Shown one piece after another: positions 1-64,000 of a stretch of 64,000 bases of DNA. The stretch is taken from NCBI GenBank assembly GCA_016866755.1, contig VGLK01000003.1:62001-126000 (forward strand). The letters run 5' to 3'. Below the pieces are notes generated by a model. That model saw nothing but the letters and a program-made list of their open reading frames with translations. It ran no database searches and was not told where the DNA came from. Source of the stretch: Candidatus Saccharimonadota bacterium. GTDB taxonomy: Bacteria; Patescibacteriota; Saccharimonadia; Saccharimonadales; Saccharimonadaceae. Each line of letters starts with the position of its first letter. Positions within the stretch are counted from its first letter, which is position 1. The translations under genes were made by a program, and so were the position numbers.

Positions 1-20
1 TTGATTGTGGTTATGTTCAT
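1..20 (-). CDS. Start of the next gene (partial, possibly an FtsI-type penicillin-binding protein)
   Basis: Only six codons lie inside the window: an ATG (complement of 18-20) followed by codons for N-I-T-T-I. It begins two bases after the stop of the ftsL-like gene, the usual position of ftsI (PBP2/3) in division clusters. The identity is inferred from position only; no domain is visible. Confidence 0.35.
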
Positions 21-22
21 CT

Positions 23-376
23 CTATTCAGTATACGACACATCGCTTGGTTGTGTCATAGCTTTTGCTACATTGCTAGCTTTCACCGTTTCAAGCGCAGT
101 TAGACGTGCATTTTGTACTTCCATTTCAGACTTTCGCGCATCAAGTTCTGCAATTTTAGCATCAAGTTCACTCGCTTGGTAATCATAGCTTGTGGCCTTT
201 GTTGCCTGCGTAAGATATATCAAGCCAAGCACTGTAATCATAAGTGCAACAATCACTGTATGTGCCACAGGGCCAAGTTTGACAGACGATTTAAATTGAG
301 CTGTATTCTGGTTTCGATTCCAGTTTTGGCTGGCGCGTCGAGTTGCAGAATAGGTTGGAGTGCGTTGATAAGCCAT
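23..376 (-). CDS. ftsL: FtsL-like septum protein, small bitopic coiled-coil
   Basis: The 117-residue protein has a basic, Arg/Asn/Gln-rich cytoplasmic head (about 1-36), one membrane helix (about 38-57, HTVIVALMITVLGLIYL) and an external coiled-coil-like segment rich in Glu/Asp/Lys (about 64-102). This is the FtsL/DivIC plan. FtsL binds FtsB/DivIC and FtsQ and activates FtsWI during septal wall synthesis. FtsL sequences are poorly conserved, so the call rests on architecture and on its place after mraZ and rsmH. A generic septum-formation protein is the alternative. Confidence 0.65.
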   Translation of the reverse strand: MAYQRTPTYSATRRASQNWNRNQNTAQFKSSVKLGPVAHTVIVALMITVLGLIYLTQATKATSYDYQASELDAKIAELDARKSEMEVQNARLTALETVKASNVAKAMTQPSDVSYTE

Positions 377-420
377 AAATTCTCTGTGTCTTTTTATTTT
401 TTATTTTTTGGTGATTTGTT

Positions 421-455
421 AAGTACCCGCTTCTAGTAGAGAGAAGCGAGTACTT
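421..455 (-). other. 14-bp hairpin between the 23-codon ORF and ftsL
   Basis: Arms 421-434 and 442-455 are inverted copies. Read as minus-strand RNA the only imperfection becomes a G-U wobble, giving a continuous 14-bp stem with a 7-base loop; read as plus-strand RNA the same position is a C-A mismatch. The structure therefore fits the cell-division transcript. No U-run follows it, so it is not a standard intrinsic terminator. Attenuation, RNA processing or mRNA stabilisation are possible. Confidence 0.5.
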
Positions 456-486
456 ACAAAAATTAATTTTACGTAGTATCTACGTA

Positions 487-558
487 TTATCCGCGACGTA
501 CTGCAACGTTTTCTGCTGCGTCTTGGTCTTGGAATTGTACTTGGATGTGGATTGGCAT
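487..558 (-). CDS. Candidate 23-residue ORF between rsmH and ftsL
   Basis: An ATG (complement of 556-558) opens 23 codons ending in TAA; the peptide starts MPIHIQVQFQDQDAAE and ends NVAVRRG. A purine-rich AGGAAAGGG lies 9 bases before the ATG and is a good Shine-Dalgarno site, although the spacing could also be chance. The peptide has no membrane segment or signal. It sits in a cotranscribed interval between rsmH and ftsL. It may be a real micro-protein or a leader peptide coupled to the hairpin at 421-455. No family is recognised. Confidence 0.45.
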   Translation of the reverse strand: MPIHIQVQFQDQDAAENVAVRRG

Positions 559-582
559 AATTTTGTGCCCTTTCCTGTTTTT

Positions 583-1503
583 TTATTTTTTCACTGCGGC
601 GCGTAACTTTGCGCTACGCGATCGCGGATTGTGAACGTCGTAAGTTGCACCATCGAGCGGCTTTTTGGTTAATATCTGAAGTTCTGCCTCGTAGCCGGAA
701 TCTGCCTGCTCTTTAAAGTATTGTTTAATCAATCTATCCTCAAGACTATGAAAACTTATAATCCCCACTCTTCCGCCTTTGTTTAAAAGCTTTGGAATAA
801 GTGGCAATAAATTTTCTACCTGCTGAAGTTCCTGATTAACCTCAATACGTAGTGCTTGAAAGGTGCGGGTTGCCGGGTGTTTCTTTTTACCGCGTCGTCC
901 ACCAAGGCTTTGCTCAATTGCTGTCGCCAAAGTTTCGGTAGTTGAATACGGCCGTCCTGCCAGTATGCCATCAACAATTCGTTTAGCCACACTAGGCGAT
1001 TCCTCTCCGTAGCGAACGATAATCTTTTTTAATGCATCGGCGCTGTAGGTATTAACTACCTTGGCGGCGGTAACATCAAGTCGACTATCCATTCGCATGT
1101 CGAGTGGACCGTTTCGTAAAAAGGAAAACCCTCTTTCGCTCTTATCGAGCTGTGGTGATGACACCCCCAAATCAGCGAGAATAATATCAAATGCTGCCCC
1201 TTCGCTCACCAACTGCTTTGCTGCTTGAGCAAAATCAGTATGAAGCAACCGGACCGGCCAATCGTATGATTGACGTAAATACGTTATAGCATTTATGTCA
1301 CGATCAACCAGCACACTTGTTGTATATTCCTGTGTTGCGCTAAGTACCCGTGATGCGTGTCCGCCATACCCTGCGGTCAAATCTAAGTAAGACTCGCCGG
1401 GTTTAGGCTTTAAGGCAGTTAATGTACTTTGCAGCAAAACTGGTATATGTAGCGTAGAACTGTCGTTATTATTCGACTGTGGTGGATGTTCTTTAATACT
1501 CAT
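583..1503 (-). CDS. rsmH: 16S rRNA (cytosine-1402-N4)-methyltransferase RsmH
   Basis: The 306-residue length is normal for RsmH (MraW), which methylates C1402 in the decoding centre of 16S rRNA using SAM. The N-terminal HIPVLLQSTLTAL, the SAM loop LDLTAGYGGHASRVL, the ADLGVSSPQLD stretch and the C-terminal FHSLEDRLIKQYF are characteristic. It lies downstream of mraZ as usual, but separated by an unusual 338-base interval. A TATAGT box (1513-1518) sits 9 bases before the ATG, so the gene probably has its own promoter with almost no leader. Confidence 0.96.
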   Translation of the reverse strand: MSIKEHPPQSNNNDSSTLHIPVLLQSTLTALKPKPGESYLDLTAGYGGHASRVLSATQEYTTSVLVDRDINAITYLRQSYDWPVRLLHTDFAQAAKQLVSEGAAFDIILADLGVSSPQLDKSERGFSFLRNGPLDMRMDSRLDVTAAKVVNTYSADALKKIIVRYGEESPSVAKRIVDGILAGRPYSTTETLATAIEQSLGGRRGKKKHPATRTFQALRIEVNQELQQVENLLPLIPKLLNKGGRVGIISFHSLEDRLIKQYFKEQADSGYEAELQILTKKPLDGATYDVHNPRSRSAKLRAAVKK

Positions 1504-1532
1504 CTTTCATCTACTATACCACGAGTGGCAGA

Positions 1533-1800
1533 GATGAAAGCTCGAGATCACCTAATCGGCAGAGAGGCGATATTTGTGTTTTTTGAAATGTGTTTGTTTT
1601 TGTAATAAGTATGAAAAGCTAAAATAGATGAGCGCGAAACGCGAAACTCATACAGGCTTTTCATGAGAGACTTATATGTGTGTGAGGTGGAGTTTTTGGG
1701 AGGTGTGTATGTGAAAGCAAGGTACGGTACCCTTTTTTACGTAGCGGCAATAAATACTACGTGCCTCACTACCGAATAGTTGATCTCGAGAGTTTTCGTC
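1533..1800. repeat. Long inverted-repeat element between mraZ and rsmH, candidate structured RNA or MITE-like element
   Basis: The ends are inverted copies. Positions 1541-1559 (CTCGAGATCACCTAATCGG) match the complement of 1772-1790 at 17 of 19 bases. Pairing continues inwards (GGCAGAGAGGC with GCCTCACTACC) and outwards (GATGAAA with TTTTCGTC), giving roughly 35 paired positions with a few mismatches. Inside are smaller hairpins, such as GAAAAGC/GCTTTTC around ATGAG/CTCAT (near 1612-1664) and ACGTAG/CTACGT (near 1739-1761). No ORF of note is present. No target-site duplication is evident, so transposition is unproven. A 6S-like or other regulatory RNA is another option. Confidence 0.6.
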
Positions 1801-1841
1801 AAATTATTAAAGTACGTTTTGTAGCAGCGTCGCAGTGCGTA

Positions 1842-2219
1842 CTACCCTGTCTCGTTGGCGTCAGCGGATTGTATTCGAAAATATGCTCCTGCCCTAACCG
1901 CAACAAGATCTTTTGTGATACCTGCGTAGTCGAGTAAGTGCTGCTCTATTGTAACGCGACCTTGTTTTTGGTCGAGTCCAGCTGCAGTTTTACCTCGGCG
2001 AAATCGTACGTTTAGGTCGGCCACCTTTTCGTCAAGTATGCTTCCCTGTAGTGCGCTTTCTACTTCCCTGTCCCACACGTGTTGCGGGTATAGGTGCAGA
2101 TAGGTGCCAAATCCTCTAGTAAGTACGACTCCGGTTGCAAATTCTTCCCTAAGTTCAGTTGGTATCGTCAAGCGTCGCTTGTCGTCCAATTTTCGCTCAA
2201 AGTAGTCTACTTGTGCCAC
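1842..2219 (-). CDS. mraZ: Transcriptional regulator MraZ
   Basis: The 125-residue protein has the two AbrB-like MraZ half domains, with the signature DDKRRLTIPTELRE near residue 12 and a second copy DQKQGRVTIEQHL. MraZ forms rings that bind direct repeats at its own promoter and regulate the dcw cluster. The start is GTG (2217-2219), preceded by AAAGGAC, a usable ribosome binding site. Its operator is visible at 2289-2339. It is the first gene of the division cluster here. Confidence 0.95.
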   Translation of the reverse strand: MAQVDYFERKLDDKRRLTIPTELREEFATGVVLTRGFGTYLHLYPQHVWDREVESALQGSILDEKVADLNVRFRRGKTAAGLDQKQGRVTIEQHLLDYAGITKDLVAVRAGAYFRIQSADANETG

Positions 2220-2288
2220 GCGAATACGTCCTTTACTTTCAGACTCTATATGATGTTTTTACTTTTAGTGGTGTGTTTATGTTTGTGG

Positions 2289-2339
2289 TGTTACCCACTT
2301 CTTTCCACTGGCTTTACTATACTACCCACTGCTACCCAC
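2289..2339 (-). promoter_or_regulatory. mraZ promoter with four MraZ-box repeats
   Basis: Reading the minus strand there are two pairs of 10-base direct repeats. GTGGGTAGCA (2330-2339) and GTGGGTAGTA (2320-2329) form the first pair. After an 11-base spacer come GTGGAAAGAA (2299-2308) and GTGGGTAACA (2289-2298). Known MraZ operators are short tandem repeats with a GTGGG/GTGG core at about 10-base spacing, so this is a probable autoregulatory site. A -10-like TATAGT (2316-2321) lies between the two pairs, so bound MraZ would cover the promoter. Confidence 0.82.
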
Positions 2340-2380
2340 ACGCAATACCTTTTTATTGTGTTTATGTTTACCTGCATGGT

Positions 2381-2402
2381 TTTTCCACAGAATCGTGGAA
2401 AA
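2381..2402. repeat. Perfect palindrome upstream of the mraZ promoter
   Basis: TTTTCCAC (2381-2388) and GTGGAAAA (2395-2402) flank a 6-base spacer. It lies between the terminator of the preceding small gene and the mraZ operator. The arm TTTTCCACA resembles a DnaA box (TTATCCACA), but there is only one inverted pair and no cluster. It may be a regulator site; the ligand is unknown. Confidence 0.45.
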
Positions 2403-2404
2403 CT

Positions 2405-2434
2405 ATAAAAGCGACGCTACATATAGCGCCGCTT
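2405..2434 (-). terminator. Intrinsic terminator of the 59-residue membrane peptide gene
   Basis: On the minus strand, 11-base arms AAGCGGCGCTA and TAGCGTCGCTT surround a 4-base loop and are followed by TTTTATAG. It ends the transcript of the small gene at 2463-2642 and insulates it from mraZ. Confidence 0.8.
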
Positions 2435-2462
2435 CTTATCGGTTGACCTTGTCTTTACAGCC

Positions 2463-2642
2463 TTACGCCATAAGAACAACGGCAACACTTAGTGTAATTA
2501 CGTTAACCGCAATTGATACAATAAGAGTTGCGTTAACAATATCACGGGTAGTTTGTGCAATTGCCGCTTCGTCGTTAAGAATAGTATTCCACGATAACGA
2601 AGCCTTGGTGTTGTTTGATGCTGTTTGTGTGGTGTGTTTCAT
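2463..2642 (-). CDS. Small single-pass membrane protein, 59 residues, unknown function
   Basis: The ATG (complement of 2640-2642) opens 59 codons ending in TAA. The first half is polar and Asn/Thr-rich (MKHTTQTASNNTKA). Residues about 37-59 form one hydrophobic helix (NATLIVSIAVNVITLSVAV) that runs to the C-terminus, so it is a tail-anchored micro-protein. It has its own TATAAT box (2668-2673) about 25 bases upstream and a strong terminator at 2405-2434, so it is a separate transcription unit. No family is recognised. Confidence 0.72.
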   Translation of the reverse strand: MKHTTQTASNNTKASLSWNTILNDEAAIAQTTRDIVNATLIVSIAVNVITLSVAVVLMA

Positions 2643-2684
2643 ATATTAATAAATTAGCATAAACTTTATTATATGTCAACATTC

Positions 2685-3362
2685 TTAACTAAAATTTATT
2701 TCGCTAAAGTGTTGAACCTTAGTTACGTGCGGACCATAATCTTCCCATCTCCCAGTCTGCTTACTGCTTTTTGCACCTACATAGTGGTAACCGCGTATAG
2801 CACCTTTGTATTTTTCAATGCCGTCGAACGCAATAATTTTATCGTCAATAAGTATAATTTCGTTATATTGGCGCTTTTTTGGCATAAGTTCATGTGGCAA
2901 TACAACCGCTCCACTCTTCTCTATCCATGAGGCCAAAATATCAATTTTATGGGGTGAAGCCGTTACAAGATATGGTGCGGCAATACGAGCATGGCGAATT
3001 TTTGCCGCCTGCCAACGCGTGTCTCCGTACGATAAAATAACAAAGTCCTCGCCCTGCTCGTTTAGCCGCTTAATAAATTTATGCAACCCGGGAGTATAAA
3101 TATCATTACTTGGGATTGATTTAGAAAATAACTCAAACAACGCACTTGTAACCTGCGGCGAGTATGTACTATCTAAAAACGACGCAACATCAAACGAGCC
3201 ACCCGAAGCCTCGATATGCTGTTTAGCGCTATCCAGTTGGCTTCGTATTTTATGGGGTTCGACAATATTTTGCGCGCTAAGCGTATCGTAAAATGCCGCC
3301 ATTATACTATCGACTTCGGCTATAGTTCTATCAAAATCAATTACCCATATGCGTTTTTTCAT
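2685..3362 (-). CDS. HAD-superfamily hydrolase-like protein
   Basis: The 225-residue protein opens with the HAD motif I DFDRTIAEVD (DxDxT), where the first Asp forms the phospho-aspartyl intermediate. Later come FVILSYGDTRW (motif II region, S/T) and NEIILIDDKIIAFDG (motif IV region with acidic pair). An alpha-helical cap of about 70 residues follows motif I. The substrate cannot be inferred. It starts 8 bases after yvcK and is probably cotranscribed with it. Confidence 0.7.
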   Translation of the reverse strand: MKKRIWVIDFDRTIAEVDSIMAAFYDTLSAQNIVEPHKIRSQLDSAKQHIEASGGSFDVASFLDSTYSPQVTSALFELFSKSIPSNDIYTPGLHKFIKRLNEQGEDFVILSYGDTRWQAAKIRHARIAAPYLVTASPHKIDILASWIEKSGAVVLPHELMPKKRQYNEIILIDDKIIAFDGIEKYKGAIRGYHYVGAKSSKQTGRWEDYGPHVTKVQHFSEINFS

Positions 3363-3370
3363 ACAAATAT

Positions 3371-4402
3371 TTACTTACCCGCAGGGAGTAAACTTTTAGC
3401 ATACACACGCATAATTTCCTCTGCTACCGCCTGAGAATCATGACGAATTAGCGATCGAGTTACAGGAATAATATCACTTGTATCACGCTCCACAATATTG
3501 CCAAGCAACGAGGCTCCCTGTCCTAAATAGTGAGCCTTCTTTAGTCGATCGCTATCTGGCTTAACTATGTAAGCGCCTTCTTTCTCGTAACGCTGCTCTT
3601 GCACGTGCGTAGGAATTTGATTGTTATACAGCACCACATCTAAAAATTTCTGTCCAGCTAGTCGCTCAATCTCATCAGCATGATCAACCACACTAAAGCC
3701 ATCGGTTTGGCCTTTTTTTGTTACCAAATTTGACACATACATTTTTAAAGCACCTGTCTCTTTAAGCGCACGACTAATTTCAGGAATGATCAGCAGCGGT
3801 CCAAGCGAAGTGTACAAATCACCAGGTGCAATCACTACTACGTCGGCTTGATGTATAGCTTTAACAGCAAGCTGATTGACCGTTGGCTCTGGTAGCAGCG
3901 ATAGCGTAGCTTTACGTGGATCGTGTTTAAAATGGTCGGCATCAATCACCCGTTCGCCATGCAGAATAACGCTTTTATCGGGCCATTCCATTTTTAGTCG
4001 TACATCATCGAGCGTACTCGGAATCACCACGCCACGCACCCGTAAAATTTCCGACGCCGTTTGCACTGCCTCCGAAAAGCTGCCGGTAACTTTTTCGAGT
4101 GCCGTTAAAAGCACATTTCCAAATGAGTGACCACCAAAGGTTCCCTCTTCAAAACGGTAGTTAAATAATTCGCGAATTTTCGGCGACGTTGATAGCGCTA
4201 CTAAACACTGTCGCACGTCACCAGGTGGCAGCGCGCCCAACTCATCACGCAGCACACCAGTACTACCGCCGTCATCTGCCATATTAACAATGGCCGCCAA
4301 CTGGCTGGTGTGATTTTTTAACGCCGAAAGCAAGGTGAAGCTTCCGGTACCGCCACCAATTACCGCAACCTTAACCTCAGCTTTTTTAAATGGCTCGTTC
4401 AT
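3371..4402 (-). CDS. yvcK: YvcK/CofD-family nucleotide-sugar binding protein
   Basis: The 343 residues match YvcK (GlmR), starting VAVIGGGTGSFTLLSALK, followed by NMADDGGSTG and LPPGDVRQCL, all typical of the CofD-like fold. In Gram-positive bacteria YvcK binds UDP-GlcNAc and steers carbon toward cell-wall precursors. The usual neighbours rapZ (yvcJ) and whiA (yvcL) are missing. TATAGT (4409-4414) lies 6 bases before the ATG, so the mRNA is probably leaderless. Confidence 0.9.
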   Translation of the reverse strand: MNEPFKKAEVKVAVIGGGTGSFTLLSALKNHTSQLAAIVNMADDGGSTGVLRDELGALPPGDVRQCLVALSTSPKIRELFNYRFEEGTFGGHSFGNVLLTALEKVTGSFSEAVQTASEILRVRGVVIPSTLDDVRLKMEWPDKSVILHGERVIDADHFKHDPRKATLSLLPEPTVNQLAVKAIHQADVVVIAPGDLYTSLGPLLIIPEISRALKETGALKMYVSNLVTKKGQTDGFSVVDHADEIERLAGQKFLDVVLYNNQIPTHVQEQRYEKEGAYIVKPDSDRLKKAHYLGQGASLLGNIVERDTSDIIPVTRSLIRHDSQAVAEEIMRVYAKSLLPAGK

Positions 4403-4423
4403 ATCTTCACTATACGCCTTTTG

Positions 4424-5692
4424 CTAATTATTTCTAATTTTATGAATAAGTTTGGCATACTGTTCGCCACTTTTGCGTAACTTGCGCTCGCCATTAGTGT
4501 CTATAGCTATCAATCCGCGTTTTGGCCAACCGCCCTTATCCCACTCGTAACCATCTAAAAATGACCAATAGCTGTAGCCAATCACCCTCACGCCACCATC
4601 AATCGCCTCGCCCATAGCTCGAATCGTTGCCATTAACCACCAGCCGCGCTGGGAGTCTTGGGCATCTATAATTCCACAACCGGTTATAAATAGTGGTAAT
4701 TTGTAGCGTCTATATAAACGCTCAAGAGCAAATTGCAAATCTTCTGGCAATAAATCCTCACCAACATCGTCTTTCTTTACACCCTCGGAATTGTGTATTC
4801 GATATCCATATACACGACACGACATTTCATATTCAACGCCAATGAAATCGCAATTTTTTACTATTTTTTTTAAAAAGAAATCATCGTACATATATTGCAA
4901 CACTCTCGCAGATGCTCGAGATAAATAGGCGTCATCGCCAGGATAAACAAAGCGAGTTGTCTTAGCCACCGATACCTGATATTTCGCATGTTCCCCATGA
5001 AGCATTTGGGCTATTTTTGTATGCGCAAAAGCTAAGTTTCGTAAAACCTTTGCATAAGCGAAGCGACTTTTTTGTAGCGGCGGCCAGTTGCCATGCAAGT
5101 AAGCCTCTTGAGCATAGGTGTCGGGTTGATGAATAGTGATGACATATTTAAAATAGGCACCCAATTCTTCTGTTATCTTTTGTGCAAATCGCTCAAAATA
5201 ACGCACATTCGAACGTTTACAAAAACCGCCATTAGCAGCAAACCACGTGGGCAATGTATTGTGAAACAGCGTTACAACCGGCTCTAACTCTGCCGCTTTT
5301 AATGCCTTAAAATAGCGCACATAATACGCGATTGCCGCCGCGTCCCATGCGCCTTCTTTTGGCTCAATAAGCGCCCACTCTATACTTACCCTAAAGCTTG
5401 TAAGCCCCATTTTGCGAGCTAATGAAAAATCTTCTTCGTAGCGGCGATAATGATTAATGGCCGAATTAACAATATACGATTTTGCGTCTGTAGCCAGCGG
5501 TTTAATATGCTCGTCCCACAGCTCTAAATCGGCATACTGATGACGGCTTTGCGCGGCCTGAACTTTAGAAAATTCGCTCGCCCACTCATTCCACTGATTT
5601 TGTGTAGATGCTTCGCCAACCTGATACATCGACACGCCCGATCCCCATAAAAAATCTTTGCTAAAACGCTCATTTAATGCCCGCATGCTCAT
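4424..5692 (-). CDS. Glycoside hydrolase family 1-like protein lacking both catalytic glutamates
   Basis: The 422-residue protein has the GH1 (beta/alpha)8 landmarks: DFLWGSGVSMYQVGE at the N-terminus, HYRRYEEDF, FRVSIEWALIEP, VVTLFHNTLPTWF, and a C-terminal GYSYWSFLDGYEWDKGGWPKR segment. The acid/base motif T-x-N-E-P reads TIHQP (Gln189) and the nucleophile motif T-E-N-G reads TGCG (Gly338). Both essential carboxylates are thus replaced, so ordinary glycosidase chemistry is unlikely. A lectin-like, scaffold or altered activity is possible. Its ATG overlaps the stop of the PIF1 helicase gene by 4 bases, so the two are translationally coupled. Confidence 0.85.
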   Translation of the reverse strand: MSMRALNERFSKDFLWGSGVSMYQVGEASTQNQWNEWASEFSKVQAAQSRHQYADLELWDEHIKPLATDAKSYIVNSAINHYRRYEEDFSLARKMGLTSFRVSIEWALIEPKEGAWDAAAIAYYVRYFKALKAAELEPVVTLFHNTLPTWFAANGGFCKRSNVRYFERFAQKITEELGAYFKYVITIHQPDTYAQEAYLHGNWPPLQKSRFAYAKVLRNLAFAHTKIAQMLHGEHAKYQVSVAKTTRFVYPGDDAYLSRASARVLQYMYDDFFLKKIVKNCDFIGVEYEMSCRVYGYRIHNSEGVKKDDVGEDLLPEDLQFALERLYRRYKLPLFITGCGIIDAQDSQRGWWLMATIRAMGEAIDGGVRVIGYSYWSFLDGYEWDKGGWPKRGLIAIDTNGERKLRKSGEQYAKLIHKIRNN

Positions 5693-7212
5693 AGCCCAAC
5701 CACATCCTCGCCCATTAATTTTTGCAAGCGAAGAGTTATAGAACCTTCATGTCGCCCTAGCGCCTGACTCAACTGCTTCACCGATTTTCCCTGTAAAAAT
5801 CCCTGCCGCAGATCATCATCGTGTTGCGAAGTCCACGATTTATAGGCATTGGGATAGTCTTCGCGCATACGACTAATTTTATCTTGCCAATTAGACGACG
5901 ACTTACGTGCTGTTTTTATCTCTTTAAGCGCCGCAGCGTGAGTAGATTTATTGAGCAAATATACATGAGTAGCTTCGTCTTCTTGGGCCTTAGAAGCAAA
6001 TTCAGCATTAATGCGCTGCGCCTCCGCGGACACCGCCAGCGCCATGCGGTTAATTCCTTTTAGATACAGCGAATCAATCGATTTTACACGGCTTAACGCT
6101 ACATAACCCATACCCTCAATAAAGGCTTTTCTAAGATCAATTACCGCTGCATCAAGTGTCATACCCTGCGATTTATGTACTGTTATTGCCCACGCTAATC
6201 GTAAAGGCAACTGTGTAATGCTTGCGCGTTTTTTATCACCATCACGCAATTCCCAAGTATCAGGCACCATTACAACTAATCGGCCGTTTGTAAACTGCAC
6301 CTCGGGGTAGTTTGTTCCCGGTTCAAACCCCACAACTTCACCTAAACTGCCGTTTACATATTTATGATCGCTGGCATTCTTTACGGCCATAACAAGCGCG
6401 CCTTTTTTAAGTTGCAGCGCCATAGGTGCCAGCACCGAGCGCTCTAAAGTTTGTACATAATTTTCGGCCCCAGTAGAAGTTGCATGATAGTAAACCGAAT
6501 CGCCGGCCAGCGTTTTTAGCTTTCGTTCATTAATCGTATCGACATCTACGTTAGTGGTCATAAGTTCGGTTACCTGTGCATCTTCATCGGGTGCAACCTC
6601 TACACGAGACAAAAGTGTTTCAGCATGGTGGCGGCGCACGTCGCCAGCTCGCAGAGCCGTTAGTATATTTAGCAGCGCTTCGTCGTCTTGACGATGCTGT
6701 TCGTTAAGGTAGCAAATCACCGGATCAAGCTCGCGCCAGACATTAGAATGCACCACAAAACGGCTCTCATCGCCTCCGCGCGATACCGGCGGCAACTGAA
6801 AAAAATCGCCCGAAAATATTACCTGAATTCCGCCAAACGGCTGATCTTTTTTGCGTACCGCACGGCACACATAGTCAACCATATCTAAGCGGTAATCATG
6901 AAGCATAGATATCTCATCAATAATCAGTATGTCGGTTTTCTCAATAATTTCTCGCCGACCCTTATTAAGCTGGCTGTCAAAATTATTTGGTAGAAAGTCG
7001 TGAATTCCAATCCCCGACCACGCATGAATTGTTGTACCGCCAATATGCGACGCCGCCAACCCTGTAGTGGCAGTAATTGACACGTGTTTATTTTGATGTT
7101 TTGCGAGACGAATAAATTGCTGCAAAACGTATGTCTTCCCCGATCCAGCCGGACCAGTTAAAAACACACTGTGGCCTTCCCCCATAATCTCTAGCGCTAA
7201 TTGCTGCTTCAT
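5689..7212 (-). CDS. PIF1-type DNA helicase
   Basis: This SF1B helicase of about 507 residues has the Walker A motif FLTGPAGSGKTYVLQQF, Walker B LIIDEISMLHD, a QVIFSGDFFQLPPV motif and the C-terminal LAWAITVHKSQGMTLDAAV (motif V/VI, UvrD_C_2). The last about 45 residues (LRQGFLQGKSVKQLSQALGR) look like an added helix-turn-helix. PIF1 helicases unwind DNA 5'-3' and resolve G-quadruplex or R-loop structures. The start is taken at 7212 because TATAAT (7220-7225) lies 7 bases upstream and contains the earlier in-frame ATG. The gene overlaps the GH1-like gene downstream. Confidence 0.88.
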   Translation of the reverse strand: MKQQLALEIMGEGHSVFLTGPAGSGKTYVLQQFIRLAKHQNKHVSITATTGLAASHIGGTTIHAWSGIGIHDFLPNNFDSQLNKGRREIIEKTDILIIDEISMLHDYRLDMVDYVCRAVRKKDQPFGGIQVIFSGDFFQLPPVSRGGDESRFVVHSNVWRELDPVICYLNEQHRQDDEALLNILTALRAGDVRRHHAETLLSRVEVAPDEDAQVTELMTTNVDVDTINERKLKTLAGDSVYYHATSTGAENYVQTLERSVLAPMALQLKKGALVMAVKNASDHKYVNGSLGEVVGFEPGTNYPEVQFTNGRLVVMVPDTWELRDGDKKRASITQLPLRLAWAITVHKSQGMTLDAAVIDLRKAFIEGMGYVALSRVKSIDSLYLKGINRMALAVSAEAQRINAEFASKAQEDEATHVYLLNKSTHAAALKEIKTARKSSSNWQDKISRMREDYPNAYKSWTSQHDDDLRQGFLQGKSVKQLSQALGRHEGSITLRLQKLMGEDVVGL

Positions 7213-7258
7213 TCTTATCATTATACCTTTTTTTAAAATTATGGCGTATAATAACGAT

Positions 7259-7801
7259 ATGAAAAAAGCTTATGGTTTTACCGTAGTTGAACTTGCGGTG
7301 GTAATTGCCGTAATTGGCATTTTATCTGCTGTTACGTTAGTAAGTTATCGCTCAATTCAAATTCAAGCGCGCGATAACGCCATAAAAACCGCGGTTGCTC
7401 AGGCAGCCGACGCCCTTAAACTTCGGGCGAGCCAAAAAAATGAACGCGTCAATGTCCCCGGCACTGGTGACGGAAGTATCGCCGGCAACACCACAGCTGG
7501 TACTGGTCAAGGCTGGTTTCAATCGGGCACCTATGCCAACCCCATTGAAGATCGTTTAATTAGCGAAGGTTTTTTGCCTCCAGATTTTTCTAAAGAGTTA
7601 AAATCTTCTACCGTCAGTAACAATGGTCGAATACTCATGTTTTATTTATGCGAGAACGGAAGAAGCGCTGTGTATGCTAGCCTTAACGAGAACTCAGGTA
7701 AAAACGACGCCATTGCCACTGCTCAGCGATATAATTGCTACCCCACTAACCCCTCTACACCATTCAACTCCTATAATATGAACTACATAAGAGTGTTTTA
7801 A
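7259..7801 (+). CDS. Type IV pilin-like protein (prepilin)
   Basis: The about 180-residue protein has a short basic leader MKKAYG followed by FTVVELAVVIAVIGILSAV. This is the class III signal G|F-T-x-x-E with a hydrophobic N-terminal helix, cleaved and N-methylated by a prepilin peptidase. The globular part has one Cys pair region (YLCENG, RYNCYP). The start is placed at 7259 and not at the upstream ATG 7241 because TATAAT (7247-7252) sits 6 bases before it. The next pilin gene follows after 2 bases. Confidence 0.85.
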   Translation: MKKAYGFTVVELAVVIAVIGILSAVTLVSYRSIQIQARDNAIKTAVAQAADALKLRASQKNERVNVPGTGDGSIAGNTTAGTGQGWFQSGTYANPIEDRLISEGFLPPDFSKELKSSTVSNNGRILMFYLCENGRSAVYASLNENSGKNDAIATAQRYNCYPTNPSTPFNSYNMNYIRVF

Positions 7802-7803
7802 TC

Positions 7804-8355
7804 ATGAGTATGCCCCGCTCTTCATATCAGGCCTTCACTATCGTAGAACTCCTGATTGTAATTGTGGTTATAAGTATTTTAGCAGCCATAACCGTCACTG
7901 CCTACAACGGTATTCAAAGTAGAGCTCATGATAGTACAATCAAAAGCGACCTTCGATCATTTTATCAATCTGTTCAAATTAGCAATACCAAAGAAGGTGT
8001 ATATCCTAAATGGTCTAGTGAGCTAACCGCCCTCTCCTTTAAGGCGTCGCGCGGCTCGTACAATACCGATAACTTCAATCTTGTATATTGCCCTCCGTAT
8101 CCATACGATTCATCAACCAGTTTTGCGGTGCTTGGACGTAGTAAATCGGGTACAATTTTTTATCATGGCACAGATGGTAACGGTATTTATAACGGTAGCT
8201 ACACCATGAACGATTATGTTGATATCTGTCTTGATCTTACCGATAAAAATAATGTTTTTGCCGGTAATTATGCCGCCGACCCGCAGCTATACGTAACATC
8301 GGCTGGCTATTCTCGATCAGCCAATCCGCAGTGGAATGCTTGGGTAGCAAATTAA
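7804..8355 (+). CDS. Type IV pilin-like protein, C-terminal Trp-rich
   Basis: The 183-residue prepilin has the leader MSMPRSSYQA before FTIVELLIVIVVISILAAI. Ala replaces the usual Gly at the -1 position, which may alter peptidase processing. The C-terminus ends PQWNAWVAN, resembling the end of the pilin at 46772-47254 (NENWATWVN). It is cotranscribed with the preceding pilin (2-base gap) and followed by a strong terminator. It is probably a minor pilin or pseudopilin. Confidence 0.83.
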   Translation: MSMPRSSYQAFTIVELLIVIVVISILAAITVTAYNGIQSRAHDSTIKSDLRSFYQSVQISNTKEGVYPKWSSELTALSFKASRGSYNTDNFNLVYCPPYPYDSSTSFAVLGRSKSGTIFYHGTDGNGIYNGSYTMNDYVDICLDLTDKNNVFAGNYAADPQLYVTSAGYSRSANPQWNAWVAN

Positions 8356-8385
8356 AAACCCCGCATATCTATAGCTGCGGGGTTT
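8356..8385. terminator. Bidirectional terminator between the pilin pair and the DUF4868-like gene
   Basis: 10-base arms AAACCCCGCA (8356-8365) and TGCGGGGTTT (8376-8385) enclose a 10-base loop, with T-rich sequence on both sides in the respective reading directions. It serves the converging plus-strand pilin operon and minus-strand gene. Confidence 0.88.
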
Positions 8386-8391
8386 AAAACT

Positions 8392-9393
8392 TTAATTATT
8401 TTCAGTATCTACAATACCACGCGGTGCTTCGCCCTCAGGTGGTGAAAGCAATTTTTTACTCTTTATCTCGTATCGCTTGCCGGTAACCTGACTAGTAATA
8501 TAATCCTCATTTATAAGATTAATGAACGTATCAAGATCATTGCCGTCCATAATAATAATCGCCCCATTGTCATCAACCATTAAATCAAGCTCCATCTCAT
8601 CGGCGTATTCAAGTGCTTGCTCTTGTGTAATTTCACCTACTTCAAGCTTTTGAAGTTTATTAAGCACTTTCTTTTTTTCACGCACCAAACTTTCAAGATC
8701 GAGTCCGTCGGCAAACGCTAAGTCGTACTTTTCAGAAATCTCTTTGCTTTTCTCATCGGCTACGGCGAGTTTTTTATACTCGTATTGGAAAAGGGTTTCA
8801 AATTTAGCGGGATTAAACGCAAAAATATCTTTGCCAATAATTAATACCTGATTGTCGCTTGGTACTTTTAATCCTACCTCCGCCTTAAACGAACCAAACG
8901 CACCTTCACGAAACTCCCAGGCGGTTGCCCCCTTTAATACCGAGCTTTGTTGTAATGCTTTTACCGAGTAAAAGGTTCGGTTTGGTTCATCTTTAAGCGT
9001 AAACCGCGCCACAATTCCTTTTATGCGCTTAAACTCATGTTCTTCCTCAGAAAACTCTACAATGTCGTGACGCTCTTTTTCAATTAGGTGCAGCAGCGTT
9101 TCGGCGCGGCCAACTTTATCGGTGGTAGTTTTAAGCAGTGTATTTTCTTCACCGTTATACTGCTCATATTCACGAACGCTCAGACCAGTTCCAGCACCTA
9201 AGGTTACAAAGTTTATGTAGTCGAACAAAAATAGTGGTTTAATTTGTGAAGCTAGTTCGGTAGAAAATCTAGTTGCATACGGCGTATAATTTTTGTTAAA
9301 CAAAAAAAATTCTACATCGAAATTATTTTTAATCGCATCTGCGTGGTTAGCCCACAAAAAAATATCTGTCGGCTCCGTGTCGGTTGTATTCAT
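8392..9393 (-). CDS. DUF4868/KwaB-like protein, possibly defence-related
   Basis: The 333-residue soluble, acidic protein is recalled as resembling DUF4868, the domain of KwaB in the Kiwa anti-phage system. Supporting features are an N-terminal VEFFLFNKNYTPY strand pair, a central QVLIIGKDIFAFNPAKFETLF segment, a charged helical part (about 225-275), and the C-terminal LINEDYITSQVTGKRYEIKS. No KwaA-like membrane partner is adjacent (neighbours are pilins and metK). The assignment is by pattern memory without alignment, so a solitary stress or unknown protein remains possible. Confidence 0.5.
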   Translation of the reverse strand: MNTTDTEPTDIFLWANHADAIKNNFDVEFFLFNKNYTPYATRFSTELASQIKPLFLFDYINFVTLGAGTGLSVREYEQYNGEENTLLKTTTDKVGRAETLLHLIEKERHDIVEFSEEEHEFKRIKGIVARFTLKDEPNRTFYSVKALQQSSVLKGATAWEFREGAFGSFKAEVGLKVPSDNQVLIIGKDIFAFNPAKFETLFQYEYKKLAVADEKSKEISEKYDLAFADGLDLESLVREKKKVLNKLQKLEVGEITQEQALEYADEMELDLMVDDNGAIIIMDGNDLDTFINLINEDYITSQVTGKRYEIKSKKLLSPPEGEAPRGIVDTENN

Positions 9394-9486
9394 CCCTGTC
9401 TCGTCTATCCTTATGTCGGTTTTTATTTAATAACGTCTAGTAATTAGTTTAACACGAGCATTAGCGCGGCATAGTTTTTTTACCGT

Positions 9487-10473
9487 CTATTCCCAGTCGA
9501 AACCATGCCCAAAATGACCATAGCGAGCGGTCTGCTCGTAAAGCGGGCGCGTTAAGTTAAGAAAGTTTGTTATACCGCGCGGCGAAAGATCGTAACCATT
9601 AATTTTTTCGGCTTCACCATCTATAATTACCGTTGCTTCTAGCGGCTGAACCACGCCAATAGCGTAAGCAAGACGCACATATACCTCGCTTGCTTTGCGC
9701 TGCTGCAAATAATCGACGGCAATTTTTCGCGCCATATACGCAGCACTGCGATCAACCTTAGAGGCATCTTTACCGCTAAATGCCCCGCCGCCAACCGGAA
9801 TTCGAGGCCCGTAATTATCGACAGCTAATTTACGCCCAGTTAGGCCGGCATCGGCATCAAAACCTCCTACCTTCCAGTCGCCCGCAGGGTTAATGTAGAG
9901 TTTAATATTTTCGATTGATTCACACGGAACTACCAATGGTTCGTCGCGTAACCAATTTTTTACCGCCAACGCCAACTCTTCGGTACTAGCATGCTGAAAA
10001 CTTGCTACAGCACTATGCACTTTACCATTTACCACCGTAACTTGCGTTTTGCCATCATGCGGCCACAACGCATATAGGCTTTGATTGAGCTTTCGCGCCA
10101 GTACCACTTCAAGCGGCAATAACTCCGGTGTGTCGCTACAGGCATAACCAATCATTATTCCTTGATCGCCCGCGCCACCTATATCAACACCTTGAGCAAT
10201 TTCGGGGCTCTGGGCAGCGATATTTTCAATTAACTTTATGTCTTTACCCGCTAGTCGTGCTACAATATCGGCCACAGATACTATAGCGTTCGAAGTAACT
10301 TCGCCCGTTACAAATATCGTGCCGTGCCCTCCAGCTACATCTACAGCTACTCGTGCCCCCGGATCTTGCGTTAAGTGCGCATCTAATATTGCGTCGCTAA
10401 TTTGATCACAAATTTTATCGGGATGCCCCGGACTTACGCTTTCGGCGGTTTTAAATTCTTGATACACAGACAT
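9487..10473 (-). CDS. metK: S-adenosylmethionine synthetase MetK
   Basis: MetK makes SAM from ATP and methionine. Seen are SPGHPDKICDQISDA, GAGDQGIMIGYA (the hexapeptide loop region) and GGGAFSGKDASKVDRSAAY. The 328 residues are shorter than the usual about 385-400, mainly in loops, which is common in reduced genomes. The start at 10473 is preferred over 10500 because AGAAGGGAG lies 9 bases before it. A SAM-I riboswitch precedes it, matching its product. The many methyltransferases in the window depend on it. Confidence 0.96.
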   Translation of the reverse strand: MSVYQEFKTAESVSPGHPDKICDQISDAILDAHLTQDPGARVAVDVAGGHGTIFVTGEVTSNAIVSVADIVARLAGKDIKLIENIAAQSPEIAQGVDIGGAGDQGIMIGYACSDTPELLPLEVVLARKLNQSLYALWPHDGKTQVTVVNGKVHSAVASFQHASTEELALAVKNWLRDEPLVVPCESIENIKLYINPAGDWKVGGFDADAGLTGRKLAVDNYGPRIPVGGGAFSGKDASKVDRSAAYMARKIAVDYLQQRKASEVYVRLAYAIGVVQPLEATVIIDGEAEKINGYDLSPRGITNFLNLTRPLYEQTARYGHFGHGFDWE

Positions 10474-10528
10474 AAAAAAGCTCCCTTCTATCTGCCCCAA
10501 GAAGCCAATAAGAATAATTAGAGTAACT

Positions 10529-10624
10529 ATATCTTTCCTGGTTCTCAGGCTGGAGTTAGCACCTTACTTGTACGGCAGGTTGCTGATGGATCGTCGGGCC
10601 AGTCCCTCACCATACTCTTGATAT
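10529..10624 (-). promoter_or_regulatory. SAM-I (S-box) riboswitch controlling metK
   Basis: On the minus strand the S-box core is seen in order: GAGGGACTGGCCC, then GACGATCCATCAGCAACC, AAGGTGCTAACTCCAG, CCTGAGAACCAGGAAAGAT. The P1 ends ATATC and GATAT close it. Downstream, CTTCT (in GGCTTCTTGG) can pair with AGAAG of the Shine-Dalgarno AGAAGGGAG, followed by TTTTTT and the ATG, so repression could act on translation or early termination. A promoter TTGCAA-17-TACACT (about 10633-10675) lies just upstream. Confidence 0.93.
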
Positions 10625-10698
10625 TATTTTGTATATGTTTAGTGTAGCGAAATAACCAGCCTTTTGCAAATACAGTCACGCAAATAAACAGTTTAAAA

Positions 10699-11118
10699 CT
10701 ATAGTCGCACACCCTGACGTGCCTTGTTCGCCCATTCATCGGCCATCTCGTTACCTTCATCACCCTCGTGGCCACGCACCCAAATAAGCGTTGCCTGAGA
10801 GCTTTGATACAATGGGTAAACCTCTTGAACGAGATCTAGGTTTTTAATATCACCACCCTTTTTTTTCCAACCTTTTGCCTGCCAACCTGGCGCCCATTTA
10901 GTAATTACGTTAATCCAAAATTCGCTATCGGTGTATATTTTGCATGTTTTGCCACCTGCATCTTTAAGTGCTGCAATAATTGCCATGCCTTCCATACGTA
11001 TATTTGTCGTTACACCGTCTTCACTACCCAGAATATGTGGCGTTAGGTCTCTAATTACTGCAAAGCCTCCGGGACCAGGGTTAGGACTTGCACTTCCATC
11101 TGTATAGTAAGTAATCAT
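10699..11118 (-). CDS. rnhA: Ribonuclease HI
   Basis: The 139-residue protein degrades RNA in RNA-DNA hybrids. Catalytic acids are visible in YYTDGSASPNPGPGGFA (Asp), NIRMEGMAIIAAL (Glu), IYTDSEFW (Asp) and GNEMADEWA (Asp), with the loop His in VRGHEGDEGN. A basic handle region (GWQAKGWKKKGG) is present. TACAAT (11125-11130) lies 6 bases before the ATG, so the mRNA is probably leaderless. Confidence 0.96.
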   Translation of the reverse strand: MITYYTDGSASPNPGPGGFAVIRDLTPHILGSEDGVTTNIRMEGMAIIAALKDAGGKTCKIYTDSEFWINVITKWAPGWQAKGWKKKGGDIKNLDLVQEVYPLYQSSQATLIWVRGHEGDEGNEMADEWANKARQGVRL

Positions 11119-11225
11119 GTCTATATTGTAACAGCCTAGTCGCTACAAATTTCACCAATGTATGAATTATTACACCTTCAAGTTGCGCTTTCTTGTACAG
11201 TAAAACCTATAAACAAGGAGGATAT

Positions 11226-11438
11226 ATGGGAATTTTTGACGATATTAAGACACACGCGCAATCATTGGCAGACCAAGATGGCGACGGGCGTTTATCCGCT
11301 GCCGACCTTGAAGCTCTTAAAGATGGCAACAACGACGAAAAAATTGAAGCGCTTAAGCAAAAAGCTGACGCTAACGAAGACGGAAAAATAGATTTAGCTG
11401 ATCTTAAAGGTGTTGCGAAAGATCTTTTTAATAAGTAG
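11226..11438 (+). CDS. Small two-EF-hand protein
   Basis: The 70-residue acidic soluble protein has two calcium-loop-like repeats, DQDGDGRLSAAD (residues about 17-28) and DANEDGKIDLAD (about 48-59), joined by a helical linker. Both match the D-x-D/N-x-D-G spacing, with Asp at the last position in place of Glu, as in dockerin-like EF-hands. The start at 11226 follows a perfect AAGGAGG 5 bases upstream, a strong ribosome site for this genome, which suggests high expression. It has no signal peptide. It may be a calcium buffer or sensor; no specific family is recognised. Confidence 0.78.
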   Translation: MGIFDDIKTHAQSLADQDGDGRLSAADLEALKDGNNDEKIEALKQKADANEDGKIDLADLKGVAKDLFNK

Positions 11439-11454
11439 ATAACGGGTAATTCAT

Positions 11455-11820
11455 CTACTCGCTTTCAATCAGCCCTAACGAGTTTTCTCGCTGTGCGAGT
11501 TCATCGGGCGTAAGTTGTAATACGTAACCAGTTGGCATTTCGCCAGCTGGTAAAATCCCATTTTTATATAAATTAACTTCACCGTAGCTAAATCGGTGAG
11601 TTGTTTCATGGTCGCTTACACTAAAGCCCGACTCGTCTCTGTCTTCAACGTAACCGGCGACTGTATTCCATACTGCGTAGTGCGATAACGTTTGAACAAC
11701 CGCCACTGGTTGCTCGTAAGTTTTTGCCTTATCTAAATCTTCAGCACGAAGCAATACACGCTTGTCGTAAAGCTCGTTTGCAGACTGAATTGGTGTTTCT
11801 TTTGTATTTGCTACATTCAT
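11455..11820 (-). CDS. Hypothetical protein, 121 residues
   Basis: The protein is acidic and soluble, with no signal or membrane segment. The middle (ESGFSVSDHETTHRFSYGEVNLYKNG) looks beta-rich, as in small barrel domains, and the C-terminus is charged. It converges on the EF-hand gene and is separate from glyQS. No family is recognised and no function is proposed. Confidence 0.7.
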   Translation of the reverse strand: MNVANTKETPIQSANELYDKRVLLRAEDLDKAKTYEQPVAVVQTLSHYAVWNTVAGYVEDRDESGFSVSDHETTHRFSYGEVNLYKNGILPAGEMPTGYVLQLTPDELAQRENSLGLIESE

Positions 11821-11867
11821 TTACGCATATATTAACATAAGCGTAATACAATGTCAATATTTATATA

Positions 11868-13220
11868 CTACAGCTGAGAGATTGCAATACGAGTTTGTTC
11901 GGTGGTATCTCGGTTACGCACGGTAACTGAGTCATCTTCTAGCGAGTCAAAATCAACTACTACACAGTAAGGTGTACCAATTTCGTCTTGGCGGCGATAA
12001 CGCTTACCAATATTGCCGTTGTCGTCCCACATGACAGCTCCATGTTTTTTCTTAAGTAAACTATACACTTCCCGAGCTTTTGCAACGAGTTCTGGCTTGT
12101 TTTTAAGCAGCGGCGAAACAGCGTATTTAACTGGCGCTAAGTGCTCTGGCAACTGTAGATAAACCCGCTTCTCACCGTTTACTTCGTCTTCGCGGTAGCT
12201 GCTAGTTAATACGGCCATGAGAGCCCGCTCGACGCCAAAGCTTGGCTCAATTACATGCGGAATAAACTTTTCGTTTGTACCTTTAATGGTATATTCCATA
12301 TTGCGGCCGCTATCACGCTGGATATTACCCAGGTCGAAATCAGTTCTATAGGCAATTCCCATAAGTTCTTCTTTACCAATTGGATAATCAAACTCAATAT
12401 CAATTGTCTTTTTACTGTAGTGAGCTCGATCTTCTGCCGGCACATCTAGCTCGTGAATTGCTTCTTTAGGTAGACCTAGTGATTCTAAGAATAAATGAGT
12501 TTCCGCTAGTAGTTCGTCAAACGCCTCTTCCCACTTCTCTGGTCGAACAAAGTATTCAATTTCCATTTGTTCAAACTCGCGTGAACGGAAAACAAAGTCG
12601 CGCGGTGAAATTTCGTTACGAAACGCCTTACCCTGCTGAGCTATACCGAATGGCAAATCTGGATAAAAATTATCAACTACGTTTTTGTAGTTTGTAAAGA
12701 TTCCTTGGGCAGTTTCTGGGCGCAGATAGCTCACTGAATTTTCATCAAATGTCGCACCTACATTAGTTTTAAACATCATATTAAAAGTACGTGACGACGA
12801 CAATGGATTGCCATCAACGCTTTTAATTCCGTTTTCTATGATTGCAGCGTCCATCTGCTCCATGGTCATACCGTCTGGGTCGATCCCATTGTCTTTTAAA
12901 ACGTGGTCGGTTCGAAAACGACGGTGGTTAACCGTATCTTCACACAAAGGATCGACAAACGTATCAACGTGACCACTGGCCTTCCAGACTTTCTGGTTCA
13001 TCAAAATTGCTGCATCAACGCCGTACATGTCGTCGCGTGATTCTACAAAGTGTCGCCACCAAAGATTCATAATATTGCGCTTTAGAGTTACTCCTAATGG
13101 ACCGTAGTCCCAGGTACCGCTAAGACCGCCATAAACTTCACTCCCCTGATAAATAAAACCGCGGCGCTTTGCTAAGCTTATGATTGATTCCATTGCCTGA
13201 TTCTTAATTTCTTTAGCCAT
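11868..13220 (-). CDS. glyQS: Glycyl-tRNA synthetase, single-chain dimeric type
   Basis: The 450-residue class II synthetase of the alpha2 type (GlyQS) begins AKRRGFIYQGSEVYGGLSG, with FRNEISPRDFVFRSREFEQME as motif 2 region, SFGVERALMAVL as motif 3 and a C-terminal anticodon-binding domain (VTVRNRDTTEQTRI). It charges tRNA-Gly. The start at 13220 is preferred over 13244 because TATAAT (13231-13236) lies 10 bases upstream of it and inside the longer reading. It is tandem with recO. Confidence 0.95.
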   Translation of the reverse strand: MAKEIKNQAMESIISLAKRRGFIYQGSEVYGGLSGTWDYGPLGVTLKRNIMNLWWRHFVESRDDMYGVDAAILMNQKVWKASGHVDTFVDPLCEDTVNHRRFRTDHVLKDNGIDPDGMTMEQMDAAIIENGIKSVDGNPLSSSRTFNMMFKTNVGATFDENSVSYLRPETAQGIFTNYKNVVDNFYPDLPFGIAQQGKAFRNEISPRDFVFRSREFEQMEIEYFVRPEKWEEAFDELLAETHLFLESLGLPKEAIHELDVPAEDRAHYSKKTIDIEFDYPIGKEELMGIAYRTDFDLGNIQRDSGRNMEYTIKGTNEKFIPHVIEPSFGVERALMAVLTSSYREDEVNGEKRVYLQLPEHLAPVKYAVSPLLKNKPELVAKAREVYSLLKKKHGAVMWDDNGNIGKRYRRQDEIGTPYCVVVDFDSLEDDSVTVRNRDTTEQTRIAISQL

Positions 13221-13259
13221 AATTAGACTTATTATAACAGACACACTAAAATGTAAACA

Positions 13260-13937
13260 CTAGTTAAGCGCCGCGTGAGCCCGCGCAGTAGCCAAACATT
13301 CGCCCAGTACTGCCTCTGTTCCACCTATTTGCACCAACACATGTAGTGGCTTAGCCTGAAGCAGACGAAGTAGCGTAATATGCGAGCCAGTTAACTCGCC
13401 ACGCAAACTTAACTGTAGGCCCGATTCGTTACTGTCATAACTGTATCTGTCATTGCTTTGCAAGCGAGCGCCATTACTATCGCGCTCAAGATTAAGTTGC
13501 CGACCAAGCAAGGCGCTGTATTGTAAATAAAACCAAGTTTTTATCAACCGCAAGTCAATTGATGGCGCATCGAGCGACATTAACACTTCACTTAAAACAT
13601 TATACCAATCAGGCTCGTCAATCTGCTCGCTTGCTGCGCCAACATACTTCATTGCCTCATAGCCAAATTCCATTCGCCCAAAATCATCTAAAATATGACT
13701 GTAGTACTTTACCAACCGAGCCGACGTAAGGAGTGAAAGCGTCCCCTTGCCTTGCGATAACACCACGTCGCATACCGAAAAAAGTTCTATTCCGCCAGCT
13801 AAGCGGGATTTTTCTTTACGTACACCTTTTGCAATTACGGCACGTCGACCATGTGTCGTTAAGAGTTGTAAAATTCGATCGGTTTCACCGTAATTGGTGC
13901 GCCGAAGTACTATAGCGTGCGTGCGCTCGGTTTTCAT
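13260..13937 (-). CDS. recO: DNA repair protein RecO
   Basis: The 225-residue RecO has the N-terminal OB-fold start THAIVLRRTNYGETDRILQLLT and a helical remainder. RecO loads RecA onto SSB-coated DNA with RecR. The zinc-binding Cys motif found in some RecO proteins is absent. It overlaps the receiver gene by 1 base, so it is in one operon with the two-component pair, an unusual partner. Confidence 0.88.
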   Translation of the reverse strand: MKTERTHAIVLRRTNYGETDRILQLLTTHGRRAVIAKGVRKEKSRLAGGIELFSVCDVVLSQGKGTLSLLTSARLVKYYSHILDDFGRMEFGYEAMKYVGAASEQIDEPDWYNVLSEVLMSLDAPSIDLRLIKTWFYLQYSALLGRQLNLERDSNGARLQSNDRYSYDSNESGLQLSLRGELTGSHITLLRLLQAKPLHVLVQIGGTEAVLGECLATARAHAALN

Positions 13938-14329
13938 TATGCAATAACCTCGGCGTGTAAATGTCGTTTAATGGCCGCCATAATGCCATTTGGCGTCATT
14001 GTTGCTTTATCTAAGACCTCAACTATACCGTAGCGACGACACACGTCATCTGGTAAGCGCTCGCTTATGCCGCTGCATAATATCACTGGTAATTGCGCTA
14101 GATCTTGGTGCGACTGCAGCTCGTTAAGCAGCGTAAATATTGTAGTGTGAAGCAGTAGCACGTCGGCTAAAATGATTTTTGGCGCCGTATCATCAATGGC
14201 ATAAATTGCATCTTCGCCACTGGCTACGCCAACCGCCTTAAGCCCGCAGCGGCGTACCGCTACCTCAAGAACCTCGCGCATCCACGGGTCGTCCTCAATA
14301 ATAATAGCGGCGGCAAAACTTTTGTTCAT
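13937..14329 (-). CDS. Response regulator, receiver domain only
   Basis: The 130-residue single receiver domain has the acidic pocket IIIEDDPW, the phospho-acceptor Asp in KIILADVLL, a Ser in VILCSGIS and a Lys in VEVLDKATM, so phosphorylation is plausible. No DNA-binding output domain follows. It overlaps the kinase gene upstream by 4 bases and recO downstream by 1 base, so the pair is coupled. Confidence 0.85.
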   Translation of the reverse strand: MNKSFAAAIIIEDDPWMREVLEVAVRRCGLKAVGVASGEDAIYAIDDTAPKIILADVLLLHTTIFTLLNELQSHQDLAQLPVILCSGISERLPDDVCRRYGIVEVLDKATMTPNGIMAAIKRHLHAEVIA

Positions 14330-15006
14330 AATAACATCAACTGCTTAGAAATTGGCACGTCTATATAGTACGTAGAGCCACCTTGGCGATGGGCGCGCGA
14401 GCCGATTTTTGCCTGCATATTGCGCGCAAACTCACCAGCCAAAAACAATCCCAGTCCGCTACTTGCGGCTGTCGAGTCTGCTGCAGGCAATAAATTTGAT
14501 TGTCTTTTTGGCATTTTTTCACCACCATACTCTCGCACTCCAATTCTAACTACGCTTTTTTTAGACTGCCCAATGTGCAGCTGTAGTATTTTGATGCTTT
14601 CGTTATATTTAAGCGCATTATCAATAAAGTTTACTAATACCCGGCGCAGTAAATCGCGATTAGCAATTATTGCCGGTGCAGTGCGTACTCGTGCTACTCG
14701 TATTTGCGCGCCTCGAGCCATACATAGTGGTCGATACTCATCGGCGATGTCTTTGCAAAAATACAGCGGGTTTATTGGCTCAAGAGGAAACAGCGATGAT
14801 GCCGCACGATGAGCCGAAGTTAAATCACTTGTCAAACGCAAACCTCGTTCACTTGTTAATCGTAGGCGCTCAGCATACAATTGACGTTCCCGTAGCGTTA
14901 AAGAATCGTCCTCTAAAAGTAGCGCCAACTGGCGCATTAAAGAAAGTGGCGCTTTAAGTTCGTGCGCAGCTGCAACTAGTTCAAACGAAAAATTCCCCTC
15001 ATTCAC
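14326..15006 (-). CDS. Minimal soluble histidine kinase with degenerate ATP lid
   Basis: The 226-residue protein is almost only HisKA plus HATPase_c. The H-box AHELKAPLSLMRQL is at residues 14-27, the N-box NFIDNALKYN near 126, and a G2-like SSGLGLFLAGEFARN near the end. The usual D-x-G-x-G of the G1 box reads VREYGGEK, lacking the conserved Asp, so ATP binding may be impaired. There is no sensor or membrane segment; input must come from a partner. It is coupled to the receiver gene downstream. Confidence 0.82.
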   Translation of the reverse strand: MNEGNFSFELVAAAHELKAPLSLMRQLALLLEDDSLTLRERQLYAERLRLTSERGLRLTSDLTSAHRAASSLFPLEPINPLYFCKDIADEYRPLCMARGAQIRVARVRTAPAIIANRDLLRRVLVNFIDNALKYNESIKILQLHIGQSKKSVVRIGVREYGGEKMPKRQSNLLPAADSTAASSGLGLFLAGEFARNMQAKIGSRAHRQGGSTYYIDVPISKQLMLL

Positions 15007-15044
15007 TACTCTTAGTGTAGCAGATGAGAGGAACCTAGGGAGCC

Positions 15045-15701
15045 TTAATTATTAAACTGTACAGTTTTCAAGACTTCATCGTAATCAGGCTTAAAGGTGT
15101 CTGCGTCGGTACTTAAGCGAATGGTTTTGTCGCGCACTCGCAGCAGAGTAACAGCACCACGCCGTGTATCGCTAAAGGCGCCATCGTAGCGTACGCCTGC
15201 GTTACCGTTAATCTCGACGTTCGAAATTTTTATAGCACCATCTTCTGTTAAGCGTTCGTACTCACGATTTACGTCATCGAAGTTTTTATTTAAAATTTCA
15301 ACACGAACCGCGTAGCGACTATCTTCACGAATTGGCGGCACTACACCAGGACTTAGATAAGCTTTGTAGTCATTTCTATCTTGGCCAGAACTCTCTACAA
15401 AAACACTCCAGGTTTTAGGGTAACGAAACGTTACGCGACCGTATTCGTCGGGTCCAACAAATTGATCATTTGGCTCTTTTTCTCGCTCGGCAAATTTAGC
15501 CTCGCTTTCATCAGCCTGCTTTTTCACTGCTTCAGCAACTGCAACATCGGTGCGCGCATCGAAATTAGTTTTTAAATCGCTATATTGTACAAACGACCAG
15601 ATTGCAAACGATCCAGCGGCCAAAAATAGCACAATAAAGGCAATTGCCGTCACGAGCCATCCGTTTACGACTCCAAGTTGAGATTTTCGAGTTTTATTCA
15701 T
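15045..15701 (-). CDS. Membrane-anchored extracytoplasmic protein of unknown function
   Basis: The 218-residue protein has a short basic head, one hydrophobic helix (about 13-37, VTAIAFIVLFLAAGSFAIW), a coiled-coil-like charged stretch (DARTDVAVAEAVKKQADESE) and a beta-rich outer domain starting YGRVTFRYPKTWSVF, which recalls PsbP-like folds. The start at 15701 is set by TATAAT (15708-15713) 6 bases before the ATG. The longer reading would overlap the methyltransferase gene. Confidence 0.72.
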   Translation of the reverse strand: MNKTRKSQLGVVNGWLVTAIAFIVLFLAAGSFAIWSFVQYSDLKTNFDARTDVAVAEAVKKQADESEAKFAEREKEPNDQFVGPDEYGRVTFRYPKTWSVFVESSGQDRNDYKAYLSPGVVPPIREDSRYAVRVEILNKNFDDVNREYERLTEDGAIKISNVEINGNAGVRYDGAFSDTRRGAVTLLRVRDKTIRLSTDADTFKPDYDEVLKTVQFNN

Positions 15702-15720
15702 GTGGTTATTATACTTATGG

Positions 15721-16239
15721 CTAATTAACCTGTAAAGGCTGCAACGTGTAAATATACATTGCACCCTTTTTTTGTTCGGGCGCATCAGCGTGTGGCACCC
15801 TAAAGCTATAACTTACAAAAGTAACTTTTTTACCAGTACGCTGCACATGAGTTCGCGCAAGATTATATAGTCGTCTAATATCGCGCGATTCACCAAACGT
15901 GTAAAATACCGTTACGTCATTAGGAAACTGTGCCTGCCAAAAATTAAGGCACTTTACCTTAACCAAGTGACGATAGCTATAGCAGCGCAATCGAGCAATC
16001 GCTACAAGTATCGGGTTTATCTCGTATCCTATGGCTCGAGCGCCAGCTTGGGCAGCTACCTTTAGCACTACGCCGTCTCCCGAGCCTATATCTACCACTA
16101 CATCTTTGTTATTAAGAGCAATACTTTCAAATAAAGCTTTTACATCTTGCCTGTGGCTTGGAACATACGGGGCACCAATGAGTGCCGTTAATAAAAAAAG
16201 CGCTATAACAAATCCACTAATAATTCCTATAATCAGCAT
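15721..16239 (-). CDS. Membrane-associated class I SAM methyltransferase
   Basis: The 172-residue protein has an N-terminal membrane helix (about 2-24, IGIISGFVIALFLLTALIG) followed by the SAM loop VVVDIGSGDGVVLKVAAQ and IGYEINPILV. The rest is a minimal Rossmann domain. The substrate is unknown. It follows xseB in a minus-strand run of closely spaced genes. Confidence 0.75.
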   Translation of the reverse strand: MLIIGIISGFVIALFLLTALIGAPYVPSHRQDVKALFESIALNNKDVVVDIGSGDGVVLKVAAQAGARAIGYEINPILVAIARLRCYSYRHLVKVKCLNFWQAQFPNDVTVFYTFGESRDIRRLYNLARTHVQRTGKKVTFVSYSFRVPHADAPEQKKGAMYIYTLQPLQVN

Positions 16240-16249
16240 ATTAAGCTAA

Positions 16250-16468
16250 TTATTCTGCAGTCTGAGTGCTGTCAAATTGAGCCTTAATTACCTCTACTTC
16301 GTTCTCCATCGATTCGAGCTGCGCTTCAATTTCGCCCGAAAGCACTTCAATTTCTTGATATTTATCAAACGCCTCGTCAAGCGAAAACTCATCACTAGTA
16401 AACCACGCAGTCATCGCATCAAGTCGGTTCATCTTTTCTTCAATACTATTTTGCTCGTCTTTTGACAT
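16250..16468 (-). CDS. xseB: Exodeoxyribonuclease VII small subunit
   Basis: The 72-residue, mostly helical acidic protein fits XseB: SIEEKMNRLDAMTAWF, then FSLDEAFDKYQEIEVLSGEIEAQL. The match to the usual LEEALxxLEEIVxxLE pattern is loose, but it overlaps the 3' end of xseA by 23 bases. Several XseB subunits wrap each XseA and regulate its activity. Confidence 0.85.
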   Translation of the reverse strand: MSKDEQNSIEEKMNRLDAMTAWFTSDEFSLDEAFDKYQEIEVLSGEIEAQLESMENEVEVIKAQFDSTQTAE

Positions 16469-17552
16469 CTATTATCTCCGCATTTATTTCGTGTGAGTGA
16501 GTAGTGATATGAACTATTTCATCTGCTTTAATTGTACCACGCAGCACTGCATACCCTCGCTCCAGTACTCGCGCCGGGTTAAGTTCACGCGCCAGCTCAT
16601 GACGCCAAGTGTAATCAGCGCGCGTACGCTTAACTGCCGCATCAAGATGCGCAAATGACTTTCGAACCGCCAACTGAGTGGCGTGGTGTTCATGTGCTAT
16701 GTGCTGGCTTAACGCCAAAAAAACCCGCTCTCGTACTATACTTCGCAGCTCTTTAGTCACCGCTCCCTTGTGGGGAACAATAAGTTGCGCTGCGTGACTT
16801 GGTGTTATAGCAGCCACATCGGCCGCTAAATCTACTAACGAAGTATCTATCTCGTGGCCAATACCCGTTAGTACCGGTACGCGACTTCCGGCCACTTCTC
16901 GCACCAACTGTTCATCGTTAAATGCAGCCAAATCATCGGCGCTGCCACCACCCCTAATAATCGCTATTACCTCTGGCTGCCACGATGATGTCTGAAAATA
17001 TTTAAGCGCGCGAATAATTTGATCTGGCGCATCAACACCCTGCACCTGAACATGCGCCAATTTATACTCAACCCCACCCCAGCGCTCCATTACCGTAGAG
17101 ATAAAATCTTTATAGCCGGCAGCAGTTTGACTACTAATAACTGCAACTCGTTTTGGATAACGCGGGAGAGAACGTTTTTTATCATCATTAAACAGTCCTT
17201 CATCGCTTAGTTTTTTGCGTAAAATATCAAAGCTTTTTTTAATTGCCCCCTCGCCCTTAAGGCTATAGCGCGATACTGTAAAGCTAAACTTACCTTTCGC
17301 CGTCAGTTTTGGTTCGCCGTAAACCGCAATTTTCATGCCGTTTTGTAATGGTTGCCGCATATTCCATACTGTCATAAAACAATTTAGCGTGCCGCTCGAG
17401 TCTTTAATATCAAAAAATACATATTTACCCTGATTCACGCTAAAACTAGCCACCTCGCCCTCAATACACACACCCGCAAACGCATAACTAAGCGTTTGGT
17501 TGGCAATGGCAATAAAATCGCTAACGGCTAAAACGATTGGTGTGTTTGCCAT
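16446..17552 (-). CDS. xseA: Exodeoxyribonuclease VII large subunit
   Basis: The 368-residue protein has an N-terminal OB fold (IEGEVASFSVNQGKYVFFDIKD), a catalytic domain with VAVISSQTAAGYKDFI, AIIRGGGSADDLAAFND and GIGHEIDTSLVDLAAD, then a helical arm shorter than usual (family about 400-460). ExoVII cuts single-stranded DNA from both ends. Its start overlaps the flippase-like gene upstream by 32 bases and its end overlaps xseB. Confidence 0.94.
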   Translation of the reverse strand: MANTPIVLAVSDFIAIANQTLSYAFAGVCIEGEVASFSVNQGKYVFFDIKDSSGTLNCFMTVWNMRQPLQNGMKIAVYGEPKLTAKGKFSFTVSRYSLKGEGAIKKSFDILRKKLSDEGLFNDDKKRSLPRYPKRVAVISSQTAAGYKDFISTVMERWGGVEYKLAHVQVQGVDAPDQIIRALKYFQTSSWQPEVIAIIRGGGSADDLAAFNDEQLVREVAGSRVPVLTGIGHEIDTSLVDLAADVAAITPSHAAQLIVPHKGAVTKELRSIVRERVFLALSQHIAHEHHATQLAVRKSFAHLDAAVKRTRADYTWRHELARELNPARVLERGYAVLRGTIKADEIVHITTHSHEINAEIIDVKRRAK

Positions 17553-18564
17553 ATTTTAAAATCGTTAATTGATAAAACGCGTAGCCTGCCACGATAGTCA
17601 CAGCCAGCAATAGTACACGCGCTAATAGCGTACCGGCAATTGCAATATCTGGTCGCACACCTACCGATGACAAGAAGGCAATCATGATGGCCTCGTACAC
17701 GCCGGTACCACCCGGCGTAACCGACACGGCACTTGCCACCGAAGAAAGTCCGAATGCAATAATTAACACTGCCGGGCTTACACTTACGCCAAGTGCCAAA
17801 AATGCAACATATAGCAGTGCAACATCACAAACATTCGCCACTAACGACCACAAAAACGGCCGCCATAAAATTTTTTTATCTCTGCTTAGTTCTTCATAGT
17901 CATCATGGATATCAAGAAAAAAACGGACAATTGGCTTAGAGGCAACTTTTTTGCCCTTACCGCGCCGTGAGAAAAATCCAACTACTGCCGTAGAAACGCG
18001 CGCAAGACGTTCGGCAAATCGCACTAATCGGGCTCGGCTGTGCATTACATAATAGCCTACTCCTGTTACCAAAAGCAGCAAAACAATTAACATACCACTT
18101 AACAACGCAATATTTCTATCTACCGAATGATCGAGAATCAAAATTATAAACGCCACAAGCAACATAAGCGTAAAAGTAACGAAAGTTAAAAAGAAACGCA
18201 CAACTTGTGCCATTGTGGCACGACCAGCACTTACGCCGTGACGGCTTAGTATCCAGGCTAGATACGAAAATCCCGCTGCCCCACCACTTGGTAGAATGTG
18301 GTTTACAAAGTTAAGCTCTAAACTTAGGCGGGTCATATACATATGCGACATATGTTTTAAGTTACCTTTAGCGCGCAAGTACGAAAATATCATTGAGCCA
18401 GTTGCGTAATAGCTTATAAACTGAATTGGCAAAATTAGCGCAAGAATCCAAAGATTAATTGAACCCATCAGCATCCAAGCTCGTTCTATTTCGCTCCAGC
18501 CAAAATACACTACCGCACTTAGCAGTAGAAGCGTGATAATCGTTAACCAACCTCTTACTGACAT
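17521..18564 (-). CDS. Flippase-like membrane protein (MprF N-terminal / UPF0104 family)
   Basis: The 347 residues contain about eight membrane helices and the family signature LNFVNHILPSGGAAGFSYL and SVASAVSVTPGGTGVYEAI. These are typical of the lysylphosphatidylglycerol synthetase transmembrane region, without the synthetase domain. It may flip a lipid or glycolipid. TATAAT (18573-18578) lies 8 bases before the ATG, back-to-back with the promoter of the divergent methyltransferase gene. Confidence 0.82.
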   Translation of the reverse strand: MSVRGWLTIITLLLLSAVVYFGWSEIERAWMLMGSINLWILALILPIQFISYYATGSMIFSYLRAKGNLKHMSHMYMTRLSLELNFVNHILPSGGAAGFSYLAWILSRHGVSAGRATMAQVVRFFLTFVTFTLMLLVAFIILILDHSVDRNIALLSGMLIVLLLLVTGVGYYVMHSRARLVRFAERLARVSTAVVGFFSRRGKGKKVASKPIVRFFLDIHDDYEELSRDKKILWRPFLWSLVANVCDVALLYVAFLALGVSVSPAVLIIAFGLSSVASAVSVTPGGTGVYEAIMIAFLSSVGVRPDIAIAGTLLARVLLLAVTIVAGYAFYQLTILKYGKHTNRFSR

Positions 18565-18606
18565 CTCTTATTATTATACACGCTCCCAGTAGCGTATAAT
18601 AGGCAC
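18565..18606. promoter_or_regulatory. Back-to-back leaderless promoters
   Basis: The 42-base gap between two divergent start codons holds two -10 boxes: TATAAT on the minus strand (18573-18578), 8 bases from the flippase ATG, and TATAAT on the plus strand (18595-18600), 6 bases from the methyltransferase ATG. Each -35 region must lie in or beyond the other promoter, so the two genes probably compete for or share polymerase. Confidence 0.72.
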
Positions 18607-19776
18607 ATGTATATAGCCCTACTTGGACGACAACCGTCACTTTCACTCGCAGAACTAGAGCGTCGTTTTGGCGCAAGTGCAGTTACACCATTCTTGCCGC
18701 ACGCCGCCCTTGTTGATGCACCCAGTTTTCCACTTGAAGAAATTGGCGGAACAATTAAGGCGGGCAAAATAGTAGCAAAACTTACAGGCGATTGGCGCAG
18801 CGTAAGTATGAAGCTTGTAAAAGAATATGCTAGCGCCTGGCAAACCTCTGAAACTAAAATTACGCTAGGCGTGAGCGCATATGGGATTGACGTTAGCGCT
18901 CGAGAAGTTCAAAAAACTGGAATTGTTCTAAAGCAAAAATTAAAAAAACATGGCGTTAATCTACGTTTACTGCCCAATACCGAAGCCGCCCTCAGTTCTG
19001 CAACGTCGCATCACAATAAGCTGGGACTTTCGCAAAATAAAGTTGAGCTACTTGTAATAAAAAGTGGCCGTACAACTATAATTGCCGAGAGTATTGGTGC
19101 GCAAAATATCACCGCTATCGCCGCACGCGATCAAAAGCGACCAAAACGCGATGCATTTGTGGGTATGTTGCCGCCAAAATTAGCACAAATTATTATCAAT
19201 CTTGCAGTTGATCCTTCACTCAACCGTACACCACGTATTCTAGATCCATTTTGTGGCACAGGCGTACTTTTGCAAGAGGCTGGCCTTATGGGTTACGACA
19301 TTTACGGCACCGATCTTTCCGATAAAATGATTGATTATAGCCAAGAGAACCTAGCCTGGATATTCGCACGCCACAAGCATACACCTCAAATTACTCTCCA
19401 TCAGGGCGACGCCATGACAACTACATGGCAGCAACCTATTTCGGCCATAGCCTGCGAAACCTACCTAGGGCAACCCTTTAGCGCACCCCCTTCTCCGGCT
19501 AAACTTAAAGAGGTGCAACGCAACTGTAATCATATTATTGGCAGCTTTTTGCGCAACCTTCACCCTCAACTAGCCAACGACACAACACTGTGTGTAGCAG
19601 TGCCCGCTTGGCGCACGCCCCAAGGCTCGTTTGTGCGACTTCCTCTCGCATCAACACCCGAAAAATACGGTTACAGCCTGCATTCGTTCACTCATGTGGA
19701 TAGTCAAAATTTACTCTACGCACGTGACGATCAAATTGTAGGTCGACAACTATTGGTACTACGCAAGATTGCTTGA
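18607..19776 (+). CDS. TRM11-like RNA N2-guanine methyltransferase
   Basis: The 389-residue protein has an N-terminal THUMP-like region (to about residue 160) and a Rossmann methylase with RILDPFCGTGVLLQEAG and IYGTDLSDKMIDYS. The catalytic N/DPPY motif reads ACETYLGQP, a variant in the TRM11/UPF0020 group. It probably methylates a tRNA guanine (position 10 type); the substrate is inferred. TATAAT lies 6 bases before the ATG. The stop TGA lies in the -35 box of the rpmA promoter. Confidence 0.8.
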   Translation: MYIALLGRQPSLSLAELERRFGASAVTPFLPHAALVDAPSFPLEEIGGTIKAGKIVAKLTGDWRSVSMKLVKEYASAWQTSETKITLGVSAYGIDVSAREVQKTGIVLKQKLKKHGVNLRLLPNTEAALSSATSHHNKLGLSQNKVELLVIKSGRTTIIAESIGAQNITAIAARDQKRPKRDAFVGMLPPKLAQIIINLAVDPSLNRTPRILDPFCGTGVLLQEAGLMGYDIYGTDLSDKMIDYSQENLAWIFARHKHTPQITLHQGDAMTTTWQQPISAIACETYLGQPFSAPPSPAKLKEVQRNCNHIIGSFLRNLHPQLANDTTLCVAVPAWRTPQGSFVRLPLASTPEKYGYSLHSFTHVDSQNLLYARDDQIVGRQLLVLRKIA

Positions 19777-19801
19777 CAATAAGTAGTCTGTAATTTACAA
19801 T
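19773..19801 (+). promoter_or_regulatory. rpmA promoter
   Basis: TTGACA (19773-19778), a 17-base spacer and TACAAT (19796-19801) form a near-consensus housekeeping promoter. The -35 box overlaps the end of the upstream methyltransferase gene. The transcript would have a leader of about 28 bases that carries the AAGGAG ribosome site. Confidence 0.85.
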
Positions 19802-19836
19802 TGTAAAGATTGTTAGAGCAAAATTAAGGAGTCAAT

Positions 19837-20115
19837 ATGTCAAAAGTTAAAGCTGGTGGTTCAAGTAAGAACATTCACAATAACGCCGGTCAACGACTTG
19901 GTGTGAAGCGATTTGGCGGTCAAGCAGTAAACGCTGGCGAAGTTCTAGTTCGCCAAACTGGCGCTACTAAAATTGCTGGCCCTGGCACCTATGTCAGTCG
20001 CAATTTTACTATTCACGCTGCCGTTGAAGGTACGGTGAGTTTCCAGAAAGTAAAAAAGACTAAGTTTACAGGCAAATCTGTACCGCGAACTCAAGTTATT
20101 GTTACTGCCGCCTAA
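19837..20115 (+). CDS. rpmA: 50S ribosomal protein L27
   Basis: The 92-residue L27 has the SKNIHNNAGQRLGVKRFGGQ stretch and the GTYVSRNFTIHAAVEG core. L27 contacts the peptidyl-transferase centre. An AAGGAG lies 7 bases before the ATG. It is unlinked from rplU (L21, at 57977), which is normally adjacent, so that operon has been split. Confidence 0.96.
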   Translation: MSKVKAGGSSKNIHNNAGQRLGVKRFGGQAVNAGEVLVRQTGATKIAGPGTYVSRNFTIHAAVEGTVSFQKVKKTKFTGKSVPRTQVIVTAA

Positions 20116-20131
20116 GGTAAAAAACATTTAT

Positions 20132-20161
20132 AAAAAAGCTGCACAAATGTGTAGCTTTTTT
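20132..20161 (+). terminator. rpmA terminator
   Basis: AAAAAGCTGCAC and GTGTAGCTTTTT enclose a 4-base loop, followed by a T-rich run. It ends the monocistronic rpmA transcript. Confidence 0.88.
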
Positions 20162-20190
20162 CTTTAGAACGTATACTAGCGCCTTATACT

Positions 20191-20223
20191 AAAACCCCCC
20201 TAGACAGATTAAACTGTAGGGGG
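20191..20223 (-). terminator. Terminator of the response-regulator gene
   Basis: On the minus strand, CCCCCTA with CAG pairs with CTG and TAGGGGG around a 6-base loop, followed by GTTTTAG. It lies 24 bases after the stop of the receiver gene at 20247. Confidence 0.82.
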
Positions 20224-20246
20224 TAATACACTTTCTGATTTACTTT

Positions 20247-20624
20247 TTACTCTGATGCAAGATGGTGCTTAATGCGGTCTACTACGTCGCTAATAACCAC
20301 TTGTGATTTTACAAGATAATCGTCTACACCAAGTGCTTCTGCGCGCTCTTTATCTTTAGATTGCGAGAGCGCCGTAAGCATTATCACTCGAATATTGGTT
20401 GTTTCAGGAGTGTTGCGCAAAATATCAAGCACATCAAAACCGCTAATCTTAGGCATCATAGCATCAAGCAAGATAAGATTGGGTTTGTATTCTATGGCGG
20501 CGGCTAAAGCATCTTCACCATTATGCACTTCTCTAATATCAAAATTTTCAAGTTCAAGCCGAGAACGATAGACGCTCGCTAGAGCAGTATCGTCTTCGAC
20601 TAACAATATTTTTTGCTTATCCAT
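20247..20624 (-). CDS. Response regulator, receiver domain only
   Basis: The 125-residue protein has all receiver residues: LLVEDDTALA, the phospho-Asp in LILLDAMMPKISG, Thr in IMLTALSQ and Lys in DYLVKSQV. There is no output domain. No kinase is adjacent; it follows ctpA and the ftsEX-CHAP group on the same strand, so a link to envelope or division control is possible but inferred only from position. Confidence 0.92.
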   Translation of the reverse strand: MDKQKILLVEDDTALASVYRSRLELENFDIREVHNGEDALAAAIEYKPNLILLDAMMPKISGFDVLDILRNTPETTNIRVIMLTALSQSKDKERAEALGVDDYLVKSQVVISDVVDRIKHHLASE

Positions 20625-20666
20625 ATCTGTACCTATACTACAGTGCCGCTTTTAAAAGCACAAGTG

Positions 20667-21881
20667 TTAATCTCTTAGGCTTTCTAGTGCGGCGTCTAGT
20701 TGAGGATCACGATTAGCATTTACGTCTTCAGCACTTAGCTCTACACGCTTGTCAGGCTCAATTCCATCTTTAGTAATATTTTTGCCTTTCGGGGTATACC
20801 ACTTAGCGATAGTTACCTTAAGCTGCCCGCCATCGCGTAGCGGAATAAGCTGCTGCACACTTCCCTTACCGAATGTTTTTTGACCCACTAACGTTGCTTT
20901 GTTGTACTCTTTTAGCGCTCCAGCTACAATCTCACTGGCACTCGCACTCGTTTCATTTACCAAAATAGTTGTTGGCGTATTTTGTAAAATTGGCGAGCCT
21001 GTTGAGGTGATAGTATCAATAATTTTATCGCCACGACGCTCTGTAAGTACCGTTTCATTATCGAGCCAAATGCCAGCTACCGCTTGTGCGGCCGTTACAT
21101 GCCCGCCGCCATTACCACGCAGATCAAGCACGACACCTTGTACATCGTTCTCTCTAAATTCATTAGCGGCCTTACGTGCAAGATTACCGGTCTCTTCGTC
21201 AAAACGAGATATTGTAAGAATGCCAATATTATTTTCAATTTTAGACTCAACGCTAGGTGTAGAAATTTCTTCGCGTACAATTGCTTTTTCAATTAGTTCA
21301 TCACTACCATCACGACGCACACCAACTTCAACACTGGTGCCAACCTGACCACGAATCTGCTCTACAACGTCGTTTACTGAACCATTAAGCACGGCCTTGT
21401 CGTTAACACTTACTATTGTGTCGCCCGCCTGTAAGCCCGCCGCTTGAGCCGGAAAACCATCTAACACACGAATAATTGTCGGATTGTCATTACGCTGACC
21501 AATCTCGGCGCCAATGCCGCCACCAATTGAACCGCTTAATTCGTTATTAAACTCTTCGGCTTCACTTGCGCTCATGTATTGAGTGTACTCATCACCTACA
21601 GCCTCTACCATGCCTCGCACGGCGCCTTCTTCAAGTGTCGTCGCGTCCATCTCGCCTGCATAATTTGCTTGTAGCTCATCGTAGGTTGATTGCAGTGAAC
21701 CGGTTTCTAGATCTTGAACGCTCGCATCGTTACCAAATAATTGCGCGGTCGATACTGCAATTTCATCACTTTTTACACCAACGCTAAATGCCACCACCGC
21801 TACAAGTAGCATAGCTGGCACAAAACTCCTCTTACGCCAACCAAATTGCTTACTTAGTCTACCCTGCTGTCTGTCTTGCAT
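20667..21881 (-). CDS. ctpA: S41 carboxy-terminal processing protease
   Basis: The 404-residue protein has an N-terminal membrane anchor (about 18-35), a linker, a PDZ domain (about 115-195, GGGIGAEIGQ, LQAGDTIVSVND) and the S41 domain. The catalytic Ser lies in NETSASASEIVAGAL and the Lys in GQKTFGKGSVQQL. CtpA/CtpB proteases trim secreted or wall-remodelling proteins. Its location after ftsEX and the CHAP protein matches the Gram-positive order. Confidence 0.94.
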   Translation of the reverse strand: MQDRQQGRLSKQFGWRKRSFVPAMLLVAVVAFSVGVKSDEIAVSTAQLFGNDASVQDLETGSLQSTYDELQANYAGEMDATTLEEGAVRGMVEAVGDEYTQYMSASEAEEFNNELSGSIGGGIGAEIGQRNDNPTIIRVLDGFPAQAAGLQAGDTIVSVNDKAVLNGSVNDVVEQIRGQVGTSVEVGVRRDGSDELIEKAIVREEISTPSVESKIENNIGILTISRFDEETGNLARKAANEFRENDVQGVVLDLRGNGGGHVTAAQAVAGIWLDNETVLTERRGDKIIDTITSTGSPILQNTPTTILVNETSASASEIVAGALKEYNKATLVGQKTFGKGSVQQLIPLRDGGQLKVTIAKWYTPKGKNITKDGIEPDKRVELSAEDVNANRDPQLDAALESLRD

Positions 21882-21968
21882 TACACCCTACTTTTTTACT
21901 TATTCTATATAAAGTATACCGCACTTACGTAGAGCGAGTGCGGTATATATGTAGTAAAGATTACGCTT

Positions 21969-23123
21969 TTAAAAATAGATGTAAGTCATTCCAGCTGCCG
22001 ATCGTTCGTAATAACGATATAGACCGTCAAGACCAAGGTTGTAGTCGGATACAGTTACCGTATTGCCGTTTACAGCCTCTACGTACATAACGTGCCCATA
22101 AGGACCGCCATAGGTGACTGCTGCTGCTCCAACACGCGGTGTTGAGCCAGTAGCAATCCCTGAAGCTGCAGCTCGAGCAGGCCAGTTTTTAGCATCTGCC
22201 TTGCCCGTAAAGCCCCAGCCTGGCATTTTACTACCAATTTTAAAGGCTACATAGCTAGTGCACTGCCGCGAATACATTCCCCAGCTGTCTACGTGCGCAT
22301 TAATTGGTGAGTTTGCCCAAATTGCTGGGTAGCCACCATTACCAGATGATGCCGCAGGAATGCCAGAAATGCCACCGCTTGAGGAGCCAGCAGAGGCGCG
22401 AATAGCTGCTAGGTTAGCTGCAATTTGCTCTTGTTTAAGCTTGTCAATTTCAGCATTCTTAGTTTCTGCAAGCTGACGATAATTGTTTTCGTCATTTCGC
22501 GTCTCTTCCACCAAACGAGCTTGCTCTTGCTCTTTTTCCGCTAATAATACGCGTTGGCTTTTTTGCTCTTCTAGAACCACTTCAACATTCTTTTTGTCAT
22601 CTTCAAGTTGACGCTGTAATGTATTAATTTCAGCAATGGTAGTTGAAAGTGAATTTTGAACAGCATTGCGATATTCTTGCTTATCAAGGTAATCACCAAT
22701 GCTATTACTACTCGCTAACATTTCGAGCGGTGATATTTGATCGTCTACGTACATATCGGCAAGCAGTGTACCTAATGCTTCCCTATTTTGCACAATCTTT
22801 TTTTCATTTGTTTGAATGTTCGTTACAAGCGTAGCATGCTTGGTTTGACTTTCGTTAATTGCAGCCTGAATAGATTCGGCTTGCGAACGCAACTGCGACA
22901 ACGCAGCCTCTAGTGTACTTGCAACTTCACCTAGGCGGCCAGCTTCGCCAGAATAATTCGACGCCTCTTGGGCACGCGCTCGGATTTCGGCATCATAATC
23001 GCGAGCGACCGCGACAGAACCCAGAGCGATTGGCGCTGAGCCTGCCATCAACACCGCTGCCGCAACAAGACTGGCCTTGTTGAACAACGAAGCTGAAACG
23101 GGTGTGGTGGACCTTTGTTTCAT
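21969..23123 (-). CDS. CHAP-domain cell-wall hydrolase with coiled coil (PcsB-like)
   Basis: The 384-residue protein has a signal or anchor (about 17-39, SLVAAAVLMAGSAPIALG), a long coiled coil (about 45-245, alternating Leu and charged residues), a Ser/Gly linker and a CHAP domain. The catalytic Cys is in RQCTSYVAFKIG and the His in YGHVMYVEAV. The layout is that of PcsB-type hydrolases, whose coiled coil is activated by FtsX. It lies directly after ftsX, strongly suggesting the same partnership at division. Confidence 0.88.
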   Translation of the reverse strand: MKQRSTTPVSASLFNKASLVAAAVLMAGSAPIALGSVAVARDYDAEIRARAQEASNYSGEAGRLGEVASTLEAALSQLRSQAESIQAAINESQTKHATLVTNIQTNEKKIVQNREALGTLLADMYVDDQISPLEMLASSNSIGDYLDKQEYRNAVQNSLSTTIAEINTLQRQLEDDKKNVEVVLEEQKSQRVLLAEKEQEQARLVEETRNDENNYRQLAETKNAEIDKLKQEQIAANLAAIRASAGSSSGGISGIPAASSGNGGYPAIWANSPINAHVDSWGMYSRQCTSYVAFKIGSKMPGWGFTGKADAKNWPARAAASGIATGSTPRVGAAAVTYGGPYGHVMYVEAVNGNTVTVSDYNLGLDGLYRYYERSAAGMTYIYF

Positions 23124-23191
23124 TACCTCTTATCGTACCATAAGCATAATGTGCCGTCAAACTCTCACCACCTCTGTAAAAACGAGATTAT

Positions 23192-24178
23192 TTAAATTTT
23201 TAAATATTTTCGTGTGGCAAAGTAAGATGATATAACACCAATTAAAATACCAAGAATTATCATGCCTAGCAGCACAAGGCCAATCAGCGCAACCGTGTCA
23301 TTAATAGTCGTGGCAACTGGCAACCCGTACTCAACCAATGGCTCACGCACGGCATAAAGCAGTACTACACCAAGAATAGTTGCAACTACACCAGCCACAA
23401 AACCATACATGCTTGCCTCTACAATAAACGGTCCGCGAATAAAGTTTCTATCGGCACCAATCAGTTTCATCATGGCAATCTCTTCTTTACGGTTAAAAAT
23501 AGCCATTCTAATAGTGTTAAACACAATAAGTGCAGAGATAACAATAAACACTAGGGTCGCAATTCCACCAATACGCTCTGCAAAACTTACCCATTTTGTA
23601 ATATTTTCAATTGCCTGACGCCGCTCACCCGCAAACGAAGGCTCGCGCTCAGTATCTCTGTTGTCAATGTAAACTTGGTTCGAGTCGACAAAACTATTAA
23701 GCTGACTCACATCGTTAATGTCGTGCAGCGAAATTCGGACTGTTGCTGGCAGACGATTTGTTGCTTCTGATAAAGCCTGCAAGGTTTCCTGATCACCTTT
23801 CTGCTGATCTACCTGAGCCCTACGTGCGTCTTCTGGGCTAATATAGCGCACACGCTGTACATTACTTAAACTCTCAAGATCATTAGTTATAGTAGCAACG
23901 TCATCTTCGCGCACATCATTTTTTAAATAAATAGACATATCAATCCGGCTGCTAATATCACTCACTGTATCTACTAATACGCCACGGGCAGCAAATGTTG
24001 TAAATACAATTAACAACGTAATTGTCATAACCGCCGTTGCCGCCACGGTAAGCCACGCGTTACGACTAAAGTTATTCACGCCATAGCGAACCATTCTTAG
24101 ACTAGTAAGCATACGACGTTTATTGCGTTTTTGCTGCGCAAAACTACGTGCAGACATTTTCTTTTTTGCTTGGCTCAT
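23192..24178 (-). CDS. ftsX: Cell division ABC permease FtsX
   Basis: The 328-residue protein has a cytoplasmic head, a first membrane helix (about 42-65), an extracellular domain (about 70-200, SSRIDMSIYLKNDVREDD) and three further helices, the second after FNRKEEIAMMKLIGAD. This is the FtsX plan. FtsX with FtsE senses division and activates a wall hydrolase. Its ATG overlaps the end of ftsE by 4 bases. Confidence 0.95.
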   Translation of the reverse strand: MSQAKKKMSARSFAQQKRNKRRMLTSLRMVRYGVNNFSRNAWLTVAATAVMTITLLIVFTTFAARGVLVDTVSDISSRIDMSIYLKNDVREDDVATITNDLESLSNVQRVRYISPEDARRAQVDQQKGDQETLQALSEATNRLPATVRISLHDINDVSQLNSFVDSNQVYIDNRDTEREPSFAGERRQAIENITKWVSFAERIGGIATLVFIVISALIVFNTIRMAIFNRKEEIAMMKLIGADRNFIRGPFIVEASMYGFVAGVVATILGVVLLYAVREPLVEYGLPVATTINDTVALIGLVLLGMIILGILIGVISSYFATRKYLKI

Positions 24179-24858
24179 TGTCGATAACTCCCTTGCGCTT
24201 GATCGGAGGTAATTTTTCCGTGTTCAAGTGTAATCACTCGACGTTTTAATTTATTTACAATTTCAACGTTATGCGTAGTAAGTAACACGGTCGTGCCATA
24301 CTTATTAATTTTTTCAAGTAAACGAACAATGTCCCAACTATGTTTTGGATCAAGATTTCCGGTTGGCTCATCGGCTACCAATATTTTAGGTTGACGCACA
24401 ATAGCCCTAGCAATTGCTACGCGCTGACGCTCACCACCCGACAACTGGTGTGGAAAATTTTTTTCTTTACCTTTTAGCCCTACTAACTCAATTACCTTAG
24501 GAACGGTATTTTTAATCTCTCGATTTGTCATTCCGGCAATTTCTAGGGCAAAAGCTACATTTTCAAATACCGTACGCTGCGGTAAAAGTTTAAAATCCTG
24601 AAACACCACGCCAATTTTACGACGTAGCAGCGGAATGTGCTTGTCTTTTAGCGTATCGTAGTCAATTCCGCCCACAACAATTTTACCGCTACTTGGTTTT
24701 TCTTCGCGCGTAAGCAGTTTTAGTAGTGTAGATTTTCCAGCACCACTCGTGCCAACTAAAATAACAAACTCCTTAGGTTCAACATGAAGACTAATCCGAT
24801 TTAAAGCCGGCTTCATGTCTTTGCCGTACGTTTTTGTCACCCTATCTAGCAGAATCAT
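24175..24858 (-). CDS. ftsE: Cell division ATPase FtsE
   Basis: The 227-residue ABC ATPase has Walker A GTSGAGKSTLLKLL, the signature LSGGERQRVAIARA, Walker B ILVADEPTGNLDP and the H-loop TTHNVEIV. TACAAT (24867-24872) lies 8 bases before the ATG, so this ftsEX module probably starts from its own leaderless promoter. Confidence 0.96.
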   Translation of the reverse strand: MILLDRVTKTYGKDMKPALNRISLHVEPKEFVILVGTSGAGKSTLLKLLTREEKPSSGKIVVGGIDYDTLKDKHIPLLRRKIGVVFQDFKLLPQRTVFENVAFALEIAGMTNREIKNTVPKVIELVGLKGKEKNFPHQLSGGERQRVAIARAIVRQPKILVADEPTGNLDPKHSWDIVRLLEKINKYGTTVLLTTHNVEIVNKLKRRVITLEHGKITSDQAQGSYRQ

Positions 24859-24897
24859 ATATTTCTATTGTAGCATATGCGGTTTATGTACCGCGAG

Positions 24898-25983
24898 CTA
24901 GTTTTTTTCTGCCTGCTGCGTTAAATAGGCGTCAATAAATCCATCAATTTTACCATCTAATACTTTTTGAGTATCGCGATCTTCGTGCTTAGTACGGGTA
25001 TCTTTTACCAGTGAATACGGGTGTAATACGTAGTTACGAATTTGCGCGCCCCAACTCGCCGACTCACCGGCCTGTAGCTCGCTAATGCTATCGGCGTGCT
25101 GTTCTAAACGTAATTGTGTTAATTTAGAACGTAAAATTTTTAGCGCCGTTTCTTTATTTTGCAGCTGCGAACGTTCGTTTTGAATAGCTACCACAATGCC
25201 CGTCGGTAAATGCGTTACTCGCACGGCGCTATCGGTAGTGTTGACACTTTGGCCACCGTGCCCGCCAGCACGATAAACATCGATTTTCAGTTCGCTATCT
25301 TCTAGCTTCACTTCATCTGGCTCGTCAATTTGCGGCAAAATTTCTACAAGCGCAAAACTAGTTTGGCGTAAATTATCACTGTTAAAAGGACTAAGTCGCA
25401 CCAAACGATGCACGCCATGTTCACTTTTTAACTTTCCGTACGCATAAGGGCCTGAGAGCGTAATAACACTGGTTTTTATGCCGGCCTCGTCGCTAGTAGA
25501 TCGTTCAATCGTAGTGCTAGAAAATAACTGTTGCTCGGCGTAACGAAGATACATGCGCTCTAACATGGCAGCAAAATCTTGCGCATCAAGACCGCCAACA
25601 CCGGCCGAAATTCGCAGTACTACATCGTGGTTATCGTAGGGGCCGCTAAAATGAATTTCTTTTTGCAGCTCGCTAAACTGTTGTTCTAGTGCGTCTATCT
25701 GCCCCCTAAACTCTTCCAGTAATTCATCGTCGCCCATCTCTAACAGTTCGCCTATATCGTGTAGTTGAACCGCAAGAGTCTCCCATGGCTCAATGCTATT
25801 TTTTAGTTTAGAAAATTGCTGATTTTTTAACGTTGCTCGCGCCGGATCATTCCAAATTTCCGGGGCGTTTACTTCTATTTCTAGTGCTGCAAGTTGCCGT
25901 TTTTTGGCAGCTAGATCAATCGTTCTGCTGGCCGAATCAACTTCACCCATCAATTCGCGTACCTTTTTTAAAAGCGGCTGCAT
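24898..25983 (-). CDS. prfB: Peptide chain release factor 2
   Basis: The 361-residue factor has the RF2 stop-recognition motif S-P-F (VRLSPFNSDN) and the catalytic GGQ in [18 protein letters not shown]2 reads UGA and UAA, which agrees with TGA being used as stop in this genome. The frame is continuous, so the programmed frameshift common in prfB is absent. It is part of the hpf-secA-...-prfB-ftsE run. Confidence 0.96.
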   Translation of the reverse strand: MQPLLKKVRELMGEVDSASRTIDLAAKKRQLAALEIEVNAPEIWNDPARATLKNQQFSKLKNSIEPWETLAVQLHDIGELLEMGDDELLEEFRGQIDALEQQFSELQKEIHFSGPYDNHDVVLRISAGVGGLDAQDFAAMLERMYLRYAEQQLFSSTTIERSTSDEAGIKTSVITLSGPYAYGKLKSEHGVHRLVRLSPFNSDNLRQTSFALVEILPQIDEPDEVKLEDSELKIDVYRAGGHGGQSVNTTDSAVRVTHLPTGIVVAIQNERSQLQNKETALKILRSKLTQLRLEQHADSISELQAGESASWGAQIRNYVLHPYSLVKDTRTKHEDRDTQKVLDGKIDGFIDAYLTQQAEKN

Positions 25984-25985
25984 AG

Positions 25986-27323
25986 CTATAAAACCTGCGT
26001 TTGCGCCAATGCTTGTACGCGTTTAATAAATTGGTCGCCACGTTCTTTATAATTTTTAAACATGTCAAAACTTGCCGCTGCGGGGCTTAACACTACTGTA
26101 TCTCCACGATGTACATATGCGCCAAGTCTCTCAAATAATTCATCGTAATTACCCTGCACCTCGACAATTTTCGCTGAATCCACCCCGGCTTGTTGCAAAT
26201 TGGCTATAATTTTACGTCGATTTGCGCCAATGCAATATACTTTTTTAAGTAGTTCGCTTTCGCGTAACGTCTTAGCTAATTCCCTGTAGTCACCACCCTT
26301 GTCGTAGCCGCCGATAATTAAATGCAGCGAGCCACTAAACGCCTTTACCGCCGCTAGTGCGCTGCCAGGCGTTGTAGCAATGCTGTCGTCGTAATACGAA
26401 ACGCCTGCTACATTTGCAATAAATTTTAGGCGATGTTCAAGGCCGCTAAACTGTCCCATAGCTTTTAAAATATCATTTGAAAGTTCTGCTGTAATAGATT
26501 CTTTTGCGTAGCGTTCAATATAGGTAAACGCCGCAGCCAGTGCCATACAGACATTGGTAAGATTATGTTCTCCGGGAAGATTAATGTGCTCAGTTGTACC
26601 AATTACCTGCTTTTTATAAATAAAATTTTGATCTTTAATGTACACACTGCTTGGCGTTGGCACAGCTACAATTTTAGATTCTCCGGCGCTTGCTACCTGT
26701 GCTGACATTTTATTATTCGCATAGTAAACACAAGTATCTTCGCGAGACTGATATCGCGTTATGTTAGATTTTGCCGCTACATACTCCTCTATGCTAGCGT
26801 GTACATCAAGATGATCAGGCTCCATCATGGTTACAACTGCAATTTGCGGCGACGCGGTCATATCCCATAACTGAAAACTACTTAACTCATACACAACCAC
26901 ATCGTACTCGTGTGTTTGCTCAAGCACATCAAGCGCCGGAACGCCAATGTTACCCACAACAATGACACGAAAACCAGCGGCGCGCAAACCATCCGAGATA
27001 AGACTTACCGTCGTACCCTTGCCTTTCGACCCTGTTACGCCAATAATTGGCACCCCACACTTGGCAAAAAATTCAGTACTCGCCGATGTAATATTCGGTT
27101 GCCGTAGCAATTCTCGCGGTGGTAAACCTGCAGTGCGCACAGCTAAATCGGCAACCGGTACACGCTCAAAACACCCCTCGCCACTTTCAATTTTTACACC
27201 TTCAATTGCTGGACTATCAACTTGCTCTCCGGCAATAATAAATTCAGCCTGAGGGTATTTGCGTAAAAAATACGACAAGTTTGATTTACCCTCAACGCCG
27301 TATCCAGCAATCACAATTTTCAT
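25986..27323 (-). CDS. murD: UDP-N-acetylmuramoylalanine-D-glutamate ligase MurD
   Basis: The about 445-residue ligase has an N-terminal Rossmann VIAGYGVEGKSNLSYFL, the P-loop GVTGSKGKGTTVSLIS, EPDHLDVHASIEEY, GEHNLTNVCMALAAA and GLEHRLKFIANVAGVSYYDDS. It adds D-Glu to UDP-MurNAc-L-Ala. The start at 27323 is preferred because the stop of the M16 gene ends 1 base upstream, giving coupled translation. It interrupts the normal secA-prfB adjacency. Confidence 0.94.
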   Translation of the reverse strand: MKIVIAGYGVEGKSNLSYFLRKYPQAEFIIAGEQVDSPAIEGVKIESGEGCFERVPVADLAVRTAGLPPRELLRQPNITSASTEFFAKCGVPIIGVTGSKGKGTTVSLISDGLRAAGFRVIVVGNIGVPALDVLEQTHEYDVVVYELSSFQLWDMTASPQIAVVTMMEPDHLDVHASIEEYVAAKSNITRYQSREDTCVYYANNKMSAQVASAGESKIVAVPTPSSVYIKDQNFIYKKQVIGTTEHINLPGEHNLTNVCMALAAAFTYIERYAKESITAELSNDILKAMGQFSGLEHRLKFIANVAGVSYYDDSIATTPGSALAAVKAFSGSLHLIIGGYDKGGDYRELAKTLRESELLKKVYCIGANRRKIIANLQQAGVDSAKIVEVQGNYDELFERLGAYVHRGDTVVLSPAAASFDMFKNYKERGDQFIKRVQALAQTQVL

Positions 27324-27324
27324 G

Positions 27325-28602
27325 CTAGAACAATTGCTCCAACTTATCGGAAAGTAACGCCAATTGCTCGCGCTCACCGCTTGTTACACCAGCAAGAACC
27401 CAGGTATTGGCGGCAAAAAATTCGCGCGCCGTGTCTATCATGCATTGACGGCTCACTCCCTGAATCATCTCTGGTACCTTGTCGTAATCTTTTACTACGT
27501 CGTCGGCAAAAAAACGATGAGTATAATAATTACTAATTTGCGCCACGGTTTGCGCACCCATTTGGTAGCGCCCTACAGCGTATGATTTTGCAGCAGCTAA
27601 CTCTTCATCGGTAATTTTGTCATCAAGCACCCGACGCAGTTCACGTACCATAATTGCAAACAGTTCGTCAGATGTATCAAGATTAACTTGCCCACCAAAA
27701 TCCCAGCTACTGTTGTTAAAGCCAATACTAGTGTCGCTAAACATTCCATAAGCCAAGCCTTTTTTACGTGCGGCGCCAAAAATTCGTGAACTCATAGTAC
27801 CTGTTAAAATATGGTCAAGACACGCCATAGCGTCACCCTCGGTGTCGCTTAATTCGCGCGGAATCATCATCGACCAACCGAATGTTAAATTAGACGCTTC
27901 TTTGCGACGTATAAGCACTGGTCGTGACTTTTTATACTCGTCTGTTGGCACATTAAAACGCTCACCCGCTTCTAACTGCCAATCTTCTAACTGACGAACA
28001 ATATCTTTACGTCGTTCACCAATTTTCCCCGCAATTACAAAACGCATATTTTTTAAGGTATGCGTGCGCGCGTGGTGCTCTTTAATATCTTTAAGTGTAA
28101 CGTGAGGAATTACCTTAAGGCGCTGCGAATAAGTTAATATGTCTTCGCCTAGCGCCTGCTGTACTCGCGGCCATAACACGCGGTTGTGGTTATTAAGATA
28201 TCCGGTTAGCTCACTTTTTACATTGCCTTTTTCGCTTGTTAGTTCGGTAGGACGAAATTTTGGTGTACAGATTGCCATTCGCTGTAAATCAAAAATTCTG
28301 TTCCATTCAAAGTCGGCGCAAATCGCTTCGTACACCATGGCAATATCAGAGGTATACGCATTATGATATGCACCATTTTTAGTAAATTCATGTTCATAAT
28401 CATGCTCGTTTTTAAAATGCTCATTGGCACCAAATGCCATATGCTCCATAATGTGCGCCGCTTCATACACGTCGTTCGAACGAACATAACGATTTCCAGC
28501 CCGAAAATGAAACTGAAAACTCATTACACTTGCACCCGGCACATCAATTAATAAGCCGCTTGCACCGTTTTTTAATACCACCTTTTCTACTGAATGTTGC
28601 AT
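27325..28602 (-). CDS. M16-family zinc metalloprotease
   Basis: The 425-residue protein has the inverted zinc motif H-x-x-E-H in AAHIMEHMAFG and a downstream Glu-rich segment EKGNVKSELTGYL, and a second non-catalytic M16 domain (SRIFGAARKKGLAYG). It has no signal peptide, so it is probably cytoplasmic, like processing peptidase homologues. It sits between secA and murD. A GGTGGAG about 25 bases upstream is a weak ribosome site. Confidence 0.9.
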   Translation of the reverse strand: MQHSVEKVVLKNGASGLLIDVPGASVMSFQFHFRAGNRYVRSNDVYEAAHIMEHMAFGANEHFKNEHDYEHEFTKNGAYHNAYTSDIAMVYEAICADFEWNRIFDLQRMAICTPKFRPTELTSEKGNVKSELTGYLNNHNRVLWPRVQQALGEDILTYSQRLKVIPHVTLKDIKEHHARTHTLKNMRFVIAGKIGERRKDIVRQLEDWQLEAGERFNVPTDEYKKSRPVLIRRKEASNLTFGWSMMIPRELSDTEGDAMACLDHILTGTMSSRIFGAARKKGLAYGMFSDTSIGFNNSSWDFGGQVNLDTSDELFAIMVRELRRVLDDKITDEELAAAKSYAVGRYQMGAQTVAQISNYYTHRFFADDVVKDYDKVPEMIQGVSRQCMIDTAREFFAANTWVLAGVTSGEREQLALLSDKLEQLF

Positions 28603-28641
28603 ATATTTTTAACTTTTTACTTTCTCCACCCGAACTTTTTA

Positions 28642-31272
28642 TTACTTACGGTTCTTTTTCTTGTTCTGACGCTGAGCTTTCTTTTTCTTACGAGCATCAT
28701 TTTTAGCTTTATTTACTTCATTAACTGTGGCGGCTTTTTTAACTTTCTTAAAATCATCATCGCGATTTTTTTCGCCAGATGTTACTTCGTTCACACCTTT
28801 TGAAGTTGACGCCTCAGCCATACGAGTTAATTCGGTGTCGTACTCGTCGTCATCGGCAGCCTTTACTACGGCGTCGCTCAAGTGAACAGTAAACACAGCC
28901 CTTAGCACTTCGTCGCGCAAATTCTCCTGCAAACTTTCAAATAACTTTTGCGATTCGCTTCGATATTCTACCAACGGATCTCGTTGACCTATGCTGCGCC
29001 AACCAATACCATCTCGAAGGTGCTGCATATTCTCAAGGTGGTGCATCCATAATTCATCAAGTACGGTCATATACACTTCGCGCTCAACCTTGTGCAGCAT
29101 ATCGTCGCCAAGTTCATCTTTTTTGGCCTGATACAACTTGTTAATTTCTTTAAGCGCCATTTCGTAGCGTTTTTTGTCGTTCTTTTCGCTACCAATCGCC
29201 GACAGTTTCTTTGAGCCGATAGTTAAGTAATCAAAGCTTTTTTCAAAATTTTTATTATTTTTAGCTGGCACAAGAGTAAGTGCTCGGGCTTTTTCACGAA
29301 TAAGGCGATGGATTTCTGGCTCAATCGTATCACCCATTAAAATTTTGTGGCGCATAGTGTAGGTAACACGGCGATGACGATTAATCACGTTATCGTACTG
29401 CACCACTTGTTTACGCGAATCGTAATGGTAACCTTCTACACGCTTTTGAGCGGCTTCTAGCGTTTTTGATACGGCTGCATTTTGAATCGGCATATCTTCG
29501 TCCACTCCAAGTCGGTCAAGAATTGCCGCAATACGCTCGCCCTGAAAAATACGCATAAGATCATCTTCTGCCGAAACATAAAACTGTGTTTCACCCGGAT
29601 CTCCCTGTCGCCCACCACGGCCGCGCAGCTGGTTATCAATACGGCGCGATTCATGTCGCTCCGAACCAATAACCACAAGACCGCCAATTTCGGCCACGCC
29701 TTCACCAAGCTTAATGTCGGTACCTCGACCAGCAATATTGGTCGCTAGTGTAATTGCACCTTTTTGCCCAGCCTTCTCAACAATTGCCGCTTCGCGCTCG
29801 TTATTTTTGGCGTTTAAAAGTTCGTATCCAATACCCTCTTTGTCAAGGTATGCGGCAATCATTTCATTTTTTACAATTGAGCCAGAACCAACCAACACCG
29901 GTCGTCCGGCAGCGTGGTGCTCTTTAATCGCCTGCGCAACTGCTTTAAGTTTTCCTTTTTCGGTTTTAAAAATGAGGTCTTGCTGATCTTTACGCTGCAT
30001 GGGGCGGTTCGAAGGAATTTGCACTACATCAAGGCTATACACTTGCTGGAATTCTTCAGCTTCAGTGAAAGCCGTACCGGTCATACCGCTCAATTTATTA
30101 TACAAACGGAAAAAGTTTTGGAACGAAATGGTTGCCAGCGTGCGACTCTCTTGCAGTACTGGCACGTTTTCCTTGGCTTCAATTGCTTGATGCAAGCCTT
30201 CGTTGTAGCGACGACCCTGCATTAATCGGCCGGTGTGCTCGTCTACAATAATTACTTCGCCGTCGTTTGTTACCACGTAATCTTTATCGCGCTTAAATAC
30301 GATTTGCGCTTTAAGAGCCTGTTCAAGATGATACACCGAGCGAATATGCTCGGGGGTGTAGAGGTTTTTTATACCTAATAATTTTTGAATTTTCTCGGTA
30401 CCTTCATCGGTAAGGGCGACACTTCGACGCTTTTCATCAAAAATGTAGTCTACAGGCTCTAGCTTGCCGGCAATTTTTGCAAACTGATAGTAGCTATCTG
30501 GATTTTCAGCAGCTGGGGCAGAAATAATCAGCGGTGTACGAGCTTCATCAATTAAAATCGAATCGACTTCATCGACGATAGCAAAGTTTAACTCGCGCTG
30601 ACGAAGCATGGTCGCTTCACTCTCCATGTTGTCGCGCAAATAATCGAACCCAAATTCGTTATTAGTGCCGTAGGTAACGTCGGCCGCGTAAGCCTCTTTA
30701 CGCGTGACCGGTCGAAGTTTACGCATCCGTGGGTCATCGTGGGCGTCATTATCGTAGTCTTTGTCAAAAATGTACGATGCATCTGCTACAATCACCCCTG
30801 TTGTCAGGCCTAAAAAGTCATATAACTCGCCCATCCAACCAGCGTCACGTTGCGCTAGGTAATCGTTTACCGTAACTACATGCACACCTTTTTCGCTTAG
30901 TGCATTAAGATATACGGGCAATGTTGCTACAAGAGTCTTACCTTCACCAGTTTTCATTTCGGCAATGTTTCCATCATGAAGCGCCATGCCACCCATTACT
31001 TGCACATCAAAGTGACGCATGCCAAGTACGCGCTGGCTTGCCTCACGGGCAACCGCAAATGCGTCACTAAGCACCGTGTCGAGCGTTTGTTTTTTATCCT
31101 TTTTTAGTCGATTTTTAAGCTCAGCTGTCTGCTTTTTTAGCTGCTCATCTGACATTTTGGCGTATGTATCGGCTAGGCCGTTTACAATGTCTGCTCGCTT
31201 GCGTAGTTTAGCAACTAACTTTTTTTGTGGATCCCCAAATACTTTTGAAAGTGCCTTTTGTCGGCTAACCAT
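28642..31272 (-). CDS. secA: Preprotein translocase ATPase SecA
   Basis: The 876-residue motor has Walker A AEMKTGEGKTLVATLPVY, the DEVDSILIDEART motif, NIAGRGTDIKLGEGV and QLRGRGGRQGDPGETQFYV. SecA pushes preproteins through SecYEG. The C-terminal zinc finger (CxCxxxxxCH) of many SecA proteins is missing; the tail is a short Lys/Arg-rich stretch (KKKKAQRQNKKKNRK). It follows hpf as in Firmicutes. Confidence 0.97.
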   Translation of the reverse strand: MVSRQKALSKVFGDPQKKLVAKLRKRADIVNGLADTYAKMSDEQLKKQTAELKNRLKKDKKQTLDTVLSDAFAVAREASQRVLGMRHFDVQVMGGMALHDGNIAEMKTGEGKTLVATLPVYLNALSEKGVHVVTVNDYLAQRDAGWMGELYDFLGLTTGVIVADASYIFDKDYDNDAHDDPRMRKLRPVTRKEAYAADVTYGTNNEFGFDYLRDNMESEATMLRQRELNFAIVDEVDSILIDEARTPLIISAPAAENPDSYYQFAKIAGKLEPVDYIFDEKRRSVALTDEGTEKIQKLLGIKNLYTPEHIRSVYHLEQALKAQIVFKRDKDYVVTNDGEVIIVDEHTGRLMQGRRYNEGLHQAIEAKENVPVLQESRTLATISFQNFFRLYNKLSGMTGTAFTEAEEFQQVYSLDVVQIPSNRPMQRKDQQDLIFKTEKGKLKAVAQAIKEHHAAGRPVLVGSGSIVKNEMIAAYLDKEGIGYELLNAKNNEREAAIVEKAGQKGAITLATNIAGRGTDIKLGEGVAEIGGLVVIGSERHESRRIDNQLRGRGGRQGDPGETQFYVSAEDDLMRIFQGERIAAILDRLGVDEDMPIQNAAVSKTLEAAQKRVEGYHYDSRKQVVQYDNVINRHRRVTYTMRHKILMGDTIEPEIHRLIREKARALTLVPAKNNKNFEKSFDYLTIGSKKLSAIGSEKNDKKRYEMALKEINKLYQAKKDELGDDMLHKVEREVYMTVLDELWMHHLENMQHLRDGIGWRSIGQRDPLVEYRSESQKLFESLQENLRDEVLRAVFTVHLSDAVVKAADDDEYDTELTRMAEASTSKGVNEVTSGEKNRDDDFKKVKKAATVNEVNKAKNDARKKKKAQRQNKKKNRK

Positions 31273-31342
31273 TCTATTTTACCCCTCACTTAACGGAAAA
31301 TTCTCTGTCTACTGCCTCATAGTATACGCTGTTTAGGCCTAC

Positions 31343-31377
31343 AAAAAAAGCCCCGTCGTTAGGTAAAACGGGGCTTT
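31343..31377 (-). terminator. hpf terminator
   Basis: AAAGCCCCGT and ACGGGGCTTT enclose an 11-base loop, followed on the minus strand by TTTTTTT. It lies between hpf and secA, so hpf is mostly transcribed alone. Confidence 0.88.
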
Positions 31378-31392
31378 ACGGCTAAAAAACAC

Positions 31393-31776
31393 CTATGCGT
31401 CGCGACTATTTGCGCTCGCCAACCGTGTTGCGTTACGAACAAAATAGTTTCGCCTGCCTACGTGCGGTAAAAGCTGCTGTTTGTACTTTTTAAATTGTGT
31501 CTGCAACTTGGTCTCAATTGCATCAATTGCTGCGCGGGGATCATCGGCCGATTCTTTAGCTAGAATTGTCTTATCGGGTACGCTCATAATTGCCTCAACT
31601 TCAAAGAGTGCCTTATGGTCGTGAGTTACCGACTTAATTTTTACATCGGCCGTAGCAGTTTTGCGAGCGTGCCGAGGTAAAAACTTATCGAGCCGACCAA
31701 TTTTTTTGGCAATATAATCGCCAAGCTCGTTAGGTACTTCATATTGTATTCCGGATATATCGAGAGAATGTATCAT
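31393..31776 (-). CDS. hpf: Short ribosome hibernation promoting factor
   Basis: The 127-residue protein has the HPF/RaiA fold: MIHSLDISGIQYEVPNEL, GRLDKFLPRHARKTATADV and the basic C-terminal helix ETKLQTQFKKYKQ. Its short length lacks the long-HPF dimerisation domain, so it would give YfiA/HPF-type inhibition of 70S ribosomes. The start at 31776 follows AAGGAGGAGC, a strong ribosome site. A TATAAT upstream (about 31812-31817) is the likely promoter. Confidence 0.9.
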   Translation of the reverse strand: MIHSLDISGIQYEVPNELGDYIAKKIGRLDKFLPRHARKTATADVKIKSVTHDHKALFEVEAIMSVPDKTILAKESADDPRAAIDAIETKLQTQFKKYKQQLLPHVGRRNYFVRNATRLASANSRDA

Positions 31777-31810
31777 GCTCTGCTCCTCCTTAAATATGGT
31801 TGTACTTTTA

Positions 31811-33112
31811 TTATAGCACTGTTCGGCCGCCAAGGTACGGTACAAGCGCAGCAGGCACTCGCACATTTCCCTTTTCGTCTTGCCCGTTTTCAATTATCGC
31901 AATCATTGCCCTGCCTAGCGCAAAGGCTGTAGCGTCATTTGTGTGTACCAGCTCTAACTCACCGTCCTCACGACGAACTCGGGTGTTAAGTCGACGAGAT
32001 TGATAGTCGGTCATGTAATCGGCGGTGTGCGTTTCGCGGTACTTATTTTGCCCCGGTAGCCACGCCTCCATGTCTACACCGCGCGCGTTTGGCTTGCCAA
32101 TATCTACCGAACATTTTTGTAGCACTTGGTACGGCACCTCTAGTTGCTGTAATAAATATTCTTGTATTGCCACAAAAAGCAAATGCTCGTCGCGACTGGT
32201 CTCGTGCGTAGAGAAACTCTCCATCTCAAGTTTATCGAATTGGTGCATGCGAAGAATACCTTCCATGTCTTTACCGTAAGTACCGGCTTCGCGGCGAAAA
32301 CTTGTTGCATAACCTAAGTAACGAACCGGTAGTTCGCTTTCGTTAAAAATCTCGTTAGCGTGCATGCTTCCTAGCACATGTTCGGCACTACCCTGAAGCC
32401 ATAAATCTTCGCCTTCAATTTTATAACGATCGTCTTGCGGCTCAAGTCGATCCATCGCATCGTAAAGATCAGTTCGAATCATAAGTGGTGGTAAAATAGG
32501 CGTAAACGGTTTTACACTCACCTCTAGGCCTGCCTCATCGGCAATTGATTTAATTACCCTCTCGTTCGATAAGGTCGTCATTACAAATTGCACAATAGCC
32601 ATTTGAAGCAACACCAAATCGCCCTTAATGTAGGCAAATCGAGAGCCAGCAACCTTAGCGGCTCGCTCTTTGTCTAGCCAGCCACGAGCTTCGGCAATTT
32701 CATAATGATTCTTCGGCGCAAAAGTAAATTCTGTGGGTGTGCCGTACGTTTTAACCACTACGTTTTCTTCGTCACTTGCACCAAATGGCACGTCACTATC
32801 GGCCATATTTGGCACTGCTTTTAGCATAATTTCAAAATCAGCGTCAATCTGTTTTAAACGCGCCTCAAGCTCCATTAGTTGCTCTTTAATAGCCTTCCCC
32901 TCGACAATTAACTCGGCAGGAGGCACGCCGCCACCTTTCATACGCGAAGATATATCGTTTCGCTGCGCTCGCAGTGTTTCAACTTGCCCTAAAAGCTCAC
33001 GACGCGACGAGTCAAGACTAAGTAGCTGACTAATCGACACCTTGTATCCTTTGTTGGTGGCATTTTGCTGTACTAGTTCTGGATTCTCACGGATAAAACG
33101 TATATCTAACAT
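31811..33112 (-). CDS. serS: Seryl-tRNA synthetase
   Basis: The 433-residue class II enzyme has the N-terminal coiled-coil arm (about 30-100), motif 2 in YATSFRREAGTYGKDMEGIL and motif 3 VHTNDATAFALGRAMIAIIE. It charges tRNA-Ser. The start at 33112 is chosen because TACAAT (33120-33125) lies 7 bases upstream and contains the earlier ATG at 33121. Confidence 0.96.
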   Translation of the reverse strand: MLDIRFIRENPELVQQNATNKGYKVSISQLLSLDSSRRELLGQVETLRAQRNDISSRMKGGGVPPAELIVEGKAIKEQLMELEARLKQIDADFEIMLKAVPNMADSDVPFGASDEENVVVKTYGTPTEFTFAPKNHYEIAEARGWLDKERAAKVAGSRFAYIKGDLVLLQMAIVQFVMTTLSNERVIKSIADEAGLEVSVKPFTPILPPLMIRTDLYDAMDRLEPQDDRYKIEGEDLWLQGSAEHVLGSMHANEIFNESELPVRYLGYATSFRREAGTYGKDMEGILRMHQFDKLEMESFSTHETSRDEHLLFVAIQEYLLQQLEVPYQVLQKCSVDIGKPNARGVDMEAWLPGQNKYRETHTADYMTDYQSRRLNTRVRREDGELELVHTNDATAFALGRAMIAIIENGQDEKGNVRVPAALVPYLGGRTVL

Positions 33113-33160
33113 GCTATACATTGTAGCACTTTTTACGCAAGCGGCAGAACGGATAAAAAA

Positions 33161-33724
33161 TTACTCGTAGAAATAGCCGCCCTGCACCCAAGCTGGACCA
33201 GGGCTTTCGGTTTGCCAGTTACGACCTGAGCAACTAAAGCCGGGACTTTGTGGATGTGGCTGGCCAGCAGGTATTGACTCCATGCGAACAATTCGCAAAA
33301 TATAATACGGACCACGGGTTACATCACAGCCTGAAAGTCCCGCGCTATATACATAATACTCATAACGATACGTGGTGTCGTTTATTGGATCGACCGGTAA
33401 TGAACGGAGATTAGACGTAGTACCTACGAGATTTTGAATATAGCTTGTAGGGTATTCATTGCTTCGAGCCCAACTAGACGAGCCAGTTGCCCGCTGCGGA
33501 ATAGTATCCGAACGAAGAATAAACGTATCGAGTGCTTTTTGCAGCGTCGCCATATCTTGAACGCGGCGCGAATCACGCGCATCACCCTGAGTATTGCTAA
33601 ACGTTGCAATTGTAATGGCCGCCAAAATAGCAATAACTGCAATTACCACTACAAGCTCAACTACAGTAAAACCACTGTTTTTTGATTGAGCAAATGCTCG
33701 GCACGCTCGAGAAAATATAACCAT
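33161..33724 (-). CDS. Type IV pilin-like protein
   Basis: The about 187-residue prepilin has a long basic leader (MVIFSRACRAFAQSKNSG), then FTVVELVVVIAVIAILAAI. Residues after the helix include QGDARDSRRVQDMATL and two Cys residues in the C-terminal half (SGCDVT, FSCSG). TATACT (33731-33736) lies 6 bases before the ATG at 33724, so it is leaderless and monocistronic. Confidence 0.85.
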   Translation of the reverse strand: MVIFSRACRAFAQSKNSGFTVVELVVVIAVIAILAAITIATFSNTQGDARDSRRVQDMATLQKALDTFILRSDTIPQRATGSSSWARSNEYPTSYIQNLVGTTSNLRSLPVDPINDTTYRYEYYVYSAGLSGCDVTRGPYYILRIVRMESIPAGQPHPQSPGFSCSGRNWQTESPGPAWVQGGYFYE

Positions 33725-33782
33725 ATAAAAAGTATACGCCTGCCATAAGCGAGATGGCAAGCGTATTAGTAGTTGTTTGTTA

Positions 33783-35144
33783 TTATTCGGTACGCAGCGC
33801 CTCAATTGGATCAAGCTTTGCCGCTTTACGACTTGGAAAGTAACCGGCCGCAATAGCAATAAGAATAAGACACGCTAGTAGTACAAGTGCATGCCATGGC
33901 ACAAACGCTAGCAGATAATTACCCTCACCGAGCTCAAGTGTCTTGTTAATAAACGGATTTAGTAACGCCGTTGCAAGTGCCGCAAGGCCAATGCCTATCA
34001 CGCCACCCAAAAAGCCAATCCAGGCAGCCTCGTAGCGAAACAGTCGCGAAACATCTCGTCCACGCATACCAAGTGCCTTCATTAAACCAATTTGCGATGT
34101 GCGCTCTAACACCGAAATATACTGAGTGTTAATTATGCCAAATAGACTAGCAAGCAGCGCAAGAATACCAAATCCAGCAACAATATATTGCAGTACATTT
34201 ACAATTGTAAATATGAGCGATTGTAAATCTTCAGCCGTTTGAGCAGAAAAACCTTCAGACTCTAATTCAGCTTTAACCTTTGCCGGATCGTACCCTTCGG
34301 CTGCCTTAGCGGTAACGCCAAGGTATTTTTGGTAAGAATCGGTGCCTTCAGTTGTAAATTCGGCAATCTCTTTAGCTGTTTCGGCCGACACACTAGCAGC
34401 CGTGGTTGCCGTAAAGCTTGTAGACGACTGCTTTGTAACCGCCACTACACTTGTGGTAATAGTGCGTGTTTCACCTTGCGCTCGTCGGGCCAACCCTTCA
34501 ACCCCTTCGGTCGCAATTACTTCGCGAGCCTCGGCTTCACCTAGAGTACTAGACGGCTGCACAATGGTTAACCGCACTTCGTTCCCTATTAACTCTTCTG
34601 GCGATACGCCAAGGGTTGTTGCAAACCCTTCGGGCAAGACGATTTCATCTGCCGCAATCGAGGTGCCTTTTTCGGGTAACTTTCCGGCAGCAACTTCACT
34701 AATTACATCGGGATTATAGGCTGCTACTTCAGCCGAATAACGTGTATCGCTCTGCGAAAACTCAATTGAGCGCACTGATAGCTGATAGGTTGGCGTAACG
34801 TCAGTTAAATCATCACGAGCTGCCAATCCATCTATCGCCTCTTGGTTCATTAACTTTAGTGAACGACCGCCTTGCTCGGAAACGTCAGCATCATACTCTC
34901 GCAATCCTGTACTTGCCGTACCACCAGATTCAAACAGCGAATCATCTTGCACTATAAACAGCGCCTGCGGATCAACATTAGATTGAATAAGATTATTTGA
35001 GTAATTTCGCGTCCCCTCTCCAGCCGCTAAACTCATCATAATTGTAAACGCACCAACTGCAATTGCTAAACTCGTTAATAGTGTGCGAGCTTTTGCCTGC
35101 TTAAGGCTACGTCCAGCGCGCCGTAAAGTATCAGCAATTTTCAT
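33783..35144 (-). CDS. MacB-like ABC transporter permease
   Basis: The about 453-residue permease has an N-terminal helix (about 20-45), a large extracytoplasmic domain (about 60-310) and three C-terminal helices with a FtsX-like core (LERTSQIGLMKALGMRGRDV). It resembles MacB/LolE-type mechanotransmission exporters that act on outer-surface substrates. It starts 1 base after the ATPase gene stop, with AAAGGAAAG upstream. The substrate is unknown. Confidence 0.88.
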   Translation of the reverse strand: MKIADTLRRAGRSLKQAKARTLLTSLAIAVGAFTIMMSLAAGEGTRNYSNNLIQSNVDPQALFIVQDDSLFESGGTASTGLREYDADVSEQGGRSLKLMNQEAIDGLAARDDLTDVTPTYQLSVRSIEFSQSDTRYSAEVAAYNPDVISEVAAGKLPEKGTSIAADEIVLPEGFATTLGVSPEELIGNEVRLTIVQPSSTLGEAEAREVIATEGVEGLARRAQGETRTITTSVVAVTKQSSTSFTATTAASVSAETAKEIAEFTTEGTDSYQKYLGVTAKAAEGYDPAKVKAELESEGFSAQTAEDLQSLIFTIVNVLQYIVAGFGILALLASLFGIINTQYISVLERTSQIGLMKALGMRGRDVSRLFRYEAAWIGFLGGVIGIGLAALATALLNPFINKTLELGEGNYLLAFVPWHALVLLACLILIAIAAGYFPSRKAAKLDPIEALRTE

Positions 35145-35145
35145 A

Positions 35146-35844
35146 TTAAATCTTTCCTTTCGCTGTGGTGTTATCACGAATTTCTTGCACGCGACCATCA
35201 CGTATAATAATCTGCATGTCACATTTTTCAGCTAATTCGGGGTCGTGGGTTACAACAATTAACGTCGCATTTTTGTCTCTGTTGTAGCTAAAAAGCAAAT
35301 CTTCAATTATGCCGCCCGTGGTAGTGTCTAAATTACCAGTTGGCTCGTCGGCAAAAAGGATTTTGGGATTATTAACGATCGCTCGAGCAATAGCAAGACG
35401 CTGTTTTTGTCCGCCAGAGAGGTCTTTGGCTTTTGATTTAGCCTTTTCTCCAAGCTCAACCGAGTTGAGCGCGTGCATAATTAACTCTTTTCGTTTACTT
35501 GCCGGCACTTCAGCAATTTCTAGCGGCATGCCAACGTTGTCGTAACACGATTCTTTACCCTGCACAAAAAAACTTTGAAAAATAAAACTCATTTGGCGCG
35601 ACCGAAAAGCATCAATTTCTTTTTGTTTTTTAGCAAAAATATTTTCACCGTTAATACGTATTTCACCGCTCGTTACGCTGTCAAGCCCACTCATAATGTG
35701 CATAAGTGTCGATTTACCAGAACCAGATTTGCCTAAAATTGCCACACTAACGCCATCAGGAATTTCAAAACTTACATCGTCGAGCGCCACAAAAGCGCCT
35801 TCACCGCGACCATACGTTTTGGTAACGTTTCTTACTTCAATCAT
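35146..35844 (-). CDS. MacB/LolD-like ABC transporter ATPase
   Basis: The 232-residue ATPase has Walker A LGKSGSGKSTLMHIM, signature LSGGQKQRLAIARA, Walker B KILFADEPTGNLDT and VTHDPELAEKC. It is the partner of the permease downstream, coupled by a 1-base gap. Such pairs export peptides, lipoproteins or antimicrobial compounds. Confidence 0.93.
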   Translation of the reverse strand: MIEVRNVTKTYGRGEGAFVALDDVSFEIPDGVSVAILGKSGSGKSTLMHIMSGLDSVTSGEIRINGENIFAKKQKEIDAFRSRQMSFIFQSFFVQGKESCYDNVGMPLEIAEVPASKRKELIMHALNSVELGEKAKSKAKDLSGGQKQRLAIARAIVNNPKILFADEPTGNLDTTTGGIIEDLLFSYNRDKNATLIVVTHDPELAEKCDMQIIIRDGRVQEIRDNTTAKGKI

Positions 35845-35926
35845 ACTTTTCTCCCTCTATGTATTTATTATAGCTTAAATGTAAGCAGTTTAATCAGTCT
35901 CGCTACGTTCTAGGCGTCAGGCAAAA

Positions 35927-36757
35927 CTAGGGCTGTACAACACCAAGCAGCAGCAACACCGCTAATCCACCGCCAGTAATAAATCGGTACCAAATAAAGA
36001 CCGAAAAACTGTGCCGTGCAACAAATTTAAGCAACCAATCAATACAAAGATATCCTACTACAAACGATGTTACGGTAGCAATAATCGTTGCTGTCCAGCC
36101 TACGCCGGCGCCAACTGCCTCGTAGTGGCTGTACGTTTGAAGAGCGCCCGCACCAAGCAGCGCCGGAATTCCCAAGAAAAAAGACAGCCGCGTTACCGTT
36201 ACGCGATCAAACCCTTGCAAAAGTCCAACTGTGGTTGTAGCTCCCGATCGCGACACCCCCGGAATGAGCGAGAATGCCTGAATTGTGCCGTTTATGATTG
36301 CATCTTTCAGCGTTAAATCTTTTTCGGTGCGGTTTTTCGCCCCATATTTATCGCCGTACCACATTACCACGGTAAAGATTAGTAATCCTGCCACCACCCA
36401 CCAAAGGTTTCGAAACACCGTTTCTACCTGATCTTTAAACAAGAGTCCGGCAATTACAATCGGTAGCGAGCCAATTATTACCGCCCAACCAAATTTATAA
36501 TCAAATGTCCGCTGATCTTTGTTAAACAGACCACGCAGCCACGCCGTTGCAATTCTCGTAATGTCATCACGAAAGTATATTACAGCCGCCAAAATTGCCC
36601 CCACCTGAATGATAGCCGTAAACGCCGTCACGCTTGGGTCACTTACCTCGTAACCAAAAAAACTTGCCGCTACACTAATGTGCGCCGTGCTCGAAACCGG
36701 AAGAAACTCTGTAATTCCCTCTACAATGCCAATAATTATCGCGTGCCACCACTGCAT
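35927..36757 (-). CDS. uppP: Undecaprenyl-diphosphatase
   Basis: The 276-residue polytopic protein has the BacA/UppP motifs EGITEFLPVSSTAH (residues about 14-27) and PGVSRSGAT. It recycles the lipid carrier C55-PP to C55-P for wall synthesis. A weak AGGAG lies before the ATG. It follows the DEAH helicase by 13 bases, so the two are in one operon. Confidence 0.96.
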   Translation of the reverse strand: MQWWHAIIIGIVEGITEFLPVSSTAHISVAASFFGYEVSDPSVTAFTAIIQVGAILAAVIYFRDDITRIATAWLRGLFNKDQRTFDYKFGWAVIIGSLPIVIAGLLFKDQVETVFRNLWWVVAGLLIFTVVMWYGDKYGAKNRTEKDLTLKDAIINGTIQAFSLIPGVSRSGATTTVGLLQGFDRVTVTRLSFFLGIPALLGAGALQTYSHYEAVGAGVGWTATIIATVTSFVVGYLCIDWLLKFVARHSFSVFIWYRFITGGGLAVLLLLGVVQP

Positions 36758-36770
36758 AAGTTTCTCCTAT

Positions 36771-39098
36771 TTACCATTCTTCATTATACCGACGTTTATT
36801 TTTACGACCACCAGATTTATTTGAGCGGTTGTATTTTTTTTGGTGAGTTTTACCTTTTTGATAAAATTTTCGGCGGTTTGGATGACCACGTGAATCTCCG
36901 TCCCGATTCGATCGTTGATTACCACGAATAAGTAACCCGATAGCCTCGCGTTGATCTCGGCTGAGTTCATCGGCACTTGAGGCGCGACCGACAATTTCGG
37001 CTACCTCGCGGTGCACTTCACCAAAGCGTCGGCTCTTACCCTTGCGCCCTGCGCCAGTAAACGAAAGCTGCATTCTATCAAACACCCACGCCGCATAAGC
37101 GTTAACAAACTTTTGATGATAACCCTTTTCGCTAGCATCAACTCGCTCGCCACTAATTTCTACTTTTTGGCCGTGCCAAGAGAGCGAATGGGCTTTTCGT
37201 AATTCGCGTGAACGAGAGTCGTAATAGTAATTACCAGGGTTAATTTGAAAAGATTTTGGCGCCAGTTCTTTTAGCCAGTGTGGTCTTACCTTGGTTGCTG
37301 ACTGCACTAGGTGTAATGTTTCGCGACCACCACTAGGGAGCGGGATCTCGAGATCGAATGGCTCGCCCACCACTAATCGCGGGTCTTTAAGTACCGTGCT
37401 ACTTGATAACTGTCGCCGCTCCCTAGTGTGGAGTTGTACAGCCTCACCTTTGTAGTTCACCTGCCACACATGCCGTAGCTGCCCCGCCACCAGCGCTTTT
37501 AATAATCCTTCGCGTTCATTACCTTGGGGCAGCGGAATCGGATCACTCATCTCAAGACCAAGATCGTGCGCTAAGCGTTTAAATGTCTCTTGAGCTTTTG
37601 GCATATTTTTACTAATAATTCCCAGCTCCTCCCACATAGTGTCGGGGATTTCTTGCGCCGCACAATACACTTCGTACTGAGCTAAAAGGTCGGAATCGGT
37701 CTCGCGGGTTAAACGACGCCACTCTCGAAATTTTGTTCCACCTTTTATTACACCACCAACTTCAGCCACAGCAATTACGCCAGCCAAGCAAATTTGTGTT
37801 TCGCGCAATAATTTTTTACCTTCAACCAACATGCGGCCATATTGCGATTCAACAGGAAACACCTCCATCTGCCGCCCTACATCAGTTATTTGACCGTCTG
37901 CCGTAAGCGCACCAAGGGCAATAAGCGTTCGCTTAGCGTGCTTTATGGCTTTGCGGCTCGGATCGTGATAAAAATCAAGATCTTCAATATTAAGCCCAAT
38001 TGCCGCAAGACGAAGCGCCAATCTATCAAGATGAGTGCGCAGAATTTCTGGAATTGGATACTCATTTCGATCATCAAAATTAGCGCATTCGTAAGTACCA
38101 TACGGTGCTAAAATATATTCGCCCTTTTTAGTTCGTCCGGCTCGTCCGGCGCGCTGCAAACAATCAGCCTGTGATATTTGTGCCAAAAACAAGCCTTCCA
38201 CGCCAGATCGCACCTCGCTGCGCCGCTCTAATCCTGAATCTATTACTAAATCAATATCGTCAATTGTAACGCTAGTTTGAGCAATATTAGTAGAAAGAAT
38301 AATCTTACCGTGTTCGTACGATTCAAATGCCGCCTGCTGCATCGAGGCTTCAAGTTGGGAATGTAGCGGTATTAGCGGTATATTGCGTGCAGCTGCCTCG
38401 CCCTTAAGTGCAAATATAGCATCTTCGATTTCGGCTTTCCCTGGCAAAAACACCAGTACATTGTGCGGCCGGTCGCTCGCAATAACCTCTTGCAATTCTG
38501 CTAGCACACTTCGGCCTCGTCGCTTTTTAACTTCAAATGTTCTTCCCGGAACCTCTAAAATAGCGTTCGTACCAAAATATTCACCTAAGCGGTGCGCCTC
38601 AATCGTGGCGCTCATAATAACAACTTTAAAATCAGCCGATTCGCGGCAGCGTTTTTTAGCCCACGCCACTAACACTTCCATATTTTCGTTCCACTCATGC
38701 ACTTCATCAAGCACCAAGATTTGGCGTTCTTTAGCGCCAAACCCCACTAGTTCACGTACAAGCTGCAGGCCATCGGTACAATATAAAATGTGAGATTCGC
38801 CGCTGTCATCACGCTCGTGCGCTGTTCGATACCCAATACAATTTTCTGCTTCGCGCTCGCCATGGCGTTCCGCCCATTCTTCGCGAACTCGCCGAGTGAG
38901 GTTTCGTGCCGCTAAAATTCTTGGCTGCGTAACTATAACTTTTTCGTAACCAGCTTCGGCTAAATACTGCGGCACTTGAGTACTTTTTCCGGCACCAGTT
39001 TCAGCCGTGATAATTACAACTTGATTATTATGCACCGATTGTACAATTTCGTCATAAAAATTTCGTACTGGTAAATCGTGATAGTCGGCGGTATTCAT
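36771..39098 (-). CDS. DEAH-box RNA helicase (HrpA/HrpB-like)
   Basis: The 775-residue SF2 helicase has Walker A ITAETGAGKSTQVPQYL, the motif II DEVH (ILVLDEVHEWN), SATIE (motif III) and QRAGRAGRTKKGEY (motif VI). The HA2-type and OB domains follow, and the last 45 residues are a basic Arg/Lys/Asn/Gly-rich tail (KGKTHQKKYNRSNKSGGRK) suited to RNA binding. TACAAT (39106-39111) lies 7 bases before the ATG at 39098. The GTG at 39104 is less likely. Confidence 0.9.
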   Translation of the reverse strand: MNTADYHDLPVRNFYDEIVQSVHNNQVVIITAETGAGKSTQVPQYLAEAGYEKVIVTQPRILAARNLTRRVREEWAERHGEREAENCIGYRTAHERDDSGESHILYCTDGLQLVRELVGFGAKERQILVLDEVHEWNENMEVLVAWAKKRCRESADFKVVIMSATIEAHRLGEYFGTNAILEVPGRTFEVKKRRGRSVLAELQEVIASDRPHNVLVFLPGKAEIEDAIFALKGEAAARNIPLIPLHSQLEASMQQAAFESYEHGKIILSTNIAQTSVTIDDIDLVIDSGLERRSEVRSGVEGLFLAQISQADCLQRAGRAGRTKKGEYILAPYGTYECANFDDRNEYPIPEILRTHLDRLALRLAAIGLNIEDLDFYHDPSRKAIKHAKRTLIALGALTADGQITDVGRQMEVFPVESQYGRMLVEGKKLLRETQICLAGVIAVAEVGGVIKGGTKFREWRRLTRETDSDLLAQYEVYCAAQEIPDTMWEELGIISKNMPKAQETFKRLAHDLGLEMSDPIPLPQGNEREGLLKALVAGQLRHVWQVNYKGEAVQLHTRERRQLSSSTVLKDPRLVVGEPFDLEIPLPSGGRETLHLVQSATKVRPHWLKELAPKSFQINPGNYYYDSRSRELRKAHSLSWHGQKVEISGERVDASEKGYHQKFVNAYAAWVFDRMQLSFTGAGRKGKSRRFGEVHREVAEIVGRASSADELSRDQREAIGLLIRGNQRSNRDGDSRGHPNRRKFYQKGKTHQKKYNRSNKSGGRKNKRRYNEEW

Positions 39099-39140
39099 TA
39101 GCACTATTGTAACAGACCACCGCCCTCATTATAACTAACA

Positions 39141-39176
39141 AAAAACTGTCTGCCCTTGTACAAAAGCAGACAGTTT
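39141..39176 (-). terminator. Terminator of the FMN reductase gene
   Basis: AAACTGTCTGC and GCAGACAGTTT surround a 12-base loop and are followed by TTTTTTG on the minus strand. It closes a monocistronic unit. Confidence 0.88.
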
Positions 39177-39195
39177 AATAAAAGACTTCAGCTAA

Positions 39196-39738
39196 CTAAC
39201 TGCGGGTTGCCGATTGCACGTGAGCAATAAATGTGTCCACGTAATTTTTAATAGCCTCATCTGTACCTTCATTTGGCTGTCCAGATTCGTCAAAAGATGC
39301 CGGCGCATTAACATAAAGTTCAGGCTGACCTAACAGAGCCGTATTTAGGTATACCATAACACTGCGAAGTTGCGCCTGTGCCTGTGTGGTGCCAGTTGGA
39401 GCAATTGAAGCACCAACAATGCCAGCCGGTTTACCATCAAACGAGTTTTGACCCCAAGGCCGCGAAGCCCAGTCGAGGGCATTTTTTAATACGCCCGGAA
39501 AACTACGGTTATACTCCGGCGTAACAACTAGTACGCCATCGGCTAACTCTACAAGCTCTTTAAGTTTTGTAGCTTCGGCCGGGAAAGCCGCCGCTTCAAC
39601 ATCTTGATTAAAGAGTGGTAAGTTAAGATCGGCATATATAAACTCCACCCCCTCTGGCGCATGCGCCTCCATAGCGCGAGCTAACATTTTATTCACAGAT
39701 TTTTCTTGTAAACTACCTACAAGTACGGCGATCTTCAT
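39196..39738 (-). CDS. NAD(P)H-dependent FMN reductase
   Basis: The 180-residue flavodoxin-fold reductase has IAVLVGSLQEKSVNKML (phosphate loop), VTPEYNRSFPGVLKNALDW and the P-A-G-I-V-G segment. Such enzymes reduce quinones, chromate or azo compounds and protect from redox stress. The promoter carries a CIRCE element, so it appears to belong to the HrcA heat-shock regulon. GGAG at 6-9 bases before the ATG is the ribosome site. Confidence 0.92.
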   Translation of the reverse strand: MKIAVLVGSLQEKSVNKMLARAMEAHAPEGVEFIYADLNLPLFNQDVEAAAFPAEATKLKELVELADGVLVVTPEYNRSFPGVLKNALDWASRPWGQNSFDGKPAGIVGASIAPTGTTQAQAQLRSVMVYLNTALLGQPELYVNAPASFDESGQPNEGTDEAIKNYVDTFIAHVQSATRS

Positions 39739-39769
39739 CTTTTTTTCTCCTTTACTAATTGCTCCTTTA

Positions 39770-39798
39770 ATTGTAGCAATTTAATCCGCCTATGTCTA
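39770..39798 (-). promoter_or_regulatory. FMN reductase promoter
   Basis: On the minus strand TAGACA (39793-39798), a 17-base spacer and TACAAT (39770-39775) form the promoter. The -35 box overlaps the CIRCE element end, so HrcA binding would block polymerase. Confidence 0.75.
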
Positions 39799-39822
39799 GC
39801 ACTCTACACCCTAGAGTGCTAA
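39796..39822 (-). promoter_or_regulatory. CIRCE element (HrcA operator)
   Basis: The minus strand reads TTAGCACTC, nine bases, GAGTGCTAG. This equals the CIRCE consensus TTAGCACTC-N9-GAGTGCTAA with one mismatch in the last base. It starts right after the lysS stop codon and overlaps the -35 box of the FMN reductase promoter. CIRCE normally controls groESL and dnaK operons; an FMN reductase is an uncommon target. No hrcA lies in the window. Confidence 0.9.
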
Positions 39823-41346
39823 TTATTCAGTGCTTTTTTTGTAAAGTTCTGGATAGAGAGCCTTCGTAGTTTCATCAGTCTCGCTTCTAAGGTGCGGAAA
39901 CGGAACTCCCTCGCGCGCTGTTACCCCTTCAAGACTCCAAAAAACACGCTCCGAATAACCAAGCCCGCAAGCTGGTGGCATACCGTACTCAAGCGCCTCT
40001 ACATAATCAATGTCCATCATCTGCGCTTCCTCATCACCACTATCGCGCAGCGCCTGCTGTGCCATAAAGCGCTCATATTGATCAATCGGGTCATTAAGCT
40101 CTGAAAACGCCTTACACATTTCGCTGCCGCCAAACACTAGGTTAAACTGCTCGGTAAGTGCCGGATTATTAGGTTGCACCTTGGCAAGTGGCTGCATAAA
40201 AGTTGGAATATCAATAAGGAACACTGGTCCGGTAATAGTTGTGCGGTATTTTTTCCACAGTTTATCTAGGCTACGAATGCGATTATCCTGCTGTTCAACT
40301 TCTAACCCGTGCTGCCGTAATTGTGCCGCAATCTCGTTCATTGACGATTCAAACACATCAATTCCGTATTCGGTTTGTAGCACGTTAACAAAGCTAATTC
40401 GCTTAAAATGCTCGCCGTCTTGGCCAAAATCAAGTTTTTCACCGCTTGCAAGCGTAAACGTACGCGTACCCCATGTAGTATCAACCACGTAACGAATCAT
40501 CCGCTCGGTAAGCTCCATACCCATTTCCCAATCGGCATACGCCCAGTACCATTCCATGGCGTTATGTTCTGGCAAGTGTTCGTCGCTATAGTTTTCGTTC
40601 CTAAAGCGCGGACCAATATCGAATACTTTTTCAAAACCAGCTACTAACAGTCGCTTAAGGGGTAATTCATGCGAAATGCGCAAATAAAATTGCTGATCAA
40701 GTGCATCCATATGTGTAATAAATGGCGTCGCATCGGCTCCACCGGCTGTAGCTTCAAGCACGGTGTTATTAATTTCAGTAAAACCCTCTTGGGTTAAAAA
40801 GTCGCGAGTAGACTGCCAAAATTTGCTCCGACGCAAAAAACGTTCGCGCACCTCTAGATTAACGTTCATGTCAACATAACGCCGTCTAAAACGCTCTTCT
40901 TTGTTATCAAGTTCCGTCGGCAGCGGCCGTAAAGATTTTGTAAGCAATCTAAGCGACGATACAGCGAGCGATTTCTCGCCAGTTTTAGTGCGCGCAACCG
41001 TGCCGTGCGCCTCTACAAAGTCGCCAGTATCAAGCAGGTTAAGCGATTTCATTCCCACAATATTATCATTTGGCGTAGTCTCTTGTACGTCTGGTGCGTG
41101 TAAGAATAGTTGAATACTGCCGCTCATGTCACGAATTACAACAAAGGCAAGCTTGCCAAATTTGCGAATACTTGTAATGCGCCCAACTAGCGTCGCGCCC
41201 GCACCTTCTCGTGCATCAAAGTTATTTACAATGTCTACAATACTTGCCGTGCGAGTGGCAGTTGAAGGGTATGGATAGAAACCTAACTCTTTAAGTTCAG
41301 CTAGTTTTCTGAGTCGTTCGTTTCGGTAATCCGAAAGAGTTGCCAT
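39823..41346 (-). CDS. lysS: Lysyl-tRNA synthetase, class II
   Basis: The 507-residue class II LysRS has an N-terminal OB anticodon-binding domain (GRITSIRKFGKLAFVVIRD), motif 2 DIGPRFRNENYSDEH and motif 3 GLGYSERVFWSLEGV region. It charges tRNA-Lys. It starts 22 bases after greA, with a weak AAAGGCG upstream, so greA-lysS form an operon. Its end abuts the CIRCE element. Confidence 0.96.
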   Translation of the reverse strand: MATLSDYRNERLRKLAELKELGFYPYPSTATRTASIVDIVNNFDAREGAGATLVGRITSIRKFGKLAFVVIRDMSGSIQLFLHAPDVQETTPNDNIVGMKSLNLLDTGDFVEAHGTVARTKTGEKSLAVSSLRLLTKSLRPLPTELDNKEERFRRRYVDMNVNLEVRERFLRRSKFWQSTRDFLTQEGFTEINNTVLEATAGGADATPFITHMDALDQQFYLRISHELPLKRLLVAGFEKVFDIGPRFRNENYSDEHLPEHNAMEWYWAYADWEMGMELTERMIRYVVDTTWGTRTFTLASGEKLDFGQDGEHFKRISFVNVLQTEYGIDVFESSMNEIAAQLRQHGLEVEQQDNRIRSLDKLWKKYRTTITGPVFLIDIPTFMQPLAKVQPNNPALTEQFNLVFGGSEMCKAFSELNDPIDQYERFMAQQALRDSGDEEAQMMDIDYVEALEYGMPPACGLGYSERVFWSLEGVTAREGVPFPHLRSETDETTKALYPELYKKSTE

Positions 41347-41368
41347 GCGCGCCTTTCGCTATTTATTG

Positions 41369-41824
41369 CTAGTTTATTGATTCAATTGTGTAAACGGTAT
41401 CGCCCTTAGGGGTTACTACGGTAGCAGTTTCGCCAACTTTTTTACCTAAAATCGCCTCGCCAATTGGTGATTCGTCGCTAATTTTACCTTCCATCGGATC
41501 AGCTTCTACCGGCCCAACAACGGTGTATGTGTAGCGCTTTTTACCGGCACTCAACTCTACCTTAACGCCAAGCGTAACCTTGTTCGAGCTACCAGCCTTA
41601 ATAATTTCTGCATTCTGCAAAATGTCTTCAATTTCAGCAATTCGTGTTTCAACAAGACCCTGCTCTTCACGGGCTGTGTCGTATTCGGCGTTTTCAGAAA
41701 GATCGCCAAAATCTCGAGCTGCGGCAATTTTTTCTGCAATCTCACCTCGGCTCGCCTTAAGTGTTTCAAGCTCCTGCTGAAGCTCGCTTCGTCCCTCTTC
41801 TGTAATTTGATATGCTTTTTTCAT
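41369..41824 (-). CDS. greA: Transcription elongation factor GreA
   Basis: The 151-residue protein has an N-terminal coiled coil with EGRSELQQELETLKASR and the acidic tip ARDFGDLSENAEYDTAR, which enters the polymerase secondary channel, then an FKBP-like domain ending SPIGEAILGKKVGETATV. It rescues backtracked polymerase. It is followed by lysS. Confidence 0.96.
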   Translation of the reverse strand: MKKAYQITEEGRSELQQELETLKASRGEIAEKIAAARDFGDLSENAEYDTAREEQGLVETRIAEIEDILQNAEIIKAGSSNKVTLGVKVELSAGKKRYTYTVVGPVEADPMEGKISDESPIGEAILGKKVGETATVVTPKGDTVYTIESIN

Positions 41825-41844
41825 ACTTTATATTCCTTATTTCA

Positions 41845-41889
41845 TAAATAAAATGCCTATACGCCAGTTTTCATAGTGTAGAGGCATTT
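41845..41889 (-). terminator. proS terminator
   Basis: AAATGCCT (41851-41858) and AGGCATTT (41882-41889) form the stem around a loop with weaker extra pairing; TTTATTTATG follows on the minus strand. It separates proS from greA. Confidence 0.72.
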
Positions 41890-41941
41890 GATGTTGCTAC
41901 TTTTTGTCGGTTTACTCACCTTGTAGACGCGCTACCGTAGT

Positions 41942-43186
41942 TTATTTTTCCAGTGTAGCAAGCAGTTCGTCTTGCGTCAATATCCCTAGCTCGCCGCTAG
42001 CACGCCCTACGAGCTCAACACTGCCGCTTCCTATTCGGTCGCTCACTGTTACCCGATACGGAATCCCCATCAATTCGCTATCGGCAAACTTTTTACCCGG
42101 CCGCTCGTTACGATCATCGTATATCACTTCAATGCCCTTAGCTGTAAGCGTCTGGTACAATTTCTCTGCTTCGGCCTTAGATTCTTCACCGCCAATTTGC
42201 ACTAGGTACACCTGTGCTGGTGCAATATTTTCTGGCCACACTAACCCTTTATCGTCTGCAAAATGTTCAGCAATCAACCCCATTACCCGACTTGGACCAA
42301 TGCCATAACTACCCATAATTACTTTTTGTGCTACGCCATTTTCGTCGGTAAAGTTTAAATCAAGTGCGTCGGAAAACTTTGTACCAAGTGTAAAGATATT
42401 TCCTACCTCTACGGCTGTTTTCTCTACCAATTCGTCTCGACTCACCCCTAAATCAGCCAACACCTCATCGGTATATACCTCTTCGTTAATGGCGATTTTT
42501 TTGCCTTCGTGCACATAAATTTTATCTTCACCAACAGAGCTCAATGTCTGAAATTCGTGTGAATATTTTGCAAAACTTCCACCGCCAGCAAATGTTTTAT
42601 AGGTTAGTTCGCCCAACCCTAGCCGAGAATAAATTTTGTCATAAGCCCCAGCCACTCTTTCATAAAACTCATCGTGCTCGGCTTGAGTGCGACTAAAGCT
42701 ATAGAGATCTTTCATCCAAAACTCACGTCCGCGCATAAGGCCGCTTTTAGAGCGAAGTTCGTTGCGAAACTTAATTTGAAACTGGTATGGATAAATAGGT
42801 AGATCTTTGTAGCTAGATATATAATTCTTCATTAAGCGCGTCATTGGCTCTTCATGCGTTGGCGCAAGCCCCAGTTCGCTGCCACTTGCCAGCTTCGTCT
42901 TAAACCACACGTCCATTACCTCGTCGCTCCAGCGACCACTTGCTTGCCATACATCACTTTGCTGCAGTGCAGTGAGACTCACCTCTTGGCCGCCAATTTC
43001 GTTCATTTCTTCGCGAATAATTTGCACAATATTATCAAGAACTCGCTTACCTAACGGCAGATAACTATATACGCCAGCCATTTCTTTATGAATAAAGCCA
43101 GCCTGAATAAGCAATTGAGCATTTTTTGCGACCTCGTCGCCTGGTGTAGTTTTACTTGTCTTGGTAAATAAGTGTGATAGTCGCAT
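41942..43186 (-). CDS. proS: Prolyl-tRNA synthetase without editing insertion
   Basis: The 414-residue class II enzyme has motif 2 (IKFRNELRSKSGLMRGREF), motif 3 (MGSYGIGPSRVMGLIAEH) and a C-terminal anticodon-binding domain (IEVIYDDRNERPGKKF). Bacterial ProRS is usually about 570 residues with an INS editing domain between motifs 2 and 3; here only about 125 residues separate them, so INS is missing. Mischarged Ala-tRNA-Pro would need a free-standing editor. Confidence 0.94.
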   Translation of the reverse strand: MRLSHLFTKTSKTTPGDEVAKNAQLLIQAGFIHKEMAGVYSYLPLGKRVLDNIVQIIREEMNEIGGQEVSLTALQQSDVWQASGRWSDEVMDVWFKTKLASGSELGLAPTHEEPMTRLMKNYISSYKDLPIYPYQFQIKFRNELRSKSGLMRGREFWMKDLYSFSRTQAEHDEFYERVAGAYDKIYSRLGLGELTYKTFAGGGSFAKYSHEFQTLSSVGEDKIYVHEGKKIAINEEVYTDEVLADLGVSRDELVEKTAVEVGNIFTLGTKFSDALDLNFTDENGVAQKVIMGSYGIGPSRVMGLIAEHFADDKGLVWPENIAPAQVYLVQIGGEESKAEAEKLYQTLTAKGIEVIYDDRNERPGKKFADSELMGIPYRVTVSDRIGSGSVELVGRASGELGILTQDELLATLEK

Positions 43187-43222
43187 ATTGGTTTCTATTG
43201 TACTCGGACGGCGATTTTTTTA

Positions 43223-43987
43223 CTAGCCGCCGATCATCATTGGGCTTACAAACAAAATAAAGAAGGCTATGCCGTTTTTTGTCATGTGCATAAGTATTGG
43301 AATCCATAAGCTATTGGTTTTTTCCCTAAACACGCACATTACCATACTGAGCGCAAAGGTATCGAGTGCTACATTCCATTGGCCGTGCAACAATCCAAAC
43401 ACGGCACTTACCACAAGTGCTACCGGCCAAAAAGACAGGTAGCGACGCAGCTTAGCAAATAGATAACCACGAAAAATTAACTCTTCGGCAATTGGCGCAA
43501 TAATAACGAGCGCTATAAAGCCAATCAGCATATCAGTTCGACCACTCAATGCCTCAAACGGTAAAGTTTGCTGCTGAGAAATATCAAACCCTGGCACCGA
43601 CAGTGACACTAGCGCAATAAGCACTGTAGTTAGAATAAAGTAAATAATAATCGCCGGCGGAGTGAGTAGAATATCGCGCCACTGCGGCAAGCCTGAAATG
43701 CCCATTTCTCGCCACGTTGTCGCATCGAGTCGCGATAGCTTAGGCCCACCAATTAACAGGGCCAGCGCCATAGAGTAAATGAGCGCCGCCAGCACCGTAC
43801 TTGCAACCGTTTGATTACCGCTTAAAAATACCGGTAAAACACCAGCGCTATCAAGCGCCTGCTCTAGCCATACAACAACTAGGCTACTGGCAAGATACGC
43901 AACAACTGCCCAAATTACATACAATGCGCTACGACCTATGCGGTGTGCTATATTCTTGCGCCGGTTTTGTGCTTGGTTACCTTTCAT
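43223..43987 (-). CDS. CPBP-family intramembrane metalloprotease
   Basis: The 254-residue polytopic protein has about seven helices and the Abi/CPBP motifs EELIFRGYLFAKL and SAVFGLLHGQWN, with a third His in LMHMTKNG. Such proteases process membrane peptides or confer bacteriocin immunity. It overlaps rseP by one base, so it is coupled to it. Confidence 0.88.
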   Translation of the reverse strand: MKGNQAQNRRKNIAHRIGRSALYVIWAVVAYLASSLVVVWLEQALDSAGVLPVFLSGNQTVASTVLAALIYSMALALLIGGPKLSRLDATTWREMGISGLPQWRDILLTPPAIIIYFILTTVLIALVSLSVPGFDISQQQTLPFEALSGRTDMLIGFIALVIIAPIAEELIFRGYLFAKLRRYLSFWPVALVVSAVFGLLHGQWNVALDTFALSMVMCVFREKTNSLWIPILMHMTKNGIAFFILFVSPMMIGG

Positions 43988-45138
43988 TACAACAGCCTTC
44001 CTATATCACCAATTGTAACTAAAATTATCAATCCAAACAGGGCAAAAAATCCCACTGTTTGAATAATTTCTTCTCTATCTTTAGTAAGCGGTTTACGAGC
44101 CACTTTGAACGCAGCCATCGTAAACCATCGGCCACCATCAAGTGCTGGAATCGGCAGCGTGTTCATAACAGCTAGCGTTAAAGAGATAAGCGCAGTAAAT
44201 GCCGCAAGTTCACGCAGTCCAGCTTCGCGCACCGACGGAAATAGTGTACCTAAAATACCTACAGGCCCAGCAACGCTATTGGCTACGCTATCAAGTTTTT
44301 CGTCTGCTTGAGTTTTTACAGACTCATCTGGCGATAACTTACCCACTAATCCAGAGGCTAAATTGCCAATCATCACCCCAATTCCCTTCACGGTCTCGAT
44401 TGTTAACTGACCAGTTGTTGCTAATCCCACCAGCGGCGCACTATACGTACTATAAATGTATTCGCGCTGCGGCTGCAAAACTACACCTACATAGGGCGCC
44501 CCGTTCTCGGGATTCGCTTCAATCTGTACATTAACTGATTTTTGTTCAACTCCTTCTGCCTGATAGGTAACGCGTACCGTATCATCGCTAGAATTTTTTA
44601 CAGCCCTAATAAATTTTTCTGGTGAATTAACAGGTTGTCCGTCTATCTCTAGCACCTCGCTACCAAGCGTTAGTCCGGCGCGTTCGGCTGGTGAATTATC
44701 AACCACGCCGGCAACTCTCATTGGTGCAGTTTCAATTCGGTTGTCAAACGGAAGCACCACCTGATTTGGCAGCAACTTTGGCAAACCAAATAGCGCCAGT
44801 ACGCTAAATAATATGGCGGCAGTCAGCCAGTTAATTGCTACTCCTGCCAGTAAAATACGGGTTTTTTGCCAAAAACTTGCCGCACCGTAATCACCTGGTT
44901 TCGAAGCCGCATCGTGTTCGCCCTGCATACGCACAAAACCACCTAGCGGTAACCAGTTAAGTGTAAGTTCTATACCATTTTTAAGCTTTTTACCCCACGC
45001 CTTTGGCGGAAAACCAATTCCAAATTCTTCAACAACCACCCCGTTACGCCGAGCTACAATTGCATGACCAAGCTCGTGAAGCACCACAAGTGCTACCAGC
45101 AATATAAGTCCAATTATTATTCCAATTATCGTTTCCAC
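43987..45138 (-). CDS. rseP: Site-2 intramembrane metalloprotease RseP
   Basis: The 383-residue M50 protease has the zinc motif HELGH (residues 21-25), a PDZ domain (about 130-215, GLTLGSEVLEIDGQPVN) and the second metal ligand in PIPALDGGRW. It cleaves signal-peptide remnants or membrane anti-sigma factors. Position after uppS is the usual one (rseP downstream of uppS), although cdsA and dxr are missing in between. Confidence 0.95.
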   Translation of the reverse strand: METIIGIIIGLILLVALVVLHELGHAIVARRNGVVVEEFGIGFPPKAWGKKLKNGIELTLNWLPLGGFVRMQGEHDAASKPGDYGAASFWQKTRILLAGVAINWLTAAILFSVLALFGLPKLLPNQVVLPFDNRIETAPMRVAGVVDNSPAERAGLTLGSEVLEIDGQPVNSPEKFIRAVKNSSDDTVRVTYQAEGVEQKSVNVQIEANPENGAPYVGVVLQPQREYIYSTYSAPLVGLATTGQLTIETVKGIGVMIGNLASGLVGKLSPDESVKTQADEKLDSVANSVAGPVGILGTLFPSVREAGLRELAAFTALISLTLAVMNTLPIPALDGGRWFTMAAFKVARKPLTKDREEIIQTVGFFALFGLIILVTIGDIGRLL

Positions 45139-45141
45139 TGT

Positions 45142-45831
45142 CTATTCTCCAAATCGTCGAGTTCGTTTTGCAAATTCATCAAGGCACATTTCAACGTCAC
45201 TGTCTGTCATGTCGGGCCAGTATTTTTCTAAAAATAAAAGTTCGCTATAGGCAGAACGCCATAGCATAAAGTTACTTAAACGAGATTCACCACTGGTGCG
45301 CACAATCATATCAACCGGTGGCACATCAGGCGCGTATACGTAATTGTCGATAAGTGCGGGTGTTATGGCGTCGGCCGCTACACTATCGTGAAGCATTTTT
45401 TTAAATGCATCGACAAGTTCTTGTTTGCCGCCGTAATTAAAACAGATTACAAACACCTTGTCGTTAAAATGCGCTGTCTTTTGCTCTAACGTTCGCATTT
45501 TACCTTGCAAAGCTTCACTAATTTGCTCACGCGCACCGGCAAACCTAATTTGCACTTCACCAAGCTTATCAAGATCTTTTGTAAGCGCGCGCATAAACAA
45601 ACTTAATATTTTATTCACTTCGTTTTCTGATCGCTGCCAATTTTCAGTACTAAACACATAGGCCGAAACATATTTTACGCCCCGAGAGAAAGTCGATTTC
45701 ACAATCGACTCTAATACTTCGTAACCGCGCTGATGGCCTTCGTATGCTTGAAGACCCTGTTTTTTTGCCCAGCGGCGATTTCCATCAACAATATAACCGA
45801 TATGCGCCGGCACGCCAGATGAATTCACCAT
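45142..45831 (-). CDS. uppS: Undecaprenyl pyrophosphate synthase
   Basis: The 229-residue cis-prenyltransferase has the motif YIVDGNRRWAKKQG (catalytic Asp, phosphate-binding Arg), AYVFSTENWQRSENEV, VICFNYGGKQELV and VDMIVRTSGESRLSNFML. It makes C55-PP, which uppP recycles. It is spaced 1 base from frr and 3 bases from rseP. Confidence 0.96.
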   Translation of the reverse strand: MVNSSGVPAHIGYIVDGNRRWAKKQGLQAYEGHQRGYEVLESIVKSTFSRGVKYVSAYVFSTENWQRSENEVNKILSLFMRALTKDLDKLGEVQIRFAGAREQISEALQGKMRTLEQKTAHFNDKVFVICFNYGGKQELVDAFKKMLHDSVAADAITPALIDNYVYAPDVPPVDMIVRTSGESRLSNFMLWRSAYSELLFLEKYWPDMTDSDVEMCLDEFAKRTRRFGE

Positions 45832-45832
45832 A

Positions 45833-46387
45833 TTATACAGTCAGAATGTCTTTCTCTTTTGTTTTAAATGCGGCGTCAATTAAAGCGCTCATTTCACTCA
45901 TTAGCCCGTCAATTTCTTTTTCAATCAATTTTATGTCGTCTTCAGAAAGTTCTTTGTTATCTTTTGCTCGTTTAGCATCTTTTAGTGCATCTTGACGAAC
46001 ATTACGCAGAGCAATTCGAGCCTCTTCTACCTTTTCGCCGGCTTGTTTTACCATTTGTTTACGTCGCTCTTCGGTAAGAGCCGGAACAGGCACGCGTACA
46101 ATGCGACCGTCATCACTTGGATTAAAATCTTGGCCGCGACTTTCGCGAATAGCGGCCGAAATTACCGCCACCATGCTTGGGTCGAAAGGTGTAACCGTAA
46201 TAAGCTGAGCCTCTGGAGCGTTAACGTTAGCAACTTGGTTAAGCGGCATTTTTGTGCCATACGCCTCAACCTCAATGCCATCAAGCATACCCGCATGCGC
46301 ACGACCGGTACGAACTTTTTTCAACTCTTCTTCAAAATGCGCCACGGCCTTTTTCATCTTATCTTCATATTGCGCTGTATCAAACAT
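45833..46387 (-). CDS. frr: Ribosome recycling factor
   Basis: The 184-residue protein has the RRF helices: MKKAVAHFEEELKKVRTGRA, the hinge VEAYGTKMPLNQVANV and RIVRVPVPALTEERRKQMVK. It splits post-termination ribosomes with EF-G. It is normally after pyrH; here it follows a terminator and the GC-rich ORF. Confidence 0.97.
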   Translation of the reverse strand: MFDTAQYEDKMKKAVAHFEEELKKVRTGRAHAGMLDGIEVEAYGTKMPLNQVANVNAPEAQLITVTPFDPSMVAVISAAIRESRGQDFNPSDDGRIVRVPVPALTEERRKQMVKQAGEKVEEARIALRNVRQDALKDAKRAKDNKELSEDDIKLIEKEIDGLMSEMSALIDAAFKTKEKDILTV

Positions 46388-46421
46388 AAATCCTCGTTTC
46401 CTATCTTTACTCTTAGTATAG

Positions 46422-46459
46422 CAAAAATATAACCCCGCACGAATGGCTTTCGTACGGGG
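46422..46459 (-). terminator. Terminator of the GC-rich small ORF transcript
   Basis: CCCCGTACGAA and TTCGTGCGGGG (10 pairs plus one mismatch) close a short loop, followed by TTATATTTTTG on the minus strand. It ends the unit at 46430-46720 before frr. Confidence 0.82.
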
Positions 46460-46460
46460 G

Positions 46461-46483
46461 CATTGAGGGTTTCGGTCTCAATG
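46461..46483 (-). other. 7-bp hairpin upstream of the terminator
   Basis: CATTGAG (46461-46467) and CTCAATG (46477-46483) are perfect inverted copies with a 9-base loop. It adjoins the terminator stem, so the 3' end of this transcript has two successive hairpins. Confidence 0.5.
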
Positions 46484-46537
46484 ACTAACGGTAGCGCACC
46501 TAGACTCTATCTAGATAAACGGCGCCATGTACGCAGC

Positions 46538-46660
46538 TCAGCTGCTGGACTTGCCGCCACCCCCCTTGTCCGAACCCTGGTTCGGGCTCTTGTCGGAGTC
46601 CGAACTGCTCTTGGGCTGGGGACGGAGGGAGTGCTTGCCGTAATACATTTTGAATGCCAT
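46538..46660 (-). CDS. Candidate 40-residue Ser/Lys/Gly-rich protein in a GC-rich island
   Basis: An ATG (complement of 46658-46660) opens 40 codons ending in TGA. The peptide begins MAFKMYYGKHSLRPQPKS, continues with Ser/Asp/Lys and ends in a Gly run and KSSS: basic, probably disordered, with no membrane helix. By hand count 32 of 39 codons after the start end in G or C, unlike its neighbours. The unit has a TATAAT (46725-46730) and its own terminator. A structured RNA (CCGAACC/GGTTCGG stem inside) is the alternative. No family is recognised. Confidence 0.55.
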   Translation of the reverse strand: MAFKMYYGKHSLRPQPKSSSDSDKSPNQGSDKGGGGKSSS

Positions 46661-46771
46661 GATGACCTACTCTCTTGCTCCATATAACGTAGCGAGGCAC
46701 GGGTGTATCTCTAGGTAACTACAAATTATATGTAAAGAATATTAAAGCATATTAGGTATAATAATGCAAGG

Positions 46772-47254
46772 CTAATTTACCCAAGTTGCCCAGTTTTCAT
46801 TCCATACGCCATTGTGCTGAGGATTTGTTGTTGATAGCCCGATTTGACTACAAATATCATACCCACCTTGGTTTGCCGGCGTTGCAGAAAGTCCACCGCT
46901 AGACATATATTTAAAATGGTTTCCCGATTTTGATTTTGCATAAATAAGGTATTCATCGGTTGTGGCATTAACGCAGTAGCGAGCGCTACGTTGCTGCACG
47001 TCACGCCCATGAGCATCACGGCTAAACTTTATCCCCATATCGGCCGCCAGGGTTGCTGGGTACAAGCCATGCACCGCCTTATACTGAGAAACAATTCCGT
47101 GAAAATTACGCAAATCACTCTGCACCGCCGTGTCGTTAGCCCTATTTTGAATGCCGTTATAGGCAACAATTGTAACGGCCGCTAAAATTGCAATTACCAC
47201 AATTACAACAAGCAGCTCAACAATTGTAAAACCAGCGTTCGTTTGTTTTTTCAT
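46772..47254 (-). CDS. Type IV pilin-like protein, C-terminal Trp-rich
   Basis: The 160-residue prepilin has a leader MKKQTNAG and FTIVELLVVIVVIAILAAV, the class III signal peptide. The mature part has two Cys residues (RYCVNA, DICSQ) and ends NENWATWVN, like the pilin at 7804-8355. It occupies the position where pyrH would be expected in the rpsB-tsf-frr block. Confidence 0.86.
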   Translation of the reverse strand: MKKQTNAGFTIVELLVVIVVIAILAAVTIVAYNGIQNRANDTAVQSDLRNFHGIVSQYKAVHGLYPATLAADMGIKFSRDAHGRDVQQRSARYCVNATTDEYLIYAKSKSGNHFKYMSSGGLSATPANQGGYDICSQIGLSTTNPQHNGVWNENWATWVN

Positions 47255-47290
47255 ATCTTTTAAATATTACCATAAGCGCAATTTCAGTAC

Positions 47291-47325
47291 AAAAAAATAA
47301 CCCCAGATTTTTCTGAGGTTATTTT
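47291..47325 (-). terminator. tsf terminator
   Basis: AATAACCCCAGA and TCTGAGGTTATT pair around a 4-base loop and are followed by a T-run on the minus strand. It ends the rpsB-tsf operon, so the downstream pilin must have its own promoter. Confidence 0.85.
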
Positions 47326-47343
47326 TGTAAGCTAACGCGATTT

Positions 47344-47940
47344 TTATTCGCTTACACCTAGCTCAATACGCTTAAACTGGCCAACTACAATGTTTTCGCC
47401 AAGTTTTGCAATGTTTTCTTTTACGTGCTGTTCAACAGTCTTTTTGTCGTCAAGAATATACGCCTGGCTCATAAGCACTTGCTCAGCAAAATGCTTTTTA
47501 ACCTGACCTTCAACAATCTTTTCAGCAATTTCAGCTGGCTTGCCTTCATTCTTAACACGCTCTAACGCTTCTTCTTTTACGCGGTTGTATTCGTCGGCGG
47601 GAATATCGCCTTCTGATACATAGCGTGGGCTCATGGCAGCAACCTGCATAGAAAGCTCATGAGCTAGCTGCTTAAAGTCGTCAAGTCGTGCCACAAAATC
47701 GGTTTCGCAGTTTAGCTCTAACACCACACCAATGCGACCACCGTGTACGTAGCTGTCAATTACACCTTCGCGGGCTTCACGGTCGCCTTTTTTCTCGGCA
47801 CGCGTAAGACCTTTTTTGCGCATTTCTTCTAGCGCTTTGTCAAAATCACCGTCGGCTTCTACTAGGGCTTTCTTAGCATCAGTCAGGCCAACACCAGTTA
47901 GCTCTTTAAGTTTTTTAATGTCGTCTACAGAAATCGCCAT
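47344..47940 (-). CDS. tsf: Elongation factor Ts
   Basis: The 198-residue short EF-Ts has the N-terminal UBA-like domain VDDIKKLKELTGVGLTDAKKA, then GRIGVVLELNCETDFVARLDDF. It is the guanine nucleotide exchange factor of EF-Tu. The length matches the short form found in some bacteria (Thermus-like). It lies 5 bases after rpsB. Confidence 0.96.
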   Translation of the reverse strand: MAISVDDIKKLKELTGVGLTDAKKALVEADGDFDKALEEMRKKGLTRAEKKGDREAREGVIDSYVHGGRIGVVLELNCETDFVARLDDFKQLAHELSMQVAAMSPRYVSEGDIPADEYNRVKEEALERVKNEGKPAEIAEKIVEGQVKKHFAEQVLMSQAYILDDKKTVEQHVKENIAKLGENIVVGQFKRIELGVSE

Positions 47941-47945
47941 AATCT

Positions 47946-48644
47946 CTACTTCTCCTCTTTGTTAGCGCCATCACTAATTGCTGCCGAAACATAATCAAGA
48001 ATAAGACTAATACCCTTAATTGCATCGTCGTTAGCCGGAATAACATAGTCAATACCGTCGGGGTTAGCGTTGGTATCAACTAGGCCAATTACCGGCACGC
48101 CAAGGGTGCGAGCTTCGCGAACCGCGTTGGCGTCGCTAATAACGTCGGTTACAAACACTGCACCCGGTTTTCCGTTAAGGTCTTTAATACCGCTGTATTT
48201 TTCGTTAAGCGCATCAATCTCTTCTTGGAAGCGCTGTACCTCTAGCTTGTTGTAACGCTTTTCAAGGTCGCCACTTTCCATACGCTTTTCAAGATCTTTT
48301 AGCTTTTTAATTTGCGATGAGATTGTTGCACGGTTTGTAAGCATACCGCCAATCCAGCGCTCGGTTACATATGGCTGAGAGGCCGCTTCGGCCTTTGCTT
48401 TTACTACGTCTTTTGCTTGCTTTTTTGTACCAACAAACAAAACTTTTTTTCCGCTTGCTGCCACACTTTCAATAAAAGGAAGTGCAAGTTCAAGGCCTTC
48501 GACGGTTTTTGTCAGATCGATGATGTGCGAATCTTGTCTTTTAGAGTGAATGTACGCTGCCATTTTAGGGTGCCAACGGCTCGTTTTGTGTCCAAAATGA
48601 ACACCAGCTTCGAGCAGAGCTTTAATATCAACCTTTACGGCCAT
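47946..48644 (-). CDS. rpsB: 30S ribosomal protein S2
   Basis: The 232-residue protein has ALLEAGVHFGHKTSRWHPKM, SHIIDLTKTVEGL, VLFVGTKKQAKDVV and YVTERWIGGMLTN. The start at 48644 follows AAGGAG (7 bases upstream) and is preferred over 48674. Its leader has a GCCAC/GTGGC hairpin (about 48670-48700), a possible site for S2 autoregulation. A TTGCGA-18-TAAACT promoter is plausible near 48730-48760. Confidence 0.96.
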   Translation of the reverse strand: MAVKVDIKALLEAGVHFGHKTSRWHPKMAAYIHSKRQDSHIIDLTKTVEGLELALPFIESVAASGKKVLFVGTKKQAKDVVKAKAEAASQPYVTERWIGGMLTNRATISSQIKKLKDLEKRMESGDLEKRYNKLEVQRFQEEIDALNEKYSGIKDLNGKPGAVFVTDVISDANAVREARTLGVPVIGLVDTNANPDGIDYVIPANDDAIKGISLILDYVSAAISDGANKEEK

Positions 48645-48784
48645 GATATTTCTCCTTAGTTCCTTGCAAGCCACATCTTAATGTAAGAAGAATAAGTGGC
48701 AAGCTGTGTCGTTAATTTAATTACTAGGGTAGTTTAGCACAAAAAGTGTCCGTATCGCAAGAGCGTACGCCACTAGCAAGCCGC

Positions 48785-49309
48785 TTACCAGTTTGCGGCA
48801 CCCAGTGACCAGTACCCCCAGCCACGAAACTGCGGGCTTCCAGCCGTCCATCTATTAGGATCTTGCAACTCTGTTTTTGTAGAAACAAAATCATACTCAT
48901 ATTTTGGGACCGCCTGCCCATTTGCTGCCAAACGAATAAGTTTATACTCTCGCCCATTCGAACGGTAAAGGATTGTATTATACCAAGTGCTAGTTTTATC
49001 GCCGTACTCTACATCGGTTGGCATTTTTAAGTACGGTGTCAGCTCTGGTACAAAATTAGTACCATCACGAGCCAAACGACTCCATGTATCGCTACCGTTA
49101 CCACTCGGTGGATAACTGCCGTTTTTGGCATAGTATTGCTTTACGGCTAAGTTAATAAGGCGCAAATTTGCATCAGTTTGGCTAGCGTAAGAACGATTTT
49201 TATACGCGTTATATCCCACTACCGAAATTAGCGCCAACACCACAATAACCGCCGCTACAACCATCAGTTCAACTATCGTAAACCCCTTATTTGCTCGCTG
49301 GATTTTCAT
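48785..49309 (-). CDS. Type IV pilin-like protein
   Basis: The 174-residue prepilin has leader MKIQRANKG and FTIVELMVVAAVIVVLALI. The mature domain has the KQYYAKNGSYPPSGNGSDTW motif common in pseudopilins and ends YWSLGAANW. It has no Cys. TACTAT lies close to the ATG (5 bases), so it is probably a single-gene unit next to rpsB-tsf. Confidence 0.85.
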   Translation of the reverse strand: MKIQRANKGFTIVELMVVAAVIVVLALISVVGYNAYKNRSYASQTDANLRLINLAVKQYYAKNGSYPPSGNGSDTWSRLARDGTNFVPELTPYLKMPTDVEYGDKTSTWYNTILYRSNGREYKLIRLAANGQAVPKYEYDFVSTKTELQDPNRWTAGSPQFRGWGYWSLGAANW

Positions 49310-49377
49310 ACCTTATAGTATGCCACACTGCTTACGCTTTCGTCTAGCAAACCAGCCTTTACCCTGCACCCAAAGCT

Positions 49378-49406
49378 TTGACAAGCCCGTCCCTATCTGA
49401 TAGAAT
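49378..49406 (+). promoter_or_regulatory. rpmE promoter
   Basis: TTGACA (49378-49383), a 17-base spacer and TAGAAT (49401-49406) form the promoter. The -10 box is 9 bases from the ATG, so the mRNA leader is almost absent. Confidence 0.82.
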
Positions 49407-49415
49407 TACAAAGAT

Positions 49416-49733
49416 ATGAAAAGCAGTATACACCCACAAAACTACCGCCCAGTCGTATTTAGCGACGATGTGGCAGGTTTTGCGTTTCTGACCCAGAGTA
49501 CCGCAGAAACCAACGACACAATCGAATGGGAAGATGGCAACACCTACCCGCTCGTTAAGGTACACATCTCTAGTGCGTCTCACCCGTTCTTTACTGGTGA
49601 AGAAAAGATTATCGACACCGAAGGTCGTGTTGATCGATTTAAGGCGCGATTTGCAAAAGCTGAAGAGCGCAAAGCTGCCCTTGCCAATAAAGCAAAAAAA
49701 GCTAACGCCAAAACCGCACGCAAAGCTGAATAG
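49416..49733 (+). CDS. rpmE2: 50S ribosomal protein L31, type B
   Basis: The 105-residue protein has the type B signature [29 protein letters not shown] and [13 protein letters not shown] and lacks the zinc Cys residues of type A, so it is zinc-independent. It has an added Ala/Lys-rich C-terminal tail (about 78-105). It is followed by its own terminator. Confidence 0.95.
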
Positions 49734-49751
49734 TACAGTTAAAAATTTCAT

Positions 49752-49782
49752 AAAAATCCAACCATTAAATGGTTGGATTTTT
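49752..49782 (+). terminator. rpmE2 terminator
   Basis: AAAAATCCAACCA and TGGTTGGATTTTT are perfect 13-base arms around a 5-base loop. The stem ends in T-rich sequence. Confidence 0.9.
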
Positions 49783-49853
49783 CATTTTAGCCTCAAATAT
49801 TTATAGCTGGCCTCTGTTTAAAACCGCCATTTTTTGCTACACTACTACATAGT

Positions 49854-50924
49854 ATGCCAAAAATATCCCTCGATTTAGCCGCCCTGCAATCTGAATACGC
49901 CGAACTGTCGGCTTTTCTCGCCGATCCTAGCGCCTATTCTAACCCAGAATTTTCAACCAAAAACAAACGCTTCACCGAGCTTGAAACCCTAATTGCAACC
50001 GCCAAGCGTCGTCAGCAGCTACAGCAAAATATCGCCGAAGCCCGCGAACTTTCTGGTGGCAGCGATGAGTTAGCTGAGCTGGCCAAACAAGAGGTAGTAG
50101 ACAGCGAAGCTGAACTTGAAAAGCTTGAAAACGATCTATTTATTATGCTGGCGCCAAAAGACCCAAACGACGATAAAAATATTATTGTGGAGATTAGAGC
50201 TGGTGCTGGTGGTGACGAAGCCAGTCTGTTTGCCGCTGAACTATATCGCATGTACTTACGCTACTGCGAAGCACATAGCTTAAAGACCGAAATTATTAGC
50301 GAAAGCGCCAACGATTCTGGCGGCTATAAAGAAGTTATTTTTGGTGTAAAGGGCGATAGTCCGTACGCACAACTTAAATTTGAATCAGGCGTCCACCGCG
50401 TGCAACGCGTACCGGCCACCGAAAGCCAAGGCCGCATTCACACCAGCACGGTTACGGTAGCGGTATTACCCGAAGCCGAAGAATCTGATATTGAGATTCA
50501 TGCGAACGATTTAAAAATTGATGTGTACCGCGCCGGCGGCCACGGCGGACAATCGGTTAACACTACCGATTCAGCCGTGCGAATTACTCATCTTCCCACT
50601 GGCTTGGTGGTAACAAATCAAGACGAAAAATCGCAACTTAAGAACAAAGAAAAAGCCATGAGCGTACTGCGGGCTCGCTTGCTACAGCAAAAAATCGATG
50701 AAGAACAGGCGAAACTTACAGCCGAACGCCGCAGTCTTATTGGCTCGGGCGATCGCAGCGAGAAGATTCGTACTTATAATTTTCCTCAAGATCGTATTAC
50801 CGACCACCGAATTGGCTTTTCTCGTAGCGGTATTCCACAGGCACTTAACGGTGCGATAGATGATATTTTTGAACATCTTGCGTCGTACGAACGCGAACTG
50901 GCCGCCGCCAATGCCAGCAGCTAA
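49854..50924 (+). CDS. prfA: Peptide chain release factor 1
   Basis: The 356-residue factor has the RF1 stop-recognition motif P-x-T in [16 protein letters not shown] and the GGQ motif in [18 protein letters not shown]1 reads UAA and UAG. It overlaps prmC by 14 bases, so the release factor and its methylase are coupled. Confidence 0.97.
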
Positions 50925-51753
50925 TATTTCCGTTACTCTTGGTGGGTGGATTCGGGCGGCTGCCGCCACGCTGCGTACCAGTAAAATCTCTACTTCGCAG
51001 CTTGATGCTGAAATAATTTTGGCTCACACCCTAAATAAACCTCGTACTTATTTACATGCGCATTCAAACGATAAACTCCCTTTAACCTACGTTCCAGTCC
51101 TCGACGCCCGACTAACGTTGCGTAAAAATCGTGTACCACTTGCCTACATTACCGGCCACCGCGAGTTTTATGGTCGTCAATTTTTTGTGACGCCAGCCGT
51201 TTTAATCCCGCGCCCCGAAACCGAGACAATTATTGATTGGGTGAAAAAAGATGTCTACGCCAATTTTAATAAACGACGCATTCTTGACGTTGGCACCGGC
51301 AGTGGTGCTATAGGCATCAGCTTAAGCCTCGAATTGCCAAACGCGCACGTTGAGGTAACCGATATAAGTTCTTCGGCCTTAGCGGTAGCACAAAAAAATA
51401 TCGCCAACCTTAAAGCACCGGTTGCCCGCGTGTTTGAAAGTGATCTTCTCTCTGCCCTATCGCAGACAGATACATACGATTATATTATCGCTAACCTGCC
51501 GTATGTAGATCAATCGTGGGAGCGTTCACCCGAAACAGCACACGAACCAAGTTTAGCTTTATTTGCACGTAGCGGCGGCCTAGAAATTATCTTTGCACTT
51601 ATTTCTCAGGCTGATCGCCATCTCACTCCGCATGGTTTACTGCTTCTTGAAGCCGACCCCGTACAACATGCCGCAATAATAGCATTCGCCCAAACGTACG
51701 GGCTTAAAACCCTAGAGACTACCGATTATTTAGTAGTCCTACAGCGCAGTTAA
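50911..51753 (+). CDS. prmC: Release factor glutamine methyltransferase PrmC
   Basis: The 280-residue protein has the helical N-terminal domain ([20 protein letters not shown]), [12 protein letters not shown], the SAM loop [17 protein letters not shown] and [11 protein letters not shown] (N-x-P-Y, a Leu for the first Pro). It methylates the GGQ Gln of RF1 and RF2. The start at 50911 lies inside the end of prfA and is preferred over 50860. Confidence 0.93.
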
Positions 51754-51755
51754 TA

Positions 51756-52940
51756 TTACTCCGAATATTCCCCAAGAGTCACATTTGCACTACGCTCTTC
51801 GCCATCGCGAATATAGATAACACGAATTGTATCTCCCGGTCGCTGTTCACCAATCAGGCTGCTCACGCCGCCATCTTCACCTACTTCACTCTCGTTTATG
51901 CGAATAATAATGTCGCCATCTTGTATGCCGGCTTGGTCGGCTGCACCGCCAGCCTGTACCGCCGAGCCACTCTCGCTAAATACATAAGCGCCACTACGAC
52001 GATCAAGATTATACTCTGCAACTACATCTGGCGTAATAGGCAAATAACTCACCCCAAGCACACCGCGCGACACTATACCGTCTTCTAGCACGCCAGCCAT
52101 AATTCCCTTAGTACTATCAATTGGAATTGCAAATCCAATACCTTCGGCGTCTTCAGCAACGGCCGTATTAATGCCAATTACCTGCCCCGACGTATTAAGA
52201 AGTGGTCCACCAGAGTTACCAGGATTAATAGCAGCGTCAGTCTGCAAAAGATCGCTTAATGTCTCGACTGTGTTATTGCTGGCAAGCGCCTGCACTGGCC
52301 GGCCTTTACCAGAAATAATGCCGCTCGTGACGGTGTTTTGGTACTGCCCAAGCGAGTTGCCAATTGCAATAACGCGCTGACCAATCTCTACGGTAGATGA
52401 ATCGCCGATTTTAGCTGTCGGCAAGCTATCGCGGGTGTTAATTTTTAGAAATGCAATGTCATTAAGTGGATCGGAGCCGACTACTTCAACATTTTCGTAT
52501 TGAACGCCGTTATTACGTACTACTTGCACCCGTTCGGCACCCTCAATTACGTGCTTATTTGTAAGTACATAACCGTTTTCACTTATTATAATACCGGTTC
52601 CAGCCCCTTCAGAAACCGACACACCCATGCGTCCTAGCGCCGTTTGCTCAGTGGCAATCGATACTACGCTACCGGCGACCGAATCTGCAACCGACGATAC
52701 GTCAACCTCTTCGTCGCTTAAGCGCGTATTACCGTCAAATTCGCTTGTAATGCTAGTAAGCGAACCACCTTCTTCTTGCAACCAACTTCCCACATAACCA
52801 GATGTTCCACCTATAAGCACCACTAGCAAAAATAATCCTAAGCGCTTTGCCCAACGCTTAGTTCGGCGTGGTGGACGAGACTGTTTTTCGTGTTTGTGCT
52901 GTAGAGTTGAATCTGGCGATGTTTGGTGTGTTGCTGTCAT
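51756..52940 (-). CDS. HtrA/DegP-type membrane serine protease
   Basis: The 394-residue protein has a Pro/Arg-rich head, one membrane helix (about 33-52), the trypsin-like domain with His in LTNKHVIEGAERV, Asp in PLNDIAFLK and Ser in NPGNSGGPLLN, then a PDZ domain (about 300-385, AGIQDGDIIIRINESEV). It degrades misfolded extracytoplasmic proteins. A GGAG 8 bases before the ATG is the ribosome site. Confidence 0.95.
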   Translation of the reverse strand: MTATHQTSPDSTLQHKHEKQSRPPRRTKRWAKRLGLFLLVVLIGGTSGYVGSWLQEEGGSLTSITSEFDGNTRLSDEEVDVSSVADSVAGSVVSIATEQTALGRMGVSVSEGAGTGIIISENGYVLTNKHVIEGAERVQVVRNNGVQYENVEVVGSDPLNDIAFLKINTRDSLPTAKIGDSSTVEIGQRVIAIGNSLGQYQNTVTSGIISGKGRPVQALASNNTVETLSDLLQTDAAINPGNSGGPLLNTSGQVIGINTAVAEDAEGIGFAIPIDSTKGIMAGVLEDGIVSRGVLGVSYLPITPDVVAEYNLDRRSGAYVFSESGSAVQAGGAADQAGIQDGDIIIRINESEVGEDGGVSSLIGEQRPGDTIRVIYIRDGEERSANVTLGEYSE

Positions 52941-52982
52941 TGCATTTCTCCTACCCTCTCAAGCTTAAAAGCTCTTTATTTA

Positions 52983-53762
52983 TTAAATAGTTGGCGAGTT
53001 AAAGAACACAAGAAGTACGGCCATAAGTGCGCCAATTGTTAGCGACGGCACTACTACCTCAGATGCTGTTAATTTACCGTCGCGCACAAATTGCAAATAA
53101 ATGTATCCTGCTACAAAACTAAAGCCCAGCGCTAAAAGACTAGCTTGCGGCAACAAAATATTTTGCGTTATTGGTAACGAATATGCAAACGCCCAGTGAT
53201 ACGTAATCCAACCAAGTTGTGCCATAATTAATCCCCAACTTAAGGCGAAAAACGTAATATGACCTTCATGATTACTACCCATAATGTGGCGTGCCGAAGC
53301 GTATCCAATAAGCCACATACCAAACACGGTTACAAATACTGGCATTTGATAGGTAAAGGTATAAAGCGCAATTGTGCCAAACAAAATAGCCGTACAAGCC
53401 TGAATGTAAATCCAGCCGTTTGTAGAACGCGGCTTTACTCCTACTAACCAGCCAACATATAAAAGTCCGAGTAATAGCTGCATCCATAGCTCACTTGCCG
53501 CGGCAAAAATAAGCATAACAAGACTAATACTTACTATTATATCTACCAAGTTAGACTGAATATTAGCTGACCAATATCGCGGTCGAACTGCTAAAACGCG
53601 CCATTTACTGGCAATCACTAACACTAGGGCCAAAAGTGGCGAGCCCGAGATTATTACAATACTTAAAACTGCAACGGCTAATAATATATTTAAACCGTAA
53701 TATAAAATCTCTGCATACGCCGGGCGTTTGCCACCCGAGCGACTTCGTAGTAACTCTATCAT
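52983..53762 (-). CDS. Polytopic membrane protein of unknown function
   Basis: The 259-residue protein has about seven or eight hydrophobic helices, a basic N-terminus (LLRSRSGGKRPAYAE) and short loops. No catalytic motif is visible. TATACT (53771-53776) lies 8 bases before the ATG, so the mRNA is probably leaderless. No family is recognised. Confidence 0.75.
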   Translation of the reverse strand: MIELLRSRSGGKRPAYAEILYYGLNILLAVAVLSIVIISGSPLLALVLVIASKWRVLAVRPRYWSANIQSNLVDIIVSISLVMLIFAAASELWMQLLLGLLYVGWLVGVKPRSTNGWIYIQACTAILFGTIALYTFTYQMPVFVTVFGMWLIGYASARHIMGSNHEGHITFFALSWGLIMAQLGWITYHWAFAYSLPITQNILLPQASLLALGFSFVAGYIYLQFVRDGKLTASEVVVPSLTIGALMAVLLVFFNSPTI

Positions 53763-53780
53763 TACCTGCTAGTATACCAG

Positions 53781-55472
53781 TTACTGCGCTGACGTGCCAG
53801 CATCTGCTGCCGTGCCAATCACAATTACATACTCGGTATCCGAACTAACTACTACTGGCGGATCTTGATTGGTAACAACGTTCATTTTGTAACGGCTCTG
53901 TAGGCGCTTAAGTGTCTCTGGGGTTTCACGCTCGCTCATCATTTTGTACACCGTGTAGGTACCATAATTACCGTCTGGCGCATTATCAACCCCTAGAATT
54001 GACATGCCCTGACCCTCAAGTTCCTCGGCAAAGTCGCCAGCCACGCCGTTTACATCGCTACCATTCAACACTACAACCCGTGCTGCCTCTCTTGTAACCG
54101 CGTCAGCATTTACAGTTCGATTGATGTATCTCGCAATGCTCGCATAACTGTAGAGACCGTCTATCGGACGAACAATACTTTGTCCGGCGTACTGGGCAGT
54201 TGTAAGTACTGGGCTTTCCTCATTAACCAGTGAAACAGATTGAATATTGGCCGTATCAATGCTTTGCGCTACTTTCATAAGTGTACGCACTTCAGAAGTT
54301 TTAAAATTAGTACGCAAATTATCACCCATGGCATCTATCAAACCGGTTACCTTGCCAACATTCGTAAGTGTACCAGCACTGAGCGCTTTATCCCGTAGCG
54401 CCAATATAACCTTTTGCTGATTTTGCTCACGGTCAAAGTTTCCGCCAGACAAACCATAACCGCCCGAAGCATTTCTAGCTCGAGCAAACGCTAGGGCGCG
54501 CTCGCCGTCCATCTGAGCTACTTCGTTTTGATCGTAGCGCACATAGTAACATTCATAATTACACTTCCAGTCAAAGTTACGATCAAGTACGCCGCGCGGG
54601 TCGTCGGTTTCTACCTTAACCTCAACACCACCTACCGCATCTACTGCGTTTACAACCACCGAAAAATTAACATGGGCGTGATACTGTACATCTAATCCAG
54701 TTACCTCACCAACTTTACGCTTCAGGGCTTCAGTACCAGCCGTCTCATCTGCTCCATCGTTAGATGCGCATAAAAATACTGCATTAATTTTTCCTTCATA
54801 GCCCGCCGTACACGCCTCTTCATATTCAACCCATAAGTCACGCGGCACACTTACCATAAAAGCGTTTTTCTTTGTCTGATCAACACTTAAGACCATTAGC
54901 GAATCTGTTAAGTATTTACCTTCATGCTCGCCACCTTCGCTATCTTCAGCGGTACCAAATATTAAAATGTTACTCCGTCCATTTTCGTCTTGCTGCAAAG
55001 GTTCTTCTTGAAACGCCCCAAAAATATTACCCTCAAGCACGTTGCCGCTAGCAATTAATGCCCGTACACCCACGTAACCGCCAACCAGTATCGCCAACAC
55101 TATTAATGCAATAAAAAGGCGTTTAATAAGTTTTTTTCGAGATTTTTTCTTATCTGTAGCGCCTACTACTGGAGAGGCTTGATTTTTTTTACCAAACAAT
55201 TTTTGCTTACGCGACGGTTTATCATCTTGCTGCTGTACCGAATTGGCGTTTTTATCAAGTTCCGCTAAAGCCGACTGAATATCGTCGTGCCTGCCGCTAT
55301 GCATTTGCCCTCTAGATGGCCGATGAGACGGATTGCCGGAGTGTATTGTTGTTTGCGCGGGGCGATCAGCCGACAAATCACGCGAACCAGCATGCTGCAC
55401 CCCTTTAGCATGTGTCGTGTTTTGTGGCCGTCGACGAACAAAGCCGTCTACTGAATTATTATTTTTTACCAT
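53781..55472 (-). CDS. LytR-CpsA-Psr (LCP) family protein with LytR_C domain
   Basis: The 563-residue protein has a polar, disordered cytoplasmic part (1-110), a membrane helix (about 113-135), the LCP domain (about 165-335, NILIFGTAEDSEGG, VSVPRDLWVEYEEAC, DGERALAFARARN) and a C-terminal LytR_C domain (REAARVVVLNGSDVNGVA). LCP enzymes attach polymers to peptidoglycan from lipid carriers. The same carrier is made by uppS and recycled by uppP. Confidence 0.92.
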   Translation of the reverse strand: MVKNNNSVDGFVRRRPQNTTHAKGVQHAGSRDLSADRPAQTTIHSGNPSHRPSRGQMHSGRHDDIQSALAELDKNANSVQQQDDKPSRKQKLFGKKNQASPVVGATDKKKSRKKLIKRLFIALIVLAILVGGYVGVRALIASGNVLEGNIFGAFQEEPLQQDENGRSNILIFGTAEDSEGGEHEGKYLTDSLMVLSVDQTKKNAFMVSVPRDLWVEYEEACTAGYEGKINAVFLCASNDGADETAGTEALKRKVGEVTGLDVQYHAHVNFSVVVNAVDAVGGVEVKVETDDPRGVLDRNFDWKCNYECYYVRYDQNEVAQMDGERALAFARARNASGGYGLSGGNFDREQNQQKVILALRDKALSAGTLTNVGKVTGLIDAMGDNLRTNFKTSEVRTLMKVAQSIDTANIQSVSLVNEESPVLTTAQYAGQSIVRPIDGLYSYASIARYINRTVNADAVTREAARVVVLNGSDVNGVAGDFAEELEGQGMSILGVDNAPDGNYGTYTVYKMMSERETPETLKRLQSRYKMNVVTNQDPPVVVSSDTEYVIVIGTAADAGTSAQ

Positions 55473-55576
55473 AAATACTACCTATCAGTATACGTAAAAT
55501 TTGTAAGAAATGCCACAAAAAACATAGGCGTTTTATTTTGTATTCATCTCTTAAACGGTATATACTTACCTAAGTA

Positions 55577-56176
55577 ATGGATAGCTTTATGCGCAATCAC
55601 CCTTTTATTCGCGACGGTTTTTCGGTCATATTTTTTGTGATTTGCGTAGTAATTGGCACAATATTTGTAAATAGCTTTATTTTTCGTAGTTTTACAGTCG
55701 AAGGACCAAGCATGGAGCCAACTCTCTACACTGGCGATCGCCTGCTGGTAAGCCGCATTGGCATTACCTTATCGCAATTACGCAACGAGCAATACCAACC
55801 GAACCGCGGCGATGTTATTGTATTTAAAAACCCAAACTTTGATCCTATTACCGAGCGTAACGAATACATTGTAAAGCGCGTTATTGGCCTGCCTGGCGAA
55901 ACCGTAACGGTAAGCGATGGTACGCTTAAAGTATATAACGAATCTCACCCCGATGGCTTTGAACCCGACCCGACATTCGATGATGCGCCAGGTAGCCCTA
56001 CCTCGGGCGATAGTACAGTGCGCGTACTTCGCGACACAGTATATGTAGCTGGCGATCACCGTGAAGATAATTTCTCATACGATTCGCGTAATGGACTTGG
56101 TTTGGTTCCACTTTACGATGTTATCGGTCCGGTAGCTCTGCGCATTTACCCGTTCAACGAAGCGCGAACTTTTTAG
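55577..56176 (+). CDS. lepB: Signal peptidase I
   Basis: The 199-residue protein has a single N-terminal membrane helix (about 13-34), the catalytic Ser in VEGPSMEPTLYTGD, the catalytic Lys in YIVKRVIGLPGETV and the GDHREDNFSYDSRN box. It cleaves secretory signal peptides exported by SecA. TATACT lies 10 bases before the ATG. It converges on parB. Confidence 0.95.
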   Translation: MDSFMRNHPFIRDGFSVIFFVICVVIGTIFVNSFIFRSFTVEGPSMEPTLYTGDRLLVSRIGITLSQLRNEQYQPNRGDVIVFKNPNFDPITERNEYIVKRVIGLPGETVTVSDGTLKVYNESHPDGFEPDPTFDDAPGSPTSGDSTVRVLRDTVYVAGDHREDNFSYDSRNGLGLVPLYDVIGPVALRIYPFNEARTF

Positions 56177-56180
56177 CTAT

Positions 56181-57074
56181 TTAATCTTTGGCGAGTAGAT
56201 TACTTAGGCGCGCAAACTCTTCTTCGCTTTTAAAACTAATAACAATTTGTCCCGCCCCGCGAGCGTTAGTTTTTACCTTAACTGGAGCCGCAAAGCGCCT
56301 CTCAAATTGCTCACGTGCAACCTCGTGCGGACGATTTTCTACTTCTTTTTTACGATTTTCGATTGGTTGTTTTTGCGCAGATTTATAGTTTACTACCCAC
56401 TGCTCCACCCGGCGCGCACTCCAACCTTCAGCAATAATTTTTTCAGCAATCTCTATCGCCACATCGGGGTCTATATTAATTAACGGCCGCGCTTGGCCCT
56501 CCGAGAGTTTTCCTTCAAACAGCGCCGTTTGCAGCGGCTTTGGCAACTTTAATAGGCGAATAGTGTTCGATACAGCACTACTGGACTTTTTACCAACACG
56601 CACGCCAATTTCATCGAGCGTAAGGTTAAATTGATCGCGTAATTTAACATATGCGGTAGCGGTTTCAAGCGGGTTAAGATCTCGTCGCTGTAGGTTTTCG
56701 ATTAGTGATAATTCTAAACGATGTTGATCGGTAAGAGTACGAACTAGCGCTGGCACCTTATCAAGCCCGGCCAATTTGGCCGCCCTAAAGCGCCGCTCAC
56801 CGGCTACAATCATAAATTCACCGCTGGCATGCGGCACCACTACAATCGGCTGTAAGATGCCGTGTTCTCTAATCGAATCTGCCAGCTCTTCAAGCGCGCC
56901 ATCATCAAATTGTTTACGAGGCTGCCCCGGATCGCGCACAATTTGCTCTAATGGAATTTTCCGGAGTTCGCTCACCTGCTCATCTTGCGCCGAGGTTGGG
57001 TCAAACGACTCGTCTAATAAATCTGTTGGAATAAGCGACTCAAATCCACGCCCTAAGCCTTTTTTAACCGACAC
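56181..57074 (-). CDS. parB: Chromosome partitioning protein ParB
   Basis: The 297-residue protein starts KKGLGRGFESLIPTDLL, has IVRDPGQPRKQFDDGALEELADSI and GERRFRAAKLAGL (the CTP/ParB box), and a helix-turn-helix (LTLDEIGVRVGKKSSSAV). The start is GTG at 57074, overlapping parA by 11 bases, with GGAGGTG 7 bases upstream inside parA. No consensus parS was found in this window. Confidence 0.95.
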   Translation of the reverse strand: MSVKKGLGRGFESLIPTDLLDESFDPTSAQDEQVSELRKIPLEQIVRDPGQPRKQFDDGALEELADSIREHGILQPIVVVPHASGEFMIVAGERRFRAAKLAGLDKVPALVRTLTDQHRLELSLIENLQRRDLNPLETATAYVKLRDQFNLTLDEIGVRVGKKSSSAVSNTIRLLKLPKPLQTALFEGKLSEGQARPLINIDPDVAIEIAEKIIAEGWSARRVEQWVVNYKSAQKQPIENRKKEVENRPHEVAREQFERRFAAPVKVKTNARGAGQIVISFKSEEEFARLSNLLAKD

Positions 57075-57825
57075 GATCAAGCACCTCCTTTGCGGCTGCC
57101 TTATAGGCTCTGGCACCCTTTGATAAACGGTCATACGCCCCTACCGGCATACCGTGGCTTGGCGCTTCGGCAAGACGAACATTTCGCGGAATAGTAGCGT
57201 TAAATACCTTGCCAGGAAAGTATTTTTTAATCTCATCGTACACTTGGCCGCTTAGGGCGGTACGTGAATCCATCATGGTTGGCAGCACGCCAAGCAGCTC
57301 CAGTGTTGGGTTTAAGCCTTTTCTAATAAGCTTCATAGTCTCCAGTAGTTGCCCTAAGCCTTCCAGCGCATAAAATTCAGCCTGAACCGGTAGCACTACG
57401 TACTGTGCGGCAATCAATCCATTTACTGTAAGTAGGCTAAGACTTGGTGGACTATCAATCACAATTAAATCGTAATCGTTCTGCACAGCTAGCGCCTGCT
57501 TAAGGCGCACAAAACGCCCTTGAGCTTGGGCTAATTCTACTTCAGTGTTAGCAAGGTGCGGTGTAGACGGCGCGAGAGAAAGATTTTTAAATTCGGTCGC
57601 AATTACCACTTCATCAAGGCGAGCCTGCCCTAGCACCACATCGGTCATGGTGCGCGTTAAACCTTGTTTATCTACGCCTAAACCACTAGTGGCATTACCT
57701 TGCGGATCAAAGTCAATCAGTAGCGTCTTTTTGCCGCTTTTGGCAAAATAGTATGCCAAATTAATACTGCTTGTTGTTTTACCGACGCCACCTTTTTGGT
57801 TCGTCACTGCAATTACTGTTGCCAC
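57064..57825 (-). CDS. parA: Chromosome partitioning ATPase ParA
   Basis: The 253-residue ATPase has the deviant Walker A KGGVGKTTSSINLAYYF, LIDFDPQGNATSGLGVD and DLIVIDSPPSLSLLTVN. ParA forms gradients that move ParB-parS complexes. The start is GTG (complement of 57823-57825). It is coupled to parB; chromosomal parAB often lies near the origin. Confidence 0.97.
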   Translation of the reverse strand: MATVIAVTNQKGGVGKTTSSINLAYYFAKSGKKTLLIDFDPQGNATSGLGVDKQGLTRTMTDVVLGQARLDEVVIATEFKNLSLAPSTPHLANTEVELAQAQGRFVRLKQALAVQNDYDLIVIDSPPSLSLLTVNGLIAAQYVVLPVQAEFYALEGLGQLLETMKLIRKGLNPTLELLGVLPTMMDSRTALSGQVYDEIKKYFPGKVFNATIPRNVRLAEAPSHGMPVGAYDRLSKGARAYKAAAKEVLDRVG

Positions 57826-57904
57826 GCTGTATGTTTCCCTCTCTTTTCCCCTATTGTAGCATGGTTTACGCCTTTTTTAGCTAGCCGCTTATGCTCTTTT
57901 ATAG

Positions 57905-57941
57905 CAAAAAAAACACGCTCCGTGGCCGCGGCGCGTGTTTT
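57905..57941 (-). terminator. rplU terminator
   Basis: AAAACACGC and GCGTGTTTT pair around an inner GC-rich stem, followed by a T-run on the minus strand. It separates rplU from parAB. Confidence 0.85.
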
Positions 57942-57976
57942 AGGTGAATAACGTTTACTGCTAGAGGCAGTATTGC

Positions 57977-58282
57977 TTACTTAATTGAAGCAATTTTAAT
58001 TTTTGAGTACTTTTGGCGATGACCGATTTCGGTATGTACGCGTTTTTTACTCTTATAGCGAATCACTCGGAGCTTGTCGCCCTTTACTAGTGGTTCAACT
58101 ACTTCGGCTTTAATGGCTACACCGTCAACGGTAGGTGTGCCGATGGTAGTTTTATCTCCATCAACAACCAGCATTGCGTCGAGTGTGAGCTCTTTTGTTC
58201 CTTCCGGGAGGAGGTCCACCAGGAGGGTCTCGTTTTCGGTGACAATATGTTGTTTGCCACCAATCTTTACGACTGCTTTCAT
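57977..58282 (-). CDS. rplU: 50S ribosomal protein L21
   Basis: The 101-residue protein has VKIGGKQHIVTENETLLVD and RYKSKKRVHTEIGHRQKYSKIKI at its C-terminus, the L21 signature. L21 binds 23S rRNA next to L20. It stands alone here, away from rpmA, with which it is usually paired. TATACT (about 58314-58319) upstream is the likely promoter. Confidence 0.95.
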   Translation of the reverse strand: MKAVVKIGGKQHIVTENETLLVDLLPEGTKELTLDAMLVVDGDKTTIGTPTVDGVAIKAEVVEPLVKGDKLRVIRYKSKKRVHTEIGHRQKYSKIKIASIK

Positions 58283-58364
58283 TTAAACGTCCCATTAAAT
58301 TTGTATCTGGTTTAGTATACCACAAGAGGTGACGAGGCGCAAACCTCTACCTCCCGACAATAGT

Positions 58365-59225
58365 TTACGCTGGCTTTACACCCTCGGCTTTACACACTAC
58401 ATTGTTAGCATGTAGCCACCCCTCAACACTACCGCCATCAAGATATTGACCTTGGGCTGACACCACGCGCATCGCTTCGCCTTCACTTATTGCCCAAGAA
58501 ATTGGCTCGGTAATATAATACTCGCCCCCGTCATTCACAATATTTACATGCTCGGCAATTTTTTTAAGAAACGCTGGAGTTAATACATATTTACTTACGT
58601 TAATTAAGCGCGACGGCGCTTGGTCTGCAGCTGGTTTTTCAACAATACCCTCAAATCGACCGTTGTCTTTATGGTATTGCAACACGCCATACTTTGAAAC
58701 ATCTTCGTCATTTGCTAACTCTACGCCAATAATTGCCGCTTCGCCATCTAACGAATATTCGTTAAGTAACCGCTGAATATCACTTGGCTGAGTTTTATCG
58801 GCCGTAAACAAAAAATCATCGCCCATTACAACCAGCACCGGCTCGTTGGTGCCAATTATTTGGGTTACCTGCGCCACAGGAACCGAGGTGCCATATTTAC
58901 CTTCAACGTCTTGCACTACAAAATGAAACTGTACATTTGCCGGCGGCTGCACCAGCGCCAACTGTGCTGTTTTATTCTGAGCGCGCAAATAAGACTCCAG
59001 TTTTTCATTGGTAGAATAGTAGCGCTCAACCTGAGAATCCGCCTCACTCACCACAAAATAAATGTCGCGAATACCAGCCTCAATACAGTCTTGCACAATA
59101 TAATCTACCAGCGGCCTATTGCCTATTGGTAGCATAGATTTTTCAATTACCTTAGTAATTGGTAGACGACGAGACCCCCAGCCGGCGACTGGTATAATAG
59201 CGCGAGTAATTTGAGGCATGTTCAT
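58365..59225 (-). CDS. galU: UTP-glucose-1-phosphate uridylyltransferase
   Basis: The 286-residue nucleotidyltransferase has the GalU start AIIPVAGWGSRRLPITKVIEKSM, VVMGDDFLFTA and GGEYYITEPISWAISEG. The glycine-rich loop reads AGWGSRRLP where G-x-G-T-R is usual. It makes UDP-glucose for glycan synthesis. TATAGT (59232-59237) lies 6 bases before the first ATG, which supports that start over the ATG at 59219. Confidence 0.93.
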   Translation of the reverse strand: MNMPQITRAIIPVAGWGSRRLPITKVIEKSMLPIGNRPLVDYIVQDCIEAGIRDIYFVVSEADSQVERYYSTNEKLESYLRAQNKTAQLALVQPPANVQFHFVVQDVEGKYGTSVPVAQVTQIIGTNEPVLVVMGDDFLFTADKTQPSDIQRLLNEYSLDGEAAIIGVELANDEDVSKYGVLQYHKDNGRFEGIVEKPAADQAPSRLINVSKYVLTPAFLKKIAEHVNIVNDGGEYYITEPISWAISEGEAMRVVSAQGQYLDGGSVEGWLHANNVVCKAEGVKPA

Positions 59226-59242
59226 ACGCCCACTATAGCAGA

Positions 59243-59446
59243 TTATTCGTTTGAAAAATCAAACCACGTAGGATCGGCTTTTAAATCGTCTACAATATGA
59301 GAAATGTTATTAATTAACTCGTCAGCGTTTAAATCTGCATCAAGCGCAAACGCATCCGATTCAGCTTGTTCAGCGCGAATCTCGTCATCTAAACCATCGG
59401 CAAGCGGATTAGATTTTGTAAAGTTCATGTGGCGAAATAGTGACAT
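59243..59446 (-). CDS. Small acidic hypothetical protein
   Basis: The 67-residue protein is strongly acidic (many Asp and Glu in residues 17-55, such as DDEIRAEQAESDAF), with a helical look and a C-terminal PTWFDFSNE. It has no membrane segment or signal. A promoter-like AT-rich stretch is upstream. It lies just before galU on the same strand. No family is recognised. Confidence 0.65.
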   Translation of the reverse strand: MSLFRHMNFTKSNPLADGLDDEIRAEQAESDAFALDADLNADELINNISHIVDDLKADPTWFDFSNE

Positions 59447-59522
59447 AGTGTTTAATTTTTGTTTAGTAATTTATACTACTAATTTAACACATTAAAATGT
59501 TTATGTCAACCGTTGAACCCCT

Positions 59523-60413
59523 TTACGGTAAGTGCTGCCCACCTGTTACGCCAATTATTTCTCCCGCTATATAGCTAGATTCTTGACTCGCTAGAAACAC
59601 ATAAGCTGAAGCTAACTCGGCTGGCTGACCAGCGCGACCAATCGGCGCTTGTTCTCCAAATTGCGTAAGTTTTTCCATTGGCTGCCCGTGACTTGGCTGT
59701 AATGGTGTCCAAATTGGTCCTGGCGCTACCCCGTTTACCCGTATTCCTTTTGGTATAAGTTGTTTGCCTAATCCGTGTGTAAAATTAGCAATCGCAGCTT
59801 TTGTAGCAGCATAGTCTAGCAAACCTTCAGAAGGCTGGTAGGCTTGAATAGATGTTGTATTAATAATTGTTCCGCCTTTAGGAAGGTACTCTAACGCCTC
59901 TTGCACAATCCAAAACATTGCCATAATGTTTACCCTAAAGGTACTTTCTAACTGCTCAGTTGAGAGTTTTGTAATGTCATCAACATGAATTTGTTTACCA
60001 GCGTTGTTTACAACAATATCTAATCCGCCTAAAGCCTCAGCAGCCTCGTGGACAAGACGCCTCGCATACGTCTCATCGCTTAAATCACCAGGTAGTAACA
60101 CTGCTTTTTTGCCAGCTGCTTCAATATCTGTTTTAACATTTTGAGCATCTGGCTCTTCGCTCGGCAAGTAACTAATGGCTACGTCAGCTCCTTCGCGTGC
60201 ATAGGCAATGGCAACTGCTCGCCCAATTCCCGAGTCACCTCCGGTAATGAGTGCTTTTCGGCCTTTTAAGCGACCAAGCCCTACATAAGAAGACTGACCG
60301 TGATCAGCCGCCGGAACTAACTCGCTATCAAGACCTGGTTCTGTTTGTGTTTGCTCTGGAATATCTAACTTATCGTACTGCGTTAGTGGATCTTGCATAT
60401 CAAATTGTGTCAT
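59523..60413 (-). CDS. Short-chain dehydrogenase/reductase (YghA-like)
   Basis: The 296-residue protein has a 40-residue polar N-terminal extension ([20 protein letters not shown]), then the Rossmann motif [23 protein letters not shown] in [10 protein letters not shown], Ser in NTTSIQAYQ and YxxxK in [11 protein letters not shown]. It is close to general-stress SDRs of the YghA/Gsp39 kind; the substrate is unknown. A strong AAGGAGGG precedes the ATG. Confidence 0.93.
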
Positions 60414-60490
60414 ATTACCCTCCTTAGCTATCCTGTACTATACAAAAGTTTGAAAAAGAGTATTGTCAAAAATCTCACAATTATAGTTTT

Positions 60491-61378
60491 TTAAATAAAT
60501 ACGCCCGAAAGTACAAGCCCTACCCCCACCACAACTAGCAATACACCGGTTTTAATAGCGCCATGATGTCGATACCACGATGTACGAAGATCGCGTGGAA
60601 GCATATGCCGAAAAATGTGCGCCAAAAACGCAACACATAGCGCTATCACGGCGAGCATAAGCGACCCAAGCAGGGTTGGCGACAAAGATTGGAACGATTG
60701 ACCAAGCGTGCCCAGCAGTGACAGGCGACTAGCATCAGGTGATGAATTTGGCGTAACAACCTCACGCGCGGCAACTTCGCCCCCCGATTTCGGTGAGGCA
60801 TACAACGCCACAATAAGCGTTGTCTGTTCGCCGCGTAATTCACCCTCTCGCACCGCAAAACCTACTTCACTATAGTCGCTACTTAAAAGGTTTTTACGGT
60901 GCGCCTCAGATTCCATCCAGGCAGTAACAGTTGCTTCTGATGTATAAAAATTTTTAGCCAAATTTTCTCCGGCTGCTGCATAGACATAACCCGATTGATC
61001 AAACCAATACCACGGCGATACACCGCTTGGCGAAGTATGCGCCCAATATTGTTCATCAAACATATTTTTAGCTTTTGCATCTGCCGCGGTTGAGAGCTGC
61101 GGCGAGAGTGCAAGCAGACGCTGATTAAACTCCGATCTAGTTTTGTTAGTTGATTCGTACAATTGCCCAATCTCTACCCTAGGCCGTTCGCCCAGCACAC
61201 TACCATAATGAGATAGGTTTATTGCCACCTGACCGCCAATTACCGCACCAATAATAAGCAATAACCCGTACCGACGAATCAGATACGGGCGGTAACTATT
61301 GCCACCATGTGGCACAAACACGTGTCGAATAAAGCGGTTTATACTTTTAACGACAGGCCTATGAGTTGTGCGCACCAT
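60491..61378 (-). CDS. CAP-domain (SCP/PR1-like) membrane protein
   Basis: The 295-residue protein has a basic N-terminus, a membrane helix (about 37-55), a CAP domain (about 75-200) with DEQYWAHTSPSGVSPWYWF, AGENLAKNFYTSEATVTAW and SEAHRKNLLSSDYSEVGFA, and two C-terminal helices (about 235-255 and 273-293). Such proteins are often exported adhesion or wall-related factors; the cap-site acidic and His residues are present. It lies next to the large surface protein. Confidence 0.87.
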   Translation of the reverse strand: MVRTTHRPVVKSINRFIRHVFVPHGGNSYRPYLIRRYGLLLIIGAVIGGQVAINLSHYGSVLGERPRVEIGQLYESTNKTRSEFNQRLLALSPQLSTAADAKAKNMFDEQYWAHTSPSGVSPWYWFDQSGYVYAAAGENLAKNFYTSEATVTAWMESEAHRKNLLSSDYSEVGFAVREGELRGEQTTLIVALYASPKSGGEVAAREVVTPNSSPDASRLSLLGTLGQSFQSLSPTLLGSLMLAVIALCVAFLAHIFRHMLPRDLRTSWYRHHGAIKTGVLLVVVGVGLVLSGVFI

Positions 61379-61418
61379 ACTACTCTTAAGTATACAGTAG
61401 TTATGCTTATTTTAGGAT

Positions 61419-64000
61419 TTATTTTAGGCGTCTGGCTGGAAGTTCGCCGTCATCGCTGCGTCGTCTTGCTAGTAGTAGCCAGCTAACAATTGCCGCAATC
61501 ACACCAATTATTAGCAGTAACCAGCCCCAACTAAACGAAGAGTCGGGTGCAGCGTCATTATCATCGACTGCCGCTTCTGACGAACCAAGCACTTCACGCG
61601 TATCGTTGGTCTCGTCATCGCTAGGCCGGTTAGTCTCGCCCAGCACTTCGGCGGTAGAGTCAGCTACAAATGGTGTAGTCCCCGCAGTCGACACCGTTGC
61701 CGCTCTAACAGCAATTCGGGTGAGTGGATTGATTGGCGTGAGGAACGCTGGCTGCACATCAAACGGTAACTGCTGTTCTCTGCCCTCATTAACATTAAAT
61801 TCATCACCACTCGATTCAATCTCGTTTGCTGCATCTGGTGCCAAAGAAGCGTTGCCTGGGTTAGGGTTTAAAGGGTTACTAGGGGCGTCGCCACCTAAGT
61901 TTTCACCCGAACCATTTTCGGTCGAGTTTTCACCTTCTTCGTCCGTACCGGTGTTACTGCCACTATCGTCATCGCCTGTCTCGTCGGGGTTAATGGTAAC
62001 CGGCGAATCTGGCGCTACAAGTGTAAAGCGATATTCAAGACTTCTATTGCCTGCCGCATCAACTGCGTACACCACATTACCACCCTCTTCGCCACCAAAT
62101 TTGCCAATTTCTACACCATTTAAATCACTCCAGCGGTTTGGACTTAAACTTTTGTACTCGTTATTTACATACACACCCACTACTGCTCGGTTATCGCTCA
62201 GCTTAAAACTGATTGACTCGTAAGTATCTCCCTCTCCAACCCTAACCGACTCTGGTTTTACCGTTAGCGCTGGTCGAGTTGAATCGGCGTAAAATTGAGC
62301 TGTTGTACCCGTTTTTCTGCCGCTGTTATCTTCAGTCGATATTTTAATCTGTCGCTCACCTTCGCCAAGTACTGCAAAGTCAAGTGTCGCCTGATTTAAA
62401 TTTTTTACCTCTTTTCCGGTAATCTTTTGCCAATCTCCGTTGGCATTTTTTTGCATATATTCAATGTATATGCGCTTTGGATACAGCTCATCTTGTTTAA
62501 ACGTTACGCGCTGATTACCAGTAACCACTGTATTTTGCACAGGCTTATTATTATCAAATTTTAGTGAAAAACCGCTAGGCGCATCTGTATCAATCATCAC
62601 CCGGTACGAACGACTCCACTCGCCTTTTATGCCGCTATCACTTACGGCTCGCACCTGCCAATACCATGTACCCTGTTTTTCAAGTGGAGATGTAAGTTGA
62701 GTGCCTACAATGCCGGTTACTGTCTTTTCTGGCGACAAAAGTACACCAGTGTAGCGGTCTACCTCAGCTGATTGTGAGGCTTGAAATTCGTATTCAGCCG
62801 CTCCGCTCGTCCTATTCCAGCTAAATGAAAAATCGTAACTTGCCCTATGGGCGCTGTCTGGAACGCCCTTTTCAGGCGTGGCTGGCACCGAGCAGTCAAT
62901 TAACTCATGTTCTATTTTGGGATTATTATTTTCAGTTTTAATGCGTGCAATTCGCTCGCACGTATAGTTGTTACTCACCGGCTCTACGCTTGCATCATTA
63001 CCAATAATTGCAATATCAACTACGTTTTCACCCCAAGTGTTTTGCGTAAAATCTACCACACTATTGCCACTTACAACCCAGCCGTCGCTAGCGGTTACGT
63101 AATTTTTTTGTACTACACCGCTAAAGCCGTTAATGCGCGCTGCTTGCTGTAAGTTGCTAAAACGACTATTTTTAATAGTAAAATTGTTCGCCTCTACTTT
63201 AATGCCACTGCTTACCGCGCTATCGCCAGGCTGCCACAAACCTTTAAACGTTGCGTTATCAATTACCACGCCCTCGGCCTGAATTTTTACTATCGCCTGA
63301 GTGTCAACTGAATCAGTTTTCTCGAAGGTCACATCGCGCAACGTGAGCGCAGAGCTAGCAACCACACCGGCACTGACACCTTGTACAAATATGGTTCGTC
63401 CAGCTTCAGCGGTTACCGTTACCGGCTGAGTAAAAGTAACCTCCGAGGTAAGCATTTGGTCTTCTTTAATAGTCAGAACATCGCCTGCACTTGCCCCACT
63501 TGCAGCCTCGTGGAGTGTGGTAAACTCGCAGCCGCTACTACAAATTGTGTTTTGCTCTAGTGCAGCAGGCGGAACAACTACACCACCATTTGAACGCCCA
63601 GGCGTAGGTGAGGGTGTTGTTGTGTATTGTTCGTTGCCGTCGCCATCACGAGCGAAACTTTGCCCCCGATCGGTACCATTGTACGTAAAATCATCGGCTA
63701 CCTCACCGCTTGGCGCCTTTAACTGTAGCCGTCCATTTTCATTATGGAGACTTGTGCTTGTTGTTCCCTTATAGCGCAGTAAAAATCCGTACGGCTCAAT
63801 TGCAACACTACTACCAAATACATTGCTAAAGTAGCGATTGCTGTCGTCGCTATCCCCATACGCAAGTCGCCATTTATTTAAACTAAGTCGTTTGTCACTG
63901 GGGTTATATATCTCAACCCATTCATCTTCGCCCGCAGCCGGATTTGGATAAACCTCATTAATAACTAACCCTAAATGCGCCGGTGTCACCTCTACACTTT
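61419..64000 (-). CDS. Large lamin-tail and beta-helix surface protein (5' end outside window)
   Basis: At least 856 residues are visible. A lamin-tail domain (VINEVYPNPAAGEDEWVEIYNP) starts near the window edge, then a Pro/Thr linker, a right-handed beta-helix-like region (about 145-345, e.g. IKNSRFSNLQQAARINGFSG), fibronectin/Ig-like modules (about 375-640), a Gly/Asn/Ser-rich acidic spacer and a C-terminal membrane helix (GWLLLIIGVIAAIVSWLLL) with a basic end. The frame stays open to the window edge beyond the GTG at 63989, so the signal peptide probably lies outside. It is a candidate host-contact surface protein. Confidence 0.88.
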   Translation of the reverse strand, partial: SVEVTPAHLGLVINEVYPNPAAGEDEWVEIYNPSDKRLSLNKWRLAYGDSDDSNRYFSNVFGSSVAIEPYGFLLRYKGTTSTSLHNENGRLQLKAPSGEVADDFTYNGTDRGQSFARDGDGNEQYTTTPSPTPGRSNGGVVVPPAALEQNTICSSGCEFTTLHEAASGASAGDVLTIKEDQMLTSEVTFTQPVTVTAEAGRTIFVQGVSAGVVASSALTLRDVTFEKTDSVDTQAIVKIQAEGVVIDNATFKGLWQPGDSAVSSGIKVEANNFTIKNSRFSNLQQAARINGFSGVVQKNYVTASDGWVVSGNSVVDFTQNTWGENVVDIAIIGNDASVEPVSNNYTCERIARIKTENNNPKIEHELIDCSVPATPEKGVPDSAHRASYDFSFSWNRTSGAAEYEFQASQSAEVDRYTGVLLSPEKTVTGIVGTQLTSPLEKQGTWYWQVRAVSDSGIKGEWSRSYRVMIDTDAPSGFSLKFDNNKPVQNTVVTGNQRVTFKQDELYPKRIYIEYMQKNANGDWQKITGKEVKNLNQATLDFAVLGEGERQIKISTEDNSGRKTGTTAQFYADSTRPALTVKPESVRVGEGDTYESISFKLSDNRAVVGVYVNNEYKSLSPNRWSDLNGVEIGKFGGEEGGNVVYAVDAAGNRSLEYRFTLVAPDSPVTINPDETGDDDSGSNTGTDEEGENSTENGSGENLGGDAPSNPLNPNPGNASLAPDAANEIESSGDEFNVNEGREQQLPFDVQPAFLTPINPLTRIAVRAATVSTAGTTPFVADSTAEVLGETNRPSDDETNDTREVLGSSEAAVDDNDAAPDSSFSWGWLLLIIGVIAAIVSWLLLARRRSDDGELPARRLK

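Follow-up and report, generated by a model that had tools for sequence, protein, structure and literature searches.

On the minus strand between the tsf and frr genes of a Saccharibacterium with a genome of 848 kb, there is a small GC-rich unit that looks like an orphan gene of a GC3-rich accessory class, and not like a replacement of pyrH or a demonstrated structured RNA. In our opinion, this unit is, on balance, an accessory mini-gene of horizontally exchanged type, presumably expressed and encoding a basic disordered peptide. An open reading frame (ORF), its codon composition, a terminator, a variable site and the features of the class were all observed for the unit, which lies in a window of 64 kb (the whole stretch of DNA analysed) belonging to contig C3. 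The genome was assigned to this lineage through a homologue found at the same locus beside ileS in a named Candidatus Saccharibacteria MAG.

Structure of the unit

The order of genes on this strand is rpsB, tsf, a pilin-like gene, the GC-rich unit and frr. The following features were located by window position; the two promoter-like boxes, the leader, the Shine-Dalgarno-like site and the stop were read from the sequence itself.

47344-47940, minus strand: tsf, the upstream border of the variable interval
46772-47254, minus strand: pilin-like gene, PF07963 (prokaryotic N-terminal methylation motif), upstream neighbour
46725-46730, minus strand: -10-like TATAAT, presumed promoter, without a recognisable -35
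46661-46724, minus strand: leader
46670-46665, minus strand: Shine-Dalgarno-like GTAGGT, 5 nt before the ATG
46669-46667, minus strand: in-frame stop TAG, which sets the start of the ORF
46538-46660, minus strand: 40-aa orphan ORF (GC3 0.82, codon composition)
46433-46483, minus strand: double hairpin, intrinsic terminator (z = -5.3, terminator scan)
46415-46423, minus strand: extended -10-like TGCTATACT directly after the terminator, candidate separate promoter of frr
45833-46387, minus strand: frr (ribosome recycling factor), called as an ORF, downstream neighbour

The ORF encodes MAFKMYYGKHSLRPQPKSSSDSDKSPNQGSDKGGGGKSSS, a low-complexity peptide with a basic N-terminal part and a tail rich in Ser, Lys, Gly and Asp. 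The double 3' hairpin described in a first-pass annotation of this DNA proved to be real: its first hairpin (46483-46461, CATTGAG...CTCAATG) is followed by the second (46460-46433) and by a U-rich tail (46432-46423), and the terminator scan gave a match at 46459-46433. The promoter described there was not confirmed: a perfect TATAAT is present at 46730-46725, but it has no recognisable -35 partner, and scanning for promoters detected no two-hexamer one where the unit begins. The TGCTATACT element, situated 28 nt before the ATG of frr and having a near-identical copy (22 of 23 nt) at G000:C5:70260-70282, is likely a separate promoter for frr.

According to the explanation favoured here, a small monocistronic accessory gene, placed in the variable cargo site that separates tsf from frr, would be transcribed leftward from a local promoter and translated into a 40-residue basic and probably disordered cytoplasmic peptide, while the double-hairpin terminator would end the transcript and insulate frr. 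The unit would be a member of a GC3-rich, mostly orphan class, probably of horizontal origin. It may be guessed, from the basic stretches of the peptide rather than from homology, that its role consists in binding nucleic acid or another acidic partner.

Coding potential

The presence of a 40-residue basic ORF was confirmed; once the ATG is left out, 32 of its 39 codons have G or C in third position (0.82). The GC content of third positions compares with 0.45 at first and 0.53 at second positions, and this GC3 periodicity gave P = 0.00075 in a permutation test. The sharply deviating composition was confirmed as well, local GC being about 0.55-0.57, whereas the window as a whole has 0.447. When synonymous codon choice was compared between a model of GC-rich accessory genes and one of native genes, a log-likelihood ratio of +18 over 39 codons was obtained in favour of the former, a value that partly re-measures GC3 and is not independent of it, because the class model was trained on genes selected for high GC3. 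This corresponds to +0.47 per codon against a native mean of -0.46 (sd 0.09); such a score was reached by none of 5000 dinucleotide shuffles, and in a sample of 359 kb the ORF ranks second of 158 short non-genic ones.

The main rival to an accessory gene is a remnant or chance ORF: a cargo gene would have decayed or been rearranged, leaving GC-rich debris in which the 40-codon frame is not under selection; we consider this possible but rather unlikely. The length of the ORF is ordinary, since 33% of dinucleotide shuffles match it on that strand, the low-complexity peptide is devoid of detected homologues, and the tsf-frr site is variable. Moreover, a 38-aa ORF of similar GC3 on the antisense strand has a codon score of +15.8, nearly as high, because third positions are common to both strands. 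However, the frame is preceded by a Shine-Dalgarno-like sequence and opens just past an in-frame stop, the terminator that follows it is intact, and its codon choice is in phase with the expected frame. The leader, the Shine-Dalgarno-like site and the terminator favour the minus strand. The structure predicted for the peptide (mean pLDDT 68, pTM 0.13) contains no secondary structure, is of low confidence and is uninformative.

RNA structure

A structured RNA was also raised in the first-pass annotation; under this explanation, which we find improbable, the unit would be a non-coding sRNA that has a promoter and a terminator of its own. This explanation would agree with the fold of the whole unit (z = -3.2 to -3.5), the possession of a terminator and the lack of protein homologues. 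The excess stability, however, resides in the terminator pair (z = -5.3); the unit without the terminator gave z = -1.6, not above shuffles, and the ORF alone z = -0.6, so that neither the internal GC hairpins nor the structured RNA suggested earlier were borne out. The phase-specific GC3 is not what is expected of an RNA gene. No covariance model of Rfam 15 reached the gathering score for the unit, a permissive Rfam scan returned chance-level matches only (mir-150 and ClpQY_promoter, both below the cut-off), and a tRNA/tmRNA search found none. The 68-nt terminator tail is the only part of the unit for which related DNA was found: it shares 76% identity with the tail behind a GC-rich orphan gene (G000:C2:2179-2463), and the changes in the stems between these two tails keep the pairing.

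The idea of a leader peptide and attenuator controlling frr, prompted by a short ORF and then a terminator directly upstream of this gene, is very improbable in view of the extended -10-like element past the terminator, the lack of a recognisable counterpart in the other tsf-frr intervals examined and the lack of an evident alternative antiterminator pairing in general folds of the unit.

Elsewhere in the window, a SAM riboswitch (RF00162, 70 bits) was found at 10526-10627 (minus strand), upstream of a metK-looking gene at 9487-10500.

The tsf-frr interval

Many bacteria have a canonical rpsB-tsf-pyrH-frr cluster. Here, rpsB, tsf and frr are retained in the usual order, but pyrH lies elsewhere in this lineage, and the insert therefore does not replace it. 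The assignment of the unit to a "pyrH slot" was wrong, as pyrH is situated at G000:C3:47808-48500, about 60 kb away; its placement between tsf and frr is correct, except that the pilin-like gene intervenes before tsf. In relatives, pyrH and frr are far apart or on other contigs, and no pyrH was found in the tsf-frr intervals examined. Displacement or replacement of pyrH was rejected on these grounds.

The frr gene was found in 143 of 150 relatives. Among the 50 genomes, including the one studied, in which tsf is upstream of frr within the stretch compared, the interval is shorter than 250 bp in 18 and contains inserts in 32. These inserts are mostly unrelated and comprise pilin-like genes (in two relatives, L022 and L036), RecF-like ORFs on the opposite strand and assorted hypothetical genes, with two GC3-rich genes among them (GC3 0.83 and 0.71). 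Since the inserts differ between genomes, the tsf-frr interval (window 47344-46387) is a variable cargo space throughout the family, and the pilin-like gene adjoining the unit belongs to it. The unit resembles the cargo of such single-gene sites of Saccharibacteria in that unrelated genes occupy the same interval (32/50), but the cargo of relatives mostly consists of longer ORFs (about 90-410 aa), none of them with the 40-aa peptide. Pilin-like FTIVEL genes stand singly between core genes at three places in the window, 7241-8355, 46772-47254 and 48785-49309.

Homologues and origin

The search for homologues with both peptide and DNA that had been proposed for this unit gave no credible relative of the ORF in the databases searched. 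About 800 genomes of Patescibacteria (overlapping sets of 394 from the family, 380 from the phylum and 200 relatives) yielded no credible homologue of the peptide, and there was no credible match to it in Pfam, PHROGs, NCBIfam and PDB. DNA and protein searches of phages and plasmids with the unit found none, and exact degenerate patterns of the peptide N-terminus were absent from GTDB, where one exact pattern was used, and from IMG/VR. Weak protein matches in relatives and the phylum (E 0.001-0.1) look spurious, being mostly interrupted by stops, aligned to the low-complexity tail or located in unrelated long ORFs; the best of them (G585, E 0.00126) lies inside a locus encoding a MutM-like protein.

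As for the transfer from a high-GC actinobacterial host suggested in the first-pass annotation, the composition and the class-like codon choice fit a high-GC gene pool, but no homologue pointing to an actinobacterial donor was found in the databases searched. A fresh transfer of each gene from a host is argued against, because the only detectable relatives of the related GC-rich genes belong to Saccharibacteria and are GC-rich at 35-40% identity. A high-GC gene pool within reach of Saccharibacteria is plausible.

Two other possibilities were rejected. An integron cassette was not supported: no integron integrase exceeded the TIGR02249 cut-off, below which there was a generic tyrosine recombinase and nothing else, and flanking direct repeats were not found. 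A type I toxin did not agree with the hydrophilic nature of the peptide, which is rich in K, S, G and D, is not hydrophobic and membrane-spanning, and was modelled without secondary structure. The unit has more in common with horizontally acquired ORFan genes: atypical GC and codons, no detectable homologues, a variable site between core genes and predicted expression signals of its own. It differs from them in its very short, low-complexity product, in that no donor was identified and in the terminator tail shared with another orphan.

GC3-rich accessory genes

In the 359-kb sample, which includes the window, there are about ten genes whose GC3 lies in the range 0.6-0.99, the mean of native genes being 0.41:

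Contig C2: G000:C2:897-1430, 1668-2030, 2179-2463, 94028-95860, 96232-97107 and 144293-144727
Contigs C3 and C5: G000:C3:43127-43927; C5:17347-17778, 66375-66776 and 70389-71294

Most of them have no Pfam match; a weak LGFP repeat was recognised in one and a TasA-like match in another. No paper describing this class was found in the open-licence literature. Compared with native genes, these genes have considerably stronger 3' hairpins (median -40.1 against -18.8 kcal/mol, P = 5e-7), a comparison uncontrolled for composition, where high GC itself eases hairpin formation; the same was found in a relative, G023 (P = 2e-5, composition likewise uncontrolled). A hairpin reaching -25 within 130 nt after the stop is present in 13% of native and 91% of class genes. 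Like the class, the unit departs widely from native genes in GC3 and codon choice and has a strong 3' hairpin (-27.7 kcal/mol, inside the class range). A position between core genes together with an own promoter would be a further mark of the class; the location of the unit fits this, while of a promoter only the -10-like box was seen.

Two pairs of homologues were found in which both members are GC3-rich at 35-40% protein identity. These are a TasA-like pair with GC3 values of 0.99 and 0.87, both members being located beside ileS, and an LGFP-like pair with values of 0.91 and about 0.69. The loci concerned are L065:3001-3519 and L042:897-1430 for the first pair, and L114 and L046:16232-17107 for the second. 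For an LGFP-like GC-rich gene, no phage or plasmid relatives were found. Genes of this class are apparently gained and exchanged horizontally. The persistence of GC richness in such pairs is not obviously accounted for by a one-time transfer with subsequent amelioration, and it could be explained by repeated supply or selection.

Taken alone, the unit is one more mini-gene, and the wider pattern in two genomes of Saccharibacteria is a better lead. It is conceivable, although we regard it as doubtful, that GC3-rich genes form a compartment of their own in Saccharibacteria, in which host-like codons and strong 3' hairpins are actively maintained instead of ameliorating, and that the unit is its smallest member. 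If so, either selection would be at work or the genes would be constantly re-supplied from a shared high-GC pool linked to high-GC actinobacterial hosts or shared phages. The genes of the compartment would often encode exported proteins, the smallest product here being the 40-aa peptide. If the pattern is general, it would mark an exchangeable gene set of these parasites, possibly directed at the host, and its origin would become testable.

As a separate observation, the relative G023 contains a gene cluster (G023:C1:148807-152388, L122) with GC3 of 0.82-0.91, the products of which resemble, by eye, an E1/ThiF-like protein, a JAB-like peptidase and a ubiquitin-like protein.
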